Positions 1 to 64,000 of a DNA stretch of 64,000 bases are shown here, in pieces (within the stretch, counting starts at the first letter, position 1; each line of letters starts with the position of its first letter). Location: the NCBI RefSeq assembly GCF_900103165.1, contig NZ_FNKY01000001.1:868001-932000 (forward strand), read 5' to 3'. Position numbers and translations under genes: made by a program. This stretch comes from Nitrosospira multiformis (lineage in GTDB: Bacteria; Pseudomonadota; Gammaproteobacteria; Burkholderiales; Nitrosomonadaceae). The notes under the pieces were generated by a model. The model had not been told where the DNA came from. It made no database searches and worked only from the letters and a program-made list of their open reading frames with translations.

Positions 1-983
1 GCGTTGGCCGCTTGACCGTCGCGGCCGGCGCGGCCGGTTTCCTGGTAATAGCCTTCCACACTTTTGGGCAGGTCGAGATGCGCGACGAAGCGTACGTCCG
101 GCTTGTCTATGCCCATACCGAACGCGATAGTGGCGACCATTACAATGCCATCTTCGCGCAGAAATTTTTCCTGGTTACGGCTGCGATCTTCCGTGCTCAT
201 GCCGGCGTGATACGCAAGCGCGCATACGCCTTTTTCGACCAGCCATGCCGCTGTTTCTTCGACTTTCTTGCGCGATAGACAATAAACAATACCGGCGTCG
301 CCATCATGTTCCGCATGGATAAAAGTAAGCAATTGCACCTTTCCGTTCACCTTGTCCACGATCTGGTAACGAATATTGGGACGGTCGAAACTGGAAATGA
401 AAATCTGCGCGCCATTGAGGCCAAGGCGCTCAACGATTTCCCTCCGCGTCACGCTATCCGCAGTCGCCGTCAATGCGATGCGCGGTACACGGGGAAATCG
501 CTCATGCAGAATCGAGAGCTGGATGTATTCGGGGCGGAAGTCATGCCCCCATTGCGACACGCAGTGCGCCTCATCAATGGCGAACAGCGAAAGCGGTGTG
601 CGCGCCAGAAGATCGAGAAAGCGCGGCGTCAGCAATCTCTCGGGTGCCACATACACCAGATCGTATGCACCCGAAAGCATGCCGCGTTCGACGGCCGTGG
701 CTTCCATTTGTGACAAGGAAGAATTGAGAAATGCAGCGCGCACCCCGGCTTCATGTAACGCCGCGACCTGATTCTGCATGAGCGCAATCAGCGGCGAAAC
801 CACCACTGCGACGCCGTCACGCAATAACGCCGGAATCTGGTAACACAACGATTTGCCACCCCCGGTCGGCATCAGCACCAGGCAATCGCCACCCCCGGCC
901 ACATGCGTGATTACCTCAGCCTGCCGTCCGCGAAAAGCAGGATAGCCGAAGATGTCTTTGAGAAGAGCTAGAGCATGGGACAT
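1..983 (-). CDS. recQ: ATP-dependent DNA helicase RecQ (3' part outside window)
   Basis: Superfamily 2 3'-5' DNA helicase of recombination and repair. I translated the minus strand from the ATG at 983; the frame stays open to the window edge, so about 327 N-terminal residues are present and the C-terminal RQC/HRDC part is missing. Visible motifs are Walker A GGGKS at residues 41-45, the DEAH box at 137-140, and the RecQ-specific aromatic-rich loop [11 protein letters not shown] directly after it. At the cut edge there is a [10 protein letters not shown] helicase motif VI. It lies just upstream of pyrC on the same strand. Truncation is due to the window edge only. Family assignment is secure from the motif order. 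Confidence 0.95.
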
Positions 984-1071
984 CTCAAGGAATTTGAAAA
1001 ATTGTCACGCTAAATCCAGAATGAGTTGACAGAAAGGTTGAAGTTACCCTGCTCGGGTGTCATACGATACA

Positions 1072-2106
1072 TCAATCCATTATTTTCCAGGCCAGGCTTT
1101 CCCCCGCCCGTAATGGAATCAGTATGTCATCCGCAAATTCCAGATTTGCCGGTACGGACCAATTTTCTTTTTTCAGCGTAATGCGCTCCTTGTTGCGAGG
1201 CAGCTGATAGAAATCGGCACCATGAAAACTGGCAAAGGCTTCAAGTTTATCCAGTGCATCGGCTTGTTCAAAAGCTTCCGCATACAGTTCAATCGCCGCG
1301 TGTGCGGTATAAATGCCTGCGCAGCCGCAGGCCGTTTCCTTGGTGGATCGGGAATGCGGCGCGCTGTCGGTGCCGAGAAAAAATTTCGGGTTGCCGCTGG
1401 TGGCGGCCTCGAGCAACATACGGCGATGCGTTTCGCGCTTCAGTACCGGAAGGCAATAGTGGTGCGGCCGGATACCTCCCTGAAATAGCGCGTTGCGATT
1501 GAGCAGCAGGTGATGGGCAGTAATGGTGGCGGCAATATAACTTGAAGCGTCCCTGACGAATTCCACCGCTTCCCGCGTGGTGATGTGCTCGAATACGATC
1601 CGCAATCGCGGGAAGCGTTGCGTGAGGGGGATCAGCACCCGTTCCAGAAATATTTTTTCCTTGTCGAACACATCCACTTCAGGATCAGTGACTTCACCAT
1701 GCACCAGCAGCGGCATGCCCACCTGTTCCATCGTTTCAAGCGTAGTGTAGCACTTGGCAATATCGGTAACACCCGCCGCGGAATTTGTGGTGGCGCCAGC
1801 GGGATAATACTTTACGGCCTGTATTGCCCCGCTTCTCCTGGCCTCGATAATTTCCGCGGGCACGGTATTATCGGTAAGGTATAGCGTCATCAGCGGCTCG
1901 AAGCGCATTCCTTGAGGCAAAGCGGCAAGAATACGCTCACGGTATGCCAATGCCATATCGGTCGTCACTGCCGGTGGCTTGAGGTTTGGCATGACGATGG
2001 CACGGGCGAAGCGCCGCGCGGTGTCCGGCAGCACTGCGCGCATCTGCTCTCCGTCGCGCAGGTGGAGGTGCCAGTCGTCCGGGCGAATGAGGGTTAACGT
2101 TATCAA
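1072..2106 (-). CDS. pyrC: Dihydroorotase, class II (PyrC)
   Basis: Zinc amidohydrolase that cyclises N-carbamoyl-aspartate to dihydroorotate in pyrimidine synthesis. The N-terminus shows [12 protein letters not shown] with the metal-binding HxH; further on are the lysine in [13 protein letters not shown] expected to be carboxylated, VHGEVTD, FEHITT and GTDSAPH. Length from the TTG at 2106 is 344 residues, matching enterobacterial PyrC (about 348). No ATG exists in a sensible place: the open frame extends to a TTG at 2214 inside the upstream flavoprotein gene, and ATA/ATT lie nearer the conserved start. I chose TTG 2106 because homologues begin a few residues before RPDDW; the start is the uncertain part, the function is not. 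Confidence 0.93.
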
Positions 2107-2158
2107 GGGGATGTGTGGCAGGGTTGTCGCCCAATGACTCTTCAAGTCCCGCAGGCTG

Positions 2159-3337
2159 CTAGTCCGTAATTCTTCCCTCCAGCGTCGCGCGCGAGTGCGT
2201 GGCTTTTTCCGCAATTAACTGGGTGGCGGCGGCAACTTGTCCCCACGTATTCCAGAGCAGGACACCGCGCACCTGCTCATCGCGTAAATAGTAAATCACG
2301 CCTTTGCGGAAGGGTTCTTTCCAGTCTTCGATAATATCGAGGCTGGCATCCAGCTCTCCCACCGCTTCGTAACCCAGGTCAAACAGATCGGAATAAAAGA
2401 AAGGCTGGTGACGATAGCTGCCCGATTGTCCCGCCATGTTTCTGCCTGCCATCTCGCCCATGACATTAGCGTTGTCCTCATGTTCCACGCGTACACGTTT
2501 ATCCAACACGGCGCTATGGAAGTTCGCCACATCGCCTGCCGCATAGATGTCGGGATTGCTCGTGCGCAGTTGCTCGTCCACGACGATGCCGTTGTCCACT
2601 GCAAGTCCGGCCTGAACGGCCAAGTCGGTGTTAGGCAGAATGCCCAGCCCGGCCACAACTCCATCGGCGGAAATCTCCGTGCCATTCCCTGTGATCACAA
2701 TAGTCTTGTCACCCGCAGTCCGCACAGATTTGACGGTTTCCGATGCGAGTATGGTGATCCCTTTTTCGCGATAATAGGAATTTATGAATTCAACCAGAGG
2801 CCTCGGATAAACGCGCGCGCCGATACCATTTTCCGGGAAAATCATTGTGACCCGTTTGCCGTTCATTCCCAGCGCCGCGCCGATTTCGGAACCGATGAAA
2901 CCCCCGCCGATCACAACAAAATCCGAACCCCGTTCACTCAATTCACGCAGCTTGCGATAGTCGTCGGCAGTTCTGAAATAGATGATGCTCTCGCCGAAAT
3001 CGGGAAAGCGCCGTACCGAACCCCCGGTGGCGAGTAAAAGCTTTTCATAGGTATAAACGTTACCGGCATCGTCGGTCGCCGTTTTTTTTGATGGATCGAG
3101 AGCGACAATTCTTTTGCTCACATGTACTGCGACATTGAGGCCATGGGCGTTACGCCAAATGGATTCATACGGCGTATCCTTCCACAGCGACTTGGAAAGG
3201 GGTGGACGATCATAAGGCAGATGACGCTCCTCGCAAATCATGGCAATGGCGCCATCTTGATCGACTTTGCGGATACCGTGAACAGCGGAATCGGCGGTCA
3301 TGCCGCCACCGACGATTAGGTACTTATGATGTTTCAT
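2159..3337 (-). CDS. FAD-dependent pyridine nucleotide-disulfide-type oxidoreductase
   Basis: A 392-residue flavoprotein of the ferredoxin/rubredoxin reductase or AIF-like group. It opens with a dinucleotide-binding fold ([13 protein letters not shown], residues 6-18), has a second nucleotide-binding motif [12 protein letters not shown] around residue 143, and the conserved AAGDVAN segment that contacts FAD. It should move electrons from NAD(P)H to a small carrier or directly to a substrate; no ferredoxin or rubredoxin gene is adjacent, so the partner is unknown. There is no CxxC redox-active disulfide, which argues against dihydrolipoamide or glutathione reductase. Start is the ATG at 3337 preceded by AAAGGGAAA. 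pyrC follows 52 bases downstream on the same strand. Confidence 0.85.
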
Positions 3338-3638
3338 GACAGTTTCCCTTTAGAGATACGCATCAGCGCATATTGAAGATTGACCAAATTATAATATTGC
3401 GAAGTTTTTCCCATGTCTGATTTGTGAAAAATGTTAAGGCGTTATCGCGGAACATCTGGCTCTAGCTATCAAACAGTGCGGAATGGAACCGAAAATTCGC
3501 GCCATTGCGGTCAAAGCGCTATCGCCACACTGGACGACTCAGTTTTTTTCAACGGGCCCTATACCAGTATAGCCAGTATATAATGGGTTCCTCTACAAAT
3601 TCAAAGTTAGGGCCGGGCATAGCCCCATAATTACGACA
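3338..3638. other. Divergent intergenic region, no gene seen
   Basis: About 300 bases between the minus-strand flavoprotein and the plus-strand hypothetical gene, so it should hold two divergent promoters. A TATAAT-like box occurs near 3578-3584 within a short imperfect repeat (CCAGTATAGCCAGTATATAATG). No convincing -35 partner was found. The 73-residue minus-strand open frame here overlaps the next gene and has no coding character. Confidence 0.4.
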
Positions 3639-4295
3639 ATGAATGACACGAAAACTGACGCGGAAACGACTGGGATTGATATCTGCGTACAACATGCGCG
3701 AGAGATACTGGCTTCCCAGCTTGCAATAATTAAGGACAAGGGATATGACTTTGCGCCGCAGTTCAGACAAATGACAATTCAGCTGTACCTGCTGGGTGTC
3801 ATGTGGCGCCGGGGCGAGAGTCTCAGCTTATCAACCAATGCACGTGACCATGCTTTCGCAGCACTTCAAGCAATGCTTATCAGCGACGGCATGAGCAAAA
3901 AGCAGGCTCAACAGCGAATCGTATTTCTGAAAAACATGTCTCGGACAGAAGATGGTGTCGACGCGCATGCCTTAACCATGGGCTACAAGGCTGAGCCGAA
4001 TGATGATAGTCTGGCACTGGTTTTTGATGGGTATCGGGACGAGATAAGGGTTTCTGGCTCACTGTGGCGTTTTTACGAGCGTGGCAAAAAAATCATGTTT
4101 ATCGGTGGTGCGGCAGCAGCCTTTGTAACGGTTTGGGCAGTGACGATCTTCCTTCCAAAAACTGATGGAATTGATGTGCTGGCGGCAGGACTCTTGGCGG
4201 CTACCCTGGTTGTTATTCCGACATTCTTGATTGGATTATTGATTTATAAGTCGAAAATTAAAAAATCAGAACTGACTAGTTCGCCTCCCCCGTGA
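3639..4295 (+). CDS. Hypothetical protein with two C-terminal membrane segments
   Basis: A 218-residue protein that I do not recognise. The first 145 residues are polar and probably helical and cytoplasmic. Two hydrophobic stretches follow, about residues 148-168 (IMFIGGAAAAFVTVWAVTIF) and 177-203 (VLAAGLLAATLVVIPTFLIG), ending in a short basic-polar tail. The layout suggests a cytoplasmic domain anchored by a C-terminal hairpin. Start is the ATG at 3639, giving MNDTKTDAETTG. It stands alone between two divergent or independent units, so the neighbourhood gives no clue. Amino-acid composition and the clean membrane segments make it likely to be real; function unknown. Confidence 0.65.
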   Translation: MNDTKTDAETTGIDICVQHAREILASQLAIIKDKGYDFAPQFRQMTIQLYLLGVMWRRGESLSLSTNARDHAFAALQAMLISDGMSKKQAQQRIVFLKNMSRTEDGVDAHALTMGYKAEPNDDSLALVFDGYRDEIRVSGSLWRFYERGKKIMFIGGAAAAFVTVWAVTIFLPKTDGIDVLAAGLLAATLVVIPTFLIGLLIYKSKIKKSELTSSPPP

Positions 4296-4483
4296 TCGCG
4301 GAGAACGCCCCGACTATGGGATTGCTCGTGGTTTACTCGTGGTCAGCGCCGCAGTTTGGTCGCTGTTTGCATGTGCATCCCTAGACGCCGTCATGATAAG
4401 TCGTTCGGAGGGTGAAGGCCTCAAGCGGACAACGTATAATCGTCCTTGTATCAATCCCGCAATATTGTTGATTCGAGCAGATA

Positions 4484-5350
4484 ATGAGTGCCACAATCAT
4501 GGATGGCAATGCGTTAGCCAGAGAAGTGCGGGCCGAATGGAAGATTCGGGCCGAGCGCTTAACGGAAAATGGCGTGCAGCCGGGGTTGGCTGTGGTCATT
4601 GTGGGCGACAATCCGGCTTCGAGCATCTATGTGCGAAACAAGGCCAAGGCTTGCAGCGAGACTGGAATCTATTCGGAAATACATGCATTCCCGGAAAGGG
4701 CGAGCCAGGACGAGGTGATACAGCGCATTCAGGAACTGAACAGGAGCCCGAAGATCCACGGTATTCTGGTGCAACTGCCGCTACCTCGGCATTTCGAGAG
4801 CAGCAAGATCATTGCATCCATCGCGGTGGAAAAAGATGCGGATGGATTCCATCTTTACAATGTCGGCGCATTGGTTACCGGCAATACGGTTTTTCCGCCT
4901 TGTACTCCCTATGGTGTAATGAAAATGCTGGAAAAATGTGGCATTCCGGTTGAGGGCAAGCATGCGGTGGTGGTTGGCCGCAGCAACATCGTCGGTAAGC
5001 CGATGGCGCTTATGCTGTTGCAACACGGGGCAACCGTCACCATCTGCACGTCAAAGACACTTGATCTGACCGAGCACACGAAACGGGCCGACATTCTGGT
5101 GGTGGCCGTTGGAAAGCCGCGCATGATCACCGCCGGCATGGTGAAGTCAGGTGCAACGATAATAGATGTCGGCATCAATCGCATGCCTGACGGTAAGCTT
5201 GCGGGTGATGTGGATTTTGAAACGGTCAAGGAGAAAGTGGGTCACATCACGCCTGTGCCGGGCGGAGTGGGGCCAATGACCATCACCATGTTGCTGTGTA
5301 ATACCATAGCGGCTGCGGAACGCGCCCAAACCATTCAGGCAAGGGTTTAG
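4484..5350 (+). CDS. folD: Bifunctional methylenetetrahydrofolate dehydrogenase/cyclohydrolase FolD
   Basis: Interconverts 5,10-methylene-, 5,10-methenyl- and 10-formyl-tetrahydrofolate using NADP. At 288 residues it has the standard length. Recognisable signatures are the catalytic-lysine region YVRNKAKAC (residues 47-55), the GILVQLPLP substrate loop, the NADP-binding [13 protein letters not shown] segment, and the C-terminal [13 protein letters not shown] motif. Start is the ATG at 4484 with a GAGCAG-like ribosome site. A TATAAT box lies at 4434-4440. aceE begins 45 bases after its stop; the two are probably not functionally linked. Confidence 0.97.
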
Positions 5351-5395
5351 CCGCAGCGTAATACGGTAAAGCCTCCAACATATGCGAGATGAAAC

Positions 5396-8065
5396 ATGGA
5401 ACCCATACCAGACATAGATCCAACTGAAACAAAGGAATGGCTCGACGCGCTGGAATCCGTACTCACACACGAGGGGACGGAACGGGCGCATTATCTGCTG
5501 GAAAGACTGGTGGAGAAGGCCCGCCGTTCCGGCGCATATCTTCCTTATAGCGCCACCACCGCCTATATCAACACGATTCCCCCCGGCAAGGAGGACCGCT
5601 CGCCCGGTAATCATGCGCTGGAGCACCGTATCCGTTCCTATGTGCGCTGGAACTCCCTGGCGATGGTGCTGCGCGCCAACAAACATTCCAATGTTGGCGG
5701 CCATATTGCCAGCTTTGCATCTGCCGCGACACTCTACGACGTAGGCTACAATCACTTCTGGCATGCACGCTCCAAGGATCATGGTGGTGACCTGATATTC
5801 GCCCAGGGGCATTCCTCCCCCGGTCTTTATGCCTATGCTTTTCTGCTGGGGGAATTGTCGGAGGAACAACTCGATAATTTCCGCCAGGAGGTTGACGGGA
5901 AGGGCATATCCTCTTATCCGCATCCATGGCTGATGCCTGATTTCTGGCAGTTCCCGACGGTTTCAATGGGGCTGGGGCCATTAATGGCAATCTATCAGGC
6001 GCGTTTCATGAAATATCTGGACAGCCGGGGGCTGGTCCAGACCAAGGGACGCAAGGTCTGGGCTTTTCTGGGCGACGGTGAAATGGATGAACCGGAATCC
6101 CTGGGCGCGATTTCGCTGGCTTCGCGGGAAAATCTGGACAATCTGATTTTTGTCGTCAACTGCAATCTTCAGCGCCTTGATGGCCCGGTGCGTGGCAATG
6201 GCAAGATTATCCAGGAGCTGGAAGCTGCTTTTCGCGGTTCCGGCTGGAACGTCATCAAGGTAATCTGGGGTTCCTACTGGGATTCCTTGTTGGCCAAGGA
6301 TACCAAAGGCCTGTTGCAGCAACGCATGATGGAATGCGTGGATGGTGAATACCAGAATTTCAAGTCCCGAGACGGTGCTTACGTGCGCGAACACTTCTTC
6401 GGCAAATATCCGGAATTGCTGGAAATGGTCGCTAACATGTCGGACGATGATATCTGGCGTTTGAACCGCGGGGGTCACGATCCGCATAAGGTCTACGCTG
6501 CTTACACCGCCGCCGCCAGGCACACTGGACAGCCGACTGTGATACTTGCCAAAACCATCAAGGGTTATGGTATGGGTGAGGCGGGCGAAGCGCAGAACAT
6601 CACCCATCAGCAGAAAAAAATGGGCACGACGTCGCTGAAAGCATTTCGTAACCGTTTCGGGTTGCCCATTGCGGATGACAAGATAGACGACGTACCGTAT
6701 CTGAAATTTGACAAAGACTCCCCCGAGTTCGTCTATATGCAGCAGCGGCGGCAGGCGCTGGGTGGATTCATCCATCGCCGCCAGCGCAAAGCCGAGGCGC
6801 TGCTGATACCGCCGTTATCCGCGTTCGATACATTGCTCAAGGCAAGCGGCGAGGGAAGGGAATCCTCCACGACCATGGCGTTTGTGCGTATCCTCAATAT
6901 TCTCGTGAAAGACAAGAATATAGGCAAACATGTGGTACCGATCGTTGCGGATGAGTCGCGTACTTTTGGCATGGAAGGCATGTTCCGGCAGCTGGGCATC
7001 TGGTCGTCAACAGGACAGCTCTACACGCCGCAAGATGCCGATCAGTTGATGTATTACAAAGAAGACAAGAGCGGTCAGATTCTGCAGGAAGGCATCAATG
7101 AAGCAGGTGCCATGTCATCATGGATGGCCGTCGCTACGGCCTACAGCACTCACGGTGTGCAGATGATCCCGTTCTACATTTTCTACTCCATGTTCGGCTT
7201 TCAGCGCATCGGTGACCTGGCCTGGGCAGCGGGAGATATGCGCTGCCGTGGATTTTTATTGGGAGGCACGGCCGGACGCACAACACTGAATGGAGAGGGA
7301 TTGCAGCATGAAGACGGTCATAGCCATCTGTCCGCATCGACCATTCCCAATTGTGTATCCTACGATCCCACATTTGCGTATGAGCTCGCGGTTATTATCC
7401 AGGATGGGTTGCGCCGCATGTATGACACGCAGGAAGACGTTTATTACTACATTACCGTGATGAACGAAAATTACCCGCATCCGGAAATGCCGGTGAATGC
7501 GGAACAAGGTATATTGAAAGGCATGTACCTGTTCCGGACAGGGAATCGGACAGAGGGGGAGTATTCCGGGTTGCGGGTGCAATTGCTCGGTTCCGGCACC
7601 ATTTTGCGCGAAGTTATCGCGGCGGCAGAAATACTGGAGAAGGAGTATGGCATTGCCGCCGACATTTGGAGTGTTACCAGCTTTAACGAATTGAGGCGTG
7701 AAGCGCTGGATGTAACGCGCTGGAACATGCTGCATCCCGCCGAGCCGGTAAAGTTATCTTATGTGGGATCATGTTTCAAAGATCATGAAGGACCTGTGGT
7801 GGCGGCCACGGACTATATGAAAATATTCGCCGATCAGATACGTGAATTTGTGCCGGGGTGCTATAAAGTGTTGGGTACGGACGGTTTTGGCCGTTCCGAT
7901 ACACGTGAGAAACTGCGCCGATTCTTCGAAGTGGATCGCTATTACGTCACCGTGGCTGCGCTCAAGGCATTGGCCGAGGAAGGTAAAATACCGGCGAAAG
8001 AGGTGGCGCGAGCGATAGGCAAGTTCGGCATTGATCCGGACAAGCCAAACCCGGTGACTGTATGA
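5396..8065 (+). CDS. aceE: Pyruvate dehydrogenase E1 component, homodimeric type
   Basis: Thiamine-diphosphate-dependent E1 that decarboxylates pyruvate and acetylates the lipoyl group of E2. Its 889 residues match the single-chain gammaproteobacterial/betaproteobacterial E1 (about 890) rather than the alpha/beta type. Visible are the TPP/Mg motif GDGEMDEPESLG near residue 225 ending in NCN about 28 residues later, the HGGDLIFAQGHSSPG region, and the transketolase-like pyrimidine domain with DESRTFGMEG. It is followed by aceF with a 160-base spacer. No lpd (E3) gene follows, so the complex must draw E3 from elsewhere. It feeds acetyl-CoA into biosynthesis in a lithoautotroph. Confidence 0.97.
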   Translation: MEPIPDIDPTETKEWLDALESVLTHEGTERAHYLLERLVEKARRSGAYLPYSATTAYINTIPPGKEDRSPGNHALEHRIRSYVRWNSLAMVLRANKHSNVGGHIASFASAATLYDVGYNHFWHARSKDHGGDLIFAQGHSSPGLYAYAFLLGELSEEQLDNFRQEVDGKGISSYPHPWLMPDFWQFPTVSMGLGPLMAIYQARFMKYLDSRGLVQTKGRKVWAFLGDGEMDEPESLGAISLASRENLDNLIFVVNCNLQRLDGPVRGNGKIIQELEAAFRGSGWNVIKVIWGSYWDSLLAKDTKGLLQQRMMECVDGEYQNFKSRDGAYVREHFFGKYPELLEMVANMSDDDIWRLNRGGHDPHKVYAAYTAAARHTGQPTVILAKTIKGYGMGEAGEAQNITHQQKKMGTTSLKAFRNRFGLPIADDKIDDVPYLKFDKDSPEFVYMQQRRQALGGFIHRRQRKAEALLIPPLSAFDTLLKASGEGRESSTTMAFVRILNILVKDKNIGKHVVPIVADESRTFGMEGMFRQLGIWSSTGQLYTPQDADQLMYYKEDKSGQILQEGINEAGAMSSWMAVATAYSTHGVQMIPFYIFYSMFGFQRIGDLAWAAGDMRCRGFLLGGTAGRTTLNGEGLQHEDGHSHLSASTIPNCVSYDPTFAYELAVIIQDGLRRMYDTQEDVYYYITVMNENYPHPEMPVNAEQGILKGMYLFRTGNRTEGEYSGLRVQLLGSGTILREVIAAAEILEKEYGIAADIWSVTSFNELRREALDVTRWNMLHPAEPVKLSYVGSCFKDHEGPVVAATDYMKIFADQIREFVPGCYKVLGTDGFGRSDTREKLRRFFEVDRYYVTVAALKALAEEGKIPAKEVARAIGKFGIDPDKPNPVTV

Positions 8066-8208
8066 GCGAACGTATGCGTGAATGGACGCTTGCCCCAAGA
8101 CACATAGAGGTGCGTACCTCGGTCGGCCGTGATTTATTATCGGTGCGGGTGACGAAATTGCTGGATTGCGCGCCGCCAGCCCTTATTTCCAAATCGGGAT
8201 TAATGTAA
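8062..8208 (+). CDS. Possible 48-codon ORF coupled to the end of aceE
   Basis: An ATG at 8062 overlaps the aceE stop as ATGA and opens a 48-codon frame running to the TAA at 8206-8208, 17 bases before the aceF start. The predicted peptide (MSERMREWTLAPRHIEVRTS...) is arginine-rich. I know of no conserved gene at this position; the ATGA overlap is the only positive sign. It could equally be a transcribed spacer. Confidence 0.2.
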   Translation: MSERMREWTLAPRHIEVRTSVGRDLLSVRVTKLLDCAPPALISKSGLM

Positions 8209-8225
8209 ACACGAAGGAAAGAAGC

Positions 8226-9602
8226 GTGGCAGAGACTAAACAGGTATTGATTCCGGACATCGGTGACTTTAAAGACGTTCCCGTGATAGAAGTGCTGGTG
8301 AAAGCCGGCGACTCGATCAAGGTGGAGGACTCGCTGATCGTGCTGGAATCGGATAAGGCGACAATAGAGGTGCCCTCCCCTTTTGCGGGTGTAGCCGGGG
8401 AAGTACTTGTAAAAGTGGGTGATAAGGTCTCTGAAGGTATGCCCATTTTAGTGATGCAAGTCGCTGAAACGGACAATTCGGTGAAAACTTCTCAAACCGC
8501 GCCATCATCAGGCACAGCTTCACAGCAGGCTTCCGAGCCGCAATCTCTTTCCGCACCTGTCCGGCACGCCGATTCTTCGGCAAATTCAGAGGCGGAGACC
8601 TCTCGATCGGCGCAGGCCTCAATTCCGCAGGCAACCCATCAATCCTCTACACGTCCACCGATAGACGAAGCCGCCTTCGTAAAGGCCCATGCGAGTCCCT
8701 CGGTGCGGCGAGTTGCGCGCGAACTGGGCGTGAATCTGGGATTGATAAGCGGCAGCGGCCCGAAACAGCGCATACTCAGGGAAGACGTACAGGCCTATGT
8801 CAAGGCTGAATTATCAAAACCACGCGGTGGCAATGGCGCGGAACTCAATCTGCTGCCTTGGCCGCAAGTAAATTTTGCGAAATTCGGTCCGGTGGAGTTG
8901 AAGCCGTTGTCGCGTATCAAAAAAATATCCGGAGCGAATCTGCACCGTAACTGGGTAATGATTCCACATGTGACACAATTCGACGAGGCTGACATTACGG
9001 AATTGGAAGCCCTGCGCAAGGAGTCCAATGAGGCGTCAAAAAAAGATGGCGTAAAGGTCACGATACTTGCCTTTTTGATGCGAGCATCGATAGCAGCATT
9101 AAAGAAATTTCCTGAATTCAATGCCTCACTGGATAGTGCTTCGCTTGACAGTGCTGGCGGCGAAATAAATCTGGTAATGAAGCACTATTACCACCTTGGT
9201 TTTGCGGCGGATACGCCAAATGGGCTAGTGGTGCCGGTCATTCGCGATGTTGATCAGAAAGGTGTGATCGACATCGGTAAGGAAATGGCCAATCTTGCGG
9301 TACTGGCTCGCGAAGGTAAGCTGAAGCCCACTGAAATGCAGGGCGCAAGCTTCACTATCTCGAGTCTGGGAGGTATCGGCGGCACCGCATTCACGCCCAT
9401 CATCAACGCGCCGGAGGTGGCAATTCTCGGCGTATCCCGTGCCAGCATAAAACCTGTTTATCGCGATGGCCAGCTTGTTCCCCGTTTAATGCTGCCGTTA
9501 TCCCTGTCTTATGACCATCGCGTAATCGATGGCGCAACCGCCGCGCGCTTCACTGCACACCTGGTCGAGGTGCTGGCCGATATGCGCCGGGTACTGTTGT
9601 GA
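8226..9602 (+). CDS. aceF: Dihydrolipoamide acetyltransferase (PDH E2)
   Basis: E2 core of pyruvate dehydrogenase, transferring acetyl from lipoate to CoA. From the GTG at 8226 it has 458 residues: one lipoyl domain with the lipoylated lysine in LESDKATIEVP (about residue 43), a Ser/Ala/Gln-rich swinging linker (about 85-155), a small E3-binding domain containing ASPSVRRVARELGVNL, and the catalytic domain ending with SYDHRVIDGATAARF. The GTG is preferred over the upstream TTG at 8166 because AAGGAAAG precedes it at normal spacing and the lipoyl domain then starts as expected. One lipoyl domain is fewer than the three of E. coli. Confidence 0.95.
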   Translation: MAETKQVLIPDIGDFKDVPVIEVLVKAGDSIKVEDSLIVLESDKATIEVPSPFAGVAGEVLVKVGDKVSEGMPILVMQVAETDNSVKTSQTAPSSGTASQQASEPQSLSAPVRHADSSANSEAETSRSAQASIPQATHQSSTRPPIDEAAFVKAHASPSVRRVARELGVNLGLISGSGPKQRILREDVQAYVKAELSKPRGGNGAELNLLPWPQVNFAKFGPVELKPLSRIKKISGANLHRNWVMIPHVTQFDEADITELEALRKESNEASKKDGVKVTILAFLMRASIAALKKFPEFNASLDSASLDSAGGEINLVMKHYYHLGFAADTPNGLVVPVIRDVDQKGVIDIGKEMANLAVLAREGKLKPTEMQGASFTISSLGGIGGTAFTPIINAPEVAILGVSRASIKPVYRDGQLVPRLMLPLSLSYDHRVIDGATAARFTAHLVEVLADMRRVLL

Positions 9603-9668
9603 GAAAGAGTTCGCCGCAGCGAAATGCCAGAATAAAGAATTTCAATCCAACTCCCGCCAAACCGAGAA

Positions 9669-9695
9669 ATGAGCGATCAACTACCGGATTCAGGT
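9669..9695 (+). repeat. Family-1 repeat end, overlapping the upstream nadD frame
   Basis: ATGAGCGATCAACTACCGG followed by ATTCAGGT. This is the right-hand end of the inverted-repeat element found repeatedly in this window (best copy at 51755-51960). Only the end and adjoining bases are recognisable here; the body upstream is degenerate or absent. Its ATG is in frame with nadD and would add the peptide MSDQLPDSG. Confidence 0.7.
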
Positions 9696-9743
9696 CGACA
9701 GGAAACTGTTTCCGCACTCCCTCATCTCGGGTCTTTTCAGTCA

Positions 9744-10406
9744 ATGAGATCCGAGTTTCCGCTCATTGGTATTTTTGGCGGTACCTTCGATCCGATTCAT
9801 TACGGCCACCTGCGTGTGGCTGAAGAAATTGCCGAGACGATCAGCCTGCGAGAACTGCGCTTCGTACCCGCCGGTGTTCCGCGGTTGCGTTGTGCTCCCG
9901 CCGCATCGCTTCAACACCGTGCCGCGATCGTGCGTATTGCGATTAGGGGCAATTCCAGATTTGTACTGGACGAGCGCGAAGTTCGCCGTCATGGTGTAAG
10001 TTACAGTGTGGAATCGCTGCGCGAGCTTAGGCGGGAGATGAGGGAGCGCGCCATACTATGTTTCGTCATCGGGGCGGACGCGTTCATGAAACTCGCCGAG
10101 TGGCATAGCTGGCGTGAACTGTTCGGGTTATGCCATTTCATCATTGTGGCTCGACCGGGTTATGCGTTAGCATCGAATCTGCCGCAAGAATTGGAAGAGG
10201 AGTGCGCGCAACGCTGGGTATCCAGCGCGGATAGCCTTAAATATACATCCAGTGGACTGGTTTTTATCGCGCCGACGACTTTACTCGATATTTCCGCAAC
10301 GACCATTCGTGCGCATATCGCCGCTGGAAAAAGCGTCCGTTACCTGATGCCCGACGAGGCTCTCGATTATATTGCAGCGAATCACTTGTATTCAGGAGAA
10401 GGATGA
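9744..10406 (+). CDS. nadD: Nicotinate-nucleotide adenylyltransferase NadD
   Basis: Adenylates nicotinate mononucleotide to deamido-NAD in NAD synthesis. The nucleotidyltransferase motif GIFGGTFDPIHYGH is at the N-terminus and ISATTIR, the second ATP-contact motif, lies near the C-terminus. From ATG 9744 it has 220 residues, normal for the family. An in-frame ATG at 9669 would add 25 residues, but the first nine of these (MSDQLPDSG) are encoded by the dispersed repeat and are unlike homologues, so I prefer 9744 even though no strong ribosome site is visible. The stop overlaps the rsfS start (ATGA), the usual nadD-rsfS-rlmH operon order. Confidence 0.93.
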   Translation: MRSEFPLIGIFGGTFDPIHYGHLRVAEEIAETISLRELRFVPAGVPRLRCAPAASLQHRAAIVRIAIRGNSRFVLDEREVRRHGVSYSVESLRELRREMRERAILCFVIGADAFMKLAEWHSWRELFGLCHFIIVARPGYALASNLPQELEEECAQRWVSSADSLKYTSSGLVFIAPTTLLDISATTIRAHIAAGKSVRYLMPDEALDYIAANHLYSGEG

Positions 10407-10900
10407 CACTCGCTAAATTGGTCAAAATAGTTGTTGCCGCGCTGGAAGAAATAAAAGCGCACGATATCGAAGCGCTGGATGTAACCCGGATAACCACTTT
10501 GTTCGACCGCATGATTATCGCAAGTGGGGATTCCAATCGCCACACCAGGGCTATTGCGAACAATGTGGTGGAGAAAGTCAAAACCGGTGGCGGTACGGTT
10601 TATGGCATGGAGGGTGAGCAAACCGGAGAATGGGTACTGGTGGATTTGGGAGACGTGCTGGTACACATCATGCAAACCACGGTGCGTGCCCACTACAATC
10701 TGGAAGAATTATGGGCAGAAGCGAAAAAGAAAAAGATAAGCAAGGCAAAGGCCGGTGCCGGTGAAAGCAAGGTTCTTCTTGAACCTCTTGTTGTCAAGTC
10801 ATCGACTGCCAAGCCATCGACTGCCAAACCACGCAAAGCCTCTGCTAAATTGGCTTCACCGATCAGGAAAAAATCTCCCAAGCCTAGCGACGCTAGCTAA
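10403..10900 (+). CDS. rsfS: Ribosomal silencing factor RsfS
   Basis: DUF143/Iojap protein that binds L14 of the 50S subunit and blocks subunit joining during starvation. The core (about residues 1-115) shows KAHDIEALDVTRITTLFDRMIIASGDSNRHTRA, split here only by normal variation, then GEQTGEWVLVDLGDVLVHIM. AGGAGAAGG sits right before the ATG at 10403. Residues about 108-165 are an unusual lysine/alanine/serine-rich tail containing the direct repeat STAKPSTAKP; the E. coli protein lacks it (105 residues). The tail is probably disordered. It overlaps nadD by four bases and precedes rlmH by 15. Confidence 0.94.
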   Translation: MTLAKLVKIVVAALEEIKAHDIEALDVTRITTLFDRMIIASGDSNRHTRAIANNVVEKVKTGGGTVYGMEGEQTGEWVLVDLGDVLVHIMQTTVRAHYNLEELWAEAKKKKISKAKAGAGESKVLLEPLVVKSSTAKPSTAKPRKASAKLASPIRKKSPKPSDAS

Positions 10901-10915
10901 ATCTGAGCATTTCGT

Positions 10916-11383
10916 ATGAAATTTCTTGTTTGTGCGGTGGGTCACAAAATGCCGCAGTGGATTTCGGCGGGTTTTGAAGAGTACACCAGGCGCATGCCAC
11001 ATGAAGTCACCATTGAATTGCTGGAAATCAAGCCGGAAAAGCGTAGCGGGAAGAAACTGGAACAGCTGCTGGCTGCCGAGGCTGTTCGCATCCTGGCGGC
11101 CCTACCCCCCAGGTGCCGGATGGTGGCGATGGATGAACGTGGTAAACAATTGACTACTGCCAAGCTGGCGGATTCCATTACGGAATGGATGAGAAATGGC
11201 GGTGATACCGCCTTTATCGTGGGTGGAGCGGACGGGTTGGACGCCGGTATCAAGAGTTCGGCGGATGAGGTTTTGGCGCTATCCGCACTGACACTGCCGC
11301 ATGGTTTGGCGCGGATACTGCTGGCGGAACAACTGTATCGCGCGGTATCCCTTATCAAGGGGCATCCTTACCACCGGGTGTAG
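10916..11383 (+). CDS. rlmH: 23S rRNA (pseudouridine1915-N3)-methyltransferase RlmH
   Basis: SPOUT-class methyltransferase modifying helix 69 of 23S rRNA. At 155 residues it is exactly the family length. The SAM-binding knot is visible as [10 protein letters not shown] and [17 protein letters not shown], and it ends in the conserved KGHPYHR. It is the third gene of the nadD-rsfS-rlmH run, a common association. A family-1 inverted-repeat element starts about 23 bases after its stop. Confidence 0.96.
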
Positions 11384-11406
11384 CAGGCACAGGCCGTAAA
11401 CATTTG

Positions 11407-11526
11407 AACCCAAATCCGGCAGTCGACCGCTCATTGAGTAGATCAGTATTATGATTAATGACAATATTTCGTATTATTTGACGCCCATCATTCAGGTGAG
11501 CCCGCTCCAATTGCCGAATTTGGATT
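11407..11526 (-). repeat. Family-1 inverted-repeat element between rlmH and maf
   Basis: A 120-base segment bounded by AACCCAAATCCGGCAGTC on the left and AATTGCCGAATTTGGATT on the right; the ends are imperfect inverted repeats of each other. In minus orientation the segment reads with a body resembling the other copies and contains the ATGAGCGGTCGACTGCCGG core. The right end stops 22 bases before the ATG of maf. Confidence 0.7.
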
Positions 11527-11548
11527 GAATAGAGTATTCACAGAAAAT

Positions 11549-12172
11549 ATGACTCTACCGGAGAATCGCATTTATCTTGCTTCCCGCAGCCCCCGCCGGC
11601 GGGAGCTGTTGAAACAGATCGGAGTAAATTTCGCAACGCTATTACTGCGTGAAGCCTTACCCCGCATGGCGGATGTTGATGAGACTTCAATGCCGGATGA
11701 GGCGCCGGAAATTTACACCTCCCGTATCGCCCGGACCAAGGCCGGGACAGGGTGGATGCAGATTATGCAGCGCAAGCTGCCACAGCTCCCGGTGCTCGCT
11801 GCCGACACGATAGTGGTCCTGAAGGGCCGTGTTTTTGGCAAGCCGGAGAGCGCTGCCCATGCGCAAGAGATGCTCCGTGCGCTTTCGGGCCAGACTCATC
11901 AGGTATTGACCGCGGTCGCGGTAGCTGCGCAAAACGGAATACATGTGCGCACCTCCGCTTCCACGGTACGATTCCGCCACATCAGCGAACGCGAAATTCG
12001 ACTGTACCTTGCCAGCGACGAACCGCATGACAAAGCCGGCGGCTATGCGATTCAAGGGATAGCGGCAGTTTTTGTAGCGGAGATTTCCGGCAGCTATAGT
12101 GGCGTGATGGGGCTGCCGCTGTTCGAGACCGGGCAACTGCTGGAAGAATCGGGTATAAAAATATTTCCCTAG
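11549..12172 (+). CDS. maf: Maf-family nucleoside triphosphate pyrophosphatase
   Basis: Hydrolyses non-canonical or excess NTPs (dTTP/UTP or m7GTP type) and is linked to septum inhibition. The hallmark ASRSPRR comes a few residues after the ATG at 11549; AADTIVVL with the catalytic Asp and the DKAGGYAIQG motif are present. Length is 207 residues. The tracked frame could begin at 11525 inside the tail of a family-1 element, but those eight codons are not family-like. The stop TAG is formed by the CTAG target duplication of a family-2 element at 12169-12355, so that insertion lies precisely at the end of the gene. Which of the Maf subtypes is not clear by eye. Confidence 0.93.
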   Translation: MTLPENRIYLASRSPRRRELLKQIGVNFATLLLREALPRMADVDETSMPDEAPEIYTSRIARTKAGTGWMQIMQRKLPQLPVLAADTIVVLKGRVFGKPESAAHAQEMLRALSGQTHQVLTAVAVAAQNGIHVRTSASTVRFRHISEREIRLYLASDEPHDKAGGYAIQGIAAVFVAEISGSYSGVMGLPLFETGQLLEESGIKIFP

Positions 12173-12355
12173 GGCCTGTTAACACTTATTTCGCATCCGC
12201 GTTTTTTGTGCGCAACCCGAAGGGACGGGACGGATTCCATCCAGCCCTTCGTTACTCGCCGCTTACGGAGGCCTGCTCCGCTGCGCGGCTCATGCCTCGT
12301 GCTGGATGAAATCCGTCGCCGTCGCGGGTGCAAAATAAGTGTTAACAGGCCCTAG
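12169..12355. mobile_element. Family-2 MITE-like element with CTAG duplication
   Basis: A 179-base unit (12173-12351) with perfect terminal inverted repeats GGCCTGTTAACACTTATTT / AAATAAGTGTTAACAGGCC, flanked on both sides by CTAG. Inner inverted repeats (ACGGATTCCATCCAGC against GCTGGATGAAATCCGT) make almost the whole unit one imperfect palindrome. There is no coding capacity. A 4-base CTAG duplication fits IS5-like targets (YTAR), so it is probably a non-autonomous relative of such an element. A lone end (TTAACAGGCCCTAG) recurs at 45081-45094. Confidence 0.85.
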
Positions 12356-12359
12356 GTAA

Positions 12360-12458
12360 AAAGGTAAAGATTTATTGACGAAAAGAGACCCTGCGGTTCA
12401 TGGCGCTCCACTGAATAACGAGCTAATCAATGAACAGTCAACTGCCGGATTCAGGATT
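12360..12458 (+). repeat. Family-1 element copy upstream of rng (right end intact)
   Basis: Right end ATGAACAGTCAACTGCCGG followed by ATTCAGGATT ends at 12458, one base before the preferred rng start. The preceding bases (AGGTAAAGATTTATTGACG ... TTCATGGCGCTCC) align with the body of the copies at 46397-46548 and 51755-51960. The left end is lost or was disrupted by the adjoining family-2 element. Confidence 0.65.
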
Positions 12459-12459
12459 A

Positions 12460-13911
12460 ATGACTAGCGAAATTCTTGTCAATGTCACGCCGCAAGAGAC
12501 CCGTGTTGCCGTAATGGAGCACGGTGCGGTGCAAGAACTGCATATAGAGCGTACCAGCAGCCGCGGAATTGTCGGCAACATTTACAATGGGCGCGTCACA
12601 CGGGTACTGCCGGGGATGCAATCGGCTTTCGTGGATATCGGTCTGGATCGCGCCGCCTTTCTCCATCTGGCCGATATTTGGAGGCTGCGCCAAAGCGAGG
12701 ATGCCGATAAGCCCATTGAAAGACTACTGTACGAGGGAAAAAATATTCTCGTCCAGGTCATCAAGGATTCCATTAGCACCAAGGGTGCGCGATTGTCCAC
12801 TCAAGTGAGTATTGCCGGGCGGATGCTGGTATATCTGCCGCAGGTGTCCCATATCGGGATTTCACAGCGTATCGAGGATGAAACCGAGCGCAAGCTATTA
12901 CGCGAAAAGTTGAAACACCTGCTGCTGCCAGGCGAAAAAGGTGGCTTTATCGTTCGCACCATGGCGGAAGCCGCCAGTGAGCAAGATTTGCAGACAGATA
13001 TCGATTACCTGTACAAGCTATGGCACGACATTGAAGAGAAATCCTCAACCGGTATGCCCGGACTACTTTACCAGGATTTGAATCTTAGCCATCGTGTATT
13101 GCGCGATTTCGTGGATGACGGCACGGCGCGTATTCTGGTGGATTCACGCGAAACCTTTCAGAAAATGATTGTTTTTGCGCGAGACTATATGGCGAATGTG
13201 ACGGAACGAGTCGATCACTATGCCGGAGAGCGCCCCTTATTCGATCTGTATGGCGTCGAAGATGAGATTGAAAAATGTTTGGCGCGACGGGTAAACCTTA
13301 AATCCGGTGGCTACCTCATCATTGATCAGACCGAGGCGCTCACCACCGTGGATGTCAACACCGGCGGGTTTGTCGGCGTGCGGAGCTTCGACGACACCAT
13401 TTTCAAAACCAACCTGGAAGCGGCGCAGGTCATCGCACGCCAGTTGCGCCTGCGAAATCTGGGCGGCATTATCATTATTGATTTTATCGATATGGAAAGC
13501 GCGGAGCATAAAAATGCCGTGCTCACCGAATTCAAAAAGTCGCTGATGAAAGACCGTACGCGCATGACCGTCAATGGCTTCACCGCGCTCGGGTTGGTGG
13601 AAATGACGCGCAAACGCACACGAGAAAGCCTTGCCCATATTCTGTGCGAAACATGTCCTACCTGCCAGGGGCGCAGCGAGGTCAGAACCGCGCAAACGAT
13701 GTGTTACGAAATCCTGCGCGAATTATTGCGCGAATCCCGTCAATTTGATGCCCGCGAGTTCCGTATTCTGGCTTCACAACAGGTCATCGATCTATTCCTT
13801 GACGAGGAATCCCAAAGCCTGGCCCAACTTGGCGATTTTATCGCCAAGCCCATCAGCCTGCAGGTAGAAGCCGCTTATACACAGGAACAATATGATGTCA
13901 TTCTGATGTAG
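12460..13911 (+). CDS. rng: Ribonuclease G
   Basis: Endonuclease of the RNase E/G family that matures the 16S rRNA 5' end and degrades mRNA. From ATG 12460 the protein is 483 residues and starts MTSEILVNVTPQETRVAV as RNase G does. An S1 domain (about 35-125) is followed by the 5'-sensor region and the catalytic DNase-I-like domain with VDVNTGGFVG and IIIDFIDM, then the zinc-link CETCPTC near residue 403. An upstream in-frame ATG at 12430 would add ten residues encoded by the family-1 repeat (MNSQLPDSGL); I reject it, and AGGA lies just upstream of 12460. Confidence 0.96.
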   Translation: MTSEILVNVTPQETRVAVMEHGAVQELHIERTSSRGIVGNIYNGRVTRVLPGMQSAFVDIGLDRAAFLHLADIWRLRQSEDADKPIERLLYEGKNILVQVIKDSISTKGARLSTQVSIAGRMLVYLPQVSHIGISQRIEDETERKLLREKLKHLLLPGEKGGFIVRTMAEAASEQDLQTDIDYLYKLWHDIEEKSSTGMPGLLYQDLNLSHRVLRDFVDDGTARILVDSRETFQKMIVFARDYMANVTERVDHYAGERPLFDLYGVEDEIEKCLARRVNLKSGGYLIIDQTEALTTVDVNTGGFVGVRSFDDTIFKTNLEAAQVIARQLRLRNLGGIIIIDFIDMESAEHKNAVLTEFKKSLMKDRTRMTVNGFTALGLVEMTRKRTRESLAHILCETCPTCQGRSEVRTAQTMCYEILRELLRESRQFDAREFRILASQQVIDLFLDEESQSLAQLGDFIAKPISLQVEAAYTQEQYDVILM

Positions 13912-13999
13912 CGGTTGTCCATGCTACCGAAAATTCAGCAGCCATCCGTTCCGCTTCCTGGCATCGTTTATTCAAGATTCCTCAGGTTCGTATCTCGAT

Positions 14000-15199
14000 T
14001 TAGTGTCCCCCTCCCATACCCTTGATTTCAGGAGGTGCGACATGAGTGAATTCCTCACTGTCCTCGTAGGCTAGATGTGTCGTCCCTGTGGCTTTGATCG
14101 CTGCACCGGCGATGAGTCCGGCAACGAAGGCGAACACTACGCTGAAAGTAATACCAATGAGCTGAGATGCCGCGATACCCGGCACTACCATGATGGCAAT
14201 CAATGCACCTAACAATCCGGGCATCCCATGCAGATTATGGACGCCGCAGGTATCAACGATTTTGAAGCGTCTTTCCAATGCTGGTTGAATGAATACATAC
14301 CCGATGACGCTGACAGCACCCGCCAACAGACCAATTGCGAAAGCGCCTGAAGGAGATACGATATTGCATGTCGATCCAATGGCTACTCCCCCGGCCAGCG
14401 CCGCATTCGCCATGTCGACCATCGATGTCTTGCCTTTGTGGAAATACGTACTCAGGAAATAGGTGCTGAGTGTCGCTCCGCAAAGCGCCAGCACAGTGTT
14501 GACGACCGTTTGCGGCATCTGCTCGAAAGGTACGATAGCAGTGGCGAAACTGGGCCAGAAAAGCCACAGTACCATTGAACCAATCATCGCGAAGCGATCA
14601 GAAGTCTCGTCGGATTCAATCGGTTGACTACGTTGTCGGGAGGTGGTCAAAGCAAGGGATAACCCCAAGCCAAAATAGGCGCCAAAGGCGTGAATAATGA
14701 CCGACCCGGCAGTGTCCTGATACCCCTCCGTCAGGCCCATCCCGTTGTCCAGCACCAGGTATTCGTTCATCAGATAGGCGGGAACCAGGAAAAGTGCCAG
14801 TAATGCATACTGGAAAACCCGTAAGCGACCCAGCACGGCTCCCATGGCAATCAATGCTGTCGCCACCGCGAATTCGGCGAAAAGCAAAGCCTTTACGGTG
14901 TTTGGCGCAATTTCGTGGCCCAGGATTCCGTTGGCGCGCAGCAGCATGTAAAGGGGAAGACCCACTGCCACTACTAGATAGGTGCCGGTTGTGGCGCCAA
15001 ATCCATATCTTCGTACAAACACCATGAGGAAACCGAAGCCTACCAGCAACATCGCCAGGATATGAATCACGTAGTTATACTGAGCCACTTGCCGTGCCTC
15101 GCTGAGCTCGGAGCCAGCGCTCTCACTCGCCCAGGCACTGAAACATAGAAGAAACAGACTGGCCGCACCACACAGCGTCAAGCAGAAGCTTTTTCTCAT
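14000..15199 (-). CDS. Rh-type ammonium/ammonia channel
   Basis: Eleven- to twelve-helix Rh/Amt channel resembling Rh50 of Nitrosomonas europaea, conducting NH3/NH4+ (possibly CO2) across the inner membrane. The 399-residue product starts at ATG 15199, preceded by GGAGA at six bases; the longer open frame upstream is not protein-like. Residues 1-25 are a cleavable signal peptide ending ASESAG. The two pore histidines are in IIHAFGAYFGLGL and HNLHGMPGLLGAL; GDT-type Amt signatures are replaced by Rh-like ones. The C-terminal tail after the last helix is short and acidic. It is monocistronic, with no glnK next to it, unlike amtB. In an ammonia oxidiser it would handle the energy substrate. Confidence 0.92.
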   Translation of the reverse strand: MRKSFCLTLCGAASLFLLCFSAWASESAGSELSEARQVAQYNYVIHILAMLLVGFGFLMVFVRRYGFGATTGTYLVVAVGLPLYMLLRANGILGHEIAPNTVKALLFAEFAVATALIAMGAVLGRLRVFQYALLALFLVPAYLMNEYLVLDNGMGLTEGYQDTAGSVIIHAFGAYFGLGLSLALTTSRQRSQPIESDETSDRFAMIGSMVLWLFWPSFATAIVPFEQMPQTVVNTVLALCGATLSTYFLSTYFHKGKTSMVDMANAALAGGVAIGSTCNIVSPSGAFAIGLLAGAVSVIGYVFIQPALERRFKIVDTCGVHNLHGMPGLLGALIAIMVVPGIAASQLIGITFSVVFAFVAGLIAGAAIKATGTTHLAYEDSEEFTHVAPPEIKGMGGGH

Positions 15200-15493
15200 T
15201 TGACTCTCCCTGTTTTTTTGCAGTTTATTGAGCCCTACCCATGCATGAGTGTGAACCTCAATAGCCTTAAATACAATAGGGATATGGAGTCTCATTGAGA
15301 GGTGTAACTTATTGCTGCAAAAAGACATGCGATAGAGTGACACCAGCCGCGGGAGTCTGCTGGAAAGCTGTAATGAAGCTTGATTGGACGTAGGGCAGGG
15401 TTGTGGTTTTAAGATACGCGGGGCGAAGTCATACAAGCCTCGTATATGTCCTATTCCATAAGCTTTTGTTTGAAGTCATTCGCAAAGAGTTTG

Positions 15494-16231
15494 TCATGGT
15501 GTGCCGTCTTCTACATCTGCTGCGATGGTGCGGTAAAGCGAACGAAACATGCGTCGCATATTATTGATGATGCCGCTGATACTCATCATTGAGGGTATAC
15601 GTTTACCGTGATGCTCAACCGGGCTTCCGATGGTTTGAATCTTGACACCCAGTTTCCCAAAATGAGCCGCCTGGCGTTCCTCTGTCAAAACGAACAGGGT
15701 ATCAATTCCATTCAGGCGCGCCAATTCGATAGTGCCGATGTAAAGACCGATCGGAATGTAGGGAAAGCGCGGGAGATCGGGTGTCCCGAAATCCTCATCC
15801 GAAATGCCGACGGTTTTAGTGGCTTCGCCTTTACGCCTGCGGTAGCGCGAAATAACTGCGAGCCGTGACACTTCGGCAATGCTCTGACGCGGCAATTTCG
15901 CCGGATCGACGATCGAAAGGTCCAGTGCATTGGTACAGGCTATCTCGAAAGGCAGGGAATGCTGGTGATTTTCCGGATCGGTGCGGACAATGCGGGTACA
16001 ACCGATGAATTCATGTGTACTTACGTTGCGTATCAGGAGGTGCAGCGAACAAGCGTCATATTCATCGATTTCACGCCCATCCAGCCGCATCGGCTCAAAT
16101 TTCAGATCTTCGCAATAAACCTGATGCCGCACGCGATATACTTCATCTTTCAATGCTTCCGAATAAGCCGGTACAATTTCAAAATACTGTTTGAAGGCAT
16201 TGCCCAGATCAAATATTTTTGGTAAAAACAT
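15494..16231 (-). CDS. PEP-CTERM/exosortase-associated acyltransferase (LuxI/GNAT-like)
   Basis: A 245-residue protein of the group named PEP-CTERM/exosortase system-associated acyltransferase, distantly related to autoinducer synthases and N-acyl amino-acid synthases. Indicators are the N-terminal YRVRHQVYCEDLKFEP segment, the acidic DEYDACSLHLLIRN strand, FIGCTRIVRTD, and AEVSRLAVISRYRRRKGE, which correspond to the acyl-donor/GNAT core. The substrate is not known; acylation of an amino compound is inferred from the family. Start is the ATG at 16231 with AGGAGCG upstream. It sits between the Rh channel and the P450/desaturase pair, and three PEP-CTERM proteins lie 6-10 kb away. Confidence 0.85.
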   Translation of the reverse strand: MFLPKIFDLGNAFKQYFEIVPAYSEALKDEVYRVRHQVYCEDLKFEPMRLDGREIDEYDACSLHLLIRNVSTHEFIGCTRIVRTDPENHQHSLPFEIACTNALDLSIVDPAKLPRQSIAEVSRLAVISRYRRRKGEATKTVGISDEDFGTPDLPRFPYIPIGLYIGTIELARLNGIDTLFVLTEERQAAHFGKLGVKIQTIGSPVEHHGKRIPSMMSISGIINNMRRMFRSLYRTIAADVEDGTP

Positions 16232-16831
16232 GGCGAGCGCGCTCCTGAAACACTGTTATTCGTAGTAATTCCAACTTTTTCAAGCTTCTAATATGCATGT
16301 TGCAATCAATCAGTCATTCTGTGTTCTTTTGCAAAGTTAGCTTGCCAGACATCACACATTTTTGTGAGCATAGCCCGGCTTGAGCATATTTACAAACGCT
16401 ATAGCCCGGCGAGCGGGAGATCCAAGCGCGCTAAAGTATTTCGATGAGTTCCAAAGATGGTGCTTCCTTCGCTGCGATTGACCGGGCGCTGGTGACGCAA
16501 CCCAATGCTATGTTAGCGGGTGAGTTGACCGCCACCTGATCAAAAAGTGAACATTCAAGCATTCTGCAGCCTGATGAAAGATATGAACGGCGATTTCAAG
16601 GCGAACTTTATTTTTTCAGCCCCGCTTACTTATCAGGGCGATATCGGTCGATGGGTGCATAACGAGCCGGCCGAATCGGAAACCAGGGGTCGAGGTGCAC
16701 GAGAAATCAGTCACGAATGGTTGGGTTGTTTTTCATTAAATTGGTCACGCTACGGTTGAATGTGTTAGTGCGCGGCTGGCTTCGCGGCGCATGAGTCGCA
16801 TCCTAAGTTGGTTACTCTGGAGATACAGACA
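16232..16831. other. Intergenic region, no gene supported
   Basis: Six hundred bases between the divergent acyltransferase and P450 genes. A 70-codon plus-strand frame at 16547-16759 starts with GTG, lacks a ribosome site and resembles nothing I know. Promoters for both flanking genes should lie here, but no -35/-10 or -24/-12 pair was convincing. Confidence 0.4.
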
Positions 16832-18250
16832 ATGAAGACTCAATTCGAAACAACCACGGATTTACAGAGCCTGCCGCTGCCGCCTGGAATTCCCATACTC
16901 GGAAACCTGCTGCAGCTTGAGGCAACGCGCCTTCATTTGATCCTTGAAGATTGGTCCCGGAGGTATGGTGATTTTTACCGGTTAAAGGTGGCGGCCCGCA
17001 CCGCGCTGGTGGTCTCCGACTGGCGGGCGGTTTCCGAGATTCTCCGGGCGCGGCCGGAAACGTTCCGCCGTTTTTCCTCAATCGAGACCGTCTTTGGAGA
17101 CATGGGAATTTCAGGCGTATTATCGGCGGAGGGTGAGCAATGGTATCGGCAGCGAAAACTGACAATGCGCGCGTTTGACCCCGGCCATCTGCGTAACTAT
17201 TTTCCAAGCCTCGTAAAGATTACCGAACGGCTACGGCAACGCTGGCTACGGGCGGCGGAGCAGGGAGAATCCATTGACATTCTGGCGGATCTGATGTGCT
17301 ACTCCCTCGATGTTACCGCTGGTTTGGCATTTGGTAGTGAGATCAATACTATAGACGGGAAGGATGCCGCACTTCAAAAATCTTTGGATATGATCTTCCC
17401 GGCTATCAATCGCCGGCTTAACACACCTTTTCCTTACTGGCGCTATTTCAAGTTACCATCGGATCATGCACTTGATAACAATCTCCGTACATTGCGCGAC
17501 AAAGTTGATACTTTTATAGTACAAACAAGGGTTCGTATGAATGCCGACTCTTCGCTGTTCGACCAGCCGCGCAATCTGATTGAAGCATTTGTTGCCGTAC
17601 GCGATCAGCCGGATTCAGAGTTCACGGATGAGGATGTTTATGGCAACGTCTTCACGACTCTGCTCGTTGGAGCGGATAGCACAGCGAATGTATTCGCGTG
17701 GATCAGTTACTTTCTTTGCGAGGATTATGATGTTCAAGCCGCGGTGCAGGCTGAAGCCGCCGCCGTGCTTGAGGATCAGACCGTACTACAGGATTTTGGC
17801 CGCATCTCATCGCTCCGGTATATCGAAGCAGTGGCGCAGGAGGCGATGCGTTTGAAACCGTCGGGACCGGTTGTCTTTCTTGAAGCGAAATGCGACACCA
17901 TGGTGGGTCATGTCAGCGTAGCTCAAGGCACGCCGATCCTCGCTCTCATGCGACTTGGGGGGCTAGATTCACAAAACTTCCCTGACCCGCAACGATTTGA
18001 TCCAAAGCGATGGGATGGGACAAGCAATCACGCCGAGATGGGGGCATCGGCTAAGCGGATTGTAATGCCGTTTGGGGCAGGACCACGTTTATGCCCTGGC
18101 CGCTATCTGGCGTTGCTTCAGATCAAAATGCTGGCTTCTATGCTAGGTCGAAACTTTATTATGGAGCGGGTGGACCAGGTATCAATCGAAGAAAGATTCA
18201 AATTCACGATGGAACCCGTGAACCTTAAGGTTAAATTGACAAAACGATAA
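16832..18250 (+). CDS. Cytochrome P450
   Basis: Heme-thiolate mono-oxygenase, 472 residues from ATG 16832. The heme ligand Cys is in FGAGPRLCPGRYLAL near the C-terminus, the ExxR motif is EAMR (within VAQEAMRLKPSGP), and the oxygen-activating I-helix is TTLLVGADSTANVFAW. The proline-rich LPLPPGIPILGNL after the start is the usual hinge, but there is no membrane anchor, so it is soluble. ATG 16832 is chosen over TTG 16808 because TCTGGAGA precedes it. No ferredoxin or reductase gene is adjacent. It converges on a fatty-acid desaturase 30 bases away, suggesting (inference only) a lipid or fatty-acid substrate. Confidence 0.93.
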   Translation: MKTQFETTTDLQSLPLPPGIPILGNLLQLEATRLHLILEDWSRRYGDFYRLKVAARTALVVSDWRAVSEILRARPETFRRFSSIETVFGDMGISGVLSAEGEQWYRQRKLTMRAFDPGHLRNYFPSLVKITERLRQRWLRAAEQGESIDILADLMCYSLDVTAGLAFGSEINTIDGKDAALQKSLDMIFPAINRRLNTPFPYWRYFKLPSDHALDNNLRTLRDKVDTFIVQTRVRMNADSSLFDQPRNLIEAFVAVRDQPDSEFTDEDVYGNVFTTLLVGADSTANVFAWISYFLCEDYDVQAAVQAEAAAVLEDQTVLQDFGRISSLRYIEAVAQEAMRLKPSGPVVFLEAKCDTMVGHVSVAQGTPILALMRLGGLDSQNFPDPQRFDPKRWDGTSNHAEMGASAKRIVMPFGAGPRLCPGRYLALLQIKMLASMLGRNFIMERVDQVSIEERFKFTMEPVNLKVKLTKR

Positions 18251-18280
18251 ACCTCGCACAGACTGAAAACTCACTTCGCA

Positions 18281-19294
18281 TCAATCCACATTGACCCCGG
18301 ATCTATCCTGAAATAAAGAAGGTTGCGATTTTAATACACGCCGCCGGAAGAAGTCACCATACCCATATAACACACTTTCTTTATGTACAAGCCCAGCCTC
18401 CATGTACATACGATGTACAAGGGGCAAAGTTGAGAACGACAGGCCGGGATACATATGATGGTAATGGTGCAAGGTAAAATTCAGGTTGGGCAAGAGCGCA
18501 CGTTCCCACCATGAAAGCTCAATCAGGTGTGTGGAGTCATTGAGTTCTGTCGAATTGACATTGTATTTATGTTCGCTTAGCGCCCCAAGGCGCACCAGGC
18601 ACTGAGCAACCGTAAGAAGCGGCAAAATCCAGTATAAAAGAAAGTAAGACCAGCCTCCGCTTAAGGATAACGCGGCTGCGACTATCATCCAGAATGCGAA
18701 GCGTACCCACTTTGGTGTCGGGTTTCGCCGCCGGAATTCATCACGCATACCGGCGGCTTCGGGCCGCTTTCCACGAATCAAGCGCCAAATGTTGAGCCCA
18801 AAGATGTCACCAAAAAATAGACGCATGAGTTGCCGCCGTGACATCGGAATGCTCCATTCAGGTCCGGATTTACGGGCAAAGTCAGGATCCTTGTCTGTAT
18901 AGAAGTACTTGTGATGCGCCAAATGTACTTGGGCATAACCCTCAACCGATAGCACGAGCAATGGGTAAGCGGCAAATAAATTAGTGATCAGATCGCCATA
19001 GCGTCCGCGCGATCCTAGTCTATGAACTTGCTCATGCACAAGTAGGCCCAGCAAATTCTGGCGGGTACCCACCAGAAAAATAGCAAGCAGACTCACCCAT
19101 ATACTCTCTGCCCAGATCGCGAGTGTGATCGCGGCGGCGATCACACACCATGCGCTAAACAACTGCCATATGAATAAAAGAGGACGCGCTCCTACTAGGC
19201 TTCTGATATGGGTTTTTATCTCGGCTTCTCGTATTCGATCACCTGATTTTATTATAGGAGGTAGAGCCTCTCTGTTAATAAGGGATATATCCAT
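18281..19294 (-). CDS. Fatty acid desaturase / membrane di-iron hydroxylase
   Basis: Integral-membrane di-iron enzyme of 337 residues. All histidine boxes are present: HEQVHR (about residue 88), HLAHHKYF (about 124) and HHYHHMYP (about 278), with the spacing of fatty-acid desaturases. Hydrophobic stretches flank the first two boxes (FIWQLFSAWCVIAAAITLAI and a pair near 200-235). The start ATG at 19294 is preceded by AAGGAG. It is convergent with the P450 and close to an acyltransferase, so a role in modifying an acyl chain is plausible. Regiospecificity cannot be read from the sequence; hydroxylases and ketolases share these motifs. Confidence 0.88.
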   Translation of the reverse strand: MDISLINREALPPIIKSGDRIREAEIKTHIRSLVGARPLLFIWQLFSAWCVIAAAITLAIWAESIWVSLLAIFLVGTRQNLLGLLVHEQVHRLGSRGRYGDLITNLFAAYPLLVLSVEGYAQVHLAHHKYFYTDKDPDFARKSGPEWSIPMSRRQLMRLFFGDIFGLNIWRLIRGKRPEAAGMRDEFRRRNPTPKWVRFAFWMIVAAALSLSGGWSYFLLYWILPLLTVAQCLVRLGALSEHKYNVNSTELNDSTHLIELSWWERALLPNLNFTLHHYHHMYPGLSFSTLPLVHRMYMEAGLVHKESVLYGYGDFFRRRVLKSQPSLFQDRSGVNVD

Positions 19295-20155
19295 ACCACT
19301 TGAGCTCCTTGGATACCGAAGGCGCTTTTTAGAAAGAAGAGCCTGTCGTAATGCGATCAGCGTTTGTCCAGTCCAGGTTTACTGTTTATCCGTGCCAAGC
19401 TTAAAGGCTAACACCGATCGCAGGTTTTTATCGCTAAAAATTATTGCTCCCAGGATCAAGCAAATGATCATCAATATGGAGCTTGTCTAAGAACAAAAGA
19501 AAAACCAGGAAACCATTAAAAGATTTTTCTGGCTAGTATTAATATATACGCTGGATATTCCGGCTCTAATTGGGATAATACCCGGAATTCCGGCTCTATT
19601 TTCTCAATTGCTCCATGTGCGGACGTGCTAGGGGTGTGAAATTTGATGGCGTCTGTAGCGAGCAATTTATTGAACAGACGGCATCGAACGATGCCATCCT
19701 TTCCGCTGACTATATATTGTAATACTTAAAGATGGAGTGCGTCTATGATCCTTCCAGCTTATTTGGGGCCTCACCGTGGAGTCTTCAGAAATTTTGCCAT
19801 AGTACTTCTGTCATAGTACTTCTCTAAGGGAGTGTATAGCTATCTCGACGCCTTACTGGTAGAGTCTCCAAGTATACTCGCCAAACATGATCACCCAGTT
19901 TTAACTTCAGTCCAGAAACAAGGATTGTTCGATCATGCGTGTATCCGTGTCAGTATCTACCGTCTGCAGTCGCGAGAGAATTTCCGAGCCCGGATTCGTT
20001 TTGGATTTCACGTTTTCATCCATCATCATCAGCCCACTGCGAGGATTCCGCCAGTTGCTGCCTACATGAGAAGTAGACGCTGCGTGTCGTTGCACCTGTC
20101 TGATGGCCCGTAAAATATTGCTATTTCAGCATCGATTTCTCTGGAGACAATTTTT
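19295..20155. other. Long intergenic region upstream of the flavoprotein oxidase
   Basis: About 860 bases with no supported gene. It contains a direct repeat ATTCCGGCTCTA (twice between about 19557 and 19602) and the doubled motif described separately at 19797-19825. The open frames at 19832-20113 (plus) and 19907-20095 (minus) overlap one another and have no recognisable product. The ribosome site for the next gene is GGAG at about 20139. Confidence 0.4.
19797..19825 (+). promoter_or_regulatory. Tandem copy of the PEP-CTERM upstream motif
   Basis: CATAGTACTTCTGT is followed immediately by CATAGTACTTCTCT. The core AGTACTTCTGTC is identical to the motif upstream of two of the PEP-CTERM genes, and it points toward the flavoprotein oxidase gene at 20156. 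Unlike those genes, I found no -24/-12 element at the right distance here. Candidate activator-binding site. Confidence 0.45.
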
Positions 20156-21769
20156 ATGGATCGCGAAAGTCAATACAAATTATTCCTTGAGAGGGTGGCT
20201 GACGAACTCGGATCGGATCGGGTGTTCGGCCAGTTAGCGGCCGAAGTCAAATATAGTGTTTGCACTACCGGTGTACACCGGACTATCCCGGGAGCCGTTT
20301 GTCCTGTGTCCCAAGGACAGATTAAGGTCATCATCAAAGCATCACGAGAGCTAGGGGTACCGCTGTACCCTGTCAGTACGGGTAATAATTGGGGTTATGG
20401 CAGCGCAAATCCGGCTATCGATGGGTGTGTAATTGTTGATCTTTCAGGTATGACTGGCATTACGCTGGATGTCGAAACCGGACTGGCCACGCTTGAACCG
20501 GGTGTCACCCAGCGACTTCTGCAGAAGTATCTTGATGAAAACTCACTCAGATTTCTTTGTCCAGTCACTGGTGCCGGTCCTGATTGCAGTCTGGTTGGAA
20601 ACGCGCTTGAACGCGGTTATGGCATGGTCCCGCATGCTGACCACTTTCTATCGGTGACGTCTCTTGAGGCGGTACTTTCCGATGGCAGAATTTACAAGCC
20701 TCCGCTTGCCGAACTGGGCTGCGTTGAAGTAGACAGGGCCTTCAAATGGGGAATTGGACCATTTCTCGATGGCATCTTCTCTCAGGGCGCATTTGGTATC
20801 GTCACGCAGATGACAATTGCGCTTGCACCGGTTCCCGAGCGGGTGGAGGCTTTCTTCTTTGGATTGCCACACGATGCCGACATCGAACGCGCGGTGGAAG
20901 CCGTGCGTGCTTTATTAAGCGAAGTTGGCGGGTCGCTTGGTTTAATCAACCTGCTGAATACACGCAGGGTGTTATCGATGATGGAGCCCTACCCCCGCGA
21001 TCAGCTTGATCAAAATGGTCTCATTGACGAACAGTATCTTTTAAAAATGGCTCGCCGAAATCAGGTCATGCCCTGGATGGGGACGGGCGCAATATATGGT
21101 AATGCCAGCGTGGTTCGCGCCGTCAAGTCCGTGATAAAAAAAAGGCTCTCCGGTATCGTCAAGAAATTGGTTTTTTTCACACCGGAGTCGGTAGGCAATC
21201 TTAAACGGCTAAGTCGTCTTATCCCTGGTGAATCGGGCTTGGGGCTGCAAAACATGTTTGGTCTGCTTGACAAGACCTTGCAGGCACTATCGGGCAAGCC
21301 TAGCGAGATTGCCCTTCCTTTGGCTTACTGGGTTTCGGGTAAGCGGCCGGAAGATAACACTCCGATGAACCCGGCGCGGGATGGTTGCGGCTTGATATGG
21401 TATTCGCCCCTGGTGCCCATGCGTGCGGACAGGGTTCGGGAGTATACGAAGATGGTGCACGAGGTCTGCATTGCGCATCGTCTTGAACCTCTCATCACGC
21501 TGACCAGTCTATCCGATCGCTGCTTCAATAGCACAGTGCCATTGCTCTTCGATCGCGCCAGTGAAGAAGCAATAGAGCGCGCCAGGCAATGTTATAACGC
21601 ACTATTCGAGGCGGGACGCGCAATCGGCTGTATTCCGTATCGCGCCACCGTGGATTCGATGCAGCATTTTATAGACCCTGAAACGCCTTATTGGCAGACT
21701 GTCGCCGCCCTCAAACGAGAGCTCGACCCTCACGGATTGATAGCGCCGGGGAGATATTCGCAGAGTTGA
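20156..21769 (+). CDS. FAD-linked oxidase, 4-cresol dehydrogenase/vanillyl-alcohol oxidase family
   Basis: A 537-residue flavoprotein of the VAO/PCMH family, which oxidises para-substituted phenols. The PCMH-type FAD domain is recognised by YPVSTGNNWGYGSANP (about residues 65-80), VIVDLSGMTGI, LEPGVTQRLL and a FKWGIGPFLDGIFSQGAFGI segment matching the cresol dehydrogenase flavoprotein; the C-terminus ends DPHGLIAPGRYSQS as in the family. No cytochrome subunit gene is next to it, so the electron acceptor is unknown. There is no signal peptide. Start ATG 20156 has GGAG upstream. It converges on a PEP-CTERM gene and shares a terminator with it; a decayed copy of its 3' end lies at 23470-23645. 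Confidence 0.85.
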   Translation: MDRESQYKLFLERVADELGSDRVFGQLAAEVKYSVCTTGVHRTIPGAVCPVSQGQIKVIIKASRELGVPLYPVSTGNNWGYGSANPAIDGCVIVDLSGMTGITLDVETGLATLEPGVTQRLLQKYLDENSLRFLCPVTGAGPDCSLVGNALERGYGMVPHADHFLSVTSLEAVLSDGRIYKPPLAELGCVEVDRAFKWGIGPFLDGIFSQGAFGIVTQMTIALAPVPERVEAFFFGLPHDADIERAVEAVRALLSEVGGSLGLINLLNTRRVLSMMEPYPRDQLDQNGLIDEQYLLKMARRNQVMPWMGTGAIYGNASVVRAVKSVIKKRLSGIVKKLVFFTPESVGNLKRLSRLIPGESGLGLQNMFGLLDKTLQALSGKPSEIALPLAYWVSGKRPEDNTPMNPARDGCGLIWYSPLVPMRADRVREYTKMVHEVCIAHRLEPLITLTSLSDRCFNSTVPLLFDRASEEAIERARQCYNALFEAGRAIGCIPYRATVDSMQHFIDPETPYWQTVAALKRELDPHGLIAPGRYSQS

Positions 21770-21795
21770 GTCTGTAGAAGTCTTATTGTCGTGGC

Positions 21796-21831
21796 AAAAA
21801 AAACGCACCCACATAGTGAGCGCGTTTTTTT
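21796..21831. terminator. Bidirectional terminator between oxidase and PEP-CTERM gene A
   Basis: A run of eight A, an imperfect nine-pair stem (CGCACCCAC / GTGAGCGCG) with an ATA loop, then a run of T. It can end transcription from both convergent genes. The same stem sequence, better preserved, occurs downstream of PEP-CTERM genes B and C. Confidence 0.8.
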
Positions 21832-21865
21832 AGTGGCCAAGCTATTACTGCGGTATTGCCGCTGA

Positions 21866-22711
21866 TCAGGCCTTGCGGCGACGAGCTGCTGAACCCAATC
21901 CGAGAAGACCGATGCCGACTAGTGCGAGTATGCCGGGTTCGGGGATCTGGGTGTCGCCACGCAGATTTGCCGTTCCTTGAAAGCACCACGCTCCTGCCAC
22001 AGCCGTTCCATTCTGGCAACCGTTGGCAAAACCATGCAACTGATCGAAAGGATTCAGGACCCTATTGTTAAATGAACTGGTCAGCACGATGTCTGTGGGA
22101 TTACCCGCAGCATCTAACACACCATTCGCGTTGAGATATGAGATTACCGAAGCATCTCCGGGGCCTGATACATCAAATAAGCCAAAACCCGTACCGCTTG
22201 CGGTTGCGCCAGTCAAGACGCCGCCACCATTCACTACCGCCAGAGGATCGGCGATACCACCGAGATTGCCGTGACCTGTCAGCGTTACCCAGGGATTCCC
22301 ACCGTTAAGTGCCAGGATTGTCGCGAGATTGGTCGGCGAGTCATGATTCAGCAAGTTGAAAGGTGAGGTATCGCTTAGAAAAACCGAAACCGTTGCGCTG
22401 GTGAACTCTACGTAAGAGGAACTGAAGTTCTGTGAATTGTTGAAGTTCGCAACATAAAACAACCCGCAATTACCGCTTCCATCGGCGCAATAGCTACTAT
22501 CTCCATTAAGAGTAGTGATGTAACCGTAAGCGGTAGCGTTCTGCCCGTTTCCATTGATAAAGGTTTGGGCCAGAGTGGCGGTTTCCAGGTGTATGTTGAT
22601 AGGATTTGCCCCCAATGCTCCGAAATCAACACCGCCGACAATAATCGCCGATGCTGGAGCCGATGCCGCGATGCCTATTGCGGCAAGAAGCGTTGTTATA
22701 GTTTTGTTCAT
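21866..22711 (-). CDS. PEP-CTERM sorting-domain protein A
   Basis: Secreted protein of 281 residues with an N-terminal signal peptide (MNKTITTLLAAIGIAASAP, cleavage near ASA-II) and a C-terminal sorting signal: IPEPG, a hydrophobic stretch and the basic tail RRRKA. The exosortase system is known to process such tails. Two cysteine pairs (CADGSGNC and CQNGTAVAGAWC) suggest disulfides. The second ATG at 22711 is chosen: it matches the start and spacing of both paralogues, and the extra ATG at 22714 arises from one base change in the shared leader. The promoter is sigma-54-like. No exosortase gene lies in the window. Function of the mature domain is unknown. Confidence 0.88.
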   Translation of the reverse strand: MNKTITTLLAAIGIAASAPASAIIVGGVDFGALGANPINIHLETATLAQTFINGNGQNATAYGYITTLNGDSSYCADGSGNCGLFYVANFNNSQNFSSSYVEFTSATVSVFLSDTSPFNLLNHDSPTNLATILALNGGNPWVTLTGHGNLGGIADPLAVVNGGGVLTGATASGTGFGLFDVSGPGDASVISYLNANGVLDAAGNPTDIVLTSSFNNRVLNPFDQLHGFANGCQNGTAVAGAWCFQGTANLRGDTQIPEPGILALVGIGLLGLGSAARRRKA

Positions 22712-22813
22712 CATGTGATCCTTAAAAGGTTATAGAAGTAACATTATTTTGGTTCCAACCCCACTGGGGAATTTGAATTTCACTGAACCTTTTGAGCTGC
22801 TACTAACTTATAA

Positions 22814-22827
22814 GCAATCTCCGTGCC
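22814..22827 (-). promoter_or_regulatory. Sigma-54 promoter of PEP-CTERM gene A
   Basis: Minus strand reads GGCAC-GGAGA-TTGC followed by TTATA, the exact GG-N10-GC spacing of RpoN promoters, about 103 bases before the start codon. The same element is found at the equivalent place upstream of genes B and C. Confidence 0.75.
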
Positions 22828-22926
22828 CGATATAAAATTATTTATTATCTTATTGATATATAACAAATAAGTCATATATATGGAGTAGTTCGGTGAGATC
22901 TCATCTGTCAGAGTGTCAAAACCTGT

Positions 22927-22941
22927 GACAGAAGTACTGAA
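22927..22941 (-). promoter_or_regulatory. Candidate activator site of PEP-CTERM gene A
   Basis: Minus strand TTCAGTACTTCTGTC, about 100 bases upstream of the -24 element, the typical distance of enhancer sites for sigma-54 activators. A matching motif precedes genes B (24989-25003) and C (26461-26475). PrsR-type regulators are known to control PEP-CTERM genes with RpoN; assigning this motif to such a regulator is inference. Confidence 0.55.
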
Positions 22942-22987
22942 TTTTGATAGTACTTTGGTACAGGTGAAATAGCCGCGCAGATGACCG

Positions 22988-23465
22988 TTGGTGTTTGCAC
23001 CTGGTCCTCGGTGGTTGGCGCGGATCGCGCGCGTACCGAACAAATCGGGGTGGATTTTCCCACTCCGGTCGACAGCACCAAGTTCGCCGGCATGGCATCG
23101 TGCTTCATTTGAGCGGGGGCAAAGCCCACGGTTGGCGGATAGCAGGATTGGTCGTAGCAGCCGTGGAGTTTGCGGGCAGTTCCTAACCGTCATGCGACGG
23201 CGCGCCAGAAGCACCATCTTTGGACTCTGGTGGCCGGGGGCTCCAAGTGTTGGGCGAGACGAACTGTTCAATCGGTTGCCGAAGTTGATGTCGGCATCCA
23301 TTGAAAGTTGCTTCGATAATCCGGCATTCAAGACGCCAAATCCTATTTGGCGAGCGGGCGTATTTCGGCATCGGTGCAACAGCGCCTCCAAAATTGCCGA
23401 AAGCTCGATTCTACGAAGTTGTGCACGCTGCGCTGGAATGGGGGGCTGGAGATCCACCTAGCGCA
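22988..23465. other. GC-rich stretch of unrecognised origin
   Basis: About 480 bases, clearly richer in G and C than the AT-rich PEP-CTERM leaders around it, with open frames on several strands (for example 22988-23461 plus) but none protein-like to me. It lies directly before the oxidase pseudogene fragment. It could be decayed transposon or gene debris; I could not identify it. Confidence 0.4.
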
Positions 23466-23469
23466 GCCG

Positions 23470-23645
23470 TTACGAAGCTCACCAGGCAATGCTACAAAGC
23501 ATTATTTGCGTGCGGGGGTAAGATCGCTGTATTCCGTATCGAGCCATTGTAGATTCAATACAGCCTCTTATAAAGCCTGAGACGCCTTACGGTAGGCTGT
23601 CACCACACACTCAAAAACAGGAGCTGGATCCTAGCGGATTAACGG
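23470..23645 (+). pseudogene. Decayed 3' end of the VAO/PCMH-family oxidase gene
   Basis: Aligns by eye with the last ~170 bases of the intact gene at 20156-21769: shared blocks include CCAGGCAATG, CTGTATTCCGTATCG, GACGCCTTA and the final CGGATT. The tryptophan codon in the ACCGTGGATTCG block has become TAG at 23550-23552, and there are small indels. Orientation relative to the following PEP-CTERM gene B is the same as that of the intact oxidase to gene A, which indicates an ancestral duplication of the pair. Confidence 0.75.
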
Positions 23646-23860
23646 ATGTTTTCATAAATTCGCTTGATTATTGCGCAGGATTTCGTGTTATAGGGGATTT
23701 TGTAAAAAAGTGGCGTAGCTATTCATGCGCGCCCGACTGAACAAAATTTCCATACGAAACAAAGACCAGAGAGGATCTCTGAATTTATGAACATTCGGAT
23801 TATTAGTGCCAAGGAGATTCTCGCAGGGTTGAATCTGCTGAAACTGTGGTGGTGGCGCAT

Positions 23861-23893
23861 AAAAAAACGCGCCCACCATAGTGGGCGCGTTTA
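23861..23893. terminator. Terminator downstream of PEP-CTERM gene B
   Basis: AAAAAAACGCGCCCAC-CATA-GTGGGCGCGTTT: a perfect ten-pair stem flanked by A and T runs, reading as an intrinsic terminator from the minus strand (and plausibly both). Related in sequence to the terminators after genes A and C. Confidence 0.85.
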
Positions 23894-23934
23894 TCTTTGG
23901 TTATAAAAGTTCGTTACTTCGACATAGCGACTAA

Positions 23935-24780
23935 TCAGGCTTTCCGGCGGCGAACTGCTGCGCCCAATCCGAGAAGACCAATACCGACCAGCCCGAGTAT
24001 GCCGGGTTCCGGAATCTGAGTGTCTCCGCGTATATTTGATGTGCCTTGAAAGCACCAGGCTCCTGGCGCGGCTGTCCCATCCTGGCAACCATTGGCAAAA
24101 CCGTTCGCCACGTCGAAAGAATTCAGCACGGTGTTACTAAATGAACTGGTCAGCACAATGTCTGTTGTACCACCCGCGGCATCCAGCACACCGTTTGCAT
24201 TGAGGAAAGAGATCACCGATGCGTCGCCGGGACCCGATACATCAAATAAGCCGAAACCCGTACCGCCTACGGTTGCACCGGTCAAGATACCACCACCATT
24301 AACAACCGCCAAGGGATCGGCGATACCGCCGAGATTGCCGTGGCCCGTCAGCGTTACCCAGGGATTTCCGCCATTAAGCGCCTGAATTGTCGCGATATTG
24401 GTTGGCGAGTCCTGATTCAGTAAATTGATAGGTGCGGCATTGCTAAAAAAAACCGAAATGGTTGCACTGGTGAATTCAACGTAAGAGGAACTGAAGTTCT
24501 GCGAGTTATTAAAGGTCGCGGTATAAAACAGTCCGCAATTTCCGCTTCCGTCGGCGCAATAGGTGTTATCGCCATTGACGGTGGTGATGAACCCGTAGAT
24601 AGATGCATTTTGCCCGTTACCATTTATGAAGGTTTGGGCAAGGGTGGCTGTCTCGATGTGAGTCCGGGTCGGATCTGCCCCCAATACCCCGAAATCAATA
24701 CCGCCGACGATAACCGCAGATGCCGGAGCAGATGCTGCAATGCCGATTGCGGCAAGAACCGAAGTTATAGTTTTATTCAT
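23935..24780 (-). CDS. PEP-CTERM sorting-domain protein B
   Basis: A 281-residue paralogue of protein A. Signal peptide MNKTITSVLAAIGIAASAP, conserved GGIDFGVLGADP after it, cysteine motifs CADGSGNC and CQDGTAAPGAWC, and C-terminal IPEPG, hydrophobic segment, RRRKA tail. GAGGGTCAC precedes the ATG at 24780 by four bases. Very close to protein C over its whole length, with substitutions concentrated in the middle. Separate sigma-54 promoter and terminator make it an independent transcription unit. Role unknown; extracellular matrix or surface attachment is the usual suggestion for PEP-CTERM proteins. Confidence 0.88.
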   Translation of the reverse strand: MNKTITSVLAAIGIAASAPASAVIVGGIDFGVLGADPTRTHIETATLAQTFINGNGQNASIYGFITTVNGDNTYCADGSGNCGLFYTATFNNSQNFSSSYVEFTSATISVFFSNAAPINLLNQDSPTNIATIQALNGGNPWVTLTGHGNLGGIADPLAVVNGGGILTGATVGGTGFGLFDVSGPGDASVISFLNANGVLDAAGGTTDIVLTSSFSNTVLNSFDVANGFANGCQDGTAAPGAWCFQGTSNIRGDTQIPEPGILGLVGIGLLGLGAAVRRRKA

Positions 24781-24874
24781 GATGTGACCCTCAAAAGATT
24801 AAAAGTAATTGCTTGGTTCCCAGCTCCGCTTGGGAGTTTGAATTTCCCGAGCCTTGATGCTCACTTTTATATAA

Positions 24875-24888
24875 GCAAACCTCGTACC
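24875..24888 (-). promoter_or_regulatory. Sigma-54 promoter of PEP-CTERM gene B
   Basis: Minus strand reads GGTAC-GAGGT-TTGC then TTATAT: one mismatch to the GGCAC box, correct GG-N10-GC spacing, about 95 bases before the ATG. Confidence 0.7.
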
Positions 24889-24988
24889 TAAAATGTATAA
24901 CATTTCTTAACTAGCTAATATTAATATGAAAGATGGTATCTTTTAAACAATTCAGTGAGATCCTTTTTATTAAACTATTAAAATTCTC

Positions 24989-25003
24989 GACAGAAGTACT
25001 GAA
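24989..25003 (-). promoter_or_regulatory. Candidate activator site of PEP-CTERM gene B
   Basis: Minus strand GATTCAGTACTTCTGTCGAG contains the same 12-base core as gene A (AGTACTTCTGTC), about 100 bases upstream of the -24 box. Confidence 0.55.
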
Positions 25004-25022
25004 TCTCGACTCTTCCAGAGTG

Positions 25023-25142
25023 TTGACTTGCATTGAACCCCATGGCCGTCAGCCCATGCCGCTGAAGAGCATGTTGCGCCTCTATTGCATGCATCTACCG
25101 TGGCCTGGTGAAGCTGTACTTGCTGTGTGTGGCAGCGGTTGA
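25023..25142 (+). pseudogene. IS5-family transposase fragment
   Basis: The plus-strand frame reads LTCIEPHGRQPMPLKSMLRL then YCMHLPW, which resembles the N-terminal IEPHYP...RPPMPLETMLRI block of IS5-type DDE transposases. The match covers about 25 codons; no catalytic residues or terminal repeats remain. It lies in the spacer between PEP-CTERM genes B and C, where transposition or recombination could have helped to copy the genes. Confidence 0.5.
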
Positions 25143-25335
25143 TGGTCGCCTAAAGGGTGAAAGTACGTCCGCAGCACCCCAAAGCGGACAATGAAGCAGA
25201 AAAAAAAACTCGGCGACGAACGCACCGAAGAATGGGCTGCCGGTCGATCTGTATTCAAAAAACCGGCAGTAGTACCCAAGAATCTGGAAGCCACTCTTTG
25301 TTCAGCGCTTCCTTAATTAAAGTTGTAGCCATCAT

Positions 25336-25376
25336 ACAAACAGACGCGCCCACTCTAAGTGGGCGCGTCTGTTTGT
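25336..25376. terminator. Perfect 19-bp palindromic terminator after PEP-CTERM gene C
   Basis: ACAAACAGACGCGCCCACT, loop CTA, and its exact reverse complement. The stem is unusually long and perfect. The central GCGCCCAC/GTGGGCGC is shared with the terminator of gene B. Confidence 0.85.
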
Positions 25377-25407
25377 GTAAAGCTTGTTACCGCGGTATTG
25401 CGGCTGA

Positions 25408-26253
25408 TCAGGCTTTGCGGCGGCGGGCTGCTGCGCCCAATCCAAGAAGACCGATGCCGACCAACCCGAGTATGCCGGGTTCGGGGATTTGAGTGTCGCC
25501 ACGCAAATTTGCCGTCCCTTGAAAGCACCAGGCGCCCACCGCAGCTGTCCCATTCTGGCAACCGGTGGCAAAACCATTCGCTACGTCGAAAGCATTCAGC
25601 ACTGCGTTGTTAAATGAGCTGGTCAGCGCAATGTCCGTTGCACCACCCACGGCGTCCAGCACGCCGTTTGCGTTGAGGAATGAAATCACCGAAGCATCGC
25701 CTGGACCTGTCACATCAAACAGGCCAAAACCCGTACCACTCAAAGTTCCACCGGTCAAGATACCGCCGCCATTCACTACCGCCAAAGGATCGGCGATACC
25801 GCCGAGATTGCCGTGACCCGTCAGCGTCACCCAGGGATTTCCGCCATTAAGTCCGTTAATAAATGCAACATTGGTCGGCGAGTCCTGAGTCAGCAAATTG
25901 AGAGGGGAGACATTGCTATAAAAAACCGAAACGGTTGCACTGGTGAATTCGACGTAGGACGAGCTGAAGTTTTGCGAACCGCTAAAGGTCGCGGTATAGA
26001 ACAGCCCGCAATTACCGCTTCCGTCAGCGCAATAGGTATTATCGCCATTGACGGTCGTAATGTACCCATAGACAGTATTACTTTGCCCATTACCATTTAC
26101 GAAGGTTTGGGCAAGCGTGGCGGTCTCCAGATGTGTACGGGTGGGATCTCCCCCCAACACCCCGAAATCAATGCCACCGACGATGATCGCCGATGCCGGA
26201 GCCGATGCTGCAAGGCCGATTGCGGCGAGAACCGAAGTTATAGTTTTATTCAT
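25408..26253 (-). CDS. PEP-CTERM sorting-domain protein C
   Basis: Third 281-residue paralogue. Same architecture: MNKTITSVLAAIGLAASAP signal peptide, GGIDFGVLGGDP, CADGSGNC and CQNGTAAVGAWC cysteine pairs, IPEPG sorting motif, hydrophobic segment and RRRKA tail. The leader TTTTGAGGGTCACATC before ATG 26253 is identical to that of gene B. It differs from B mostly between residues 90 and 210. It has its own sigma-54 promoter and the strongest terminator of the set. Keeping three intact copies beside pseudogene debris suggests selection for dose or for variants. Confidence 0.88.
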   Translation of the reverse strand: MNKTITSVLAAIGLAASAPASAIIVGGIDFGVLGGDPTRTHLETATLAQTFVNGNGQSNTVYGYITTVNGDNTYCADGSGNCGLFYTATFSGSQNFSSSYVEFTSATVSVFYSNVSPLNLLTQDSPTNVAFINGLNGGNPWVTLTGHGNLGGIADPLAVVNGGGILTGGTLSGTGFGLFDVTGPGDASVISFLNANGVLDAVGGATDIALTSSFNNAVLNAFDVANGFATGCQNGTAAVGAWCFQGTANLRGDTQIPEPGILGLVGIGLLGLGAAARRRKA

Positions 26254-26346
26254 GATGTGACCCTCAAAAGATTAAAAATAATTATTGGTTTCAACCCTGC
26301 TGTGGGAATTCAAATTCCCCGAACCTTTGTACCCATCTTCATATAA

Positions 26347-26360
26347 GCAAACCTTGTGCC
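26347..26360 (-). promoter_or_regulatory. Sigma-54 promoter of PEP-CTERM gene C
   Basis: Minus strand reads AGGCAC-AAGGT-TTGC then TTATAT, one base from the TGGCAC-N5-TTGC consensus and with perfect spacing; about 94 bases before the ATG. Confidence 0.78.
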
Positions 26361-26448
26361 TGAGATAGCTATCTTTCAATAAGTTAATGATTTATATATG
26401 AATAAAAAATTGCCATAAACAATCCTGGGGTGATTTTTTTATCGAAGT

Positions 26449-26475
26449 GTAAAAATACTCGACAAAATTCTGAAC
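26449..26475 (-). promoter_or_regulatory. Candidate activator site of PEP-CTERM gene C
   Basis: Minus strand TTCAGAATTTTGTCG followed by AGTATTTTTACA. It aligns with the sites before genes A and B and lies about 100 bases upstream of the -24 box. The three together suggest TTCAGWAYTTYTGTC plus a T-rich half. Confidence 0.55.
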
Positions 26476-26854
26476 TTTTCGCAGTGGCTATCTTATAAGA
26501 ATGCCTTATGTTAATAATGAAAGGATTTTATAAGTATATGATATTACAATGGTAACATTGATTTTTAAATGAAATACCCCGCAGATCTCTCATATCCTGG
26601 TGTAAAAATATGCGACAAGAAGAATCGGGAAGCCGCTGCAGCAGTATTCAGGGGTTTGTTAAGAATTTCAGCGAATGGGTAGCTTGATTTATCAAATTGC
26701 CCATTACGGGATTTCTTACATGAAGAGCGTTCCTAAAACAACGTTTTCCTGAAATCCCCGTTTTTCCAGTACCTTGATTTTCAATCATAATCCTGATCGA
26801 CACATGAGGTCTGGTGAGAAGTAATCACTACATACTGCTATTGCTGTAAGCAGA

Positions 26855-27865
26855 TTATGGTTTGGGTTGCAAACTTTTAAACATGGCTCGCCCATAGTGA
26901 TTATGGATAAAAGTCGTGGGATGCATCAAATCCCAGAAAGCGAAAGGTTGTGCCAAGTCGGCAGTCACGTCAACATCCGGACAGGTTGCGGGGTTAATGA
27001 AAAAGCAACTGGCGGCACCGGTTCCGCCAGGAAGCGTTTCAACGGCGGGCGGAGTGGTGACGATGGGATTTTCGCTTTCATTCAGCAGGTCTTGTGATAC
27101 CTGAAACAGGTCGACGAAGAAAATCTTGATGCCCGGTAGCCGGGGAGCAAGTCCATTTAGCGCTTGAACCAATAAGGCGTTATGGCTTTGGGTAAGCAGC
27201 AGGAATTCTGCTCCCAGCCCTTTTTCCTGCATAAAAGGAGTTAAGCCCAGATCAGGGAGGTTCGGTACGACGAAATGACGTGCACCAAGGGAATGGAGTG
27301 TTTTTATAGCCTGGGTGATATTTGCCACGACCTCTCCGGGCGGCGGCGGGCTCGCTCCCTCTTCCAGGAGCAGAAGATAGTCGTTCGCTCCCGTCCAAAC
27401 CGTGTATAGCGCGGTGGCTTTGGCCCGCTTGCCTTTTAATGCTTTGCGAAATAATTCTATTTGACCGAGCGCTCCCGGCACATAAATCCCGCCGGGCATC
27501 TGGTTCAAATAGTCTGACTTTGATCCGCCAAATGCAAAGTTGATGCCTCCTTGTGCGGGAAGATTAATATTGGCAAGAAAAGGGTTAAGCGACACACTAT
27601 TGTTACCCCGCAACAGGCGCCATAAGTACTCGACCGCAACCGGACCATTGGAGAAACGGCCATTATAGTAGGTTCGGTGAGGACTCTCCGAAGGGGGTAT
27701 AGGGGGCTTAATTCTCTGAATTCTGGTGAGAATAAGGTCATTACCGGTGTCAGACAAGCTATCGCCAAACACGTAAAGCGAGTCGTATTTGGGTGGCTCA
27801 GCCGATGCGACAGGTAGAACGAATACGGTTATCAGCAGTAAACATACGCCGAGTATCTTTCTCAT
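26855..27865 (-). CDS. Secreted SGNH/GDSL-family hydrolase
   Basis: Lipase/esterase of the SGNH fold, 336 residues from the ATG at 27865, which is preceded by GGAGCG. Signal peptide MRKILGVCLLLITVFVLPVASA. Block I is YVFGDSLSDTGND with the nucleophilic Ser; block III is WTGANDY; the catalytic Asp/His come from the C-terminal DLMHPTTFIHN. The order matches phospholipase/lecithinase-type GDSL enzymes and autotransporter-like esterases, but no beta-barrel follows. An alternative upstream TTG at 27931 gives a non-signal leader and is rejected. It should act on esters in the periplasm or outside. Its neighbours are the PEP-CTERM genes and an N-acyltransferase. Confidence 0.88.
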   Translation of the reverse strand: MRKILGVCLLLITVFVLPVASAEPPKYDSLYVFGDSLSDTGNDLILTRIQRIKPPIPPSESPHRTYYNGRFSNGPVAVEYLWRLLRGNNSVSLNPFLANINLPAQGGINFAFGGSKSDYLNQMPGGIYVPGALGQIELFRKALKGKRAKATALYTVWTGANDYLLLLEEGASPPPPGEVVANITQAIKTLHSLGARHFVVPNLPDLGLTPFMQEKGLGAEFLLLTQSHNALLVQALNGLAPRLPGIKIFFVDLFQVSQDLLNESENPIVTTPPAVETLPGGTGAASCFFINPATCPDVDVTADLAQPFAFWDLMHPTTFIHNHYGRAMFKSLQPKP

Positions 27866-28013
27866 TCCACGCTCCAGTATGATTTTTCTGCTCTGGAGGG
27901 TTATTGTATAGACGTCGAATGAAGGCAGCAATCAAAACTATCTACCAGGTCACAATCGGGCGAATTTCGATTTCCGGTTATATTCTAGCTCTAAGACCCC
28001 GCACAGTAGCGGG

Positions 28014-28796
28014 TCAGTTATTATGCCACTGAAGCCTTCTGGCTAACCCTGCTTCCTCATGCCGGGAAAAGAAATAAGGATAGAGAGATCTTTCGCCGGA
28101 TTTGTATGAGCCTGCCAGGGAAGCAATCTGGGTATCCACGTATCCCAGTTCCAAGTGCATGAGTACCGCTGGTGCCTGGACGCGCCGGCAGGTTCGTTCC
28201 TCTCCGATCTGGTGGAGTCCCAGCATGCGCTTGTAGAATCCGGCATGACGCGGATTAACCTCGATAAATAAATCCGTCGCTTTGTGGATATTGCGACCGA
28301 AGATATAAGCGAGGTGGAAAAGTGACGCCAGCATTTCTTTTGAACTGTACTCGGAATCTATAGCGAGCTTCGAGAGTTCGCAGACCTTTTTACCTTTCCC
28401 ACGAAAACTATTGATTTCCCGTGCATAAAGTTCATCAGCGAGCAGACCCTCTTCGGAGTCCATGCCCAGTGTTAACGTCCCAAAGATCTGATGTTCGCTG
28501 GATGCCTCGAGCGTAAGTCGGTTGATATTACCCGGCATCGCCGCCGCAGCGGTGTCTGTGTGGTAACCTCGCCATGAGTACATGCGCTCAATGAGCATGC
28601 CGGCCCTGATGCGTTGTCTGGGCGTATCCACCAGACGAATATTGTAACCGCTGCGCTTCAGCACGAATTCTTCATCGGGGGTTTCATCAAGAAGCCAGTC
28701 AATCGACAAAGGGTGCGGCGCGGGATAGTTCTCGTTAACCCTCGCTGGGAAGTGTGAGCGGTTGGGGTAGGGATATTCCTTCGTATTTAATTGCAT
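28014..28796 (-). CDS. FeeM-like N-acyl amino acid synthase (GNAT fold)
   Basis: A 260-residue protein with the FeeM-type core: IRLVDTPRQRIRAGMLIERMYSW, split here for length at the conserved RMYSWRGY, then IFGTLTLGMDSEEGL, the acidic-basic CELSKLAIDSEY strand, and NPRHAGFYKRMLG, all typical of N-acyl amino acid synthases related to LuxI enzymes. It would transfer a fatty acyl group from ACP to an amino acid; the substrate cannot be inferred. The first ~35 residues are proline-rich and variable. It is the second enzyme of this superfamily here (the other is at 15494-16231) and, like it, sits near PEP-CTERM genes. Confidence 0.8.
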   Translation of the reverse strand: MQLNTKEYPYPNRSHFPARVNENYPAPHPLSIDWLLDETPDEEFVLKRSGYNIRLVDTPRQRIRAGMLIERMYSWRGYHTDTAAAAMPGNINRLTLEASSEHQIFGTLTLGMDSEEGLLADELYAREINSFRGKGKKVCELSKLAIDSEYSSKEMLASLFHLAYIFGRNIHKATDLFIEVNPRHAGFYKRMLGLHQIGEERTCRRVQAPAVLMHLELGYVDTQIASLAGSYKSGERSLYPYFFSRHEEAGLARRLQWHNN

Positions 28797-29341
28797 GGCA
28801 GAGAGTCCAGAGATTTAGTCGGAGTCATTCACATCCGGGATGCAATACCTCAGACGTATTAGATTAGGTATGCACACAAATTTCAGTATGGCCGCCATTT
28901 CCCTGATAAATAGATCGCACAAAAAATAACCAGGTTGTACTCATCATGGAAGGGGCGCTTGTTTGGGTACGCCACACAGCGTAGAAAATTCTTGTGTTGG
29001 GCTAACCGAATCAATTGCACTACAAATAAGCACAATCCATGCCATTAAATTTAGTGGTTAATAATCATCGAGTTATAGGTTATGCTATATGAATTTTGTC
29101 GCCATATCCTATAAACTCATTTATATTTTTTATTAACTTGCTGTTTATTAATATATTTTTTTGTCGTCGAAAGGAGACAGTTTTTATCCGGTTGCTTATA
29201 AAAAGCAGCTACTAATAGGGAACGAATGTTCAGGGAGGGGAAGCTGATTGAAATGCGGCAGAAAATAATCGACTTCTGCTTGATTTCATAGATGCCCGGT
29301 TGGGAAGGCCCTAGACTTGCGTTTGAAGAAAAGGAGTTGAT
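28797..29341. other. AT-rich intergenic region, no gene seen
   Basis: About 545 bases between the acyltransferase start and the 3' end of the IMPase-family gene, both minus-strand. The right half is strongly AT-rich (29080-29160). No ORF over 50 codons with a ribosome site, no RpoN element with correct spacing and no repeat copy was found. Confidence 0.4.
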
Positions 29342-30124
29342 TTACCGATGCGCTCGCACCCAATCTCGCCATTGTAGGAAAAGGCCTTGATCAAGTGCAG
29401 CGATGACCGGGCGTTGCCAGAGCGGTTCCGCCCAGAAATCATCTTGCTCGAAACCGCACATGTGTCCTCCCGCCTCTTCCAGGATAAGGCAACCGGCGGC
29501 GTAATCCCACAGTTTCTGTCCGCCGTGCAGGGAGAGATCAAATCGTCCGGCGGCGGTGTAACACCATTCCAGCGCGCACGACCCATAATTACGCTGAGAA
29601 GAGAAAGGCCGCTCAGTGCAGACTCCTGCCGCAAGTTTGGCGCTAAGCCGTTTTAAATCGACGTTCGCCATCGCACTTCTGAGTAGCGGGACATGTTCCT
29701 TGATGGGTAGTTTCTCGCCATTGAGATAGGCTCCGCTGCCTTGCTCCGCGTAGAACATTTCGTCCGCAACCGGGTTATAGACGACACCAAGAATGCTTCT
29801 TCCCTGCCGCATCAGTGCCACCGACACCGCAAAATAGGGCAGGCCATTGACGAAATTGGAGGTTCCATCTATCGGGTCCATGCACCACAGCCCCGCATCT
29901 CCAGCAAGCCATTGGTCAATCTGGTCCTGTTCCGTCATTTCTTCCCCCACCACGGCGCCAGGGCAAATTTTTCGCAACTCGCGCGACAGCGCTTCCTGCG
30001 TGGCAAGATCTGCTTCGGTAATCAGGCTGCCATCAGTCTTGCGCTGACGCGTAACTCTTAGATAGCGTGGTATGATCTCCTGTTGCGCAACCGCCCTGAC
30101 TGCGGCAATGACTGCATCGAGCAC
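29342..30124 (-). CDS. Inositol monophosphatase-family protein
   Basis: Lithium-sensitive, Mg-dependent phosphatase fold, 260 residues. Metal-binding motifs are VVGEEMTE, WCMDPIDGTSNFVNG and LWDYAAGCLILEEAGG, all intact. SuhB-like proteins have this length and also act in rRNA transcription; CysQ-like and histidinol-phosphatase-like members share the motifs, so substrate specificity is open. Start is a GTG at 30124, three bases after the stop of the thioredoxin-fold gene, so the two are probably co-transcribed. Confidence 0.9.
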   Translation of the reverse strand: MLDAVIAAVRAVAQQEIIPRYLRVTRQRKTDGSLITEADLATQEALSRELRKICPGAVVGEEMTEQDQIDQWLAGDAGLWCMDPIDGTSNFVNGLPYFAVSVALMRQGRSILGVVYNPVADEMFYAEQGSGAYLNGEKLPIKEHVPLLRSAMANVDLKRLSAKLAAGVCTERPFSSQRNYGSCALEWCYTAAGRFDLSLHGGQKLWDYAAGCLILEEAGGHMCGFEQDDFWAEPLWQRPVIAALDQGLFLQWRDWVRAHR

Positions 30125-30127
30125 CTG

Positions 30128-30685
30128 TTATTCCGTCCGCCATTTGATCGAACAGCCGATGCTGGGGATCTGCTCATCAGGCCCATGACCGGTTTCCGCA
30201 ACCTGAAGCATACCCTCGAACAGGTCGCGGCGCGCGTCAGTGGGGGCGGCCTCTTTGCGCGAGGCATCCAACCGGCCGCGGTACTGCAATTCAAGCTTGT
30301 CGTTAAAACCAAAGAAATCTGGCGTACACACCGCACCATACGTCTTCGCGACCTGCTGGGTTTCGTCCCACACGTAGGGGAAAGGAAAATTGTATTCCCT
30401 TGCTACCTGTGCCATGTTATCGAATGAGTCCTCGGGATAATCCGCCGGATCGTTGGACATGATGGCGATGGCTCCTATACCGTATTTCCGTAATTCTTTC
30501 ACGTCGCGGATAATGCGATCCCGTATCGCTTTTACATAAGGGCAGTGGTTGCAGATAAACATCACCAGCAACCCTTTTTCGCCTATTATGGATGTTAAGT
30601 TGTAGCGCTTTCCATCCACTCCCGGTAAATCAAAATCCACCGCCTTCCAGCCGAAATTACAAACAGGCGTTTCCAGACTGGCCAT
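30128..30685 (-). CDS. Thioredoxin-family (AhpC/TSA-like) redox protein
   Basis: A 185-residue cytoplasmic thioredoxin-fold protein. The redox site is ICNHCPYVK (CxxC, residues about 44-47) after LLVMF, and the cis-proline region is AVCTPDFFGF. This CNHCPYV subgroup is a common uncharacterised redoxin. Start is the ATG at 30685 with a strong AGGAGGG ribosome site; the longer frame to 30739 is not needed. It forms a two-gene unit with the IMPase-family gene. Whether it acts as a peroxiredoxin or a disulfide reductase cannot be decided from the sequence. Confidence 0.87.
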   Translation of the reverse strand: MASLETPVCNFGWKAVDFDLPGVDGKRYNLTSIIGEKGLLVMFICNHCPYVKAIRDRIIRDVKELRKYGIGAIAIMSNDPADYPEDSFDNMAQVAREYNFPFPYVWDETQQVAKTYGAVCTPDFFGFNDKLELQYRGRLDASRKEAAPTDARRDLFEGMLQVAETGHGPDEQIPSIGCSIKWRTE

Positions 30686-30784
30686 GTTTTCCCTCCTGAA
30701 TAAATAACAAAATGCTTTTACACGTCCATCGCAAGCCAAAAATCCCAGGCAGGAATCAGCATGAATAATAAGCCCACCATATAT

Positions 30785-30890
30785 AATCCTGAATCCGGCA
30801 GTCGACCGCTCAGTGCTTGAATGGCATCATTTGGACAAAATTCAGGCTTGCTAGGATACCGTTATATTATCATGAGAGACGATCATTAAT
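30785..30890 (-). repeat. Family-1 element, one end clear
   Basis: Left end AATCCTGAATCCGGCAGTCG followed by ACCGCTCAGTGC matches the family-1 terminal repeat and adjoining core. The opposite end is degenerate; the boundary near 30890 is a guess. It occupies the divergent gap between the redoxin gene and rsmE. Confidence 0.55.
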
Positions 30891-30908
30891 TGCTGCGCCC
30901 CGGAAACG

Positions 30909-31679
30909 ATGGCACTTCCCCGTTTTTACTGTCCTGAGCCAATGACTGCCGGCCAGATCATCGAGTTGCCTGCCAGCGTCGCGCACCATGCTTTACGCGT
31001 ATTGAGACTGGAACAAGGCGACGAATTGATTTTATTCGATGGCAATACGGGCGAATTCCAGGCGACTATCGGGCGTATCGGAAAACATGGCGCGGCAGCG
31101 GTAATTGCAAAGTATCTGGATATTGAAAGAGAGTCGCCACTTGCCATCACACTCGCGCAGGCGGTATGCGCCAGCGAAAAAATGGACTGGATTTTACAAA
31201 AAGCGGTGGAACTGGGCGTTTCCCGCATTCAGCCCCTCATCGCAAAGTTGAGCACGGTGAAGCTCTCAGGCGAGCGAGTGGAACGACGTATGAAGCACTG
31301 GCAACAAGTTGTTATTTCCGCCTGCGAGCAGTGCGGCAGAAATCGCGTTCCCCAAGTGCTGCCGTTGATATCGCTGCCTCACTGGCTTGGCTCGCAGATC
31401 GATGAGTGGAAGAATTCAAGCGATGGAGGCGCCCCTCCCAATCCATGCTTTATGCTCTCACCCTCCGCACAGAAGGGATTGCATGATTTTCGCGAACCCT
31501 CCGCTACCGCTGCCATCACTCTATTGGTGGGGCCGGAAGGTGGTTTTGCGCCGGAGGAAGAGGCCGCCGCTCTGGTGGCTGGATTTATTCCGCTGCGTCT
31601 GGGGGGGCGCATACTCCGCACTGAGAGCGCCGCATTGGCGGCAATCGCGGCGATGCAAGCGCTATGGGGAGATTATTGA
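30909..31679 (+). CDS. rsmE: 16S rRNA (uracil1498-N3)-methyltransferase RsmE
   Basis: SPOUT methyltransferase modifying U1498 of 16S rRNA. The 256-residue length and an N-terminal PUA-like domain (MALPRFYCPEPMTAG) fit. The knot with the SAM loop reads LLVGPEGGFAPEEE and LRLGGRILRTESAALAA, diagnostic of RsmE. A substrate-contact segment WILQKAVELGVSRIQPL precedes. The start is ATG 30909 with a weak GGAAA site. Single gene followed by a 240-base gap containing a palindrome. Confidence 0.95.
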   Translation: MALPRFYCPEPMTAGQIIELPASVAHHALRVLRLEQGDELILFDGNTGEFQATIGRIGKHGAAAVIAKYLDIERESPLAITLAQAVCASEKMDWILQKAVELGVSRIQPLIAKLSTVKLSGERVERRMKHWQQVVISACEQCGRNRVPQVLPLISLPHWLGSQIDEWKNSSDGGAPPNPCFMLSPSAQKGLHDFREPSATAAITLLVGPEGGFAPEEEAAALVAGFIPLRLGGRILRTESAALAAIAAMQALWGDY

Positions 31680-31818
31680 CTCACCATGTCCGGGGCGGAC
31701 ATGACGTAAAGCCTCTGTATAGTCTCCCTAGCGGGGATTGGCAGCTATAAACTAGAATTGCATGGACATTCCATTCCATTTGCCATAATACTGGCATAAA
31801 TCGACAAAATTTTTTCAA

Positions 31819-31896
31819 CCCGGATAATCCACTAGGACGCAAGATGACCGTCAGCACTTGGGTAGGCTCGGAGAGCCGCCTAATAGATTATCCGGG
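31819..31896. repeat. 78-base inverted-repeat element upstream of argA
   Basis: Ends CCCGGATAATCCACTAGG and CCTAATAGATTATCCGGG are inverted repeats with three mismatches over 18-20 bases, enclosing about 40 bases. Sequence unlike families 1 and 2. It may be a third small mobile element or an RNA hairpin in the argA leader. argA starts 23 bases later. Confidence 0.55.
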
Positions 31897-31918
31897 CTCA
31901 CTATATTAAAACGTAAGC

Positions 31919-33259
31919 ATGAAGCCGCACACCGATTTTGTAACCTGGTTCCGTTCAGTGGCACCTTATATCAACGCGTTCCGTGGCAAGACGTTTGTCG
32001 TTGCTTTCGGCGGCGAAGTGGTGGCCGATGGAAAGTTTGTCGAGCTTGTCCATGATCTCAATTTGCTGGCGAGCCTCGGTGTGCGGCTGGTACTGGTGCA
32101 TGGTGCACGCCCGCAGATCGAAGCGCGGTTGAACGAGCGCCGGTTGCAGACCATATATGTCAGGGGAATGCGCGTTACCGATGCCGCCACGTTGCAATGC
32201 GTGAAGGAATCCATAGGGCGGGTCCGCGTCGAAATCGAGGCCCTGCTGTCGATGGGATTGCCAAACTCGCCCATGGCCAACGCTGACATCCGCGTCGCCA
32301 GCGGAAACTTCGTCACCGCTCGTCCGGTGGGCGTGATAGAGGGTATTGATCTGATGCATACCGGCGAGGTGCGCAAGATGGATATCGCGGCAATCCGCTC
32401 CCGTCTGGAACAGGGTGAGGTTGCGCTGCTTTCGCCGCTGGGATACTCACCCACCGGCGAGATCTTTAATCTGACCCTTGAAAATGTTGCGGCTGAAGCG
32501 GCGATTGCGCTCAAAGCCGAGAAGCTTGTTTTTTTGATGGATACCGCGGGCATAGAAAAGGAATGCCCCGATAGCTCTGAGCCATCGCTGTTGCGCGAAC
32601 TGACCGTGGCCGAGGGCAAGGCGCTGCTCGTGAAACTTGCAAACAAGACCACCAAACTTTCCGATGATGCCCAGTTGTATCTGCCCTTCGCCGTAAGGGC
32701 CTGTGAAGGTGGCGTATCGCGTGTTCATCTTATCAGCCGTCATGTGGATGGCGCGATGCTACAGGAATTGTTCACTCACAGCGGTATCGGAAGCATGATA
32801 TCGGAGGGTCCGTTGCAAAACCTGCGGAAAGCGGGAATAGAGGACGTGGGCAGCATCCTGCAATTAATCGAGCCGCTTGAAATCGATGGAACACTGGTAC
32901 GGCGGAACCGCGAATTGCTGGAAATGGAAATAGATCGCTTTGTCGTGGTCGAGCATGACGGCATGATAGTAGGGTGCGCGGCTCTTTACCCTTTTCCCGA
33001 CGACAATGCGGGCGAGCTTGCCTGCCTCACCGTGCACTCCGATTATCGTAGCGCCGGATGTGGTGATGCGTTGCTCAGGAATATTGAGACCAAGGCCCGG
33101 TCTCAAGGCGGTAAAAAATTATTTGTCCTCACCACCCGGACTGCCCACTGGTTTGTCGAGCGAGGTTTTATCGAAACCGATGTAGATGAATTACCAAAAG
33201 CGAAGCAGGGACTCTACAATTATCAGCGCCGTTCCAAGGTATTTGTAAAGGAAATATAA
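31919..33259 (+). CDS. argA: Amino-acid N-acetyltransferase (N-acetylglutamate synthase)
   Basis: First step of arginine biosynthesis, acetylating glutamate. The 446 residues show the classical fused ArgA: an amino-acid-kinase-like domain (1 to about 285; KTFVVAFGGEVVAD, LVLVHGARPQIEARL, RGMRVTD) and a C-terminal GNAT domain (about 300-446; LACLTVHSDYRSAGCGDALL with the acetyl-CoA loop, and KLFVLTTRTAHWFVERGF). The kinase-like half is probably the arginine-sensing part. Start ATG 31919; a 78-base palindrome lies in its leader. Stand-alone gene, as usual for arg genes in this group. Confidence 0.95.
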   Translation: MKPHTDFVTWFRSVAPYINAFRGKTFVVAFGGEVVADGKFVELVHDLNLLASLGVRLVLVHGARPQIEARLNERRLQTIYVRGMRVTDAATLQCVKESIGRVRVEIEALLSMGLPNSPMANADIRVASGNFVTARPVGVIEGIDLMHTGEVRKMDIAAIRSRLEQGEVALLSPLGYSPTGEIFNLTLENVAAEAAIALKAEKLVFLMDTAGIEKECPDSSEPSLLRELTVAEGKALLVKLANKTTKLSDDAQLYLPFAVRACEGGVSRVHLISRHVDGAMLQELFTHSGIGSMISEGPLQNLRKAGIEDVGSILQLIEPLEIDGTLVRRNRELLEMEIDRFVVVEHDGMIVGCAALYPFPDDNAGELACLTVHSDYRSAGCGDALLRNIETKARSQGGKKLFVLTTRTAHWFVERGFIETDVDELPKAKQGLYNYQRRSKVFVKEI

Positions 33260-33407
33260 TCACACCGGTTGATTGGCTGCTCAGGGCAATTCTTCGTTTG
33301 GACGCACCCCGGCTTCGTTGATGGACGGCTGGCTATGCATGCTGTGGTTTACGTGACCGGACGAAATAGCCATAATGCATCCGCAATTTCTTTTTTGGAG
33401 GCAATCA

Positions 33408-33680
33408 ATGGCAAGGCTTGTTAAATGCGTTAAACTCGGGCGGGAAGCGGAAGGGCTGGATTTCCAGCCTTATCCGGGCGAGCTGGGGAAGCGTATTGTC
33501 GATAATGTATCGAAAGAGGCATGGTCCGGGTGGATCAAACACCAGACCATGCTGGTCAATGAAAATCGCTTGAATCTCGCGGAGATCAAAGCCCGCAAAT
33601 ATCTGAGCGAACAGATGGAGGCATATTTTTTTGGAGCCGGGGCGGAACAGCCTGCAGGCTATGTGCCGCCCACGAAATGA
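33408..33680 (+). CDS. yggX: Fe(2+)-trafficking protein YggX
   Basis: Small 90-residue protein linked to iron trafficking and protection of Fe-S clusters. [19 protein letters not shown] at the start with the conserved Cys, [14 protein letters not shown] and [16 protein letters not shown] are family hallmarks. The ATG at 33408 has a strong GGAGG six bases upstream; the eleven extra codons from 33375 are not family-like. ppk1 follows 101 bases downstream. Confidence 0.95.
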
Positions 33681-33781
33681 AAAATGGCAGGGAGAATGGC
33701 CGCATCTTTCGCGCGTGAAGGCAGTATGCCTGCCATTACTGTCTATCCATAACTGAATTCGTTTAGAACGAACTCCTTTTC

Positions 33782-35872
33782 ATGCCAAATTCCTCAATCG
33801 GCAGTCAATTTATCAATCGCGAACTCGGTCAGATCGAATTTAACCGGCGAGTCCTTGCGCAGGCCGACAATAAGAACAATCCTCTTCTGGAGCGGCTGAA
33901 ATTTCTTTGCATCGTCAGCAGTAATCTCGATGAGTTTTTCGAGGTTCGCGTCGCCGGATTAAAGGAGCAGATCACTCTGGATACGCATGGTTTCGGACCA
34001 GACGGCATGTTGCCGCAGCAGGTATTCAAGCTGGTCGCTGAGCAAGCTCATTCGCTGGTGGCGCGTCAATACCGGTTGTTGAATCAAGATGTCTTGCCCG
34101 GACTTGCAAATGAGGGTATCCGCTTCCTGCGCCGCGCCGCCTGGAATGACGCTCAGCGCGAGTGGATTAAGGCTTTTTTCTTTCGTGAACTGATGCCGGT
34201 ACTTACTCCCATCGGCCTTGATATCTCGCATCCTTTTCCGCGTGTACTCAACAAGAGTTTGAATTTTGCAATCGAACTGGAAGGAAAGGACGCTTTTGGG
34301 CGCAGTTCGGGAACGGCTATCGTGCAAGCGCCGCGGGTATTGCCGCGCGTAATTCTTCTGCCGGGTGAAATCAGTACCAGCGAATATAACTTCGTATTTC
34401 TATCATCGATTCTGCATGCCCACGTGGGTGAATTATTCTCCGGCATGAGTGTGCTGGGCTGCTACCAATTCCGCGCAACCCGGAATAGCGACTTGTTCGT
34501 GGACGAGGAGGAGGTTAAAAACCTGCGCGTCGCGCTGCAGGGAGAATTGCCTCAGCGCCATTTCGGCAACGCGGTACGGCTGGAAGTGGCGGACAATTGC
34601 CCGCAACACATGGCGGATTTCTTGCTGGAGCAACTGGGTCTCACCCGTGATGACTTCTATCAGGTGGAAGGACCGGTGAATCTTGTGCGGCTGATGCAGG
34701 TTCCTGATCGTATTGACCGTCCCGATCTGAAATATCCGCCATTCATTCCCGGTCTTCCGCTTACGTTGCAAAAGAAAAAGGCCGTCGACATTTTTCAGAT
34801 AATTCGCAAGAATGATGTTCTCCTGCATCACCCTTATCAATCGTTCCAGCCAGTGATTCACTTCATTCAACAGGCGTCGACGGACCCCGACGTGGTGGCA
34901 ATCAAGCAAACCGTATATCGTACGGGAACGGATTCGCTGGTAATGACCGCGCTCATAGCCGCGGCGAGCAGTGGTAAAGAAGTCACGGTAGTGGTGGAAT
35001 TATTGGCACGTTTCGATGAGGAAGCCAACATAAACTGGGCCAGCCGTCTGGAGGAAGTCGGTGCGCACGTGGTATATGGCGTTGTGGGCCACAAGACTCA
35101 CGCCAAGATGGCGATGGTGGTGCGGCGCGAAGAAGGCAAACTGCGGCGTTATGTGCATGTGGGTACCGGTAATTATCATCCCAGTACCGCCCGGTTCTAT
35201 ACCGATTTCGGGTTGTTTACCTGCAACGAGGAAGTTTGCGCCGACGTGAATGAAGTCTTCATGCAACTAACCGGCCTCGGCAAGGCGGGAAAATTAAAAC
35301 ATCTATGGCAATCTCCATTCAGCTTTCACAGTCAGACGCTGATCGCTATCGGTAACGAAGCGCAGAACGCCAAAGCGGGAAAACCGACGCGCATCATCGC
35401 CAAAATGAATGCATTACTTGAGCCGGAAGTTATTAAAGCGCTCTATGCTGCTTCAGGTGCCGGGGTGAAAATCGATCTCATCGTTCGCGGCGTGTGCGCC
35501 TTGCGCCCCGGCATTGCGGGGTTATCAGAAAATATCCGGGTACGTTCGATAATTGGCCGTTTCCTTGAACACACCCGGATTTTCTATTTCCGTAGTGGTG
35601 GCACCCACGCCATGTATCTCTCCAGCGCTGACTGGATGGATCGGAATTTCTTCCGCCGTATTGAAATATGTTTTCCTGTGCTGGACCCCAGATTGAAAAA
35701 ACGTGTGCTCGTCGAAGGTTTGAATACTTACCTCAGGGACAATACACAGGCATGGGAAATGGATAGCAACGGTAATTATCGTCTCAGGTCTGCCCGTGCC
35801 AGCAAGAAACTCTGTGCTCAGGAGGCGCTGCTTGCGGAGCTCGCGGTAGCGAGGCAGCCTGAGGGACAGTAG
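33782..35872 (+). CDS. ppk1: Polyphosphate kinase 1
   Basis: Reversible synthesis of polyphosphate from ATP. 696 residues in the usual N, H, C1, C2 order: N-terminal FINRELGQIEFNRRVLAQA, the phospholipase-D-like C1 motif VVGHKTHAKMAMV containing the histidine that is autophosphorylated in the family, GTGNYHPSTA, and the second catalytic histidine in FLEHTRIFYF near the C-terminus. Start ATG 33782. The next gene, 21 bases on, is a CYTH-CHAD protein, a group often linked to polyphosphate; together they form a polyP metabolism pair. Confidence 0.96.
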   Translation: MPNSSIGSQFINRELGQIEFNRRVLAQADNKNNPLLERLKFLCIVSSNLDEFFEVRVAGLKEQITLDTHGFGPDGMLPQQVFKLVAEQAHSLVARQYRLLNQDVLPGLANEGIRFLRRAAWNDAQREWIKAFFFRELMPVLTPIGLDISHPFPRVLNKSLNFAIELEGKDAFGRSSGTAIVQAPRVLPRVILLPGEISTSEYNFVFLSSILHAHVGELFSGMSVLGCYQFRATRNSDLFVDEEEVKNLRVALQGELPQRHFGNAVRLEVADNCPQHMADFLLEQLGLTRDDFYQVEGPVNLVRLMQVPDRIDRPDLKYPPFIPGLPLTLQKKKAVDIFQIIRKNDVLLHHPYQSFQPVIHFIQQASTDPDVVAIKQTVYRTGTDSLVMTALIAAASSGKEVTVVVELLARFDEEANINWASRLEEVGAHVVYGVVGHKTHAKMAMVVRREEGKLRRYVHVGTGNYHPSTARFYTDFGLFTCNEEVCADVNEVFMQLTGLGKAGKLKHLWQSPFSFHSQTLIAIGNEAQNAKAGKPTRIIAKMNALLEPEVIKALYAASGAGVKIDLIVRGVCALRPGIAGLSENIRVRSIIGRFLEHTRIFYFRSGGTHAMYLSSADWMDRNFFRRIEICFPVLDPRLKKRVLVEGLNTYLRDNTQAWEMDSNGNYRLRSARASKKLCAQEALLAELAVARQPEGQ

Positions 35873-35893
35873 CGGGTCCGCAGCCACGAAGCA

Positions 35894-37444
35894 ATGCCTA
35901 CCGAGATCGAACTCAAGTTGCGCTTGCCACCGGACGCTATCGCCCGATTGCAGCATAACTCATTGCTGAAATCGTTAAGTCTATCAAATTCCGTCACGCG
36001 AAAACTTTACAGCATTTACTATGACACGCCTGATTTTGATCTCAGGCGTAATGGTGTCGCATTCCGGTTGCGCCGTGAGGGTAAACGGTGGATGCAGTCC
36101 ATCAAAGGTGGAGGTAGCGTCGCGACGGGACTGCATCAGCGTGACGAATGGGAAGCGCCGGTACTGAAAGCACAACCCGATTTTACCAAAATCTCCGATC
36201 CTTCGCTTGTTAGACTGTTTAGCACCGCCAGCCTGCGTGAGCAACTGCGACCATTGTTTACTACCGTATTCAACCGTAGCACGCGCACACTGCGCCTGCC
36301 CGGTGGCAGCGAAGCAGAATTTTGTCTTGATCGGGGAGAAATTATTGCCGGGGGTGCCAGTGTGCCCATTTGCGAAATTGAACTGGAATTGAAATCGGGC
36401 AGTCCGTTGCCATTATTTCAGTTTGCGCAGGATCTGCTGCACAATATTCCCGTCAGGCTGGAAAATGTGAGTAAGGCAGAGCGTGGTTATGCGCTTGCTT
36501 CCGGCTCCAGATCCCCGCCGCTCAAAGCCCGGCCGGTCCCGCTTGTGGCGGAAATGGGTGTCAGTGAAGCATTCAAGGCGATAACATGGAATTGCCTCGG
36601 TCATTTGCACAGCAACGAAGCCGGCATGCTGGAAGGATGCGACATTGAATATCTGCATCAAATGCGTGTTGCTTTGCGCAGGCAACGTTCGGCCTTGAGT
36701 ATTTTTTCCAAGGCGTTTTCCAAGGCGGCGTTTACTCCGACAGCACAGGAATTGAAGTGGCTGGCCGGGCAATTTGGCCCGGCGCGGGATTGGGACGTAT
36801 TCGTCACGGAAACATTGGCTACGGTTCACCTTGCCTTTCCCGATCATCAGGGGATGTCGGCGCTACGGGAAAAGTGTGAGCAGCTACGCCGCAATCACAA
36901 TGAAGCAGCGCGCAACGCTGTGGAATCCGGGCACTATACGGAGTTGATGCTGAGGCTGGGCGCGTGGCTATGCGCAGAACCCTGGCTTGCCCAGCCAGAT
37001 TTGCCAGTGTCGGACGATTCCCCCGGAGCCGGATCTGGCATGACAGTGAAAGAATTTGCCGGAACGCTGCTGGCGCGCCGCCATCGTCAACTCAAAAAAT
37101 ATGACGGAAAACTGGCGAATCTCAGCGTGCCGGAATTACACGCTCTGCGCATCGTCGCCAAGAAACAACGCTACGCCGTTGAGTTTTTTACCGGGTTTTA
37201 TCCGCATAAGGCGACGAAACGTTACATTCAGTCTTTATCTACTCTTCAAGATATTCTGGGTACGATGAACGACACTGCCATTGCTGAACGTCTGCTGAGC
37301 GAAGTACCTATCGCTAAAGATGAAAGTGATCAGCATGAAGCCGCCGGTATCATCCGGGGTTGGGGTGTGAGCCTGGCACTGATCAAGAAGCTGGAACTGA
37401 ATAATGCCTGGAGGCATTTCAATAGAAATGACCCATTCTGGTAA
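35894..37444 (+). CDS. CYTH and CHAD domain protein (probable inorganic triphosphatase)
   Basis: 516 residues with an N-terminal CYTH tunnel domain (1 to about 200): the ExExK signature appears as EIELKLRLP at residues 4-12, followed by alternating charged strands such as YYDTPDFDLRRNGVAFRLRR. The C-terminal part (about 220-516) is a CHAD helical domain with the histidine/arginine-rich helices YLHQMRVALRRQRSALSIF and LHALRIVAKKQRYAVEFF that bind polyphosphate. CYTH enzymes of this type hydrolyse tripolyphosphate; CHAD targets polyP granules. Co-directional with and 21 bases after ppk1, consistent with turnover or granule localisation of polyP. Confidence 0.92.
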   Translation: MPTEIELKLRLPPDAIARLQHNSLLKSLSLSNSVTRKLYSIYYDTPDFDLRRNGVAFRLRREGKRWMQSIKGGGSVATGLHQRDEWEAPVLKAQPDFTKISDPSLVRLFSTASLREQLRPLFTTVFNRSTRTLRLPGGSEAEFCLDRGEIIAGGASVPICEIELELKSGSPLPLFQFAQDLLHNIPVRLENVSKAERGYALASGSRSPPLKARPVPLVAEMGVSEAFKAITWNCLGHLHSNEAGMLEGCDIEYLHQMRVALRRQRSALSIFSKAFSKAAFTPTAQELKWLAGQFGPARDWDVFVTETLATVHLAFPDHQGMSALREKCEQLRRNHNEAARNAVESGHYTELMLRLGAWLCAEPWLAQPDLPVSDDSPGAGSGMTVKEFAGTLLARRHRQLKKYDGKLANLSVPELHALRIVAKKQRYAVEFFTGFYPHKATKRYIQSLSTLQDILGTMNDTAIAERLLSEVPIAKDESDQHEAAGIIRGWGVSLALIKKLELNNAWRHFNRNDPFW

Positions 37445-37539
37445 AAGTTTTACTTGATGGTCCTTTTGGGCTGCCCCGTGCAGCCCGCCAATAAAATGCA
37501 CGCAGCTTGCCCACCGGCAGACTTGTATTGCCGGCAAAC

Positions 37540-37569
37540 AAAAAGGCGATCAATGCTGAGCGCCTTTTT
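37540..37569. terminator. Intrinsic terminator after the ppk1 operon
   Basis: AAAAAGGCG, a 12-base loop, CGCCTTTTT. It lies in the gap between convergent ppk1/CYTH-CHAD and fba and can serve both strands. A preceding GGGCTGC-CCCGT-GCAGCCC stem at about 37468-37486 may add to it. Confidence 0.8.
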
Positions 37570-37640
37570 GTATATCCGGACCCCTGTCACCTTTCATGTC
37601 CCGAAGGAGAAGTGCGACTTGGGCCAGTCATTCACTTCAT

Positions 37641-38705
37641 TTATTTGATAACGGCTTTCAATTCACCCTTGGCATATTTGTTTGCCATGTTGTCCAGCAT
37701 GACGGGTTTGATCTTGCCAGCCTGACCGGCGCAGCCAAATGCCTCAAAGCGTGCCTTGCAAATATCCTTCGCGGCTGCAGTCGCATCCTTGAGAAATTTG
37801 CGCGGGTCGAATTCGCTCTTGTTTTTGGCAAGATGACGGCGGATTGCACCCGTCATGGCGAGGCGGATGTCGGTATCGATATTGATCTTGCGCACGCCAT
37901 GCTTAATGCCTTCCTGGATTTCCTCCACCGGCACGCCATACGTTTCCTTCATTTCTCCACCATATTCGCGGATGATGTCAAGCCATTCCTGCGGCACGGA
38001 ACTGGAGCCGTGCATCACCAGGTGCGTATTGGGAATACGCTGATGAATTTCCTTGACGCGCTCGATTGCGAGAATGTCGCCAGTTGGTTTACGCGTGAAT
38101 TTGTACGCGCCATGGGAGGTTCCGATAGCGATAGCCAGCGCATCCACGCCTGTTTGTTTGACGAAGTCGGCGGCCTGCTCCGGATCGGTCAGCAGTTGAT
38201 CATGAGATAGCTTTCCTTCGGCTCCGTGCCCGTCTTCCGCTTCACCCATGCCGGATTCGAGCGAACCCAGGCAGCCCAGCTCGCCTTCGACGGAAACGCC
38301 GACTGCATGCGCCATCTCCACCACCTTGGCAGTGACCTCGACGTTGTATTCATAGGATGATGGCGTCTTGGCGTCCGCCTCCAGCGAGCCATCCATCATC
38401 ACACTGGAAAAACCGCTGCGGATGGCGTTAATACATACCGCCGGGGATGCACCGTGATCTTGATGCATGACGATGGGGATATGCGGATAAGACTCCACCG
38501 CCGCTGCAATCAGGTGGCGTAAAAAGGCTTCCCCCGCATATTTGCGCGCACCCGCAGAACCCTGCATGATGACCGGACTGTTGCATTCATCGGCCGCTTG
38601 CATGATGGCCTGAATCTGCTCCAGATTATTTACATTGAAAGCGGGCAGACCATAGCCATTTTCCGCCGCATGATCCAAAAGTTGACGCAATGATACGAGT
38701 GCCAT
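37641..38705 (-). CDS. fba: Fructose-bisphosphate aldolase, class II (Calvin-cycle subtype)
   Basis: Zn-dependent aldolase of 354 residues; reversible cleavage of fructose-1,6- and, in autotrophs, sedoheptulose-1,7-bisphosphate. Zinc ligands are in [10 protein letters not shown] and EGELG, and the C-terminal [11 protein letters not shown] is the substrate loop. The length and sequence match the group associated with cbb operons. Start ATG 38705 is preceded by GGAGGAGG; the TTG five codons upstream is rejected. It closes the minus-strand tkt-gap-pgk-pyk-fba series, 115 bases from pyk. Confidence 0.95.
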
Positions 38706-38819
38706 TTGAGCCTCCTCCAAGTTAGAATCTGTGTAGAGTGAATCGTATAAGGTGAGCCGTTAGTGTAAGTCAGAAATAGCGCTGCCTTGAAATGACATGG
38801 CAAGCAGTGTTCCTGTTAC

Positions 38820-40274
38820 TCAGATTTCAGGCTTCGCCGAAGCCTTTCTGTATTCTCCCACCTTGACAATTTTCATGGTATTGGTACCGCCCGCCTTGCC
38901 CACCGGTTCGCCGATAGTCATGATAATCAGATCGCCGTTGCGCACCACTCCTCGCTTGAGAAGCTCGTTTTCCGCATGATTCAGGATGATCTCGGGATCA
39001 TTCGAGCCCCCACCGAATTTTATCGGGTAAACACCGCGAAACAAGGTCATTTTGCGGCGGGTATCCTCTTGCGGGCTTAAAGCAAATATGGGCACATTGG
39101 AGCTTCTGCGTGACATCAGCAATACCGTTCTGCCGCTTTGCGTAAGCGCGGCAATGGCACGGAGTTTCAGACCGCCGGCGGTAAACATGGTGGCGCGGGC
39201 GATCGCTTCCTCGATGGTGTCCGGAATGCCACCCTGAAGCCGACGGAGTTCGCTGCTCGCCAGATATTCCTTTTCCGCCTCGAGGCAAACCCTGGCCATG
39301 GCCGCAACGGCTTCGACAGGGTATTGGCCCGCGGCGGATTCCGCGGACAGCATGACCGCATCGGTGCCATCCAGCACCGCATTCGCGACATCGGATACTT
39401 CGGCACGGGTGGGCACCGGACTGGTGACCATTGACTCCATCATCTGCGTGGCGGTTACCACCAGTTTATTGTTGGCGCGCGCCGTGCGGATCATACGTTT
39501 CTGCAGCGCCGGCACTACCGCGTCGCCTACTTCTACCGCAAGATCACCGCGCGCCACCATAATGGCGTCGGATGCCTGCAGAATATCATCCAGCGCCAGA
39601 ATTGCCTCGGATCGCTCAATTTTCGCCATCAACAAACTCTTGCCACCGGCTTCGTGCATCACTTCACGCGCCCAGCGCATATCGTCTCCGGAGCGCGGGA
39701 AGGATACTGCGAGGTAATCCGCCTTGAGCGCCGCGGCAGTCCTGATGTCTTCCACGTCCTTACTGGTCAATGCAGGAGCGCTGAGTCCGCCGCCTTTGCG
39801 GTTGATACCTTTGTTGTTGGATAGCACGCCGCCCTGTTCAACCACGCAATACACCCGGGACCCTTGGACATCGGAGACGCCGAGCACGATACGGCCATCA
39901 TCCAGGATCAGTGTCGCACCCGTTTCGACATCATTGGGCAGCTCTTTATAATCCAGTCCTACTCGTTCCTGGTCGCCCAACGCACATTCGGCGTCGAGTA
40001 TAAATTTGTCACCGGTCTTGAGTGCGATTTTTCCTTTTTCAAATTTGCCAATCCGGATCTTCGGGCCTTGTAAATCCGCCAGCACCCCCACGGCATGGCC
40101 TGCGGCACGTGCCAGCGAACGGGTCAGCTCGGCACACTCGATGTGCTCCTCCCGTGTGCCATGAGAAAAATTGATGCGTACCACGTCCACTCCGGCATTT
40201 ATCATGCGCTCCAGAATTTTGGGATCCCTGGATGCGGGGCCGAGCGTAGCGACGATCTTCGTTCTTCGAATCAT
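38820..40274 (-). CDS. pyk: Pyruvate kinase
   Basis: Converts phosphoenolpyruvate and ADP to pyruvate and ATP. 484 residues beginning MIRRTKIVATLGPASRDP; RINFSHGTREEH, the catalytic LMAKIERSEAI region, MVARGDLAVEVG and TATQMMESM are all present, with an intact C-terminal regulatory domain. The start ATG at 40274 overlaps the end of a family-1 repeat element (CCGGATTTAGA-ATG), so its ribosome-binding region is repeat-derived. Its location between pgk and fba is typical of betaproteobacterial autotroph clusters. Confidence 0.96.
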   Translation of the reverse strand: MIRRTKIVATLGPASRDPKILERMINAGVDVVRINFSHGTREEHIECAELTRSLARAAGHAVGVLADLQGPKIRIGKFEKGKIALKTGDKFILDAECALGDQERVGLDYKELPNDVETGATLILDDGRIVLGVSDVQGSRVYCVVEQGGVLSNNKGINRKGGGLSAPALTSKDVEDIRTAAALKADYLAVSFPRSGDDMRWAREVMHEAGGKSLLMAKIERSEAILALDDILQASDAIMVARGDLAVEVGDAVVPALQKRMIRTARANNKLVVTATQMMESMVTSPVPTRAEVSDVANAVLDGTDAVMLSAESAAGQYPVEAVAAMARVCLEAEKEYLASSELRRLQGGIPDTIEEAIARATMFTAGGLKLRAIAALTQSGRTVLLMSRRSSNVPIFALSPQEDTRRKMTLFRGVYPIKFGGGSNDPEIILNHAENELLKRGVVRNGDLIIMTIGEPVGKAGGTNTMKIVKVGEYRKASAKPEI

Positions 40275-40404
40275 TCTAAATCCGGTAGTTGTAGCAAACC
40301 CACTAAAGAGGTAAGGGTCGCACGATGCGAAAATACTTTGTCAATCATAGTGCCGGACTTAAAAGATGAGCGAAAAATGAACCACTAATCGCTGGATTCA
40401 GGAT
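40273..40404. repeat. Family-1 element between pgk and pyk
   Basis: 132 bases bounded by ATTCTAAATCCGGTAGTT on the left and a degenerate CTAATCGCTGGATTCAGGAT on the right. The body (AGGTAAGGGTCGC ... TCAATCATAGTGCC) matches the longer copies. The left end directly supplies the bases before the pyk ATG on the minus strand. Confidence 0.75.
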
Positions 40405-40446
40405 CATTTCCAGGTAGATGGGCCGCATCGGTTAACCGTACAAAAA

Positions 40447-41625
40447 TCAGCGTGCACGCTGCTCGAGTATATCCACGGCCGGCAGTTTCTTGCCTTCCAG
40501 AAACTCCAGGAAGGCACCGCCAGCGGTGGAAATGTACGATATCTTGTCATAAATACCATATTTCTGGATTGCGGCGATGGTGTCGCCACCACCAGCCAGG
40601 GTAAATGCTTTGGTATCGGCAATTGCCATGGCGATGGTTTTGGTTCCGGCGCCAAATTGATCGAACTCGAATACGCCAACGGGGCCATTCCATACCACCG
40701 TGCCGGCTTTCATGATGATATCCGCCAACTCTTGCGCGCTCTTCGGGCCAATATCAAAAATCATTTCGTCATCGGCCACCGAATCGGCGTCTTTCAATAT
40801 CGCCGGTTCGCTTGCCTCGAATTTCTTTCCCACCACGACATCCACCGCGATAGGGATGGAAGCGTTGCGCCTCGCCATCTTATCCATCAGTGTCTTCGCG
40901 GTAGGAACCAGGTCATTTTCGCATAAAGACTTTCCGGTATTCTTGCCGGCAGCTTTGAGGAAGGTATTGGCGATACCGCCGCCAACCACCATCTGGTCCA
41001 CTTTTTCGGAGAGGGACTCAAGCACGGTAAGCTTGGTCGACACCTTGGAACCGCCGACGATGGCGACCATGGGGCGCGCCGGATTCAGCAGGGCCTTGGT
41101 CAGCGCGTCCAGTTCCTCCGTCAGCAGAATACCGGCGCAAGCAATCGGCGCATACTTGGCAATACCATGGGTGGAGGCTTCGGCACGATGTGCGGTGCCG
41201 AAGGCGTCCATGACAAATACATCGCACAGCTTGGCATACTTCTGTGCAGTCTCATCAACATTCTTCTTTTCGCCTTTGTTGATACGGCAGTTTTCCAGAA
41301 CGACCAATTCACCTTCCGCGACCTCGAATCCGTTTTCTACCCAATCTTTGATCAGGCGCACGGGCTTGCCCAGACGGGCAGCGATATTTTCGGCAACCGG
41401 CCTGAGTGAATTCTCCTCAGACCATACGCCTTCCTCGGGACGGCCCAGATGCGAAGTCACCATCACTTTAGCCCCCTGTTTCAGGCAGTGATTGATGGTA
41501 GCCATGGAAGCGGTAATACGCGCATCAGATGTAACCTTGCCATCTTTAACGGGTACATTCAAATCGGCACGAATGAATACACGCTTGCCTTTAAGATCGA
41601 GATCGATGAGTTTAATGACGGACAC
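40447..41625 (-). CDS. pgk: Phosphoglycerate kinase
   Basis: Transfers phosphate between 1,3-bisphosphoglycerate and ADP; in CO2 fixation it runs in the ATP-consuming direction. The 392-residue length is typical. Signatures: [13 protein letters not shown] near the N-terminus, [30 protein letters not shown] and the C-terminal [10 protein letters not shown]. The start is GTG at 41625, with GGAG six bases upstream (in CTGGAGCTTCCCGTG); no closer ATG fits. A stem-loop lies between it and gap. Confidence 0.96.
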
Positions 41626-41645
41626 GGGAAGCTCCAGATTTATGC

Positions 41646-41681
41646 GGCATAAGGAACGGCTTGCGGCCTATTCCTTATGCC
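41646..41681. other. Stem-loop between gap and pgk
   Basis: GGCATAAGGAA and its exact complement TTCCTTATGCC enclose an inner GGC/GCC pairing. No T run follows on the minus strand, so a simple intrinsic terminator is unlikely. It lies in the pgk leader just upstream of the GTG start and could stabilise or partition mRNA from gap. Confidence 0.55.
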
Positions 41682-41763
41682 CGGTCGAAGTAGAAAATGA
41701 AGGTGAAAAGCGGATCAGACAGACTTCTTTATGTCCCGGCGATTCTCAACCCCTCACCGCCCA

Positions 41764-42843
<1,080 letters not shown>

Positions 42844-44859
42844 TTAAATAACGCTATTCACCGCTTTTATCACATTCTCGACGGTGAAGCCGAAATGCTT
42901 GAACAGATCGCTGGCAGGCGCTGATTCGCCAAATGTATCCATGCCGACCACCGCGCCTTCAAGTCCAACATATTTGCGCCAGTAATCGGTGACACCCGCC
43001 TCCACCGCTACGCGCCCAATACCTTTGGGTAATACGCTATCCCTATAAGCCGGGTCCTGGCGGTCAAACAGGTTTGTACAAGGCATTGAAACCACGCGCA
43101 CGTGGACACCTGTTTCAGCAAGTGCCTTTTGTGCCATTATTGCCAGTCCCACTTCAGAACCGGTGGCGATAATGATGGCTTGTGGCTTGTCGTCCGCGGC
43201 CTCGGAGAGGATATAACCGCCCTTGTCGATCAGTTTGACAGTGGCGGCGTCGCGTTTCTGGAATGGCAGATTCTGGCGGCTGAAAATCAGTGTTGAAGGG
43301 CCGTCCTTGCGTTCAATTGCGCGTGCCCAGGCGACCGTGGATTCAACGGTATCACAGGGCCGCCATACATACATATTGGGAATGTAACGTAACGTCGCGG
43401 TCTGTTCCACCGCTTGATGTGTCGGACCATCTTCGCCCAAGCCGATCGAATCATGGGTAAACACGAATAAAGTGCGGATTTTCATCAGCGCGGCCATGCG
43501 CAAGGCATTGCGGGCATATTCCGAAAACATCAGAAAGGTCGCGCCGTACGGGATGATGCCACCATGCAGGGACAGCCCGTTCATCATTGCGCTCATGCCG
43601 AATTCACGCACGCCGTAATAAATATAGTTGCCTCCGTTCTCCCGGTTGTAGCCTTTTGACCCAGACCAGAGGGTAAGATTGGACCCCGCCAGATCCGCGG
43701 AACCGCCGACCAGCTCCGGCAATGCTGATGCCAGGCCTTCAATGGCGTTTTGTGAAGCTTTGCGGGTGGCAATCGTTTCCTGCTTGGCATCGACGCGGCC
43801 GATCAAGCCATCCACGTGCTCGCGCCAGCCGTCCGGCAATTCTCCCGACATACGCCGCGTGAACTCGGCGGCCTCGGCGGGATACTTCTCGCTATACTCG
43901 GCGAACTTGCGGTTCCACTCGCTCTCCAGTTTTTCGCCTTTTGCGCGGCCATCCCACATTGCATAGACATCGTTGGGGATTTCGAATGGCAAATGATGCC
44001 AGCCGATATGTGGCCGGGTAGCGGCTATCTCCGCGTCACCCAGCGCGGCACCATGGACTTCATGAGTATCGGCCTTGTTGGGAGAGCCCATGCCGATGAC
44101 GGTTTTGCAGCAGATCATCGAAGGTTTTCCGCCAGCTTGCTTGGCCGCCTCGATCGCCGCCTCGATTGCTACCGGGTCATGCCCGTTGACATTGGGAACG
44201 ACATGCCAGCCATAAGCCTCGAAACGCTTGGGTGTGTCGTCTGTGAACCAGCCTTCCACATGACCGTCGATGGAAATGCCGTTGTCGTCGTAAAAACAGA
44301 TCAGCTTACCGAGCCCCAGCGTACCCGCCAGCGAACAGGCCTCATGAGAAATTCCTTCCATAAGACAGCCATCGCCAAGAAATACGTAGGTGTAATGATT
44401 GACAATATCAAAGCCGGGCCGGTTAAAATCCGCGGCGAGTATTTTTTCGGCCAGCGCCATGCCTACCGCGTTGGCGAGTCCCTGTCCCAAGGGGCCGGTG
44501 GTGGTTTCCACGCCTGGCGTGTAACCATATTCAGGATGGCCAGGCGTCTTGGAATGAAGCTGACGGAAGCGTTTGATTTCCTCCATCGGCAAATCGTAGC
44601 CGGTAAGATGCAACAAGGCATAAATCAACATCGAGCCATGTCCGTTGGACAATACGAACCGGTCGCGGTCCATCCATTTGGGGTTGGCAGGGTTGTGGCG
44701 TAAATGATGAATCCATAATACTTCGGCTATCTCCGCCATACCCATCGGCATACCGGGGTGACCCGAATTGGCTTTTTGCACAGCGTCCATAGCCAGCGCG
44801 CGGATAGCGCTGGTAAGATTCTTGAACACCGGCGCATCAAAATCTCTAAATGTTCCCAT
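42844..44859 (-). CDS. tkt: Transketolase
   Basis: Thiamine-diphosphate enzyme exchanging two-carbon units in the Calvin and pentose-phosphate pathways. 671 residues. [19 protein letters not shown] near the start, the TPP motif [13 protein letters not shown], and [16 protein letters not shown] in the pyrimidine domain are diagnostic. ATG 44859 is chosen over GTG 44865 because GAGGGAG lies nine bases before the ATG but only three before the GTG. It is the first gene of the minus-strand series leading to gap, pgk, pyk and fba, so its promoter may drive several genes. Confidence 0.97.
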
Positions 44860-45144
44860 GGACACAAACTCCCTCGTTCAATGGATATTATTGCAATAAA
44901 AATACCACCCCCTAACCTGAGTAAGGGTGCGGGTCGGCAAAAACCATTATTATCGCTTAAGATACGATGTCAGACAACTTTGCGTTGATACTAATGCAAG
45001 ATTTCAAATGTGGCGAATTGCAGTTAACGCTAAAAGCGCTATGGGAGCCACCGACGCGAATGGTCGTGAACTCATATCTATTAACAGGCCCTAGATGGTC
45101 CCGATAACTTCTGGGCGTGATATAAACGGAAAATTTCTTCCCGT
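44860..45144. other. Upstream region of tkt with a lone family-2 end
   Basis: No gene. TTAACAGGCCCTAG at 45081-45094 is the end of the family-2 element plus its CTAG; no partner end was found, so it is a relic. The remainder should contain the tkt promoter. Confidence 0.5.
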
Positions 45145-46395
45145 TTAGTGATTGCGCAGCTTGATTCCCAGCAGTTTAAGCTTGCGGTAAAGATGAGTGC
45201 GCTCTAACCCGGCCCGCTCCGCCACACGAGTCATGTTGCTGTTTTCCTGATCAATGAGCTGTTCAAAATAAATTTTCTCAAACATGTCGCGTGCCTCGCG
45301 TAGTGGAATATTAAGCGGAACACCTGCCACCGCTTGGGTCGGAGATGAGGAGACCAGTATCTGCTTTACATCATCCGCCGATATCTCATCGCCAGCGCAG
45401 GTAAGCGCCAGAGAGTGAACCGCGCCGGTAAGTTGCGCAAGGTTGCCGGGCCAGTCATGATTCCGCAAGCCGTTAAGCGCGGCGGTACTGAATTGTCGCA
45501 GGGGTACTTCGCCTGACTCAATGCAGCGCGACAGAATCTGGCTGGCCAGTTCGGGAATATCTTCCCGATGCTCCCTCAGCGCGGGAACATTGATGCAAAG
45601 ACCACTCAAAATTTCATATAACCTCTGATCATAGGCGCCTTGAGCAGTCAGTCCTGCTAACGGCATGGAGGTGGCGCATACCAGCCGTACACTGTATTTT
45701 TCCAGTTTGCCCAACAGCAACAGCAGGCCTTTTTGTGCCAATCTGTTGAGATCCCCGATCTCCTTGAGAAACAGCAAGCCACCTTTTGCACGTTCAAGTA
45801 GATCAAACGGGGCATTCGTAAGGGCAGCAAGGGTGTCCGGCTCCACCCAGGGAGTGTTTGGGCGGTGTAGAAAGCGTGCACACAAATCCGCCCCGGTTCC
45901 TGGTTCGCCGGTGAGCAATAACGGCGTTCTAAGATTGGCTACCTGTTCCAGCCGTTTCTTCAGGTCGGCGATCAATGGGCCTCTGCCCAGGCTGGCGAGC
46001 GGAAGTATCGTGAGTGGTTTGCCTTGCCCCCCACGTAGTGCGCGCCCTACCGTATTCAATAATTTTTGCAGCGGAACCGGTTTTTCCAGATAGCCGGATG
46101 CGCCCATCCGTGTTGCCTCTACTGCGGTGTCTATGGTCCCATGTCCCGACATCATCACCACCGGCATGGTGAGCAGTCCGCCACTTGCCCATTCTTTCAG
46201 AAGCGTGATACCGTCAGTATCCGGCATCCAGATGTCGAGTAATACCAGGTCGGGTCGCGCTTGCTTACGCCAGTTGCGTGCCTGCCCGGCATTTTCCGCA
46301 AGGGCCACTTGATAACCTTCATCACGCAAGATCTCGGACAATAGCTCACGTATGCCGACTTCGTCATCAACGACAAGTATCGTATTGTTGCTCAT
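45145..46395 (-). CDS. NtrX-like response regulator with degenerate AAA+ domain
   Basis: 416 residues: a receiver domain (1 to about 120) with VVDDE, phospho-acceptor Asp in LLDIWMPD and Lys in LEKPV; a shortened AAA+ region (about 140-330); and a C-terminal Fis-type HTH (TRVAERAGLERTHLYRKL). The AAA+ domain is crippled: Walker A reads GEPGTGADL instead of GESGTGKEL, Walker B reads LLFLKEIGD with Lys in place of Asp, and the GAFTGA loop that contacts sigma-54 is deleted. So it should bind DNA but not activate RpoN by ATP hydrolysis. It is downstream of an NtrY-like kinase, its probable partner, separated by a repeat element. Confidence 0.88.
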   Translation of the reverse strand: MSNNTILVVDDEVGIRELLSEILRDEGYQVALAENAGQARNWRKQARPDLVLLDIWMPDTDGITLLKEWASGGLLTMPVVMMSGHGTIDTAVEATRMGASGYLEKPVPLQKLLNTVGRALRGGQGKPLTILPLASLGRGPLIADLKKRLEQVANLRTPLLLTGEPGTGADLCARFLHRPNTPWVEPDTLAALTNAPFDLLERAKGGLLFLKEIGDLNRLAQKGLLLLLGKLEKYSVRLVCATSMPLAGLTAQGAYDQRLYEILSGLCINVPALREHREDIPELASQILSRCIESGEVPLRQFSTAALNGLRNHDWPGNLAQLTGAVHSLALTCAGDEISADDVKQILVSSSPTQAVAGVPLNIPLREARDMFEKIYFEQLIDQENSNMTRVAERAGLERTHLYRKLKLLGIKLRNH

Positions 46396-46396
46396 A

Positions 46397-46548
46397 ATTT
46401 AGCTGAATTCGTGAGTTGGACAGAGTACGATCCGTCCTGTAGCGAATTCACCAGAAAGATGGAGATCAAGTTGGGTGGAAAGTCATTACAGATCATAGTG
46501 CTTAGCTAAGAAGTCCTAAAAAATGAATAGTCAATTGCCGGGTTCAGG
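46397..46548 (+). repeat. Family-1 element between the NtrX-like and NtrY-like genes
   Basis: About 150 bases. The right end reads ATGAATAGTCAATTGCCGG then GTTCAGGT; the left end AATTTAGCTGAATTCGTGAG is degenerate and begins one base upstream of the response-regulator ATG. The body (GCGAATTCACCAGAAAGATGG ... ATTACAGATCATAG, quoted in parts) aligns with the copies at 51755 and 53200. Confidence 0.7.
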
Positions 46549-46690
46549 TGCCAGAGCCGGATCTCTTTTGCAAACACAGGGGAATCCACCCTGCTAGTGG
46601 GGACTGAGTGCGAATTATCAAAGCGGGTGCTTCCCAAGATGGAAGATACATTCATAGTGGATAGTGGTTATGTATTTTTATGATAAACCG

Positions 46691-48835
46691 TCAAATTGCT
46701 TGCCTGGCCGGAAAGGTAATTGAAACTCGCGCGCCGCGAGGCTGGATATTCTCTATTTCAATCACACCGCTGTGTTCCTCAACGATTTTTTTAACAATGG
46801 GTAGTCCGAGTCCCGTACCTCTGGACTTGGTGGTAACGTAGGGTTCGAACACCCGGGCTCGGACTTGTTCGGGGAATCCCGCACCGTTATCACTCACGCT
46901 AAATCGCATTCCATTTGACACAATTTCGGTTCGAACCATGATAGCGGGTTCCGGGACGCCCATCAGTGTATCCTGAGCATTCTGCAAGAGATTGTGAATA
47001 ACCTGTCGTAACCGCGCGGAGTCACCCCTCACCGCCGGCAGATCTGAAGCCAGGGCCAAATCGATGTGAGGCTGCCGATCTCCAGGCACCCCTGTGCTCG
47101 CAGCCTCATATAATGCAAGCACTTCCCGCACCAGGCCGTTGAAATCCAGCATATGAAATTCCAGTTCGGGTGCCCGCGCATATTCACTGAATTCATTGAC
47201 CATTTTTTTAAGTGCTTCGACCTGATTGACGATCGTTTCGGTGGACCGCCGCAAGATATGGGCATCCTGCGTACTTAATTTCTCCGCGAGCTTGTGCTGC
47301 ATACGCTCGGCCGAAAGCTGTATCGGTGTGAGCGGATTTTTGATTTCGTGGGCCAGGCGCCGTGCCACCTCGCCCCAGGCGGCGGTACGCTGAGCCTGCA
47401 ATAAACTGGTAATATCATCAAACACCACGACACCGCCGCTGCCCGATACGTGCGGCAGACGTGTCCCGCGAAGCAGCAATACCTGATTGGTGCCATCCCT
47501 CGTGCGTTCCACCTGACACTGCCATTCGCCCCTTTTACCAGAATGAAATCCTTCAAGAATTTCCGCCTTGAAAGAATTCAGTTGAGGTTCGCGCACTGCG
47601 CATTCTTCAATGGTTAATCCCTGGAGACCCATCAGTGGAACCTTCAGGATTTGCTCGGCGCTAAGATTAGCGGTGCGCATACGCAGGTTTTCGTCAAATA
47701 CCAGAACGCCGGATGAGAGGTTGGCCAGTATGTTTTCCAGATAAGCCCGGGCGCTTTCCACCTCTTGCTGATTGCGCTCGGCTGTAACGCGAGCTTCCTC
47801 CAACTGCTGAGTCATGAGATTAAATGATTCGGTCAGCACGCCCAGCTCATCGCGGCTCTGGACGGGATGGCGCCTGCTGAAGTCGCCTTGTGCTACGGCT
47901 CGGGTACCTTCGGCCAGCATGCCCAATGGTGCGCTCAGCCGCTCACTGATAAGGAACGCCGCCGCCAGCGCGGAAAAAAGCGAAAGCAACAACGCGAGTG
48001 TGAGCGTCACGCCATACAATCCCTTCAGTCCTTCGCGCGAGAGCAGCAATTCCTGATAGTCGCGATACGCCGCCTGCACTATTTCCGCATCTTCGGTTAG
48101 CTGCTTCGGTACCGGTTGCAATAATTGCAACATCCACCCATCACCTTTCATGCCTGTTGCATCGATAGGCGCCACCACCCTTAAATACAAACCTTTGTCG
48201 GGAATGGATTCAACCGTACTGTAGATATTCTCTGTTCTCACCTGTCGCATTACCGCAGCACTGAGCGTGTCCGGGAATAATCTCGTGTCATGTAAGCCAG
48301 CAAATACCATTTGCTTTCCATTCTGATCAAACAACGTGGCTTCCTGGATTTGGGATTGATTCAGCAACTGCTCCAGCATCGGTAGCGGCGAGGCGGACTC
48401 TTCAGCCAGGGTAAGGGTGACAGACTGAGCTTTGTTGCGCAGTTCCACCAGGAGATTGTCGAGAATGGTACGTCCGAGGTTCAATCCTCCCTCGAGCGCA
48501 CGATCCACTTTGACATCAAACCAGGATTCGATACTTTTCCCGAGGAACTGCACAGAGACGCCATACACCAGCGCACCCGGGAGAATCGCCATCAGGGAGA
48601 AGATCAGCAACAGGCGTAGCGCCAGCCTGGAACCGAATACGCCGGCCTTGAGCCTGCGTTTGAGTCTCCACAGCAAATATCCCACCACCGCCATGAGAAA
48701 CAACACGAAGCCGACATTGACCCGGATCAGAAGTCTATATTTTCGTTCAAAGAGCCCTGTGTCGGCACCCGCGGTGGCGAGCAGAAACAGCATGACCGCA
48801 CCCAGTCCCGCACCGATGATGATGACGTATTTCAC
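46691..48835 (-). CDS. NtrY-like sensor histidine kinase
   Basis: 714-residue membrane kinase. Three N-terminal hydrophobic segments (about 1-20, 38-56, 72-95), a periplasmic region, another membrane helix near 275-300, a HAMP linker, a PAS-like domain, then HisKA with the phospho-acceptor in RRLAHEIKNPLTPIQLSAE (His about 496) and HATPase with SDNGAGFP and TGLGLPIVKKIVEEH. The architecture is that of NtrY, linked to nitrogen or redox signalling in other Proteobacteria. GTG start at 48835 overlaps the stop of the DUF4390 gene (GTGA), so translation is probably coupled. The response regulator lies downstream after a repeat element. Confidence 0.92.
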   Translation of the reverse strand: MKYVIIIGAGLGAVMLFLLATAGADTGLFERKYRLLIRVNVGFVLFLMAVVGYLLWRLKRRLKAGVFGSRLALRLLLIFSLMAILPGALVYGVSVQFLGKSIESWFDVKVDRALEGGLNLGRTILDNLLVELRNKAQSVTLTLAEESASPLPMLEQLLNQSQIQEATLFDQNGKQMVFAGLHDTRLFPDTLSAAVMRQVRTENIYSTVESIPDKGLYLRVVAPIDATGMKGDGWMLQLLQPVPKQLTEDAEIVQAAYRDYQELLLSREGLKGLYGVTLTLALLLSLFSALAAAFLISERLSAPLGMLAEGTRAVAQGDFSRRHPVQSRDELGVLTESFNLMTQQLEEARVTAERNQQEVESARAYLENILANLSSGVLVFDENLRMRTANLSAEQILKVPLMGLQGLTIEECAVREPQLNSFKAEILEGFHSGKRGEWQCQVERTRDGTNQVLLLRGTRLPHVSGSGGVVVFDDITSLLQAQRTAAWGEVARRLAHEIKNPLTPIQLSAERMQHKLAEKLSTQDAHILRRSTETIVNQVEALKKMVNEFSEYARAPELEFHMLDFNGLVREVLALYEAASTGVPGDRQPHIDLALASDLPAVRGDSARLRQVIHNLLQNAQDTLMGVPEPAIMVRTEIVSNGMRFSVSDNGAGFPEQVRARVFEPYVTTKSRGTGLGLPIVKKIVEEHSGVIEIENIQPRGARVSITFPARQAI

Positions 48836-49464
48836 GGCCGGGTATTATCTTGAAGCTTTGGCAACGGCAACCTTGTGCTCCACTGGAGTGTGCCAGTGCT
48901 GAGATCCCATTCCCTGGAGCCAAGCGTTTCCACCTGAAAAGGTTTAGGCAATGCCGAGATATCAAGTCGCATCCGCAATTCCACCGTGTATTCCATATCC
49001 GGTTTTAGCTCGGAACTTGCGATAAGAGGACGGTCGCGCACCCGGCTAAGCGCCTGTAGCGCTTCCTTAAGTGTGTTGAAGTTCTGCGACAGCGTTCCGC
49101 GACTCAAACGGTACTGACGAGTCAGCGCGTAATAGCTCAATCCTTCACGTACTCTGCTTTGTGCAACTCTTTCACCCAGCCAGTACCAACGGAATTTCAT
49201 CAGATTGAGTTCAGTAACGAAATAAAGCACGATACCTTTCTCAAGTGCGCGTTCCAGCTTGGGGTTAAGCGCGATCTCGAAATCAGCGTCAAACTGATAA
49301 CCTTCGTCCGTCGCATCGATCACGATGGATTTTATCTGTATGCTTTCCGCATGCACGGTAGTGCTCAGCGGCAGTGCCATACTCAGCAGTATTACTGCCG
49401 CCGCCTGCAGCACGCGCGCAAAGGAATCAGGCCTTGTGCAGCAGAGCATAAAAGAAACCGTCAT
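48832..49464 (-). CDS. DUF4390 domain protein, secreted or periplasmic
   Basis: 210 residues from ATG 49464, with a hydrophobic N-terminal signal (VLQAAAVILLSMALPLSTTV) ending in HAES. The mature part contains YQFDADFEIALNPKLERALEKG and FRWYWLGERVA, recognised as the DUF4390 group that is commonly found between rsmB and an ntrY-type kinase in Betaproteobacteria. Its function is unknown. The start overlaps the end of rsmB by 38 bases and the stop overlaps the kinase start, so it is in the middle of a tightly packed operon and may supply a periplasmic input to the kinase (inference from position only). Confidence 0.85.
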   Translation of the reverse strand: MTVSFMLCCTRPDSFARVLQAAAVILLSMALPLSTTVHAESIQIKSIVIDATDEGYQFDADFEIALNPKLERALEKGIVLYFVTELNLMKFRWYWLGERVAQSRVREGLSYYALTRQYRLSRGTLSQNFNTLKEALQALSRVRDRPLIASSELKPDMEYTVELRMRLDISALPKPFQVETLGSREWDLSTGTLQWSTRLPLPKLQDNTRP

Positions 49465-50704
49465 GATGAGAGTTCGGCAATAGTTGCCCATCGATTGTTT
49501 CAACCTGGGACAGAGGCAACAGACGGGCGTCTGAATGATGGCGCAGAAACTTCTCCACTTGCAGCTTGTTTTCCTCGGCGAATACCGAACAGGTGGCATA
49601 GAGCAATTTACCATCTCTGGTCAGGATCTGCCACAAGGCATCCAGGATTTTGCGCTGCTTTTCACCAAACCGGGAGAGGTCACTTTCACGTCTCAGCCAT
49701 TTGATGTCGGGGTGGCGGCACACCACGCCCGAGGCGGAGCAGGGCACATCGGCTAAAATACGATCGAATTTCCTGCCATCCCACCATTCCGCCGGGTGCG
49801 CGGCATCTCCGCAAATGATGCGGTGGATATCGAGTTCCAGACGAGAGAGATTTTCTGTTATGCGGGCGACCCGTACGCTGTCATTATCCAACGCGGTTAA
49901 TTCCACTTTCGCTAATTCCAGCAAATGCGCGCTTTTGCCTCCGGGCGCGGCGCAAGCATCCAGGACACGCATGCCGTCGTGCGCGTCCAGCAATGGTGCG
50001 GCAAGTTGGGCGCCCGCATCCTGTACCGACACCAGCCCTTGTGTGAATCCCAGGAGCCTGTCAATTGCGACCGGTTGTGCCAGCTCGAGCGCGTCATTCC
50101 ACAATCGCTGCGTATCCATGCCGTTTTGGTTGAGACGTTTCTCGTATTCCGCCACGCTGATTTTGCGCCGGTTGACCCTCAACGTCATGGGTGGATGCTG
50201 ATTGCCGGCCTCCAATATTGCCTGATAGCTTTGCGGGTAGTGTACGTGAAGTTTGTCTATCCACCACTGTGGATGAGAATACCGTCCCACCTCGTTTTCA
50301 GCCGCCCGTTCCAGAAGATATGCGCGCTGTCGCACAAAGTTGCGCAATACCGCGTTGACCAGTCCTTGGGCACCTTTGTTACCATTCATCACTTGAGTAG
50401 CGGATACGGCATGATCCACAATTGCATGCACGGAAGCTTTGCTGTATCCCAGTTGATACAGGCCCACCAATAATAAATAACGTATATTCCGGTCCCGCAA
50501 TGGCTTGTTCAGTAATAAGCCAAGCAACCTGTCGAGTTGACCATAAAAACGTAGTACACCGTAGCTTAAATCCTGAATGGCTCCGCGTTGCTGGCCAGAA
50601 AGGTCAACGTGGGTACGCCAGACCTCCTGCAATACCTCGGTCAGGCTCGCGCCAGCCAGTACTTTACCCACCGTTGCGGCGGCCAAACACTGAGTTTTAA
50701 TCAT
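49427..50704 (-). CDS. rsmB: 16S rRNA (cytosine967-C5)-methyltransferase RsmB
   Basis: 425 residues from ATG 50704 (MIKTQCLAAATVGKVL). The N-terminal NusB-like domain (about 1-140) is followed by the SAM-dependent m5C methyltransferase domain: VLDACAAPGGKSAHLLEL, ALDNDSVRVARITENL, the catalytic-cysteine motif LADVPCSASGV, and KLLYATCSVFAEENK. All catalytic residues are present. A TTG at 50716 is in frame but adds four non-family residues. A family-1 repeat end lies immediately upstream. Downstream genes overlap it. Confidence 0.96.
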   Translation of the reverse strand: MIKTQCLAAATVGKVLAGASLTEVLQEVWRTHVDLSGQQRGAIQDLSYGVLRFYGQLDRLLGLLLNKPLRDRNIRYLLLVGLYQLGYSKASVHAIVDHAVSATQVMNGNKGAQGLVNAVLRNFVRQRAYLLERAAENEVGRYSHPQWWIDKLHVHYPQSYQAILEAGNQHPPMTLRVNRRKISVAEYEKRLNQNGMDTQRLWNDALELAQPVAIDRLLGFTQGLVSVQDAGAQLAAPLLDAHDGMRVLDACAAPGGKSAHLLELAKVELTALDNDSVRVARITENLSRLELDIHRIICGDAAHPAEWWDGRKFDRILADVPCSASGVVCRHPDIKWLRRESDLSRFGEKQRKILDALWQILTRDGKLLYATCSVFAEENKLQVEKFLRHHSDARLLPLSQVETIDGQLLPNSHHDGFFYALLHKA

Positions 50705-50714
50705 TCCGGCATTC

Positions 50715-50834
50715 AACCTAAATCCGGCAGTTGTAGCGGGTTTATCAAGAAGCTGAAATTCGAGTGTGACAAAAAATCATTATGGATCATGGCATTGAGC
50801 AGTAAAATAAAAGATCAACCGCTAAGTTTGGGTT
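50715..50834 (-). repeat. Family-1 element between fmt and rsmB, entering fmt
   Basis: 120 bases with the clean end AACCTAAATCCGGCAGTT at 50715-50732 and a degenerate end AACCGCTAAGTTTGGGTT at 50817-50834. The degenerate end encodes the last codons and stop of fmt (EPKLSG); the clean end stops 10 bases before the rsmB ATG. The body has ATTATGGATCATGGC, shared with other copies. Confidence 0.72.
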
Positions 50835-51756
50835 CAAACCGGTCGCCCGGCCGCAATGGATGCCCCGAGAGAAATTCTGCCGCACTCATCTTTTTTCCAT
50901 CAGATCTCTGCAAGACTTCCAGTATGAGCGCCCCTTCGCCACAGACCACCACGATTCCGTCGCGTCCTGTTGCCACAATTTCTCCCGGTTGGCCAGCGGC
51001 ATCCGCAGTGACCCTTGTCTGCCATATTTTCATAGCGATTCCACGTACCCGCGAATAAGCGCCGGGGCGAGGATTGAACGCCCGTACTACACGGTTGATG
51101 TTCTCCGCGCTTAGTTGCCAGTCAATTTCCGCTTCATTTTTTTCCAGTTTCGGTGCGTAAGTCGCGGCAATTTCATTCTGAGGAACTCCGGAAAGCATAT
51201 CTTCACGCAAATGCGCCAATGCTTCCACGATGCAAACTGCTCCCAATAAGGCAAGCCTATCATGCAGAGTTTGCGCGGTGTCATCCTCTGCAATTGCGTC
51301 GCTTCGCTGCAACAGCATTGCGCCCGTATCCAGGCCGCGATCCATTTGTATGATGGTGATCCCGGTCTCCCGGTCTCCCGCTAATATTGCCCGCTGGATT
51401 GGGGCGGCTCCCCGCCAGCGGGGCAGCAAGGAAGCATGGATGTTAAGACAACCCAGGCGGGGGATGCTCAAAACAGCTGAAGGCAGAATCAGTCCATAGG
51501 CGACAACCACCATGACATCCGCACCGATGGCAGCGAGTTGCGCGTGCAACTCCGGTTGTTTAAGCGAATAGGGCTGCAGCAAGGTAAATGTGCGTTGTTG
51601 TGCCAGCAATTTGATCGCGCTTGCGGTGGGCTTCATGCCCCGTCCGGAAGGGCGGTCTGGCTGGGTCAGCACCAATGCAATCTCATGCCCGGCATTTGCC
51701 AAGGCTTCAAGCGCGGGAACGGAGAATGGCGGGGTGCCCGCAAAAATAATTTTCAA
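50815..51756 (-). CDS. fmt: Methionyl-tRNA formyltransferase
   Basis: Formylates initiator Met-tRNA using 10-formyl-THF. 313 residues from a TTG at 51756: KIIFAGTPPFSVPALEAL at the N-terminus, the catalytic LNIHASLLPRWRGAAPIQ with Asn/His, and GITIIQMDRGLDTGAML are diagnostic; the C-terminal OB-like domain follows. The TTG start and its preceding TTTAGG lie inside a family-1 repeat end (CCGGATTTAGG-TTG), and the last few codons lie in another copy, so both ends of this essential gene are repeat-bounded. The longer frame to 51843 has no family similarity. def lies upstream, the classical def-fmt pair split by the repeat. Confidence 0.94.
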   Translation of the reverse strand: MKIIFAGTPPFSVPALEALANAGHEIALVLTQPDRPSGRGMKPTASAIKLLAQQRTFTLLQPYSLKQPELHAQLAAIGADVMVVVAYGLILPSAVLSIPRLGCLNIHASLLPRWRGAAPIQRAILAGDRETGITIIQMDRGLDTGAMLLQRSDAIAEDDTAQTLHDRLALLGAVCIVEALAHLREDMLSGVPQNEIAATYAPKLEKNEAEIDWQLSAENINRVVRAFNPRPGAYSRVRGIAMKIWQTRVTADAAGQPGEIVATGRDGIVVVCGEGALILEVLQRSDGKKMSAAEFLSGHPLRPGDRFEPKLSG

Positions 51757-51960
51757 CCTAAATCCGGCAGTTGGGTGAAGTGGAATAGGTACAGGGCAAG
51801 GCGTTGCAGCGCGGCCGTGTGCCGCAAGAACCGTGTAACCCATCCTTTAGCGAACTCGCCCGGAAGGTGAAGGTCAAGGGAGGCAAAAAGTTATTACGGG
51901 TCATGGTGCCTAGTTGGCAAAGGAGCTAAAGAATGAGCGGTCAACTGCCGGATTCAGGTT
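51755..51960 (+). repeat. Family-1 element, longest and best-preserved copy
   Basis: 206 bases from AACCTAAATCCGGCAGTT (51755-51772) to AACTGCCGGATTCAGGTT (51943-51960): 17 of 18 terminal bases are complementary. The body includes AGGTGAAGGTCAAGGGAGGC, AAAAAGTTATTACGGGTCAT and GGAGCTAAAGAATGAGCGG, which define the family. No coding capacity beyond short frames. Its left end contains the fmt start. Confidence 0.8.
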
Positions 51961-52225
51961 CATATAGAACGCGGTTTAGCCAGGAGCGTACACGAAGAAG
52001 ACCCGCCGAAGAGGCGTGGCCGCCTCCCATCAGGACCGCTGGGCAAATACCTTGCAGGTGCACCTCGCGCGATGCGTCTTGGCGTCGTAGATCAAGCCCG
52101 CGTCGTACGTCCTGTGATTTCCGTTTTTGCCAGCAACGCACTTGACAACCCGCCGGATCTATTCAGATGCCTCTCAAATTCAGCGGTCAATGATTCACAC
52201 TTGCCGGTGGCCGGGAAACCGGCCC
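51961..52225. other. Spacer between the repeat element and def
   Basis: GC-rich stretch with frames on both strands (for instance 51941-52141 minus) but none with a recognisable product. Nothing more was seen. Confidence 0.35.
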
Positions 52226-52729
52226 TCACATTACTTTGCGCTGCTGCTTTTTAAACTTGGTTTGAATGCGCGATTGTTTCATCCGCGACCAGTATTCAAC
52301 AAACACTTTGCCTACCAAATGATCCATCTCGTGTTGAATGCATACTGCCAGCAAGCCATCGGCATCGAGCACGAACGGATTGCCATCGCGATCCCATGCC
52401 TCGACCGTGACCCGCTCCGCGCGTTCCACCTTTCCGAATATTCCCGGTACGGACAGACAGCCTTCTTCATAGTCAGATTCACCGCTGCGGGCGGTGATTT
52501 CAGGGTTGATCAACACATGCAGCTGGTTACGGGTATCGGAGATGTCGATTACGATGACACGCTGATGCACGTCAACCTGGGTTGCCGCCAGTCCAATTCC
52601 AGGAGCGGAATACATGGTTTCCGCCATATCGTCCACCAAAGCACGAGTCTCGTCAGTAACCTTCGGTACTCGGTCTGCCACGGTGTGCAGCCGTTCATCC
52701 GGGTATTGTAGTATCTTCAGGAGTGCCAT
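52226..52729 (-). CDS. def: Peptide deformylase
   Basis: Fe/Zn metallo-hydrolase that removes the formyl group from new proteins; partner of fmt. 167 residues with the three family motifs: GIGLAATQ (motif 1), EGCLSVP (motif 2, metal Cys) and QHEMDHL (motif 3, HExxH). The C-terminal tail is lysine/arginine-rich ([17 protein letters not shown]). ATG 52729 lacks a strong ribosome site. It is separated from fmt by 470 bases containing a family-1 element. Confidence 0.96.
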
Positions 52730-53073
52730 AAAAAGACTTGCGCATTTAATAATCTAAATGCAAAATTTAAACCGTATCATTATGATATTCCGTTTGATCC
52801 CTATCTTGGGTCTATGTCTGGGGTCTCTTGCCGGTAATTCTCCAAGCATAGGTCCATTATATCCTGATTTGGGCCGGAGGCTTGAGTCCGGCCAGCCCGT
52901 CGAAGACACCGATACGAAATCTCGGACAGTCTGACTGCCAATTTGTTGATCCAGACAATCGCTTAGAGGCCTCGCCGCGAGCTTTCTGAAAGAATCAATG
53001 GGTTCCTCTCGGTAATCAAAAAATGTTGTGAACTTGGGCCATTACGCAGTGCGATCACCGTACCATCCATTTG
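52730..53073. other. Intergenic region between def and the repeat pair
   Basis: About 340 bases between the divergent def and dprA units; in many relatives a LysM-protein gene stands between them, but I see no such frame here. No other feature was recognised. Confidence 0.4.
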
Positions 53074-53199
53074 CACCTAAATCCGGCAGTTGGCCGCCCA
53101 TTCATCAATCTGGAATTATGATCCGTAGAGAATTTTTGTGCCATTTTTGATTCTTGCTTCCTGGGTGCGTTCGCCCCGTCCAACTACCGGATTTAGGTT
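53074..53199 (-). repeat. Family-1 element (minus orientation) upstream of dprA
   Basis: 126 bases bounded by CACCTAAATCCGGCAGTT and AACTACCGGATTTAGGTT. Read on the minus strand it contains CTACGGATCATAATTCCAG and GATGAATGGGCGGCCAACTG, as in the other copies. It abuts a second copy in the opposite orientation. Confidence 0.78.
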
Positions 53200-53314
53200 A
53201 AATCCATCTAAGTTAACTCACCAAAGCGAAGGTCAAGTGATGCAAAAAATTATTCCGGGTTATGGCGCCTGGAAATGGGCTGGAAAATGAGCGATCAAAC
53301 TGCCGGATTCATGG
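53200..53314 (+). repeat. Family-1 element (plus orientation) ending at dprA
   Basis: Body AAGCGAAGGTCAAGTGATGC and TTATTCCGGGTTATGGCGCC, right end ATGAGCGATCAAACTGCCGG then ATTCATGG. It seems to share the junction end (53182-53199) with its neighbour. The right end stops 10 bases before the dprA ATG. Confidence 0.72.
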
Positions 53315-53324
53315 ATCGACTAAA

Positions 53325-54407
53325 ATGAAGCCAATAGAGGATATCGAATCCTGGCTTGCACTTGGCTTGATTGATGGTCTTGGTGATGAGTCAATCCGGC
53401 GATTGCTGGTGGCTTTCGGCAGTCCCGCCGGTATTTTTTCCGCAAAAGCTGCCGCACTTGAGCGCCTGGTGAAGAAAAAGATAGCGGACAGCATTGTACA
53501 AGGGGGGGACAGAAAAAAAGTTGCGGTAACGCTTAAATGGCTCGAAGATCCTGCAAACTCGATTATGACGCTGGCTGATCCCGATTATTCTTCGATGCTG
53601 CTCAATATCGCGGATCCTCCTCCGCTTCTCTATCTCAAGGGGAAACGGGAGTTGCTGAGCTCACCCGCACTTGCTGTGGTCGGTAGCCGCAATGCCACAC
53701 CTCAAGGGCTTTCCAACGCGGAAGCTTTTGCCGAGGCTGCAAGTCACGCGGGACTTTGCATTGTGAGTGGAATGGCGCTCGGTGTGGATGCCGCGGCTCA
53801 TCGTGGGGGTCTGCGTGGCGCAGCAGCCAGCATCGCGGTAGTGGGGACTGGCCTGGACGTCGTTTATCCCGCACGCAATCGCGATCTTGCCCATGAGCTG
53901 GCGGAAAAGGGAGTGCTTGTTTCCGAGTTTCCATTGGGCACCCCCGCCGTAGGTAGCAATTTTCCGCGCCGCAACCGCATCATTAGCGGCATGAGCCGGG
54001 GTTGCCTGGTGGTGGAAGCCGCGCTGCAAAGTGGTTCTCTTATTACCGCCCGGCAGGCGCTGGAGCAGGGACGGGACGTATTTGCCATTCCCGGTTCGAT
54101 TCATTCCCCCTTATCAAAGGGTTGTCACGCACTTATCAAACAAGGAGCGAAACTGGTTGAAAGCGCCGAAGATATTCTGGATGAGCTGGGATATCAGTTA
54201 GTACGAAGTACGGTCAACGACACGGATGAACCTGTCGCAGAAGAATCGCTGCTGCTGAAATATCTCGGCCATGACGTCGCCAACATCGATACACTGTGCA
54301 CCCGTAGTGGCTTGACGGCGGAAACAGTATCAGCGATGCTATTATCGCTTGAACTGGATGGCGTGGTCGCCACGCTGCCGGGTGGATGCTACCAGCGGCT
54401 GCGGTAG
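53325..54407 (+). CDS. dprA: DNA-processing protein DprA
   Basis: Loads RecA on incoming single-stranded DNA in natural transformation. 360 residues from ATG 53325: an N-terminal SAM-like helical part (WLALGLIDGLGDESIRRLL), the Rossmann-like core with VVGSRNATPQG, IVSGMALGVDAAAHRGGL and FPRRNRIISGMSRG, and a C-terminal winged-helix (YLGHDVANIDTLCTRSGL). All core motifs are present, so the gene should be functional. The 21 extra codons from the start of the open frame at 53262 are encoded in the adjoining repeat and are rejected. Confidence 0.95.
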   Translation: MKPIEDIESWLALGLIDGLGDESIRRLLVAFGSPAGIFSAKAAALERLVKKKIADSIVQGGDRKKVAVTLKWLEDPANSIMTLADPDYSSMLLNIADPPPLLYLKGKRELLSSPALAVVGSRNATPQGLSNAEAFAEAASHAGLCIVSGMALGVDAAAHRGGLRGAAASIAVVGTGLDVVYPARNRDLAHELAEKGVLVSEFPLGTPAVGSNFPRRNRIISGMSRGCLVVEAALQSGSLITARQALEQGRDVFAIPGSIHSPLSKGCHALIKQGAKLVESAEDILDELGYQLVRSTVNDTDEPVAEESLLLKYLGHDVANIDTLCTRSGLTAETVSAMLLSLELDGVVATLPGGCYQRLR

Positions 54408-54574
54408 TTATCACGGCGGATAGTCCAATCGTTCTCGCCATCCGTGTAATCCCGAAAAGGCAATTGAGCGTAAAGTAATTGTAATGCTTACGTAAATTGG
54501 ACTGCGCCGCCCGATAATCGGGTGTGTGCTTTCTCAGAACTGCACCCCAACCACGGAATGTTCACAGGAGTTTC

Positions 54575-57118
54575 ATGGGAAAAACCTTAATCATCGCCGA
54601 GAAGCCTTCCGTTGCCGCCGATATCGCGCGGGTATTAGGGGGTTTTACCAAGCACACCGATTACTTCGAGAGTGATCAGTATGTGTTGTCATCGGCTGTC
54701 GGCCATTTGCTTGAGCTTGCGGTACCGGAGCAATACGAAGTCAAACGCGGGAAATGGAGTTTTTCCAATTTACCGGTAATTCCACCGTACTTTGACCTTA
54801 ATCCCATCGAGAAAACAGAGTCGCGCCTGAAGCTTTTAACCAAGCTCATCAAACGCAAGGACGTGAACGAGCTTATCAATGCCTGTGACGCGGGACGGGA
54901 AGGGGAATTGATTTTTCGTTACATTGCGCGTCACGCGGGAACCACGAAACCGGTGAAACGGCTTTGGCTGCAATCCATGACCCCTGCCTCAATTCGCGAG
55001 GGATTTACCAAATTGCTTGATGATGCTGCTGTTCAGCCGCTGGCGGAAGCAGCTGTGAGCCGCTCGGAAGCCGACTGGCTCGTGGGTATAAATGGCACTC
55101 GCGCCATGACCGCGTTCAATTCTCAGGAAGGCGGATTTCATAAGACCACTGTGGGACGAGTGCAAACCCCGACTCTGGCAATCCTGATTGAGCGGGAAGA
55201 CACGATCAGGAAATTTGTTCCCCGCAATTACTGGGAAGTACACGGCACGTTTGCCGCTAAAGCAGGCATGTATAACGGACGCTGGTTCGACGAAAAGTTT
55301 TCAAAAGACAAAAAGGATAGCGAACAAAAAGCCGAGCGATTGTGGGATCAGGGCAAGGCTGAGGCTATCCGCGCCAAATGTCAGGATAAACCCGGTACCG
55401 TCAGCGAAGAAAGCAAGCCCACCACGGAAATCTGCCCGCTACTGTATGACCTTACCAGTTTGCAGCGCGATGCTAATGGGCGCTTTGGTTTCTCCGCCAA
55501 AACAACGTTAGGGCTGGCCCAGGCGTTATATGAGAAGCATAAGGCGTTAACCTACCCGCGCACAGACTCGCGTGCGCTACCGGAAGATTATATTGGAACC
55601 GTCAAGGATACCCTCAATTCATTGGAACAGACCCGTTACAGTATATTTGCCAAACAGATTCTCAAAGCGGACTGGGTCAAACCCAATAAGCGGGTGTTTA
55701 ACAACGCAAAGATTTCCGATCACTTCGCCATTATTCCAACCTCGCTTGAACCCAAGGGTCTGAACGATGCGGAAGCGAAACTTTATGATCTCGTGACCAA
55801 GCGGTTCTTGGCCATTTTTTATCCTGCCGCCGAATTTCTTGTTACGACTCGAATCACCCGTGTGGAGAACGAGCCATTCAAAACCGAAGGTAAGGTAATG
55901 GTCAATCCTGGCTGGCAGGCGGTCTACGGCAAGGAAATTCATGCCGAGAGCGCAAATGCTGACTCGACTCTGGTTGCGGTGAATCCGGATGAACCGGTGC
56001 TTGCCAGGGAAGTTAACGTCGTCGCCAGTAAGACCCGGCCCCCCGCCAGATTCAATGAAGCCACGTTGCTGTCGGCCATGGAAGGCGCGGGTAAACTGGT
56101 GGAAGACGAAGATCTTCGGGAAGCCATGAGTGCGAAAGGACTGGGCACGCCCGCCACTCGGGCTTCGATTATCGAAGGCCTGGTGTTCGAAAACTATATG
56201 CAACGCGTGGGACGGGAATTGCAGCCTACCGCCAAGGCATTTTCACTGATTACATTATTGCGTGGACTGAAGGTGCCTGAATTGACCTCACCGGAATTAA
56301 CGGGTGACTGGGAATTCAAACTCCGTCAGATCGAGCAGGGCAAACTCGAACGCCACAAATTCATGGAAGAAATCGCCGGCATGACGAATCATATGGTGAC
56401 ACAGGCGAAAAGTCATCGCGGTGAAACCATAAGCGGAGATTTTTCCACGCTTAAGTCCCCTTGCCCCAAATGCAGTGGCATCGTGCAGGAGACTTACAAG
56501 AAATTTCAGTGTCAGAAATGCGATTTTGCGTTATGGAAAATTCTGGCCGGGCGGCAATTCGAAACTGAGGAAATGGAGCAACTGATCACCCGGCGCGAAG
56601 TGGGTCCGTTGCAAGGCTTTCGTAGCAAAATGGGGCGGCTGTTTAATGCTAACATCAAGCTTACCGACGAATTTGAAATGAAATTTGATTTTGGTAGCGA
56701 CAATGAGGAAAGCGCCGAAATTATCGACTTTTCCGGCCAGGAATCACTGGGGAAATGTCCTCGCTGCGGTGGCAGGGTATTCGATCATGGTATGAGCTAC
56801 ACGTGTGAGAAAGCTGTCGGTTCGGCGCGCACCTGCAATTTCAAAATTGGAAAAATAATCCTTATGCGTCCTCTTGAACGCGAGCAGGTCGAAAAACTGT
56901 TACGTACCGGTAAAACCGATTTGTTGCCAAAATTCATATCCAAGAAAGGAAGGCCATTCTCAGCTTATCTGGTGGCGGGTGCCGAGGGAAAAGTGGGATT
57001 CGAGTTTGAGCCCAGGGAATCAAAAACAAAAACAACAGCGGCAACCACAGTAACTAAGGCGGCAAGACCAAAATCCAGGACATCCGCCGTTAAGAAAACT
57101 ACTGTCCGGAAATCATGA
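54575..57118 (+). CDS. topB: DNA topoisomerase III (TopB-like, type IA)
   Basis: 847 residues from ATG 54575, which has AGGAG five bases upstream. TOPRIM motif LIIAEKPSVAADIARVLGG at the start with DxD-type NACDAGREGELIFRY, and the active-site tyrosine in LTYPRTDSRALP (about residue 327). The C-terminus has two zinc-ribbon-like parts (CPKCSG...CQKC and CPRCGG) and a Lys/Thr/Ala-rich tail (KTKTTAATTVTKAARPKSRT). The longer length relative to E. coli TopB (653) is from these additions, a form common in Proteobacteria. Decatenation and recombination-intermediate resolution are expected. Confidence 0.94.
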   Translation: MGKTLIIAEKPSVAADIARVLGGFTKHTDYFESDQYVLSSAVGHLLELAVPEQYEVKRGKWSFSNLPVIPPYFDLNPIEKTESRLKLLTKLIKRKDVNELINACDAGREGELIFRYIARHAGTTKPVKRLWLQSMTPASIREGFTKLLDDAAVQPLAEAAVSRSEADWLVGINGTRAMTAFNSQEGGFHKTTVGRVQTPTLAILIEREDTIRKFVPRNYWEVHGTFAAKAGMYNGRWFDEKFSKDKKDSEQKAERLWDQGKAEAIRAKCQDKPGTVSEESKPTTEICPLLYDLTSLQRDANGRFGFSAKTTLGLAQALYEKHKALTYPRTDSRALPEDYIGTVKDTLNSLEQTRYSIFAKQILKADWVKPNKRVFNNAKISDHFAIIPTSLEPKGLNDAEAKLYDLVTKRFLAIFYPAAEFLVTTRITRVENEPFKTEGKVMVNPGWQAVYGKEIHAESANADSTLVAVNPDEPVLAREVNVVASKTRPPARFNEATLLSAMEGAGKLVEDEDLREAMSAKGLGTPATRASIIEGLVFENYMQRVGRELQPTAKAFSLITLLRGLKVPELTSPELTGDWEFKLRQIEQGKLERHKFMEEIAGMTNHMVTQAKSHRGETISGDFSTLKSPCPKCSGIVQETYKKFQCQKCDFALWKILAGRQFETEEMEQLITRREVGPLQGFRSKMGRLFNANIKLTDEFEMKFDFGSDNEESAEIIDFSGQESLGKCPRCGGRVFDHGMSYTCEKAVGSARTCNFKIGKIILMRPLEREQVEKLLRTGKTDLLPKFISKKGRPFSAYLVAGAEGKVGFEFEPRESKTKTTAATTVTKAARPKSRTSAVKKTTVRKS

Positions 57119-57166
57119 TAGTTTCGATAGGCTACGCTGGAACGCTGCAAATGCTTGTTGGGTGCC

Positions 57167-57445
57167 TCATTCCTCGGTAGACGGTACCTGATTTTTTTCA
57201 ATATAGGACACAATATCTCCGACGCAGGTAAATCCTTTCGCTTCTTCGCTATCAAAATTAATACCGAATGTATCTTCCGCATCGAACAAAAGTTGAATCG
57301 TATCCATGGAGTCAAGTCCGAGGTCTTCAAATTTCGAAGACCTGTTTATGGTGGAAGCATCCAGGTTCTCCACTTTCGTCGCGATAAACTGTATTACCTT
57401 TGCTTCAATATCCACTGTATCCATAGTCTGGTTCCGTTCCTTCAT
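57167..57445 (-). CDS. Acyl carrier protein
   Basis: 92 residues from ATG 57445, or 85 from ATG 57424. The phosphopantetheine serine is in DLGLDSMDTIQ; the acidic helices (LLFDAEDTFGINFDSEEA) are typical. ATG 57445 overlaps the ketosynthase stop as ATGA and implies translational coupling, so I give that start, though MDTVDIEAKV is equally ACP-like. It is not in the normal acpP-fabF fatty-acid cluster and is likely a dedicated carrier for a special acyl product. Confidence 0.9.
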   Translation of the reverse strand: MKERNQTMDTVDIEAKVIQFIATKVENLDASTINRSSKFEDLGLDSMDTIQLLFDAEDTFGINFDSEEAKGFTCVGDIVSYIEKNQVPSTEE

Positions 57446-58662
57446 TCAAGGGTTGTGAAGATAATACTTGCATTGTTGCCGCCAAATCCAAAAGCATTAC
57501 ATAGGGCGCTCCGTGGGTTCCTCTGTTGTGCGCGGTTGGGTATGTAATCAAGATCGCATTCCGGATCAGCCTCATCAAGATTGATAGTCGGATGTACCGT
57601 ACCGGTATGAAGAGCCATGATAGCAGCGATGCTGCCGATGGCAGCCGATGCGCCGATAGAATGTCCAACCATGGATTTGGTGGCACTGATGGCAATATCT
57701 CCGGCCCGGTCGCCAAAGAGATTTTTAATGGCACGGGTTTCCACGGTATCTCCAAGGGGGGTGGATGTCGCGTGTGCATTGATATGGTCGATGGAGTCGG
57801 TGTTCATGCCGGCGTCCATAACTGCCGCCCGCATTGCGGTTATCTGGCCTTCCATGTCCGGCATTACGATATGCGTCGCATCGCATGCCTGTCCATAGCC
57901 AGCCAGGCAGGCATATATTTTTGCCCCTCGATGTTGGGCCTGTTCTTCCCTCTCCAGGATAAGTACGCCCGCGCCTTCCGCCATAACGAATCCATCCCGG
58001 CCCTTGGCGAAAGGCCGGGATGCTCGTGCTGGATCAGTGTTGGAGCCGATAGTCAGCGCATGCAATGCTTCGAAACCCGTCATGGTCAGCGGTAATACGC
58101 AACCTTCCGCGCCCCCGGCAATCACGGCGTCGGCTCTTCCCGTCCGTAAAAGGTCAAGAGCCATGCCGATTGCGTTGGCTCCGGAAGAGCATGCCGTGCT
58201 GCAGGTCAGATTCACCCCTTTCAATTGATGTTTGATCGCGATCCAGGCAGCCGCGGAATTTGCCATGGTTCGAGGTACCGTGAACGGCGGTATAGGCTGA
58301 TTTCGAAACTTGCGCATGGCGGAAGATTCAAAGGTGGCGAATCCGCCCATTCCTGAACCTATGCTTACGGCCAAACGCTGCGGTGCATACGCATCCAGGC
58401 CACCCGCGTCTTCCAGCGCGAGTTTGGTGGCCAGTAGCGCCAGTTGGGTGAATCTGTCCGTTTGCTCCATATACTTGGCTGTCAGAAAACTGGCGGGATC
58501 GAACCCCGGGATCTCTCCCGCCACTCGAGAGCGCTGACTGGATGCATCGAAACCCGTAATCTTTCGGATACCACTGACACCATTGACAGCCGCTGTCCAA
58601 AATTGGTCAACGCCTATGCCAATTGGCGAAACAATACCCATTCCCGTAACGACTATGCGCAT
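57442..58662 (-). CDS. Beta-ketoacyl-ACP synthase (FabF-like)
   Basis: Condensing enzyme of 406 residues from ATG 58662. Catalytic Cys in STACSSGANAIGMA, His in NAHATSTPLGD and the second His in SMVGHSIGASAAIG: the complete C-H-H triad of elongating KAS II enzymes. It is coupled to an ACP by a four-base overlap. No fabG, malonyl transferase or chain-length factor is near, so it might be a second FabF or part of a dedicated lipid pathway. Start by TTG at 58668 is rejected. Confidence 0.93.
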   Translation of the reverse strand: MRIVVTGMGIVSPIGIGVDQFWTAAVNGVSGIRKITGFDASSQRSRVAGEIPGFDPASFLTAKYMEQTDRFTQLALLATKLALEDAGGLDAYAPQRLAVSIGSGMGGFATFESSAMRKFRNQPIPPFTVPRTMANSAAAWIAIKHQLKGVNLTCSTACSSGANAIGMALDLLRTGRADAVIAGGAEGCVLPLTMTGFEALHALTIGSNTDPARASRPFAKGRDGFVMAEGAGVLILEREEQAQHRGAKIYACLAGYGQACDATHIVMPDMEGQITAMRAAVMDAGMNTDSIDHINAHATSTPLGDTVETRAIKNLFGDRAGDIAISATKSMVGHSIGASAAIGSIAAIMALHTGTVHPTINLDEADPECDLDYIPNRAQQRNPRSALCNAFGFGGNNASIIFTTLE

Positions 58663-58822
58663 ACACAACCAGGATTAGTCATCAAATTCGAAAAACAGCG
58701 CAAGAAAGAAATAAAGTGGACAGTTTTGCGCGACAAAATCAGCGATTCTATCTGTCGCAGTTCTGAAATTAAAAGGACTATTTGATCTTCGAGCCTGCTA
58801 TCGGGTTTCTTGAAATCGCGAA

Positions 58823-59077
58823 TTACTGCGCATTAAATATGACGGGGAACAGGTACCTCAATACAGCCCCCATGATCCAGATAATAAGTATTAGACTACC
58901 GATAACGGCCAATCCCTCGGCAATTGCCGATATGAGCGTTGCACCAAGGCTGTCGAATTCCTGATCCCCGGATTCGTTACGCCGGCGGACTCGACGGTGT
59001 CTCACCCACATCTGCAACATAAAGACGACAGGGATAAGAGCCAGAGAAATTAACAGGCTATATTCAGGACTATCCAT
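58823..59077 (-). CDS. Small two-helix membrane protein
   Basis: 84 residues from ATG 59077 with GAGG about ten bases before it. Two hydrophobic segments: SLLISLALIPVVFMLQMW (about 7-24) and AEGLAVIGSLILIIWIMGAV, with a basic stretch RHRRVRRRNES between, so both ends may be periplasmic. I do not recognise the family. It is about 160 bases upstream of the ketosynthase/ACP pair on the same strand. Confidence 0.6.
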   Translation of the reverse strand: MDSPEYSLLISLALIPVVFMLQMWVRHRRVRRRNESGDQEFDSLGATLISAIAEGLAVIGSLILIIWIMGAVLRYLFPVIFNAQ

Positions 59078-59608
59078 CAATCATTAACCTCTTTGTAAAG
59101 TATGGCCAGGGAATTTTAACTATTTTTCTTGTGGCCTGTAAGGCTGTTAATAATCACTTTCCCTCTATTTTTCACTTGCGGGTAACTACTCAGCATTGTA
59201 TTTGTTAAGTAGAAGGAACAGCGCTTCTTTTGAAGATTCAGACGAGGCGTTATCGCCCCTGACCTGCATACTCGCGAATTAAGCGCCTTTGTCACAAGTA
59301 AATGATATCGCAAATGCCCCAATGGTAAAATTAACAAAAGTATGAATTTCAATGCCCAATCTTGGCCCGATGAGCAATAGAAGGTTTGTTGAAATCCGGT
59401 TTGCCGTTAATCAGTAATTATAATAGCACACGTCATCAATGTGCCATCGAGTTAACGCACCGGGCGTCAAACGGACGTTGATAATGGGTAAGGCCGAATG
59501 AACGAAACTCAATAGCCGATTAAGTTTGCCTGGGCTCTAACCGGATACTGTGGTCTTTGACATACGATATTTTAGCGTAATGGTTTCCTTGATTATTCAT
59601 ATTCCGTC
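59078..59608. other. Divergent intergenic region
   Basis: About 530 bases, AT-rich. A 78-codon minus-strand frame at 59116-59352 has no recognisable product and poor composition. It should contain promoters for the small membrane protein and the acyltransferase gene on either side; I could not assign them. Confidence 0.4.
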
Positions 59609-60763
59609 ATGAATGAAAAGCCTGGTCTGCCAATAGGCGGTGCTGTAGTCGTACGCCCGGTCACAAGTTATCGTGAGATGGGGATATTTATCGATATTCC
59701 CTGGCGCATATATGCGGATGACCCGATGTGGGTACCCCCTCTGCGCCTGGAGCGGCGACTGCATTTCTCCCGATTCAATCCATTTTTCAAACACGGAGAA
59801 TGGCAAGCATGGATTGCATACCGGAACAATCAGCCGGTGGGGAGGATCTGTGCCCAAATTGATCAACTGCACCGGCAGCGCTATGGTGAGGATACGGGTC
59901 ATTTTGGTTCGCTGGAAGGGATGGATGACACGGAGGTATTCGCTGCGCTTCTACATACTGCTGAGGAGTGGCTGACTGCCCGGCATACCCGGCATGTCAG
60001 CGGACCATTCAATTTATCCATCAATCAGGAGTGCGGCATCCTGGTGGAGGGTTTCGATACGCCGCCGATGGTGATGATGCCGCATTCCCGCGTATGGTAC
60101 GGTCGATTACTCGAAGAGCAAGGCTATCAACCGTTGCGGGATCTGCTTGCCTATTGGGCGGAGGTTGACCATAAGATGCCCCGATTGATGAATACCGTGA
60201 TTGAAAGATTTTCCGGACAGGTACGGTTACGTACACTACGCCGCGACAAATTTGGCGAAGAGATGGAAATATTGCGTGATATATTCAATGATGCCTGGTC
60301 GGAGAATTGGGGCTTCGTTCCTTTTACCAAAGCCGAATTTGCCGAGCTTGGCAGCAGTCTTCGTCTGCTTGTGCCCGATGAGTTCATTCAGATTGCCGAA
60401 GTTGAGGGTCACCCGGCGGCATTTATGGTCGGATTGCCCAACCTTAACGAAATATTCGCCGAGCTTAATGGCAGTTTGTTTCCATTCGGCTGGATGCGAA
60501 TGATCAACTACCTTAAATCCAGAGGGGTTTGTACCGGCCGGATACCGTTGATGGGAGTACGCAAGCAATTTCAGAGCTCCCCGATCGGCATGGCGCTGGC
60601 GATTATGATAATCGATGCGCCGCGGCAGGCAGCGCTTTCCAGAGGGATCCAGGCGGTTGAACTGTCATGGATACTTGAGGATAACAAGGCAATGCGTGCA
60701 ATCCTTGATTACCTGGGTTGCCGGCAGTACAAGCGTTACCGGATTTTTGGCAAGACGTTGTAA
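59609..60763 (+). CDS. GNAT-like N-acetyltransferase family protein
   Basis: 384 residues. The N-terminal part (IPWRIYADDPMWVPPLRLE, HGEWQAWIAYRNNQPVGRI) and C-terminal part (AFMVGLPNLNEIF, AVELSWILEDNKAMRAILDYLGCR) resemble a large uncharacterised acyl-CoA N-acyltransferase family with duplicated GNAT folds. The substrate is unknown. It forms a plus-strand pair with the nucleotidyltransferase 49 bases on and is divergent from the ketosynthase/ACP genes, hinting at a shared lipid-related task (inference). Confidence 0.75.
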   Translation: MNEKPGLPIGGAVVVRPVTSYREMGIFIDIPWRIYADDPMWVPPLRLERRLHFSRFNPFFKHGEWQAWIAYRNNQPVGRICAQIDQLHRQRYGEDTGHFGSLEGMDDTEVFAALLHTAEEWLTARHTRHVSGPFNLSINQECGILVEGFDTPPMVMMPHSRVWYGRLLEEQGYQPLRDLLAYWAEVDHKMPRLMNTVIERFSGQVRLRTLRRDKFGEEMEILRDIFNDAWSENWGFVPFTKAEFAELGSSLRLLVPDEFIQIAEVEGHPAAFMVGLPNLNEIFAELNGSLFPFGWMRMINYLKSRGVCTGRIPLMGVRKQFQSSPIGMALAIMIIDAPRQAALSRGIQAVELSWILEDNKAMRAILDYLGCRQYKRYRIFGKTL

Positions 60764-60812
60764 TCGATAGTTGACGAACAAGATGGTGTCAGAGTGAGAA
60801 TCAAAGCGTGCG

Positions 60813-61655
60813 ATGAATAAAACTGATCAATTTACCGCCATCGTGCTGGCCGCGGACCGCGCAGCGGGTGACCCGGTGGCGGCTAAAACGGGCATGGCCT
60901 GCAAGGCGTTTGCACCGATCTATGGAACACCGATGATCATTCGCGTGCTGGATGCGCTGGAAGCCAGTAATATGGTGAAGACGATCATCATATGTGGACC
61001 GCCCAAGTCCGCAATCCCCGGTTGTCCCGAGCTGGAAAGGCGAATCGCAAGCGGGCGGGTCATCTGGCTGCCGAACCTGGATTCCCCCAGCCGCAGCGCC
61101 GATAGCGGACTCATGCACATCGATCAGAACGCTCCGGTATTACTGACGACAGCCGATCATGCTTTATTGACGCCTTCAATTGTGCGCTACTTCTTAGGTG
61201 AGTCGCAAAAGGCGGATAGCGACGCCACGGTGGGGGTGGTTAAATATGAAGATGTCGCCGCTGCATTTCCCGGCGTAAAGCGAACCGTCATACGTCTGCG
61301 GGATGGCGGCGTCTGCGGCTGCAATCTTTATGCATTTCTTAATCCTCGTGGCCGTGGTTTGGTGTCGTTCTGGCAGCGGGCGGAAGACCTGCGCAAACAT
61401 CCGGGAAAATTGATCGCACAGACTTTCGGCCTTACGCCTGTATTCCTGTACCTATTTGGGTTATTGACGCTCGACCGCGGGTTAAAAGCTGTTTTGGCCA
61501 AAACCGGGATCAAGGTACAGCCGGTATTTTTACCTTTTCCCCAGGCCGGCGTTGATGTCGACAAGGTGGAGGACATGCTGCTTGTGGAGTCCGTCCTGGC
61601 GGGAGCAGTGACGCTTGCTCAAAAGAAAACAGACTCGCCTGACCAGTTTCCATAG
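60813..61655 (+). CDS. MobA-like NTP transferase domain protein
   Basis: 280 residues with a nucleotidyltransferase fold: TAIVLAADRAAGDPVAAKTG at the N-terminus is a degenerate GxGxRxG-K type loop, then IYGTPMIIRVLDAL, TIIICGPPKS, and VLLTTADHALLT as the metal-binding aspartate strand. The consensus Arg/Gly spacing of the first loop is altered (LAADRAAGDP instead of LAGGxSxRMG), so the specificity is unclear. The C-terminal third carries a hydrophobic stretch (FGLTPVFLYLFGLLTLDRG). It precedes lptF by 38 bases. Confidence 0.78.
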   Translation: MNKTDQFTAIVLAADRAAGDPVAAKTGMACKAFAPIYGTPMIIRVLDALEASNMVKTIIICGPPKSAIPGCPELERRIASGRVIWLPNLDSPSRSADSGLMHIDQNAPVLLTTADHALLTPSIVRYFLGESQKADSDATVGVVKYEDVAAAFPGVKRTVIRLRDGGVCGCNLYAFLNPRGRGLVSFWQRAEDLRKHPGKLIAQTFGLTPVFLYLFGLLTLDRGLKAVLAKTGIKVQPVFLPFPQAGVDVDKVEDMLLVESVLAGAVTLAQKKTDSPDQFP

Positions 61656-61693
61656 CATATGGCCGTTTCAGCACCACCTGGCGAGAAGAATCC

Positions 61694-62770
61694 GTGAAAA
61701 TAATAGAACGATATATTACGCGTGAATTGTTGATACCGTTTACGGTAGTGATCATCATTTTGGCGGCATTATTCTCAAGTTTCAGCAGTGCTCGTTTTCT
61801 GTCAGCTGCTGTCACAGAATCGCTGGGTATTGCCGCCATGCTGAAGCTGATACTGCTGCGGACGCTGATTGCCCTGGAAGTACTGATGCCGATCGCTCTT
61901 TACGTCGCTATTGTCATGGGTCTTGGGCGGCTGCACAGGGATCAGGAAATTAATGTATTACGTTCCGCCGGTGTCAGCGATAACCGCATAATTTATGCTG
62001 TACTCATCGTTGCCATTCCCGTGGGAATTATCAGTGGTGTACTTTCTATCTTCGTACGTCCATGGGCCTATGAAGAAAGCTATATCCTGAATGCGCAGGC
62101 GGAGGCTGAATTAAATATGGATCGATTCCAGGCCGGGCGTTTCTATGGAAGCGAAGGCAGCGGCAGAGTCATCTATCTTCAGACCAAGGATAGCACCGGC
62201 AAGGAGATGAAGAATGTATTTCATTACATCAGAAAGAAAGACAGCAGCGAGATTATTGTAGCCAAAGAGGCTCATCCGCAGGAGCCGGCAGCCGGCCAAC
62301 GCCCTCAAATTAATTTGCTTGATGGCGCTACTTACCGGCTGATGCATTCCGAAACGAGAGATATGGTGGTCCGGTTCGAGAAGCTGGTATATTTTACCGA
62401 TAGCGGCAATGTGCTGGATTACAAACGCAAGGCCGCCACCACCATGGTGTTGCAGAAATCTGATCAGCCACGCGATATTGCGGAATTCCAGTGGCGGCTT
62501 TCACGTCCCATTGCCACCATTCTGCTGGCACTTATTGCCATCCCATTCAGCCGCGCCTCACCTCGCCAGGATAAGGGTGAAAAAACTTATTATGTTGCAG
62601 CTTTGGTTTTTGCGATTTACTACATCCTGAATGGATTGGCTCAAACATGGGTGGAGCAGGGAGCCATCGGCAGAGTACCGGGTGTCTGGTGGCTTTACGT
62701 CTTGATGTCCATGGTTGCGTTCAGCTTGCTATCGCCCGGTTTCTGGCGGAAGCTATTCCGGCGCCAATGA
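61694..62770 (+). CDS. lptF: LPS export ABC transporter permease LptF
   Basis: Inner-membrane half of the LptB2FG transporter that extracts lipopolysaccharide. 358 residues beginning IIERYITRELLIPFTVVIIILA with GTG at 61694. Six membrane helices in the YjgP/YjgQ pattern: three N-terminal (about 10-30, 50-75, 97-120), a large periplasmic jellyroll domain, three C-terminal. The stop overlaps the start of lptG (ATGA). LptF normally pairs with LptG in this order. Confidence 0.94.
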   Translation: MKIIERYITRELLIPFTVVIIILAALFSSFSSARFLSAAVTESLGIAAMLKLILLRTLIALEVLMPIALYVAIVMGLGRLHRDQEINVLRSAGVSDNRIIYAVLIVAIPVGIISGVLSIFVRPWAYEESYILNAQAEAELNMDRFQAGRFYGSEGSGRVIYLQTKDSTGKEMKNVFHYIRKKDSSEIIVAKEAHPQEPAAGQRPQINLLDGATYRLMHSETRDMVVRFEKLVYFTDSGNVLDYKRKAATTMVLQKSDQPRDIAEFQWRLSRPIATILLALIAIPFSRASPRQDKGEKTYYVAALVFAIYYILNGLAQTWVEQGAIGRVPGVWWLYVLMSMVAFSLLSPGFWRKLFRRQ

Positions 62771-63831
62771 AAATAATTAATCGCTACCTTGCCCTACAGG
62801 TTTTAATGGGGCTGGGCATCGCTACCGCGGTACTCTTGCCGTTATTCAGCTTTCTCGACCTGTTGGATCAGCTGGACGATGTAGGAAAAGGGACTTATCG
62901 CATCCAGGATGCGTTCCTGCATACCGCGCTATTGCTGCCACGCAGGTTTGTCCAACTTGCACCTTTTATTGCGCTGCTGGGCAATGTGATTGCGTTGGGA
63001 CGGCTGGCTGTTAACTCCGAACTGACCGCATTACGGGTAGCGGGTGTTTCTCCCATTCGTATCAGTCTCGCTCCACTGGGAGTTGGACTGATTCTCTTAT
63101 TATTCATGGCCGTACTGGAACAATTTGTCGCGCCGCAACTTCAGCAGAGGGCTATTTCGTCCCGTGCGGTTGCGCTTGACAAGAGCGCGGCTCTTGGCAA
63201 GAATTTGGGCATCTGGACCCGGGATGAGCGGAATATATTACGTATCGGTGAGATGCTGCATGCAAAAAAGGCTGCGGATATCGAGGTAATGCATTTTGAC
63301 GATAACGGGTTCCTGCTCACCTATACCTATGCCAAGTATGCGGATATCATCGCTGATCATCTATGGGAATTAAGCGACGTCACCATCAAGACATTTACTG
63401 AACAACGCATCGAGTCCGCGAGTACAAAATCGATGAACTGGAGATCATTTCTGAATCCGGATGATATTTCGACACTGACCAAGTCACCTGAGAGTCTTTC
63501 TCCCATCGAGTTGTTTCTGCATGTGCGTTTCTTGCGCGCGACCGGTCAGGAGGCGGATGCCTATGCACTGGCTTTGTGGCGGAAGGCGGGCGGAGCATTG
63601 ACAACCATTGCAATGTTGTTGCTTTCCATTCCCTTTGTTTTCGGATCGGTACGGACGGGCCTTGGCAATAAGCTGGTGCTCGCATCCATGCTTGGAATCA
63701 GTGTTTACCTGTTTGATCAGGTTATCGCGAATGTGGGTTTATTGCTGCATTTGAATCCTGCGCTAACTGCTCTCGGTCCTGGGCTACTGTTGATTGCCCT
63801 TGCTAATTTCTGGTTGCGGCGGGTTTTTTAG
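62767..63831 (+). CDS. lptG: LPS export ABC transporter permease LptG
   Basis: Partner permease of LptF, 354 residues from ATG 62767, beginning MKIINRYLALQVLMGLGIAT; the forty extra codons upstream are in lptF and rejected. The same six-helix and jellyroll layout, with C-terminal LLSIPFVFGSVRTGLG and LFDQVIANVGLL. Translationally coupled to lptF through the ATGA overlap. Confidence 0.95.
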   Translation: MKIINRYLALQVLMGLGIATAVLLPLFSFLDLLDQLDDVGKGTYRIQDAFLHTALLLPRRFVQLAPFIALLGNVIALGRLAVNSELTALRVAGVSPIRISLAPLGVGLILLLFMAVLEQFVAPQLQQRAISSRAVALDKSAALGKNLGIWTRDERNILRIGEMLHAKKAADIEVMHFDDNGFLLTYTYAKYADIIADHLWELSDVTIKTFTEQRIESASTKSMNWRSFLNPDDISTLTKSPESLSPIELFLHVRFLRATGQEADAYALALWRKAGGALTTIAMLLLSIPFVFGSVRTGLGNKLVLASMLGISVYLFDQVIANVGLLLHLNPALTALGPGLLLIALANFWLRRVF

Positions 63832-63977
63832 CCGCTTGCTTATTATTTCCCATTAGAGTAAAAGGATTCGGCACTCGTTCCGGATGGCGTATTGCCGTGG
63901 CAGTGAGACGGCATATATTTCGATCTGTGCGTCCCTCCACACGACCAGCAGCCACTACGAACATAGCAGGTCATTCA

Positions 63978-64000
63978 ATGATTTCAAATCCAGACACAGA
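63978..64000 (+). CDS. Possible start of a gene cut by the window edge
   Basis: ATG at 63978 is preceded by AGCAGGT at about six bases and reads MISNPDT to the end. Only seven codons are visible, so identity cannot be given. Confidence 0.25.

Follow-up and report, generated by a model that had tools for sequence, protein, structure and literature searches.

REP and BIME sequences are not expected to generate a target duplication, and the class of transposase that mobilizes them differs from that of the insertion sequences considered below. The interiors of bacterial MITEs, in turn, are often treated as filler. ISEcp1, a member of the IS1380 group, has the ends CCTAGATTCTACGT / ACGTGGAATTTAGG and direct repeats of 4–5 bp, according to the passages on it in PMC7864471. 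The Beta-proteobacterial repeat element (BRE; Hot et al. 2011, PMC3110155) is mostly intergenic, occurs in several Betaproteobacteria and was discovered through detected small RNAs (bprJ), as the sections of that paper devoted to it state; by its description, it is the nearest named repeat to the element presented here. Among the titles and abstracts returned by searches of an open-access library, none describes this element, its kind or its sequence, and those returned for IS1380 ends do not either, though a full text may do so, IS1380 and MITE papers included; a search with six sequence strings returned one plant-pathogen paper only.

The window analysed is a stretch of 64,000 nucleotides of the Nitrosospira multiformis genome (contig NZ_FNKY01000001.1, positions 868,001 to 932,000), the sequence of which matches Nitrosospira sp. 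NpAV at 87–88%. The initial annotation listed ten places in it with a dispersed inverted-repeat family (family 1), and each of them contains an element or a fragment: the repeats are copies and relics of a non-autonomous MITE. The full-length element, defined by an alignment of 26 N. multiformis copies, is 236 bp long, short and non-coding as MITEs are, with terminal inverted repeats of 17–18 nt and the ends CCTRAATCCGGYAGTTG. Its borders are CCT...AGG, and the flanking AA and TT are part of a 5-bp target duplication; since the two outer bases on each side belong to this duplication, the AACCT–AGGTT form of 240 bp is the 236-bp element proper. The inverted-repeat ends proposed earlier are real, except for the AA/TT, which is target and not element. 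The proposed size of 115–206 bp describes shortened window copies and not the full-length form, and it stands that the repeat encodes nothing.

With up to 4 mismatches allowed, the 18-nt end is found at thirteen sites of the window and nowhere in five mononucleotide shuffles. Further copies, the lack of which would have spoken against a family, are abundant genome-wide (3.5 Mb, two contigs): a 16-nt end with at most 2 mismatches occurs at 105 + 99 = 204 sites, whereas its reversal, used as a control, occurs at 2 + 1 = 3, and BLAST with a 206-bp query recovers 115 pieces (E ≤ 10). When at most one mismatch is allowed, the genome has 166 end sites and 22 other genomes of the genus have between 0 and 141, some site being present in 27 of the 61 genomes searched, N. 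multiformis included. The N. multiformis alignment also reveals a variant of 377–390 bp in which the tip of the large hairpin bears a GC-rich insert. Six loci of this variant are found among the N. multiformis genome and Nitrosovibrio and Nitrosospira records.

No window copy is full-length; all of them are shortened, decayed or relics (Table 1), namely one 202-bp copy, four without the large hairpin (116–128 bp), two decayed copies and three right-end relics. A maf-like ORF called at 11525 has its start in the right repeat of the 11409 copy. The right end reads ATG AGC GGT CAA CTG CCG GAT (with variants) at the starts of the ORFs called at 9669 and 12430, whose predicted N-termini would derive from the element. 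Elsewhere in the window, positions 21837–25686 hold three repeated stretches in ORFs of 281–282 aa, 77–84% alike over 300 nt; a Pfam scan of one of these ORFs gave no match.

Table 1. Family 1 copies and relics in the window (R1, covariance model of the core).
Feature	Position	Strand	Flanks and remarks
Longest copy, 202 bp	51757..51958	+	TTCAA (51752-51756) / TTCAT (51959-51963), 4/5 alike; internal losses from 236-bp element; fold in sense orientation; R1 42.6 bits, E 1.9e-6
Short copy without hairpin, 116 bp	50717..50832	+	exact TTCAA duplication, 50712-50716 / 50833-50837
Short copy without hairpin, 128 bp	40275..40402	+	exact ATCAT duplication
Short copy without hairpin, 116 bp	11409..11524	-	exact TTGAA duplication
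Short copy without hairpin, 122 bp	53076..53197	-	TTGCA / TTAAA, 3/5 alike
Decayed copy	53198..53313	+	no duplication; abuts 53076 copy, upstream of dprA
Decayed copy, 146 bp	46403..46548	+	no duplication; R1 21.1 bits, E 0.018
Right-end relic	12381..12455	+	ribonuclease E/G-family ORF called at 12430 begins within relic
Right-end relic	9665..9694	+	nadD-like ORF called at 9669 begins within relic
Right-end relic	30788..30860	-	upstream of rsmE-like gene

The element has a predicted fold, in which the terminal repeats form a closing stem around a hairpin of ~120 nt and a small CTCACC/GGTGAG hairpin. The main hairpin contains two conserved internal-loop strands, GGCAAGGCGC / GCAACGCNGCC, which are, with GTAGCG and AGCGGTCAACTG, the best-conserved stretches. 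Two alignments have been used to evaluate this structure. A1 holds 48 of 61 candidate copies; one copy with ends and no core, a spurious pair and a tandem pair were left out, as were ten further copies, some with indels, to limit its size. A4 comprises 32 elements of 233–237 bp from 23 of the 24 usable loci of the order and nine others (one 259-bp element was omitted), drawn from 17 genera of the genome set and six named or MAG records that possibly overlap with them; its mean identity outside the ends is 57%, with a minimum of 37%. With structures predicted from the same alignments on which they are scored, and shuffles that keep relatedness, 95.5% of the cells pair in A1 (31–40% in slid controls) and 93.8% in A4, and two-sided changes affect 32 of 58 pairs in A1 (shuffles 18.6 ± 2.5) and 49 of 67 in A4 (shuffles 31.2 ± 2.4). 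None of 500 shuffles reaches any of five measures in A1, and 0 of 500 match the observed values in A4, the main hairpin of which has two-sided changes in 30 of its 33 pairs.

This fold belongs to one strand. Consensus energies are lower for the sense than for the antisense strand in A1 (−67.6 versus −29.0) and in A4 (−87.2 versus −54.5), and the MFE favours the sense strand in 46 of 48 A1 elements. Among pairs with a Watson–Crick majority, G.U outnumbers A.C by 96 to 26 in A1 and by 72 to 8 in the main hairpin of A4. This majority-pair count favours whichever strand was predicted, as the antisense structure of A1 also gives 48 G.U against 21 A.C on its own strand, and a filter-free count was therefore used: over the main-hairpin register, A4 has 129 G.U and 12 A.C in 35 pairs (24 pairs versus 2), and A1 has 224 and 32 in 31 pairs. 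Compensatory changes together with this one-strand excess of G.U argue for selection on RNA or on a single strand, so that the interior appears to be selected in that form on one strand only, and we infer from these models that the core may function as RNA. Rfam gives no gathering match in the window, and in five element-bearing loci the two matches that reach E ≤ 1 score below gathering and lie outside the elements. A promoter and terminator scan of one element found three weak promoter sites and no terminator.

The orientation of the fold with respect to the host genes is also biased. A set of 72 elements was examined, of which 62 were scored, 2 were dropped as the same site and 8 were not scorable. 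Between co-directional genes (flanking ORFs of at least 100 codons) the fold is antisense in 29 cases and sense in 8 (p = 7.5e-4), the proportions being 18 to 5 in the same genus and 11 to 3 in the others; with flanking ORFs of at least 200 codons they are 25 to 4. The folded strand is therefore usually not the one present in host messages, which disfavours a simple role as mRNA leader, and we read the bias as selection against a strong hairpin in mRNA.

It could be argued that the element is an ordinary MITE without RNA function, the hairpin of which is kept only because DNA symmetry aids transposition or is tolerated. The closing stem and the hairpins are indeed inverted repeats in DNA as well, the orientation bias runs against genes and not for them, and no transcript is known. 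Symmetry of double-stranded DNA, however, predicts neither the unfiltered excess of G.U over A.C nor the greater stability of the sense strand. Window copies with perfect duplications and no hairpin also speak against it, since they indicate that the large hairpin is probably dispensable for transposition, unless it was lost after insertion. We regard such an ordinary MITE without RNA function as less likely than not.

The reading of the interior as a maintained fold has been extended with model R1, a covariance model built from 36 cores without their ends, mostly from the same genus as N. multiformis. A profile scan of other genomes, advised in the initial annotation, thereby uncovers many carriers across the order: of 300 genomes examined in the order, 76 have an R1 match at E ≤ 1e-3. 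With the stricter limit of E ≤ 1e-8 there are still 37, distributed over 22 genera and 17 families, N. multiformis included. Named hosts are Nitrosospira, Nitrosovibrio, Tibeticola, a Limnohabitans MAG, other Comamonadaceae and Burkholderiales MAGs, and a Polaromonas plasmid. In 25 of 30 loci, one of them from N. multiformis, the two ends match each other at 14 or more of 17 positions and the flanks agree at 4 or more of 5, while the other five have no terminal repeat of the required length. The ends vary between genera (CCTAGAAACCGCAGTTG, CCTAGAAACCTCAGTTG, CCTAGAAACGGCAGTTG, CCTTGATTCCCCAGTTG, CCTGAAAACCGCGGTTG and others) and remain matched within each element.

Across the phylum, 299 genomes were sampled, and R1 matches 22 of them (E ≤ 1e-3). 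Nine of the 22 belong to the order, and the best value among the 13 from outside it is 9.7e-7. Twenty stretches were taken from six of these 13 genomes; in 14 of them the core lies between inverted repeats of at least 25 nt with other ends, which include AGTGTCCTGTCTC and CTAGGGCGTGTTGACATT and the arms of which may be part hairpin stem, and the other 6 gave no terminal repeat of the required length. Eight of the 20 bear two opposed R1 matches within about 270 bp, some share a GGUCAUUCC hairpin tip, and the stretches examined show no convincing direct repeats beside the arms. These relatives are weaker and would be a lead to common descent rather than proof of it. The window itself holds at 12164–12360 a different MITE-like element, with 38-nt arms 92% complementary and CTAG outermost on both sides, that directly precedes a family 1 right-end relic; its ends (GGCCTGTTAACACTT) are similar to the ends that some core-bearing elements have outside the order, and it has no R1 match. 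We advance tentatively, as a possibility that falls short of an even chance, that the core could represent a new class of non-coding RNA, a structured module that is mobile because it is carried as cargo across Pseudomonadota by MITEs with several unrelated sets of terminal repeats; selection would then keep the RNA and not the ends, and the product would be a stand-alone or antisense RNA.

Insertion of the element duplicates 5 bp of the target, usually WTNAW. Exact 5-bp direct repeats flank 14 of the 26 N. multiformis copies, which were not selected for flank agreement. A wider set of 63 records (59 distinct sequences), selected by flanks agreeing at 4 or 5 of 5 positions and with at least two records that are one site entered twice, has an exact duplication in 45 (14 from N. 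multiformis and 31 others); in every one of these the second base is T and the fourth is A. Three of the seven two-ended window copies carry an exact duplication (11409, 40275, 50717), and another (51757) agrees at 4 of 5. Comparison of orthologous gaps, also proposed at the outset, reveals empty sites in relatives. At the 50717 site N. multiformis reads TTCAA-element-TTCAA. Of the 12 same-genus genomes shown, 11 lack the element and have TTCAA only once, followed by AGCG; G004 is the one that differs. The 51757 site is empty, with the fmt start (CAT) intact, in 11 of the 12 same-genus genomes shown, and occupied in G021.

The left duplication at this last site is TTCAA in both N. multiformis and G021, so that in the two occupied genomes the old fmt ATG is now TTG; an in-frame ATG at 51843, inside the N. 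multiformis element, could be an alternative fmt start. Similarly, the left ATCAT of the 40275 copy includes the ATG of a pyruvate kinase ORF (40274, minus strand). The duplication includes the ATG of an ORF of at least 60 codons in 8 of 65 scorable elements, these being part of 77 distinct elements from several species, one of them entered twice. When the flanks of the 65 are joined, 22, as an upper bound, yield a spanning ORF of at least 100 codons, compared with 572 of 672 random places.

The transposase responsible would have to be supplied from elsewhere. Viral contigs were scanned with a pattern, which yielded 16 stretches, and two of them, L183 and L187, identical in sequence there, contain an insertion sequence of 1638 bp bounded by CCTAAATCCGGCAGTTG / CCTAAAAACGGCAGTTG; L187, which includes both flanks, shows ATTAG as the target duplication. 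Its 523-aa open frame matches PF13701 (1.3e-24, above the cut-off), and its match to NF033539 (7.5e-45, 153 bits) lies below the 180-bit cut-off, for which reason this partner is filed as IS1380-related only. In G127, another genome of the same order, a related transposase is present in five or more copies. Of five loci read there, one is without clean ends, and each of the other four is an element of 1639 bp that is bounded by CCTAAATCCGGCAGTTA / CCTATTTCCGGCAGTTG and has a perfect duplication (ATAAA, ATCAC, TTCAT and ATTAT). As the ends of the L187 and G127 insertion sequences are near-identical to those of the MITE, CCT included, and their duplications are of the same kind, an IS1380-related insertion sequence of this type is the likely donor type. 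A transposase gene with the same ends, which the initial annotation advised looking for, therefore exists in L187 and G127; in the N. multiformis genome no PF13701, NF033539 or L187-like transposase was found at the limits used, so that the donor is absent, lost or undetected there.

G127 is not one of the 76 core-bearing genomes of the order. On the Polaromonas plasmid, an insertion sequence with related ends lies 357 bp from a core-bearing element of 234 bp, and the ends of the two nearly match. Co-occurrence with the core shows no clear enrichment for L187-like insertion sequences (5 of 15 genomes that have one, about 3.8 expected) and a modest one for NF033539 matches (16 of 39, one-sided Fisher p = 0.016). 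Within the genus, L187-like matches occur in G016 (457-aa open frame, 32%), G003 (45%, with stops) and G002 (a fragment). They are putative remnants or distant relatives of the L187 protein, and their three loci have no MITE-like end at up to 3 mismatches. Canonical IS1380 (NF033539) loci were rejected as partner: none of the 17 examined in the order has MITE-like ends, several being without clear ends. Ten translated ORFs adjoining ends, tried as transposase candidates, resemble by eye host genes or unknowns.

Elements with these ends are also present in six contigs classed as viral (IMG/VR) and might pass from one host to another in this way. In five Chlamydiae MAG loci (163 bp) and three Acidobacteria MAG loci (184–193 bp), other interiors lie between the same ends and duplications, and these interiors do not cluster with family 1. 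Such elements suggest a widely used transposase specificity, and ends alone consequently do not define family 1.

The explanation that we hold with considerable confidence is that of a MITE moved in trans by an IS1380-related transposase, the interior of which is a conserved one-strand fold, putatively kept as cargo. The insertion sequence would supply the transposase, which would recognise the matched ends and insert the element at NTNAN, usually WTNAW, duplicating 5 bp. As ATGAA and ATGAT fit this target, some insertions would fall on start codons, such as those of fmt and pyruvate kinase. The RNA would be a maintained cargo, and hosts would tolerate the element mainly when its fold is antisense to the flanking genes.

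A REP/BIME-like element, the other reading offered in the initial annotation, would be mobilized by a transposase of the single-strand type (Y1, TnpA-REP) and would agree with the high copy number, the hairpin, the mostly intergenic location seen when flanks are joined and the two opposed cores that elements outside the order can carry. It is nevertheless very improbable, being already contradicted by the target duplications and further by the empty sites, the long matched terminal repeats and an insertion sequence of the DDE family with near-identical ends. That the repeats are conserved cis-regulatory leaders of particular housekeeping genes, as copies upstream of fmt, rsmB, nadD-like, ribonuclease E/G and dprA genes might suggest, can practically be dismissed, because 11 of the 12 same-genus genomes shown lack the element at two sites and end-site counts are so uneven within the genus.

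The MITE offers a concrete way in which housekeeping genes have their start codons and 5' ends rewritten. With a model free of ends, the element is recovered at strong scores in 22 genera, though the ends differ between genera as matched pairs. Should the fold act as an RNA, it would represent a large RNA family that Rfam does not contain and that is spread by transposition, and its strand, boundaries and internal loop can readily be predicted.

In comparison with known systems, IS1380 and ISEcp1 resemble the partner insertion sequence in their CCT ends and 4–5-bp duplications, and the partner transposase matches both NF033539 and PF13701. The direct repeats given for ISEcp1 in the passages of PMC7864471 concerned (TCATA, TGGGT, GATAA, GTTC, ATTTC), however, do not fit NTNAN, and, unlike IS1380, the repeat encodes nothing. 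REP and BIME share with the element intergenic hairpins in many copies. NEMIS/Correia, RUP and ERIC, which section 14 of PMC3110155 names together, are likewise short, intergenic and present in many copies. BRE, compared by description only, is ~90 bp long and often in tandem, and section 14 of PMC3110155 mentions neither terminal repeats nor duplications for it. The element itself has an order-wide, conserved strand-specific fold, a near-constant length of 233–237 bp in the 32 aligned elements, and ends that change as matched pairs.
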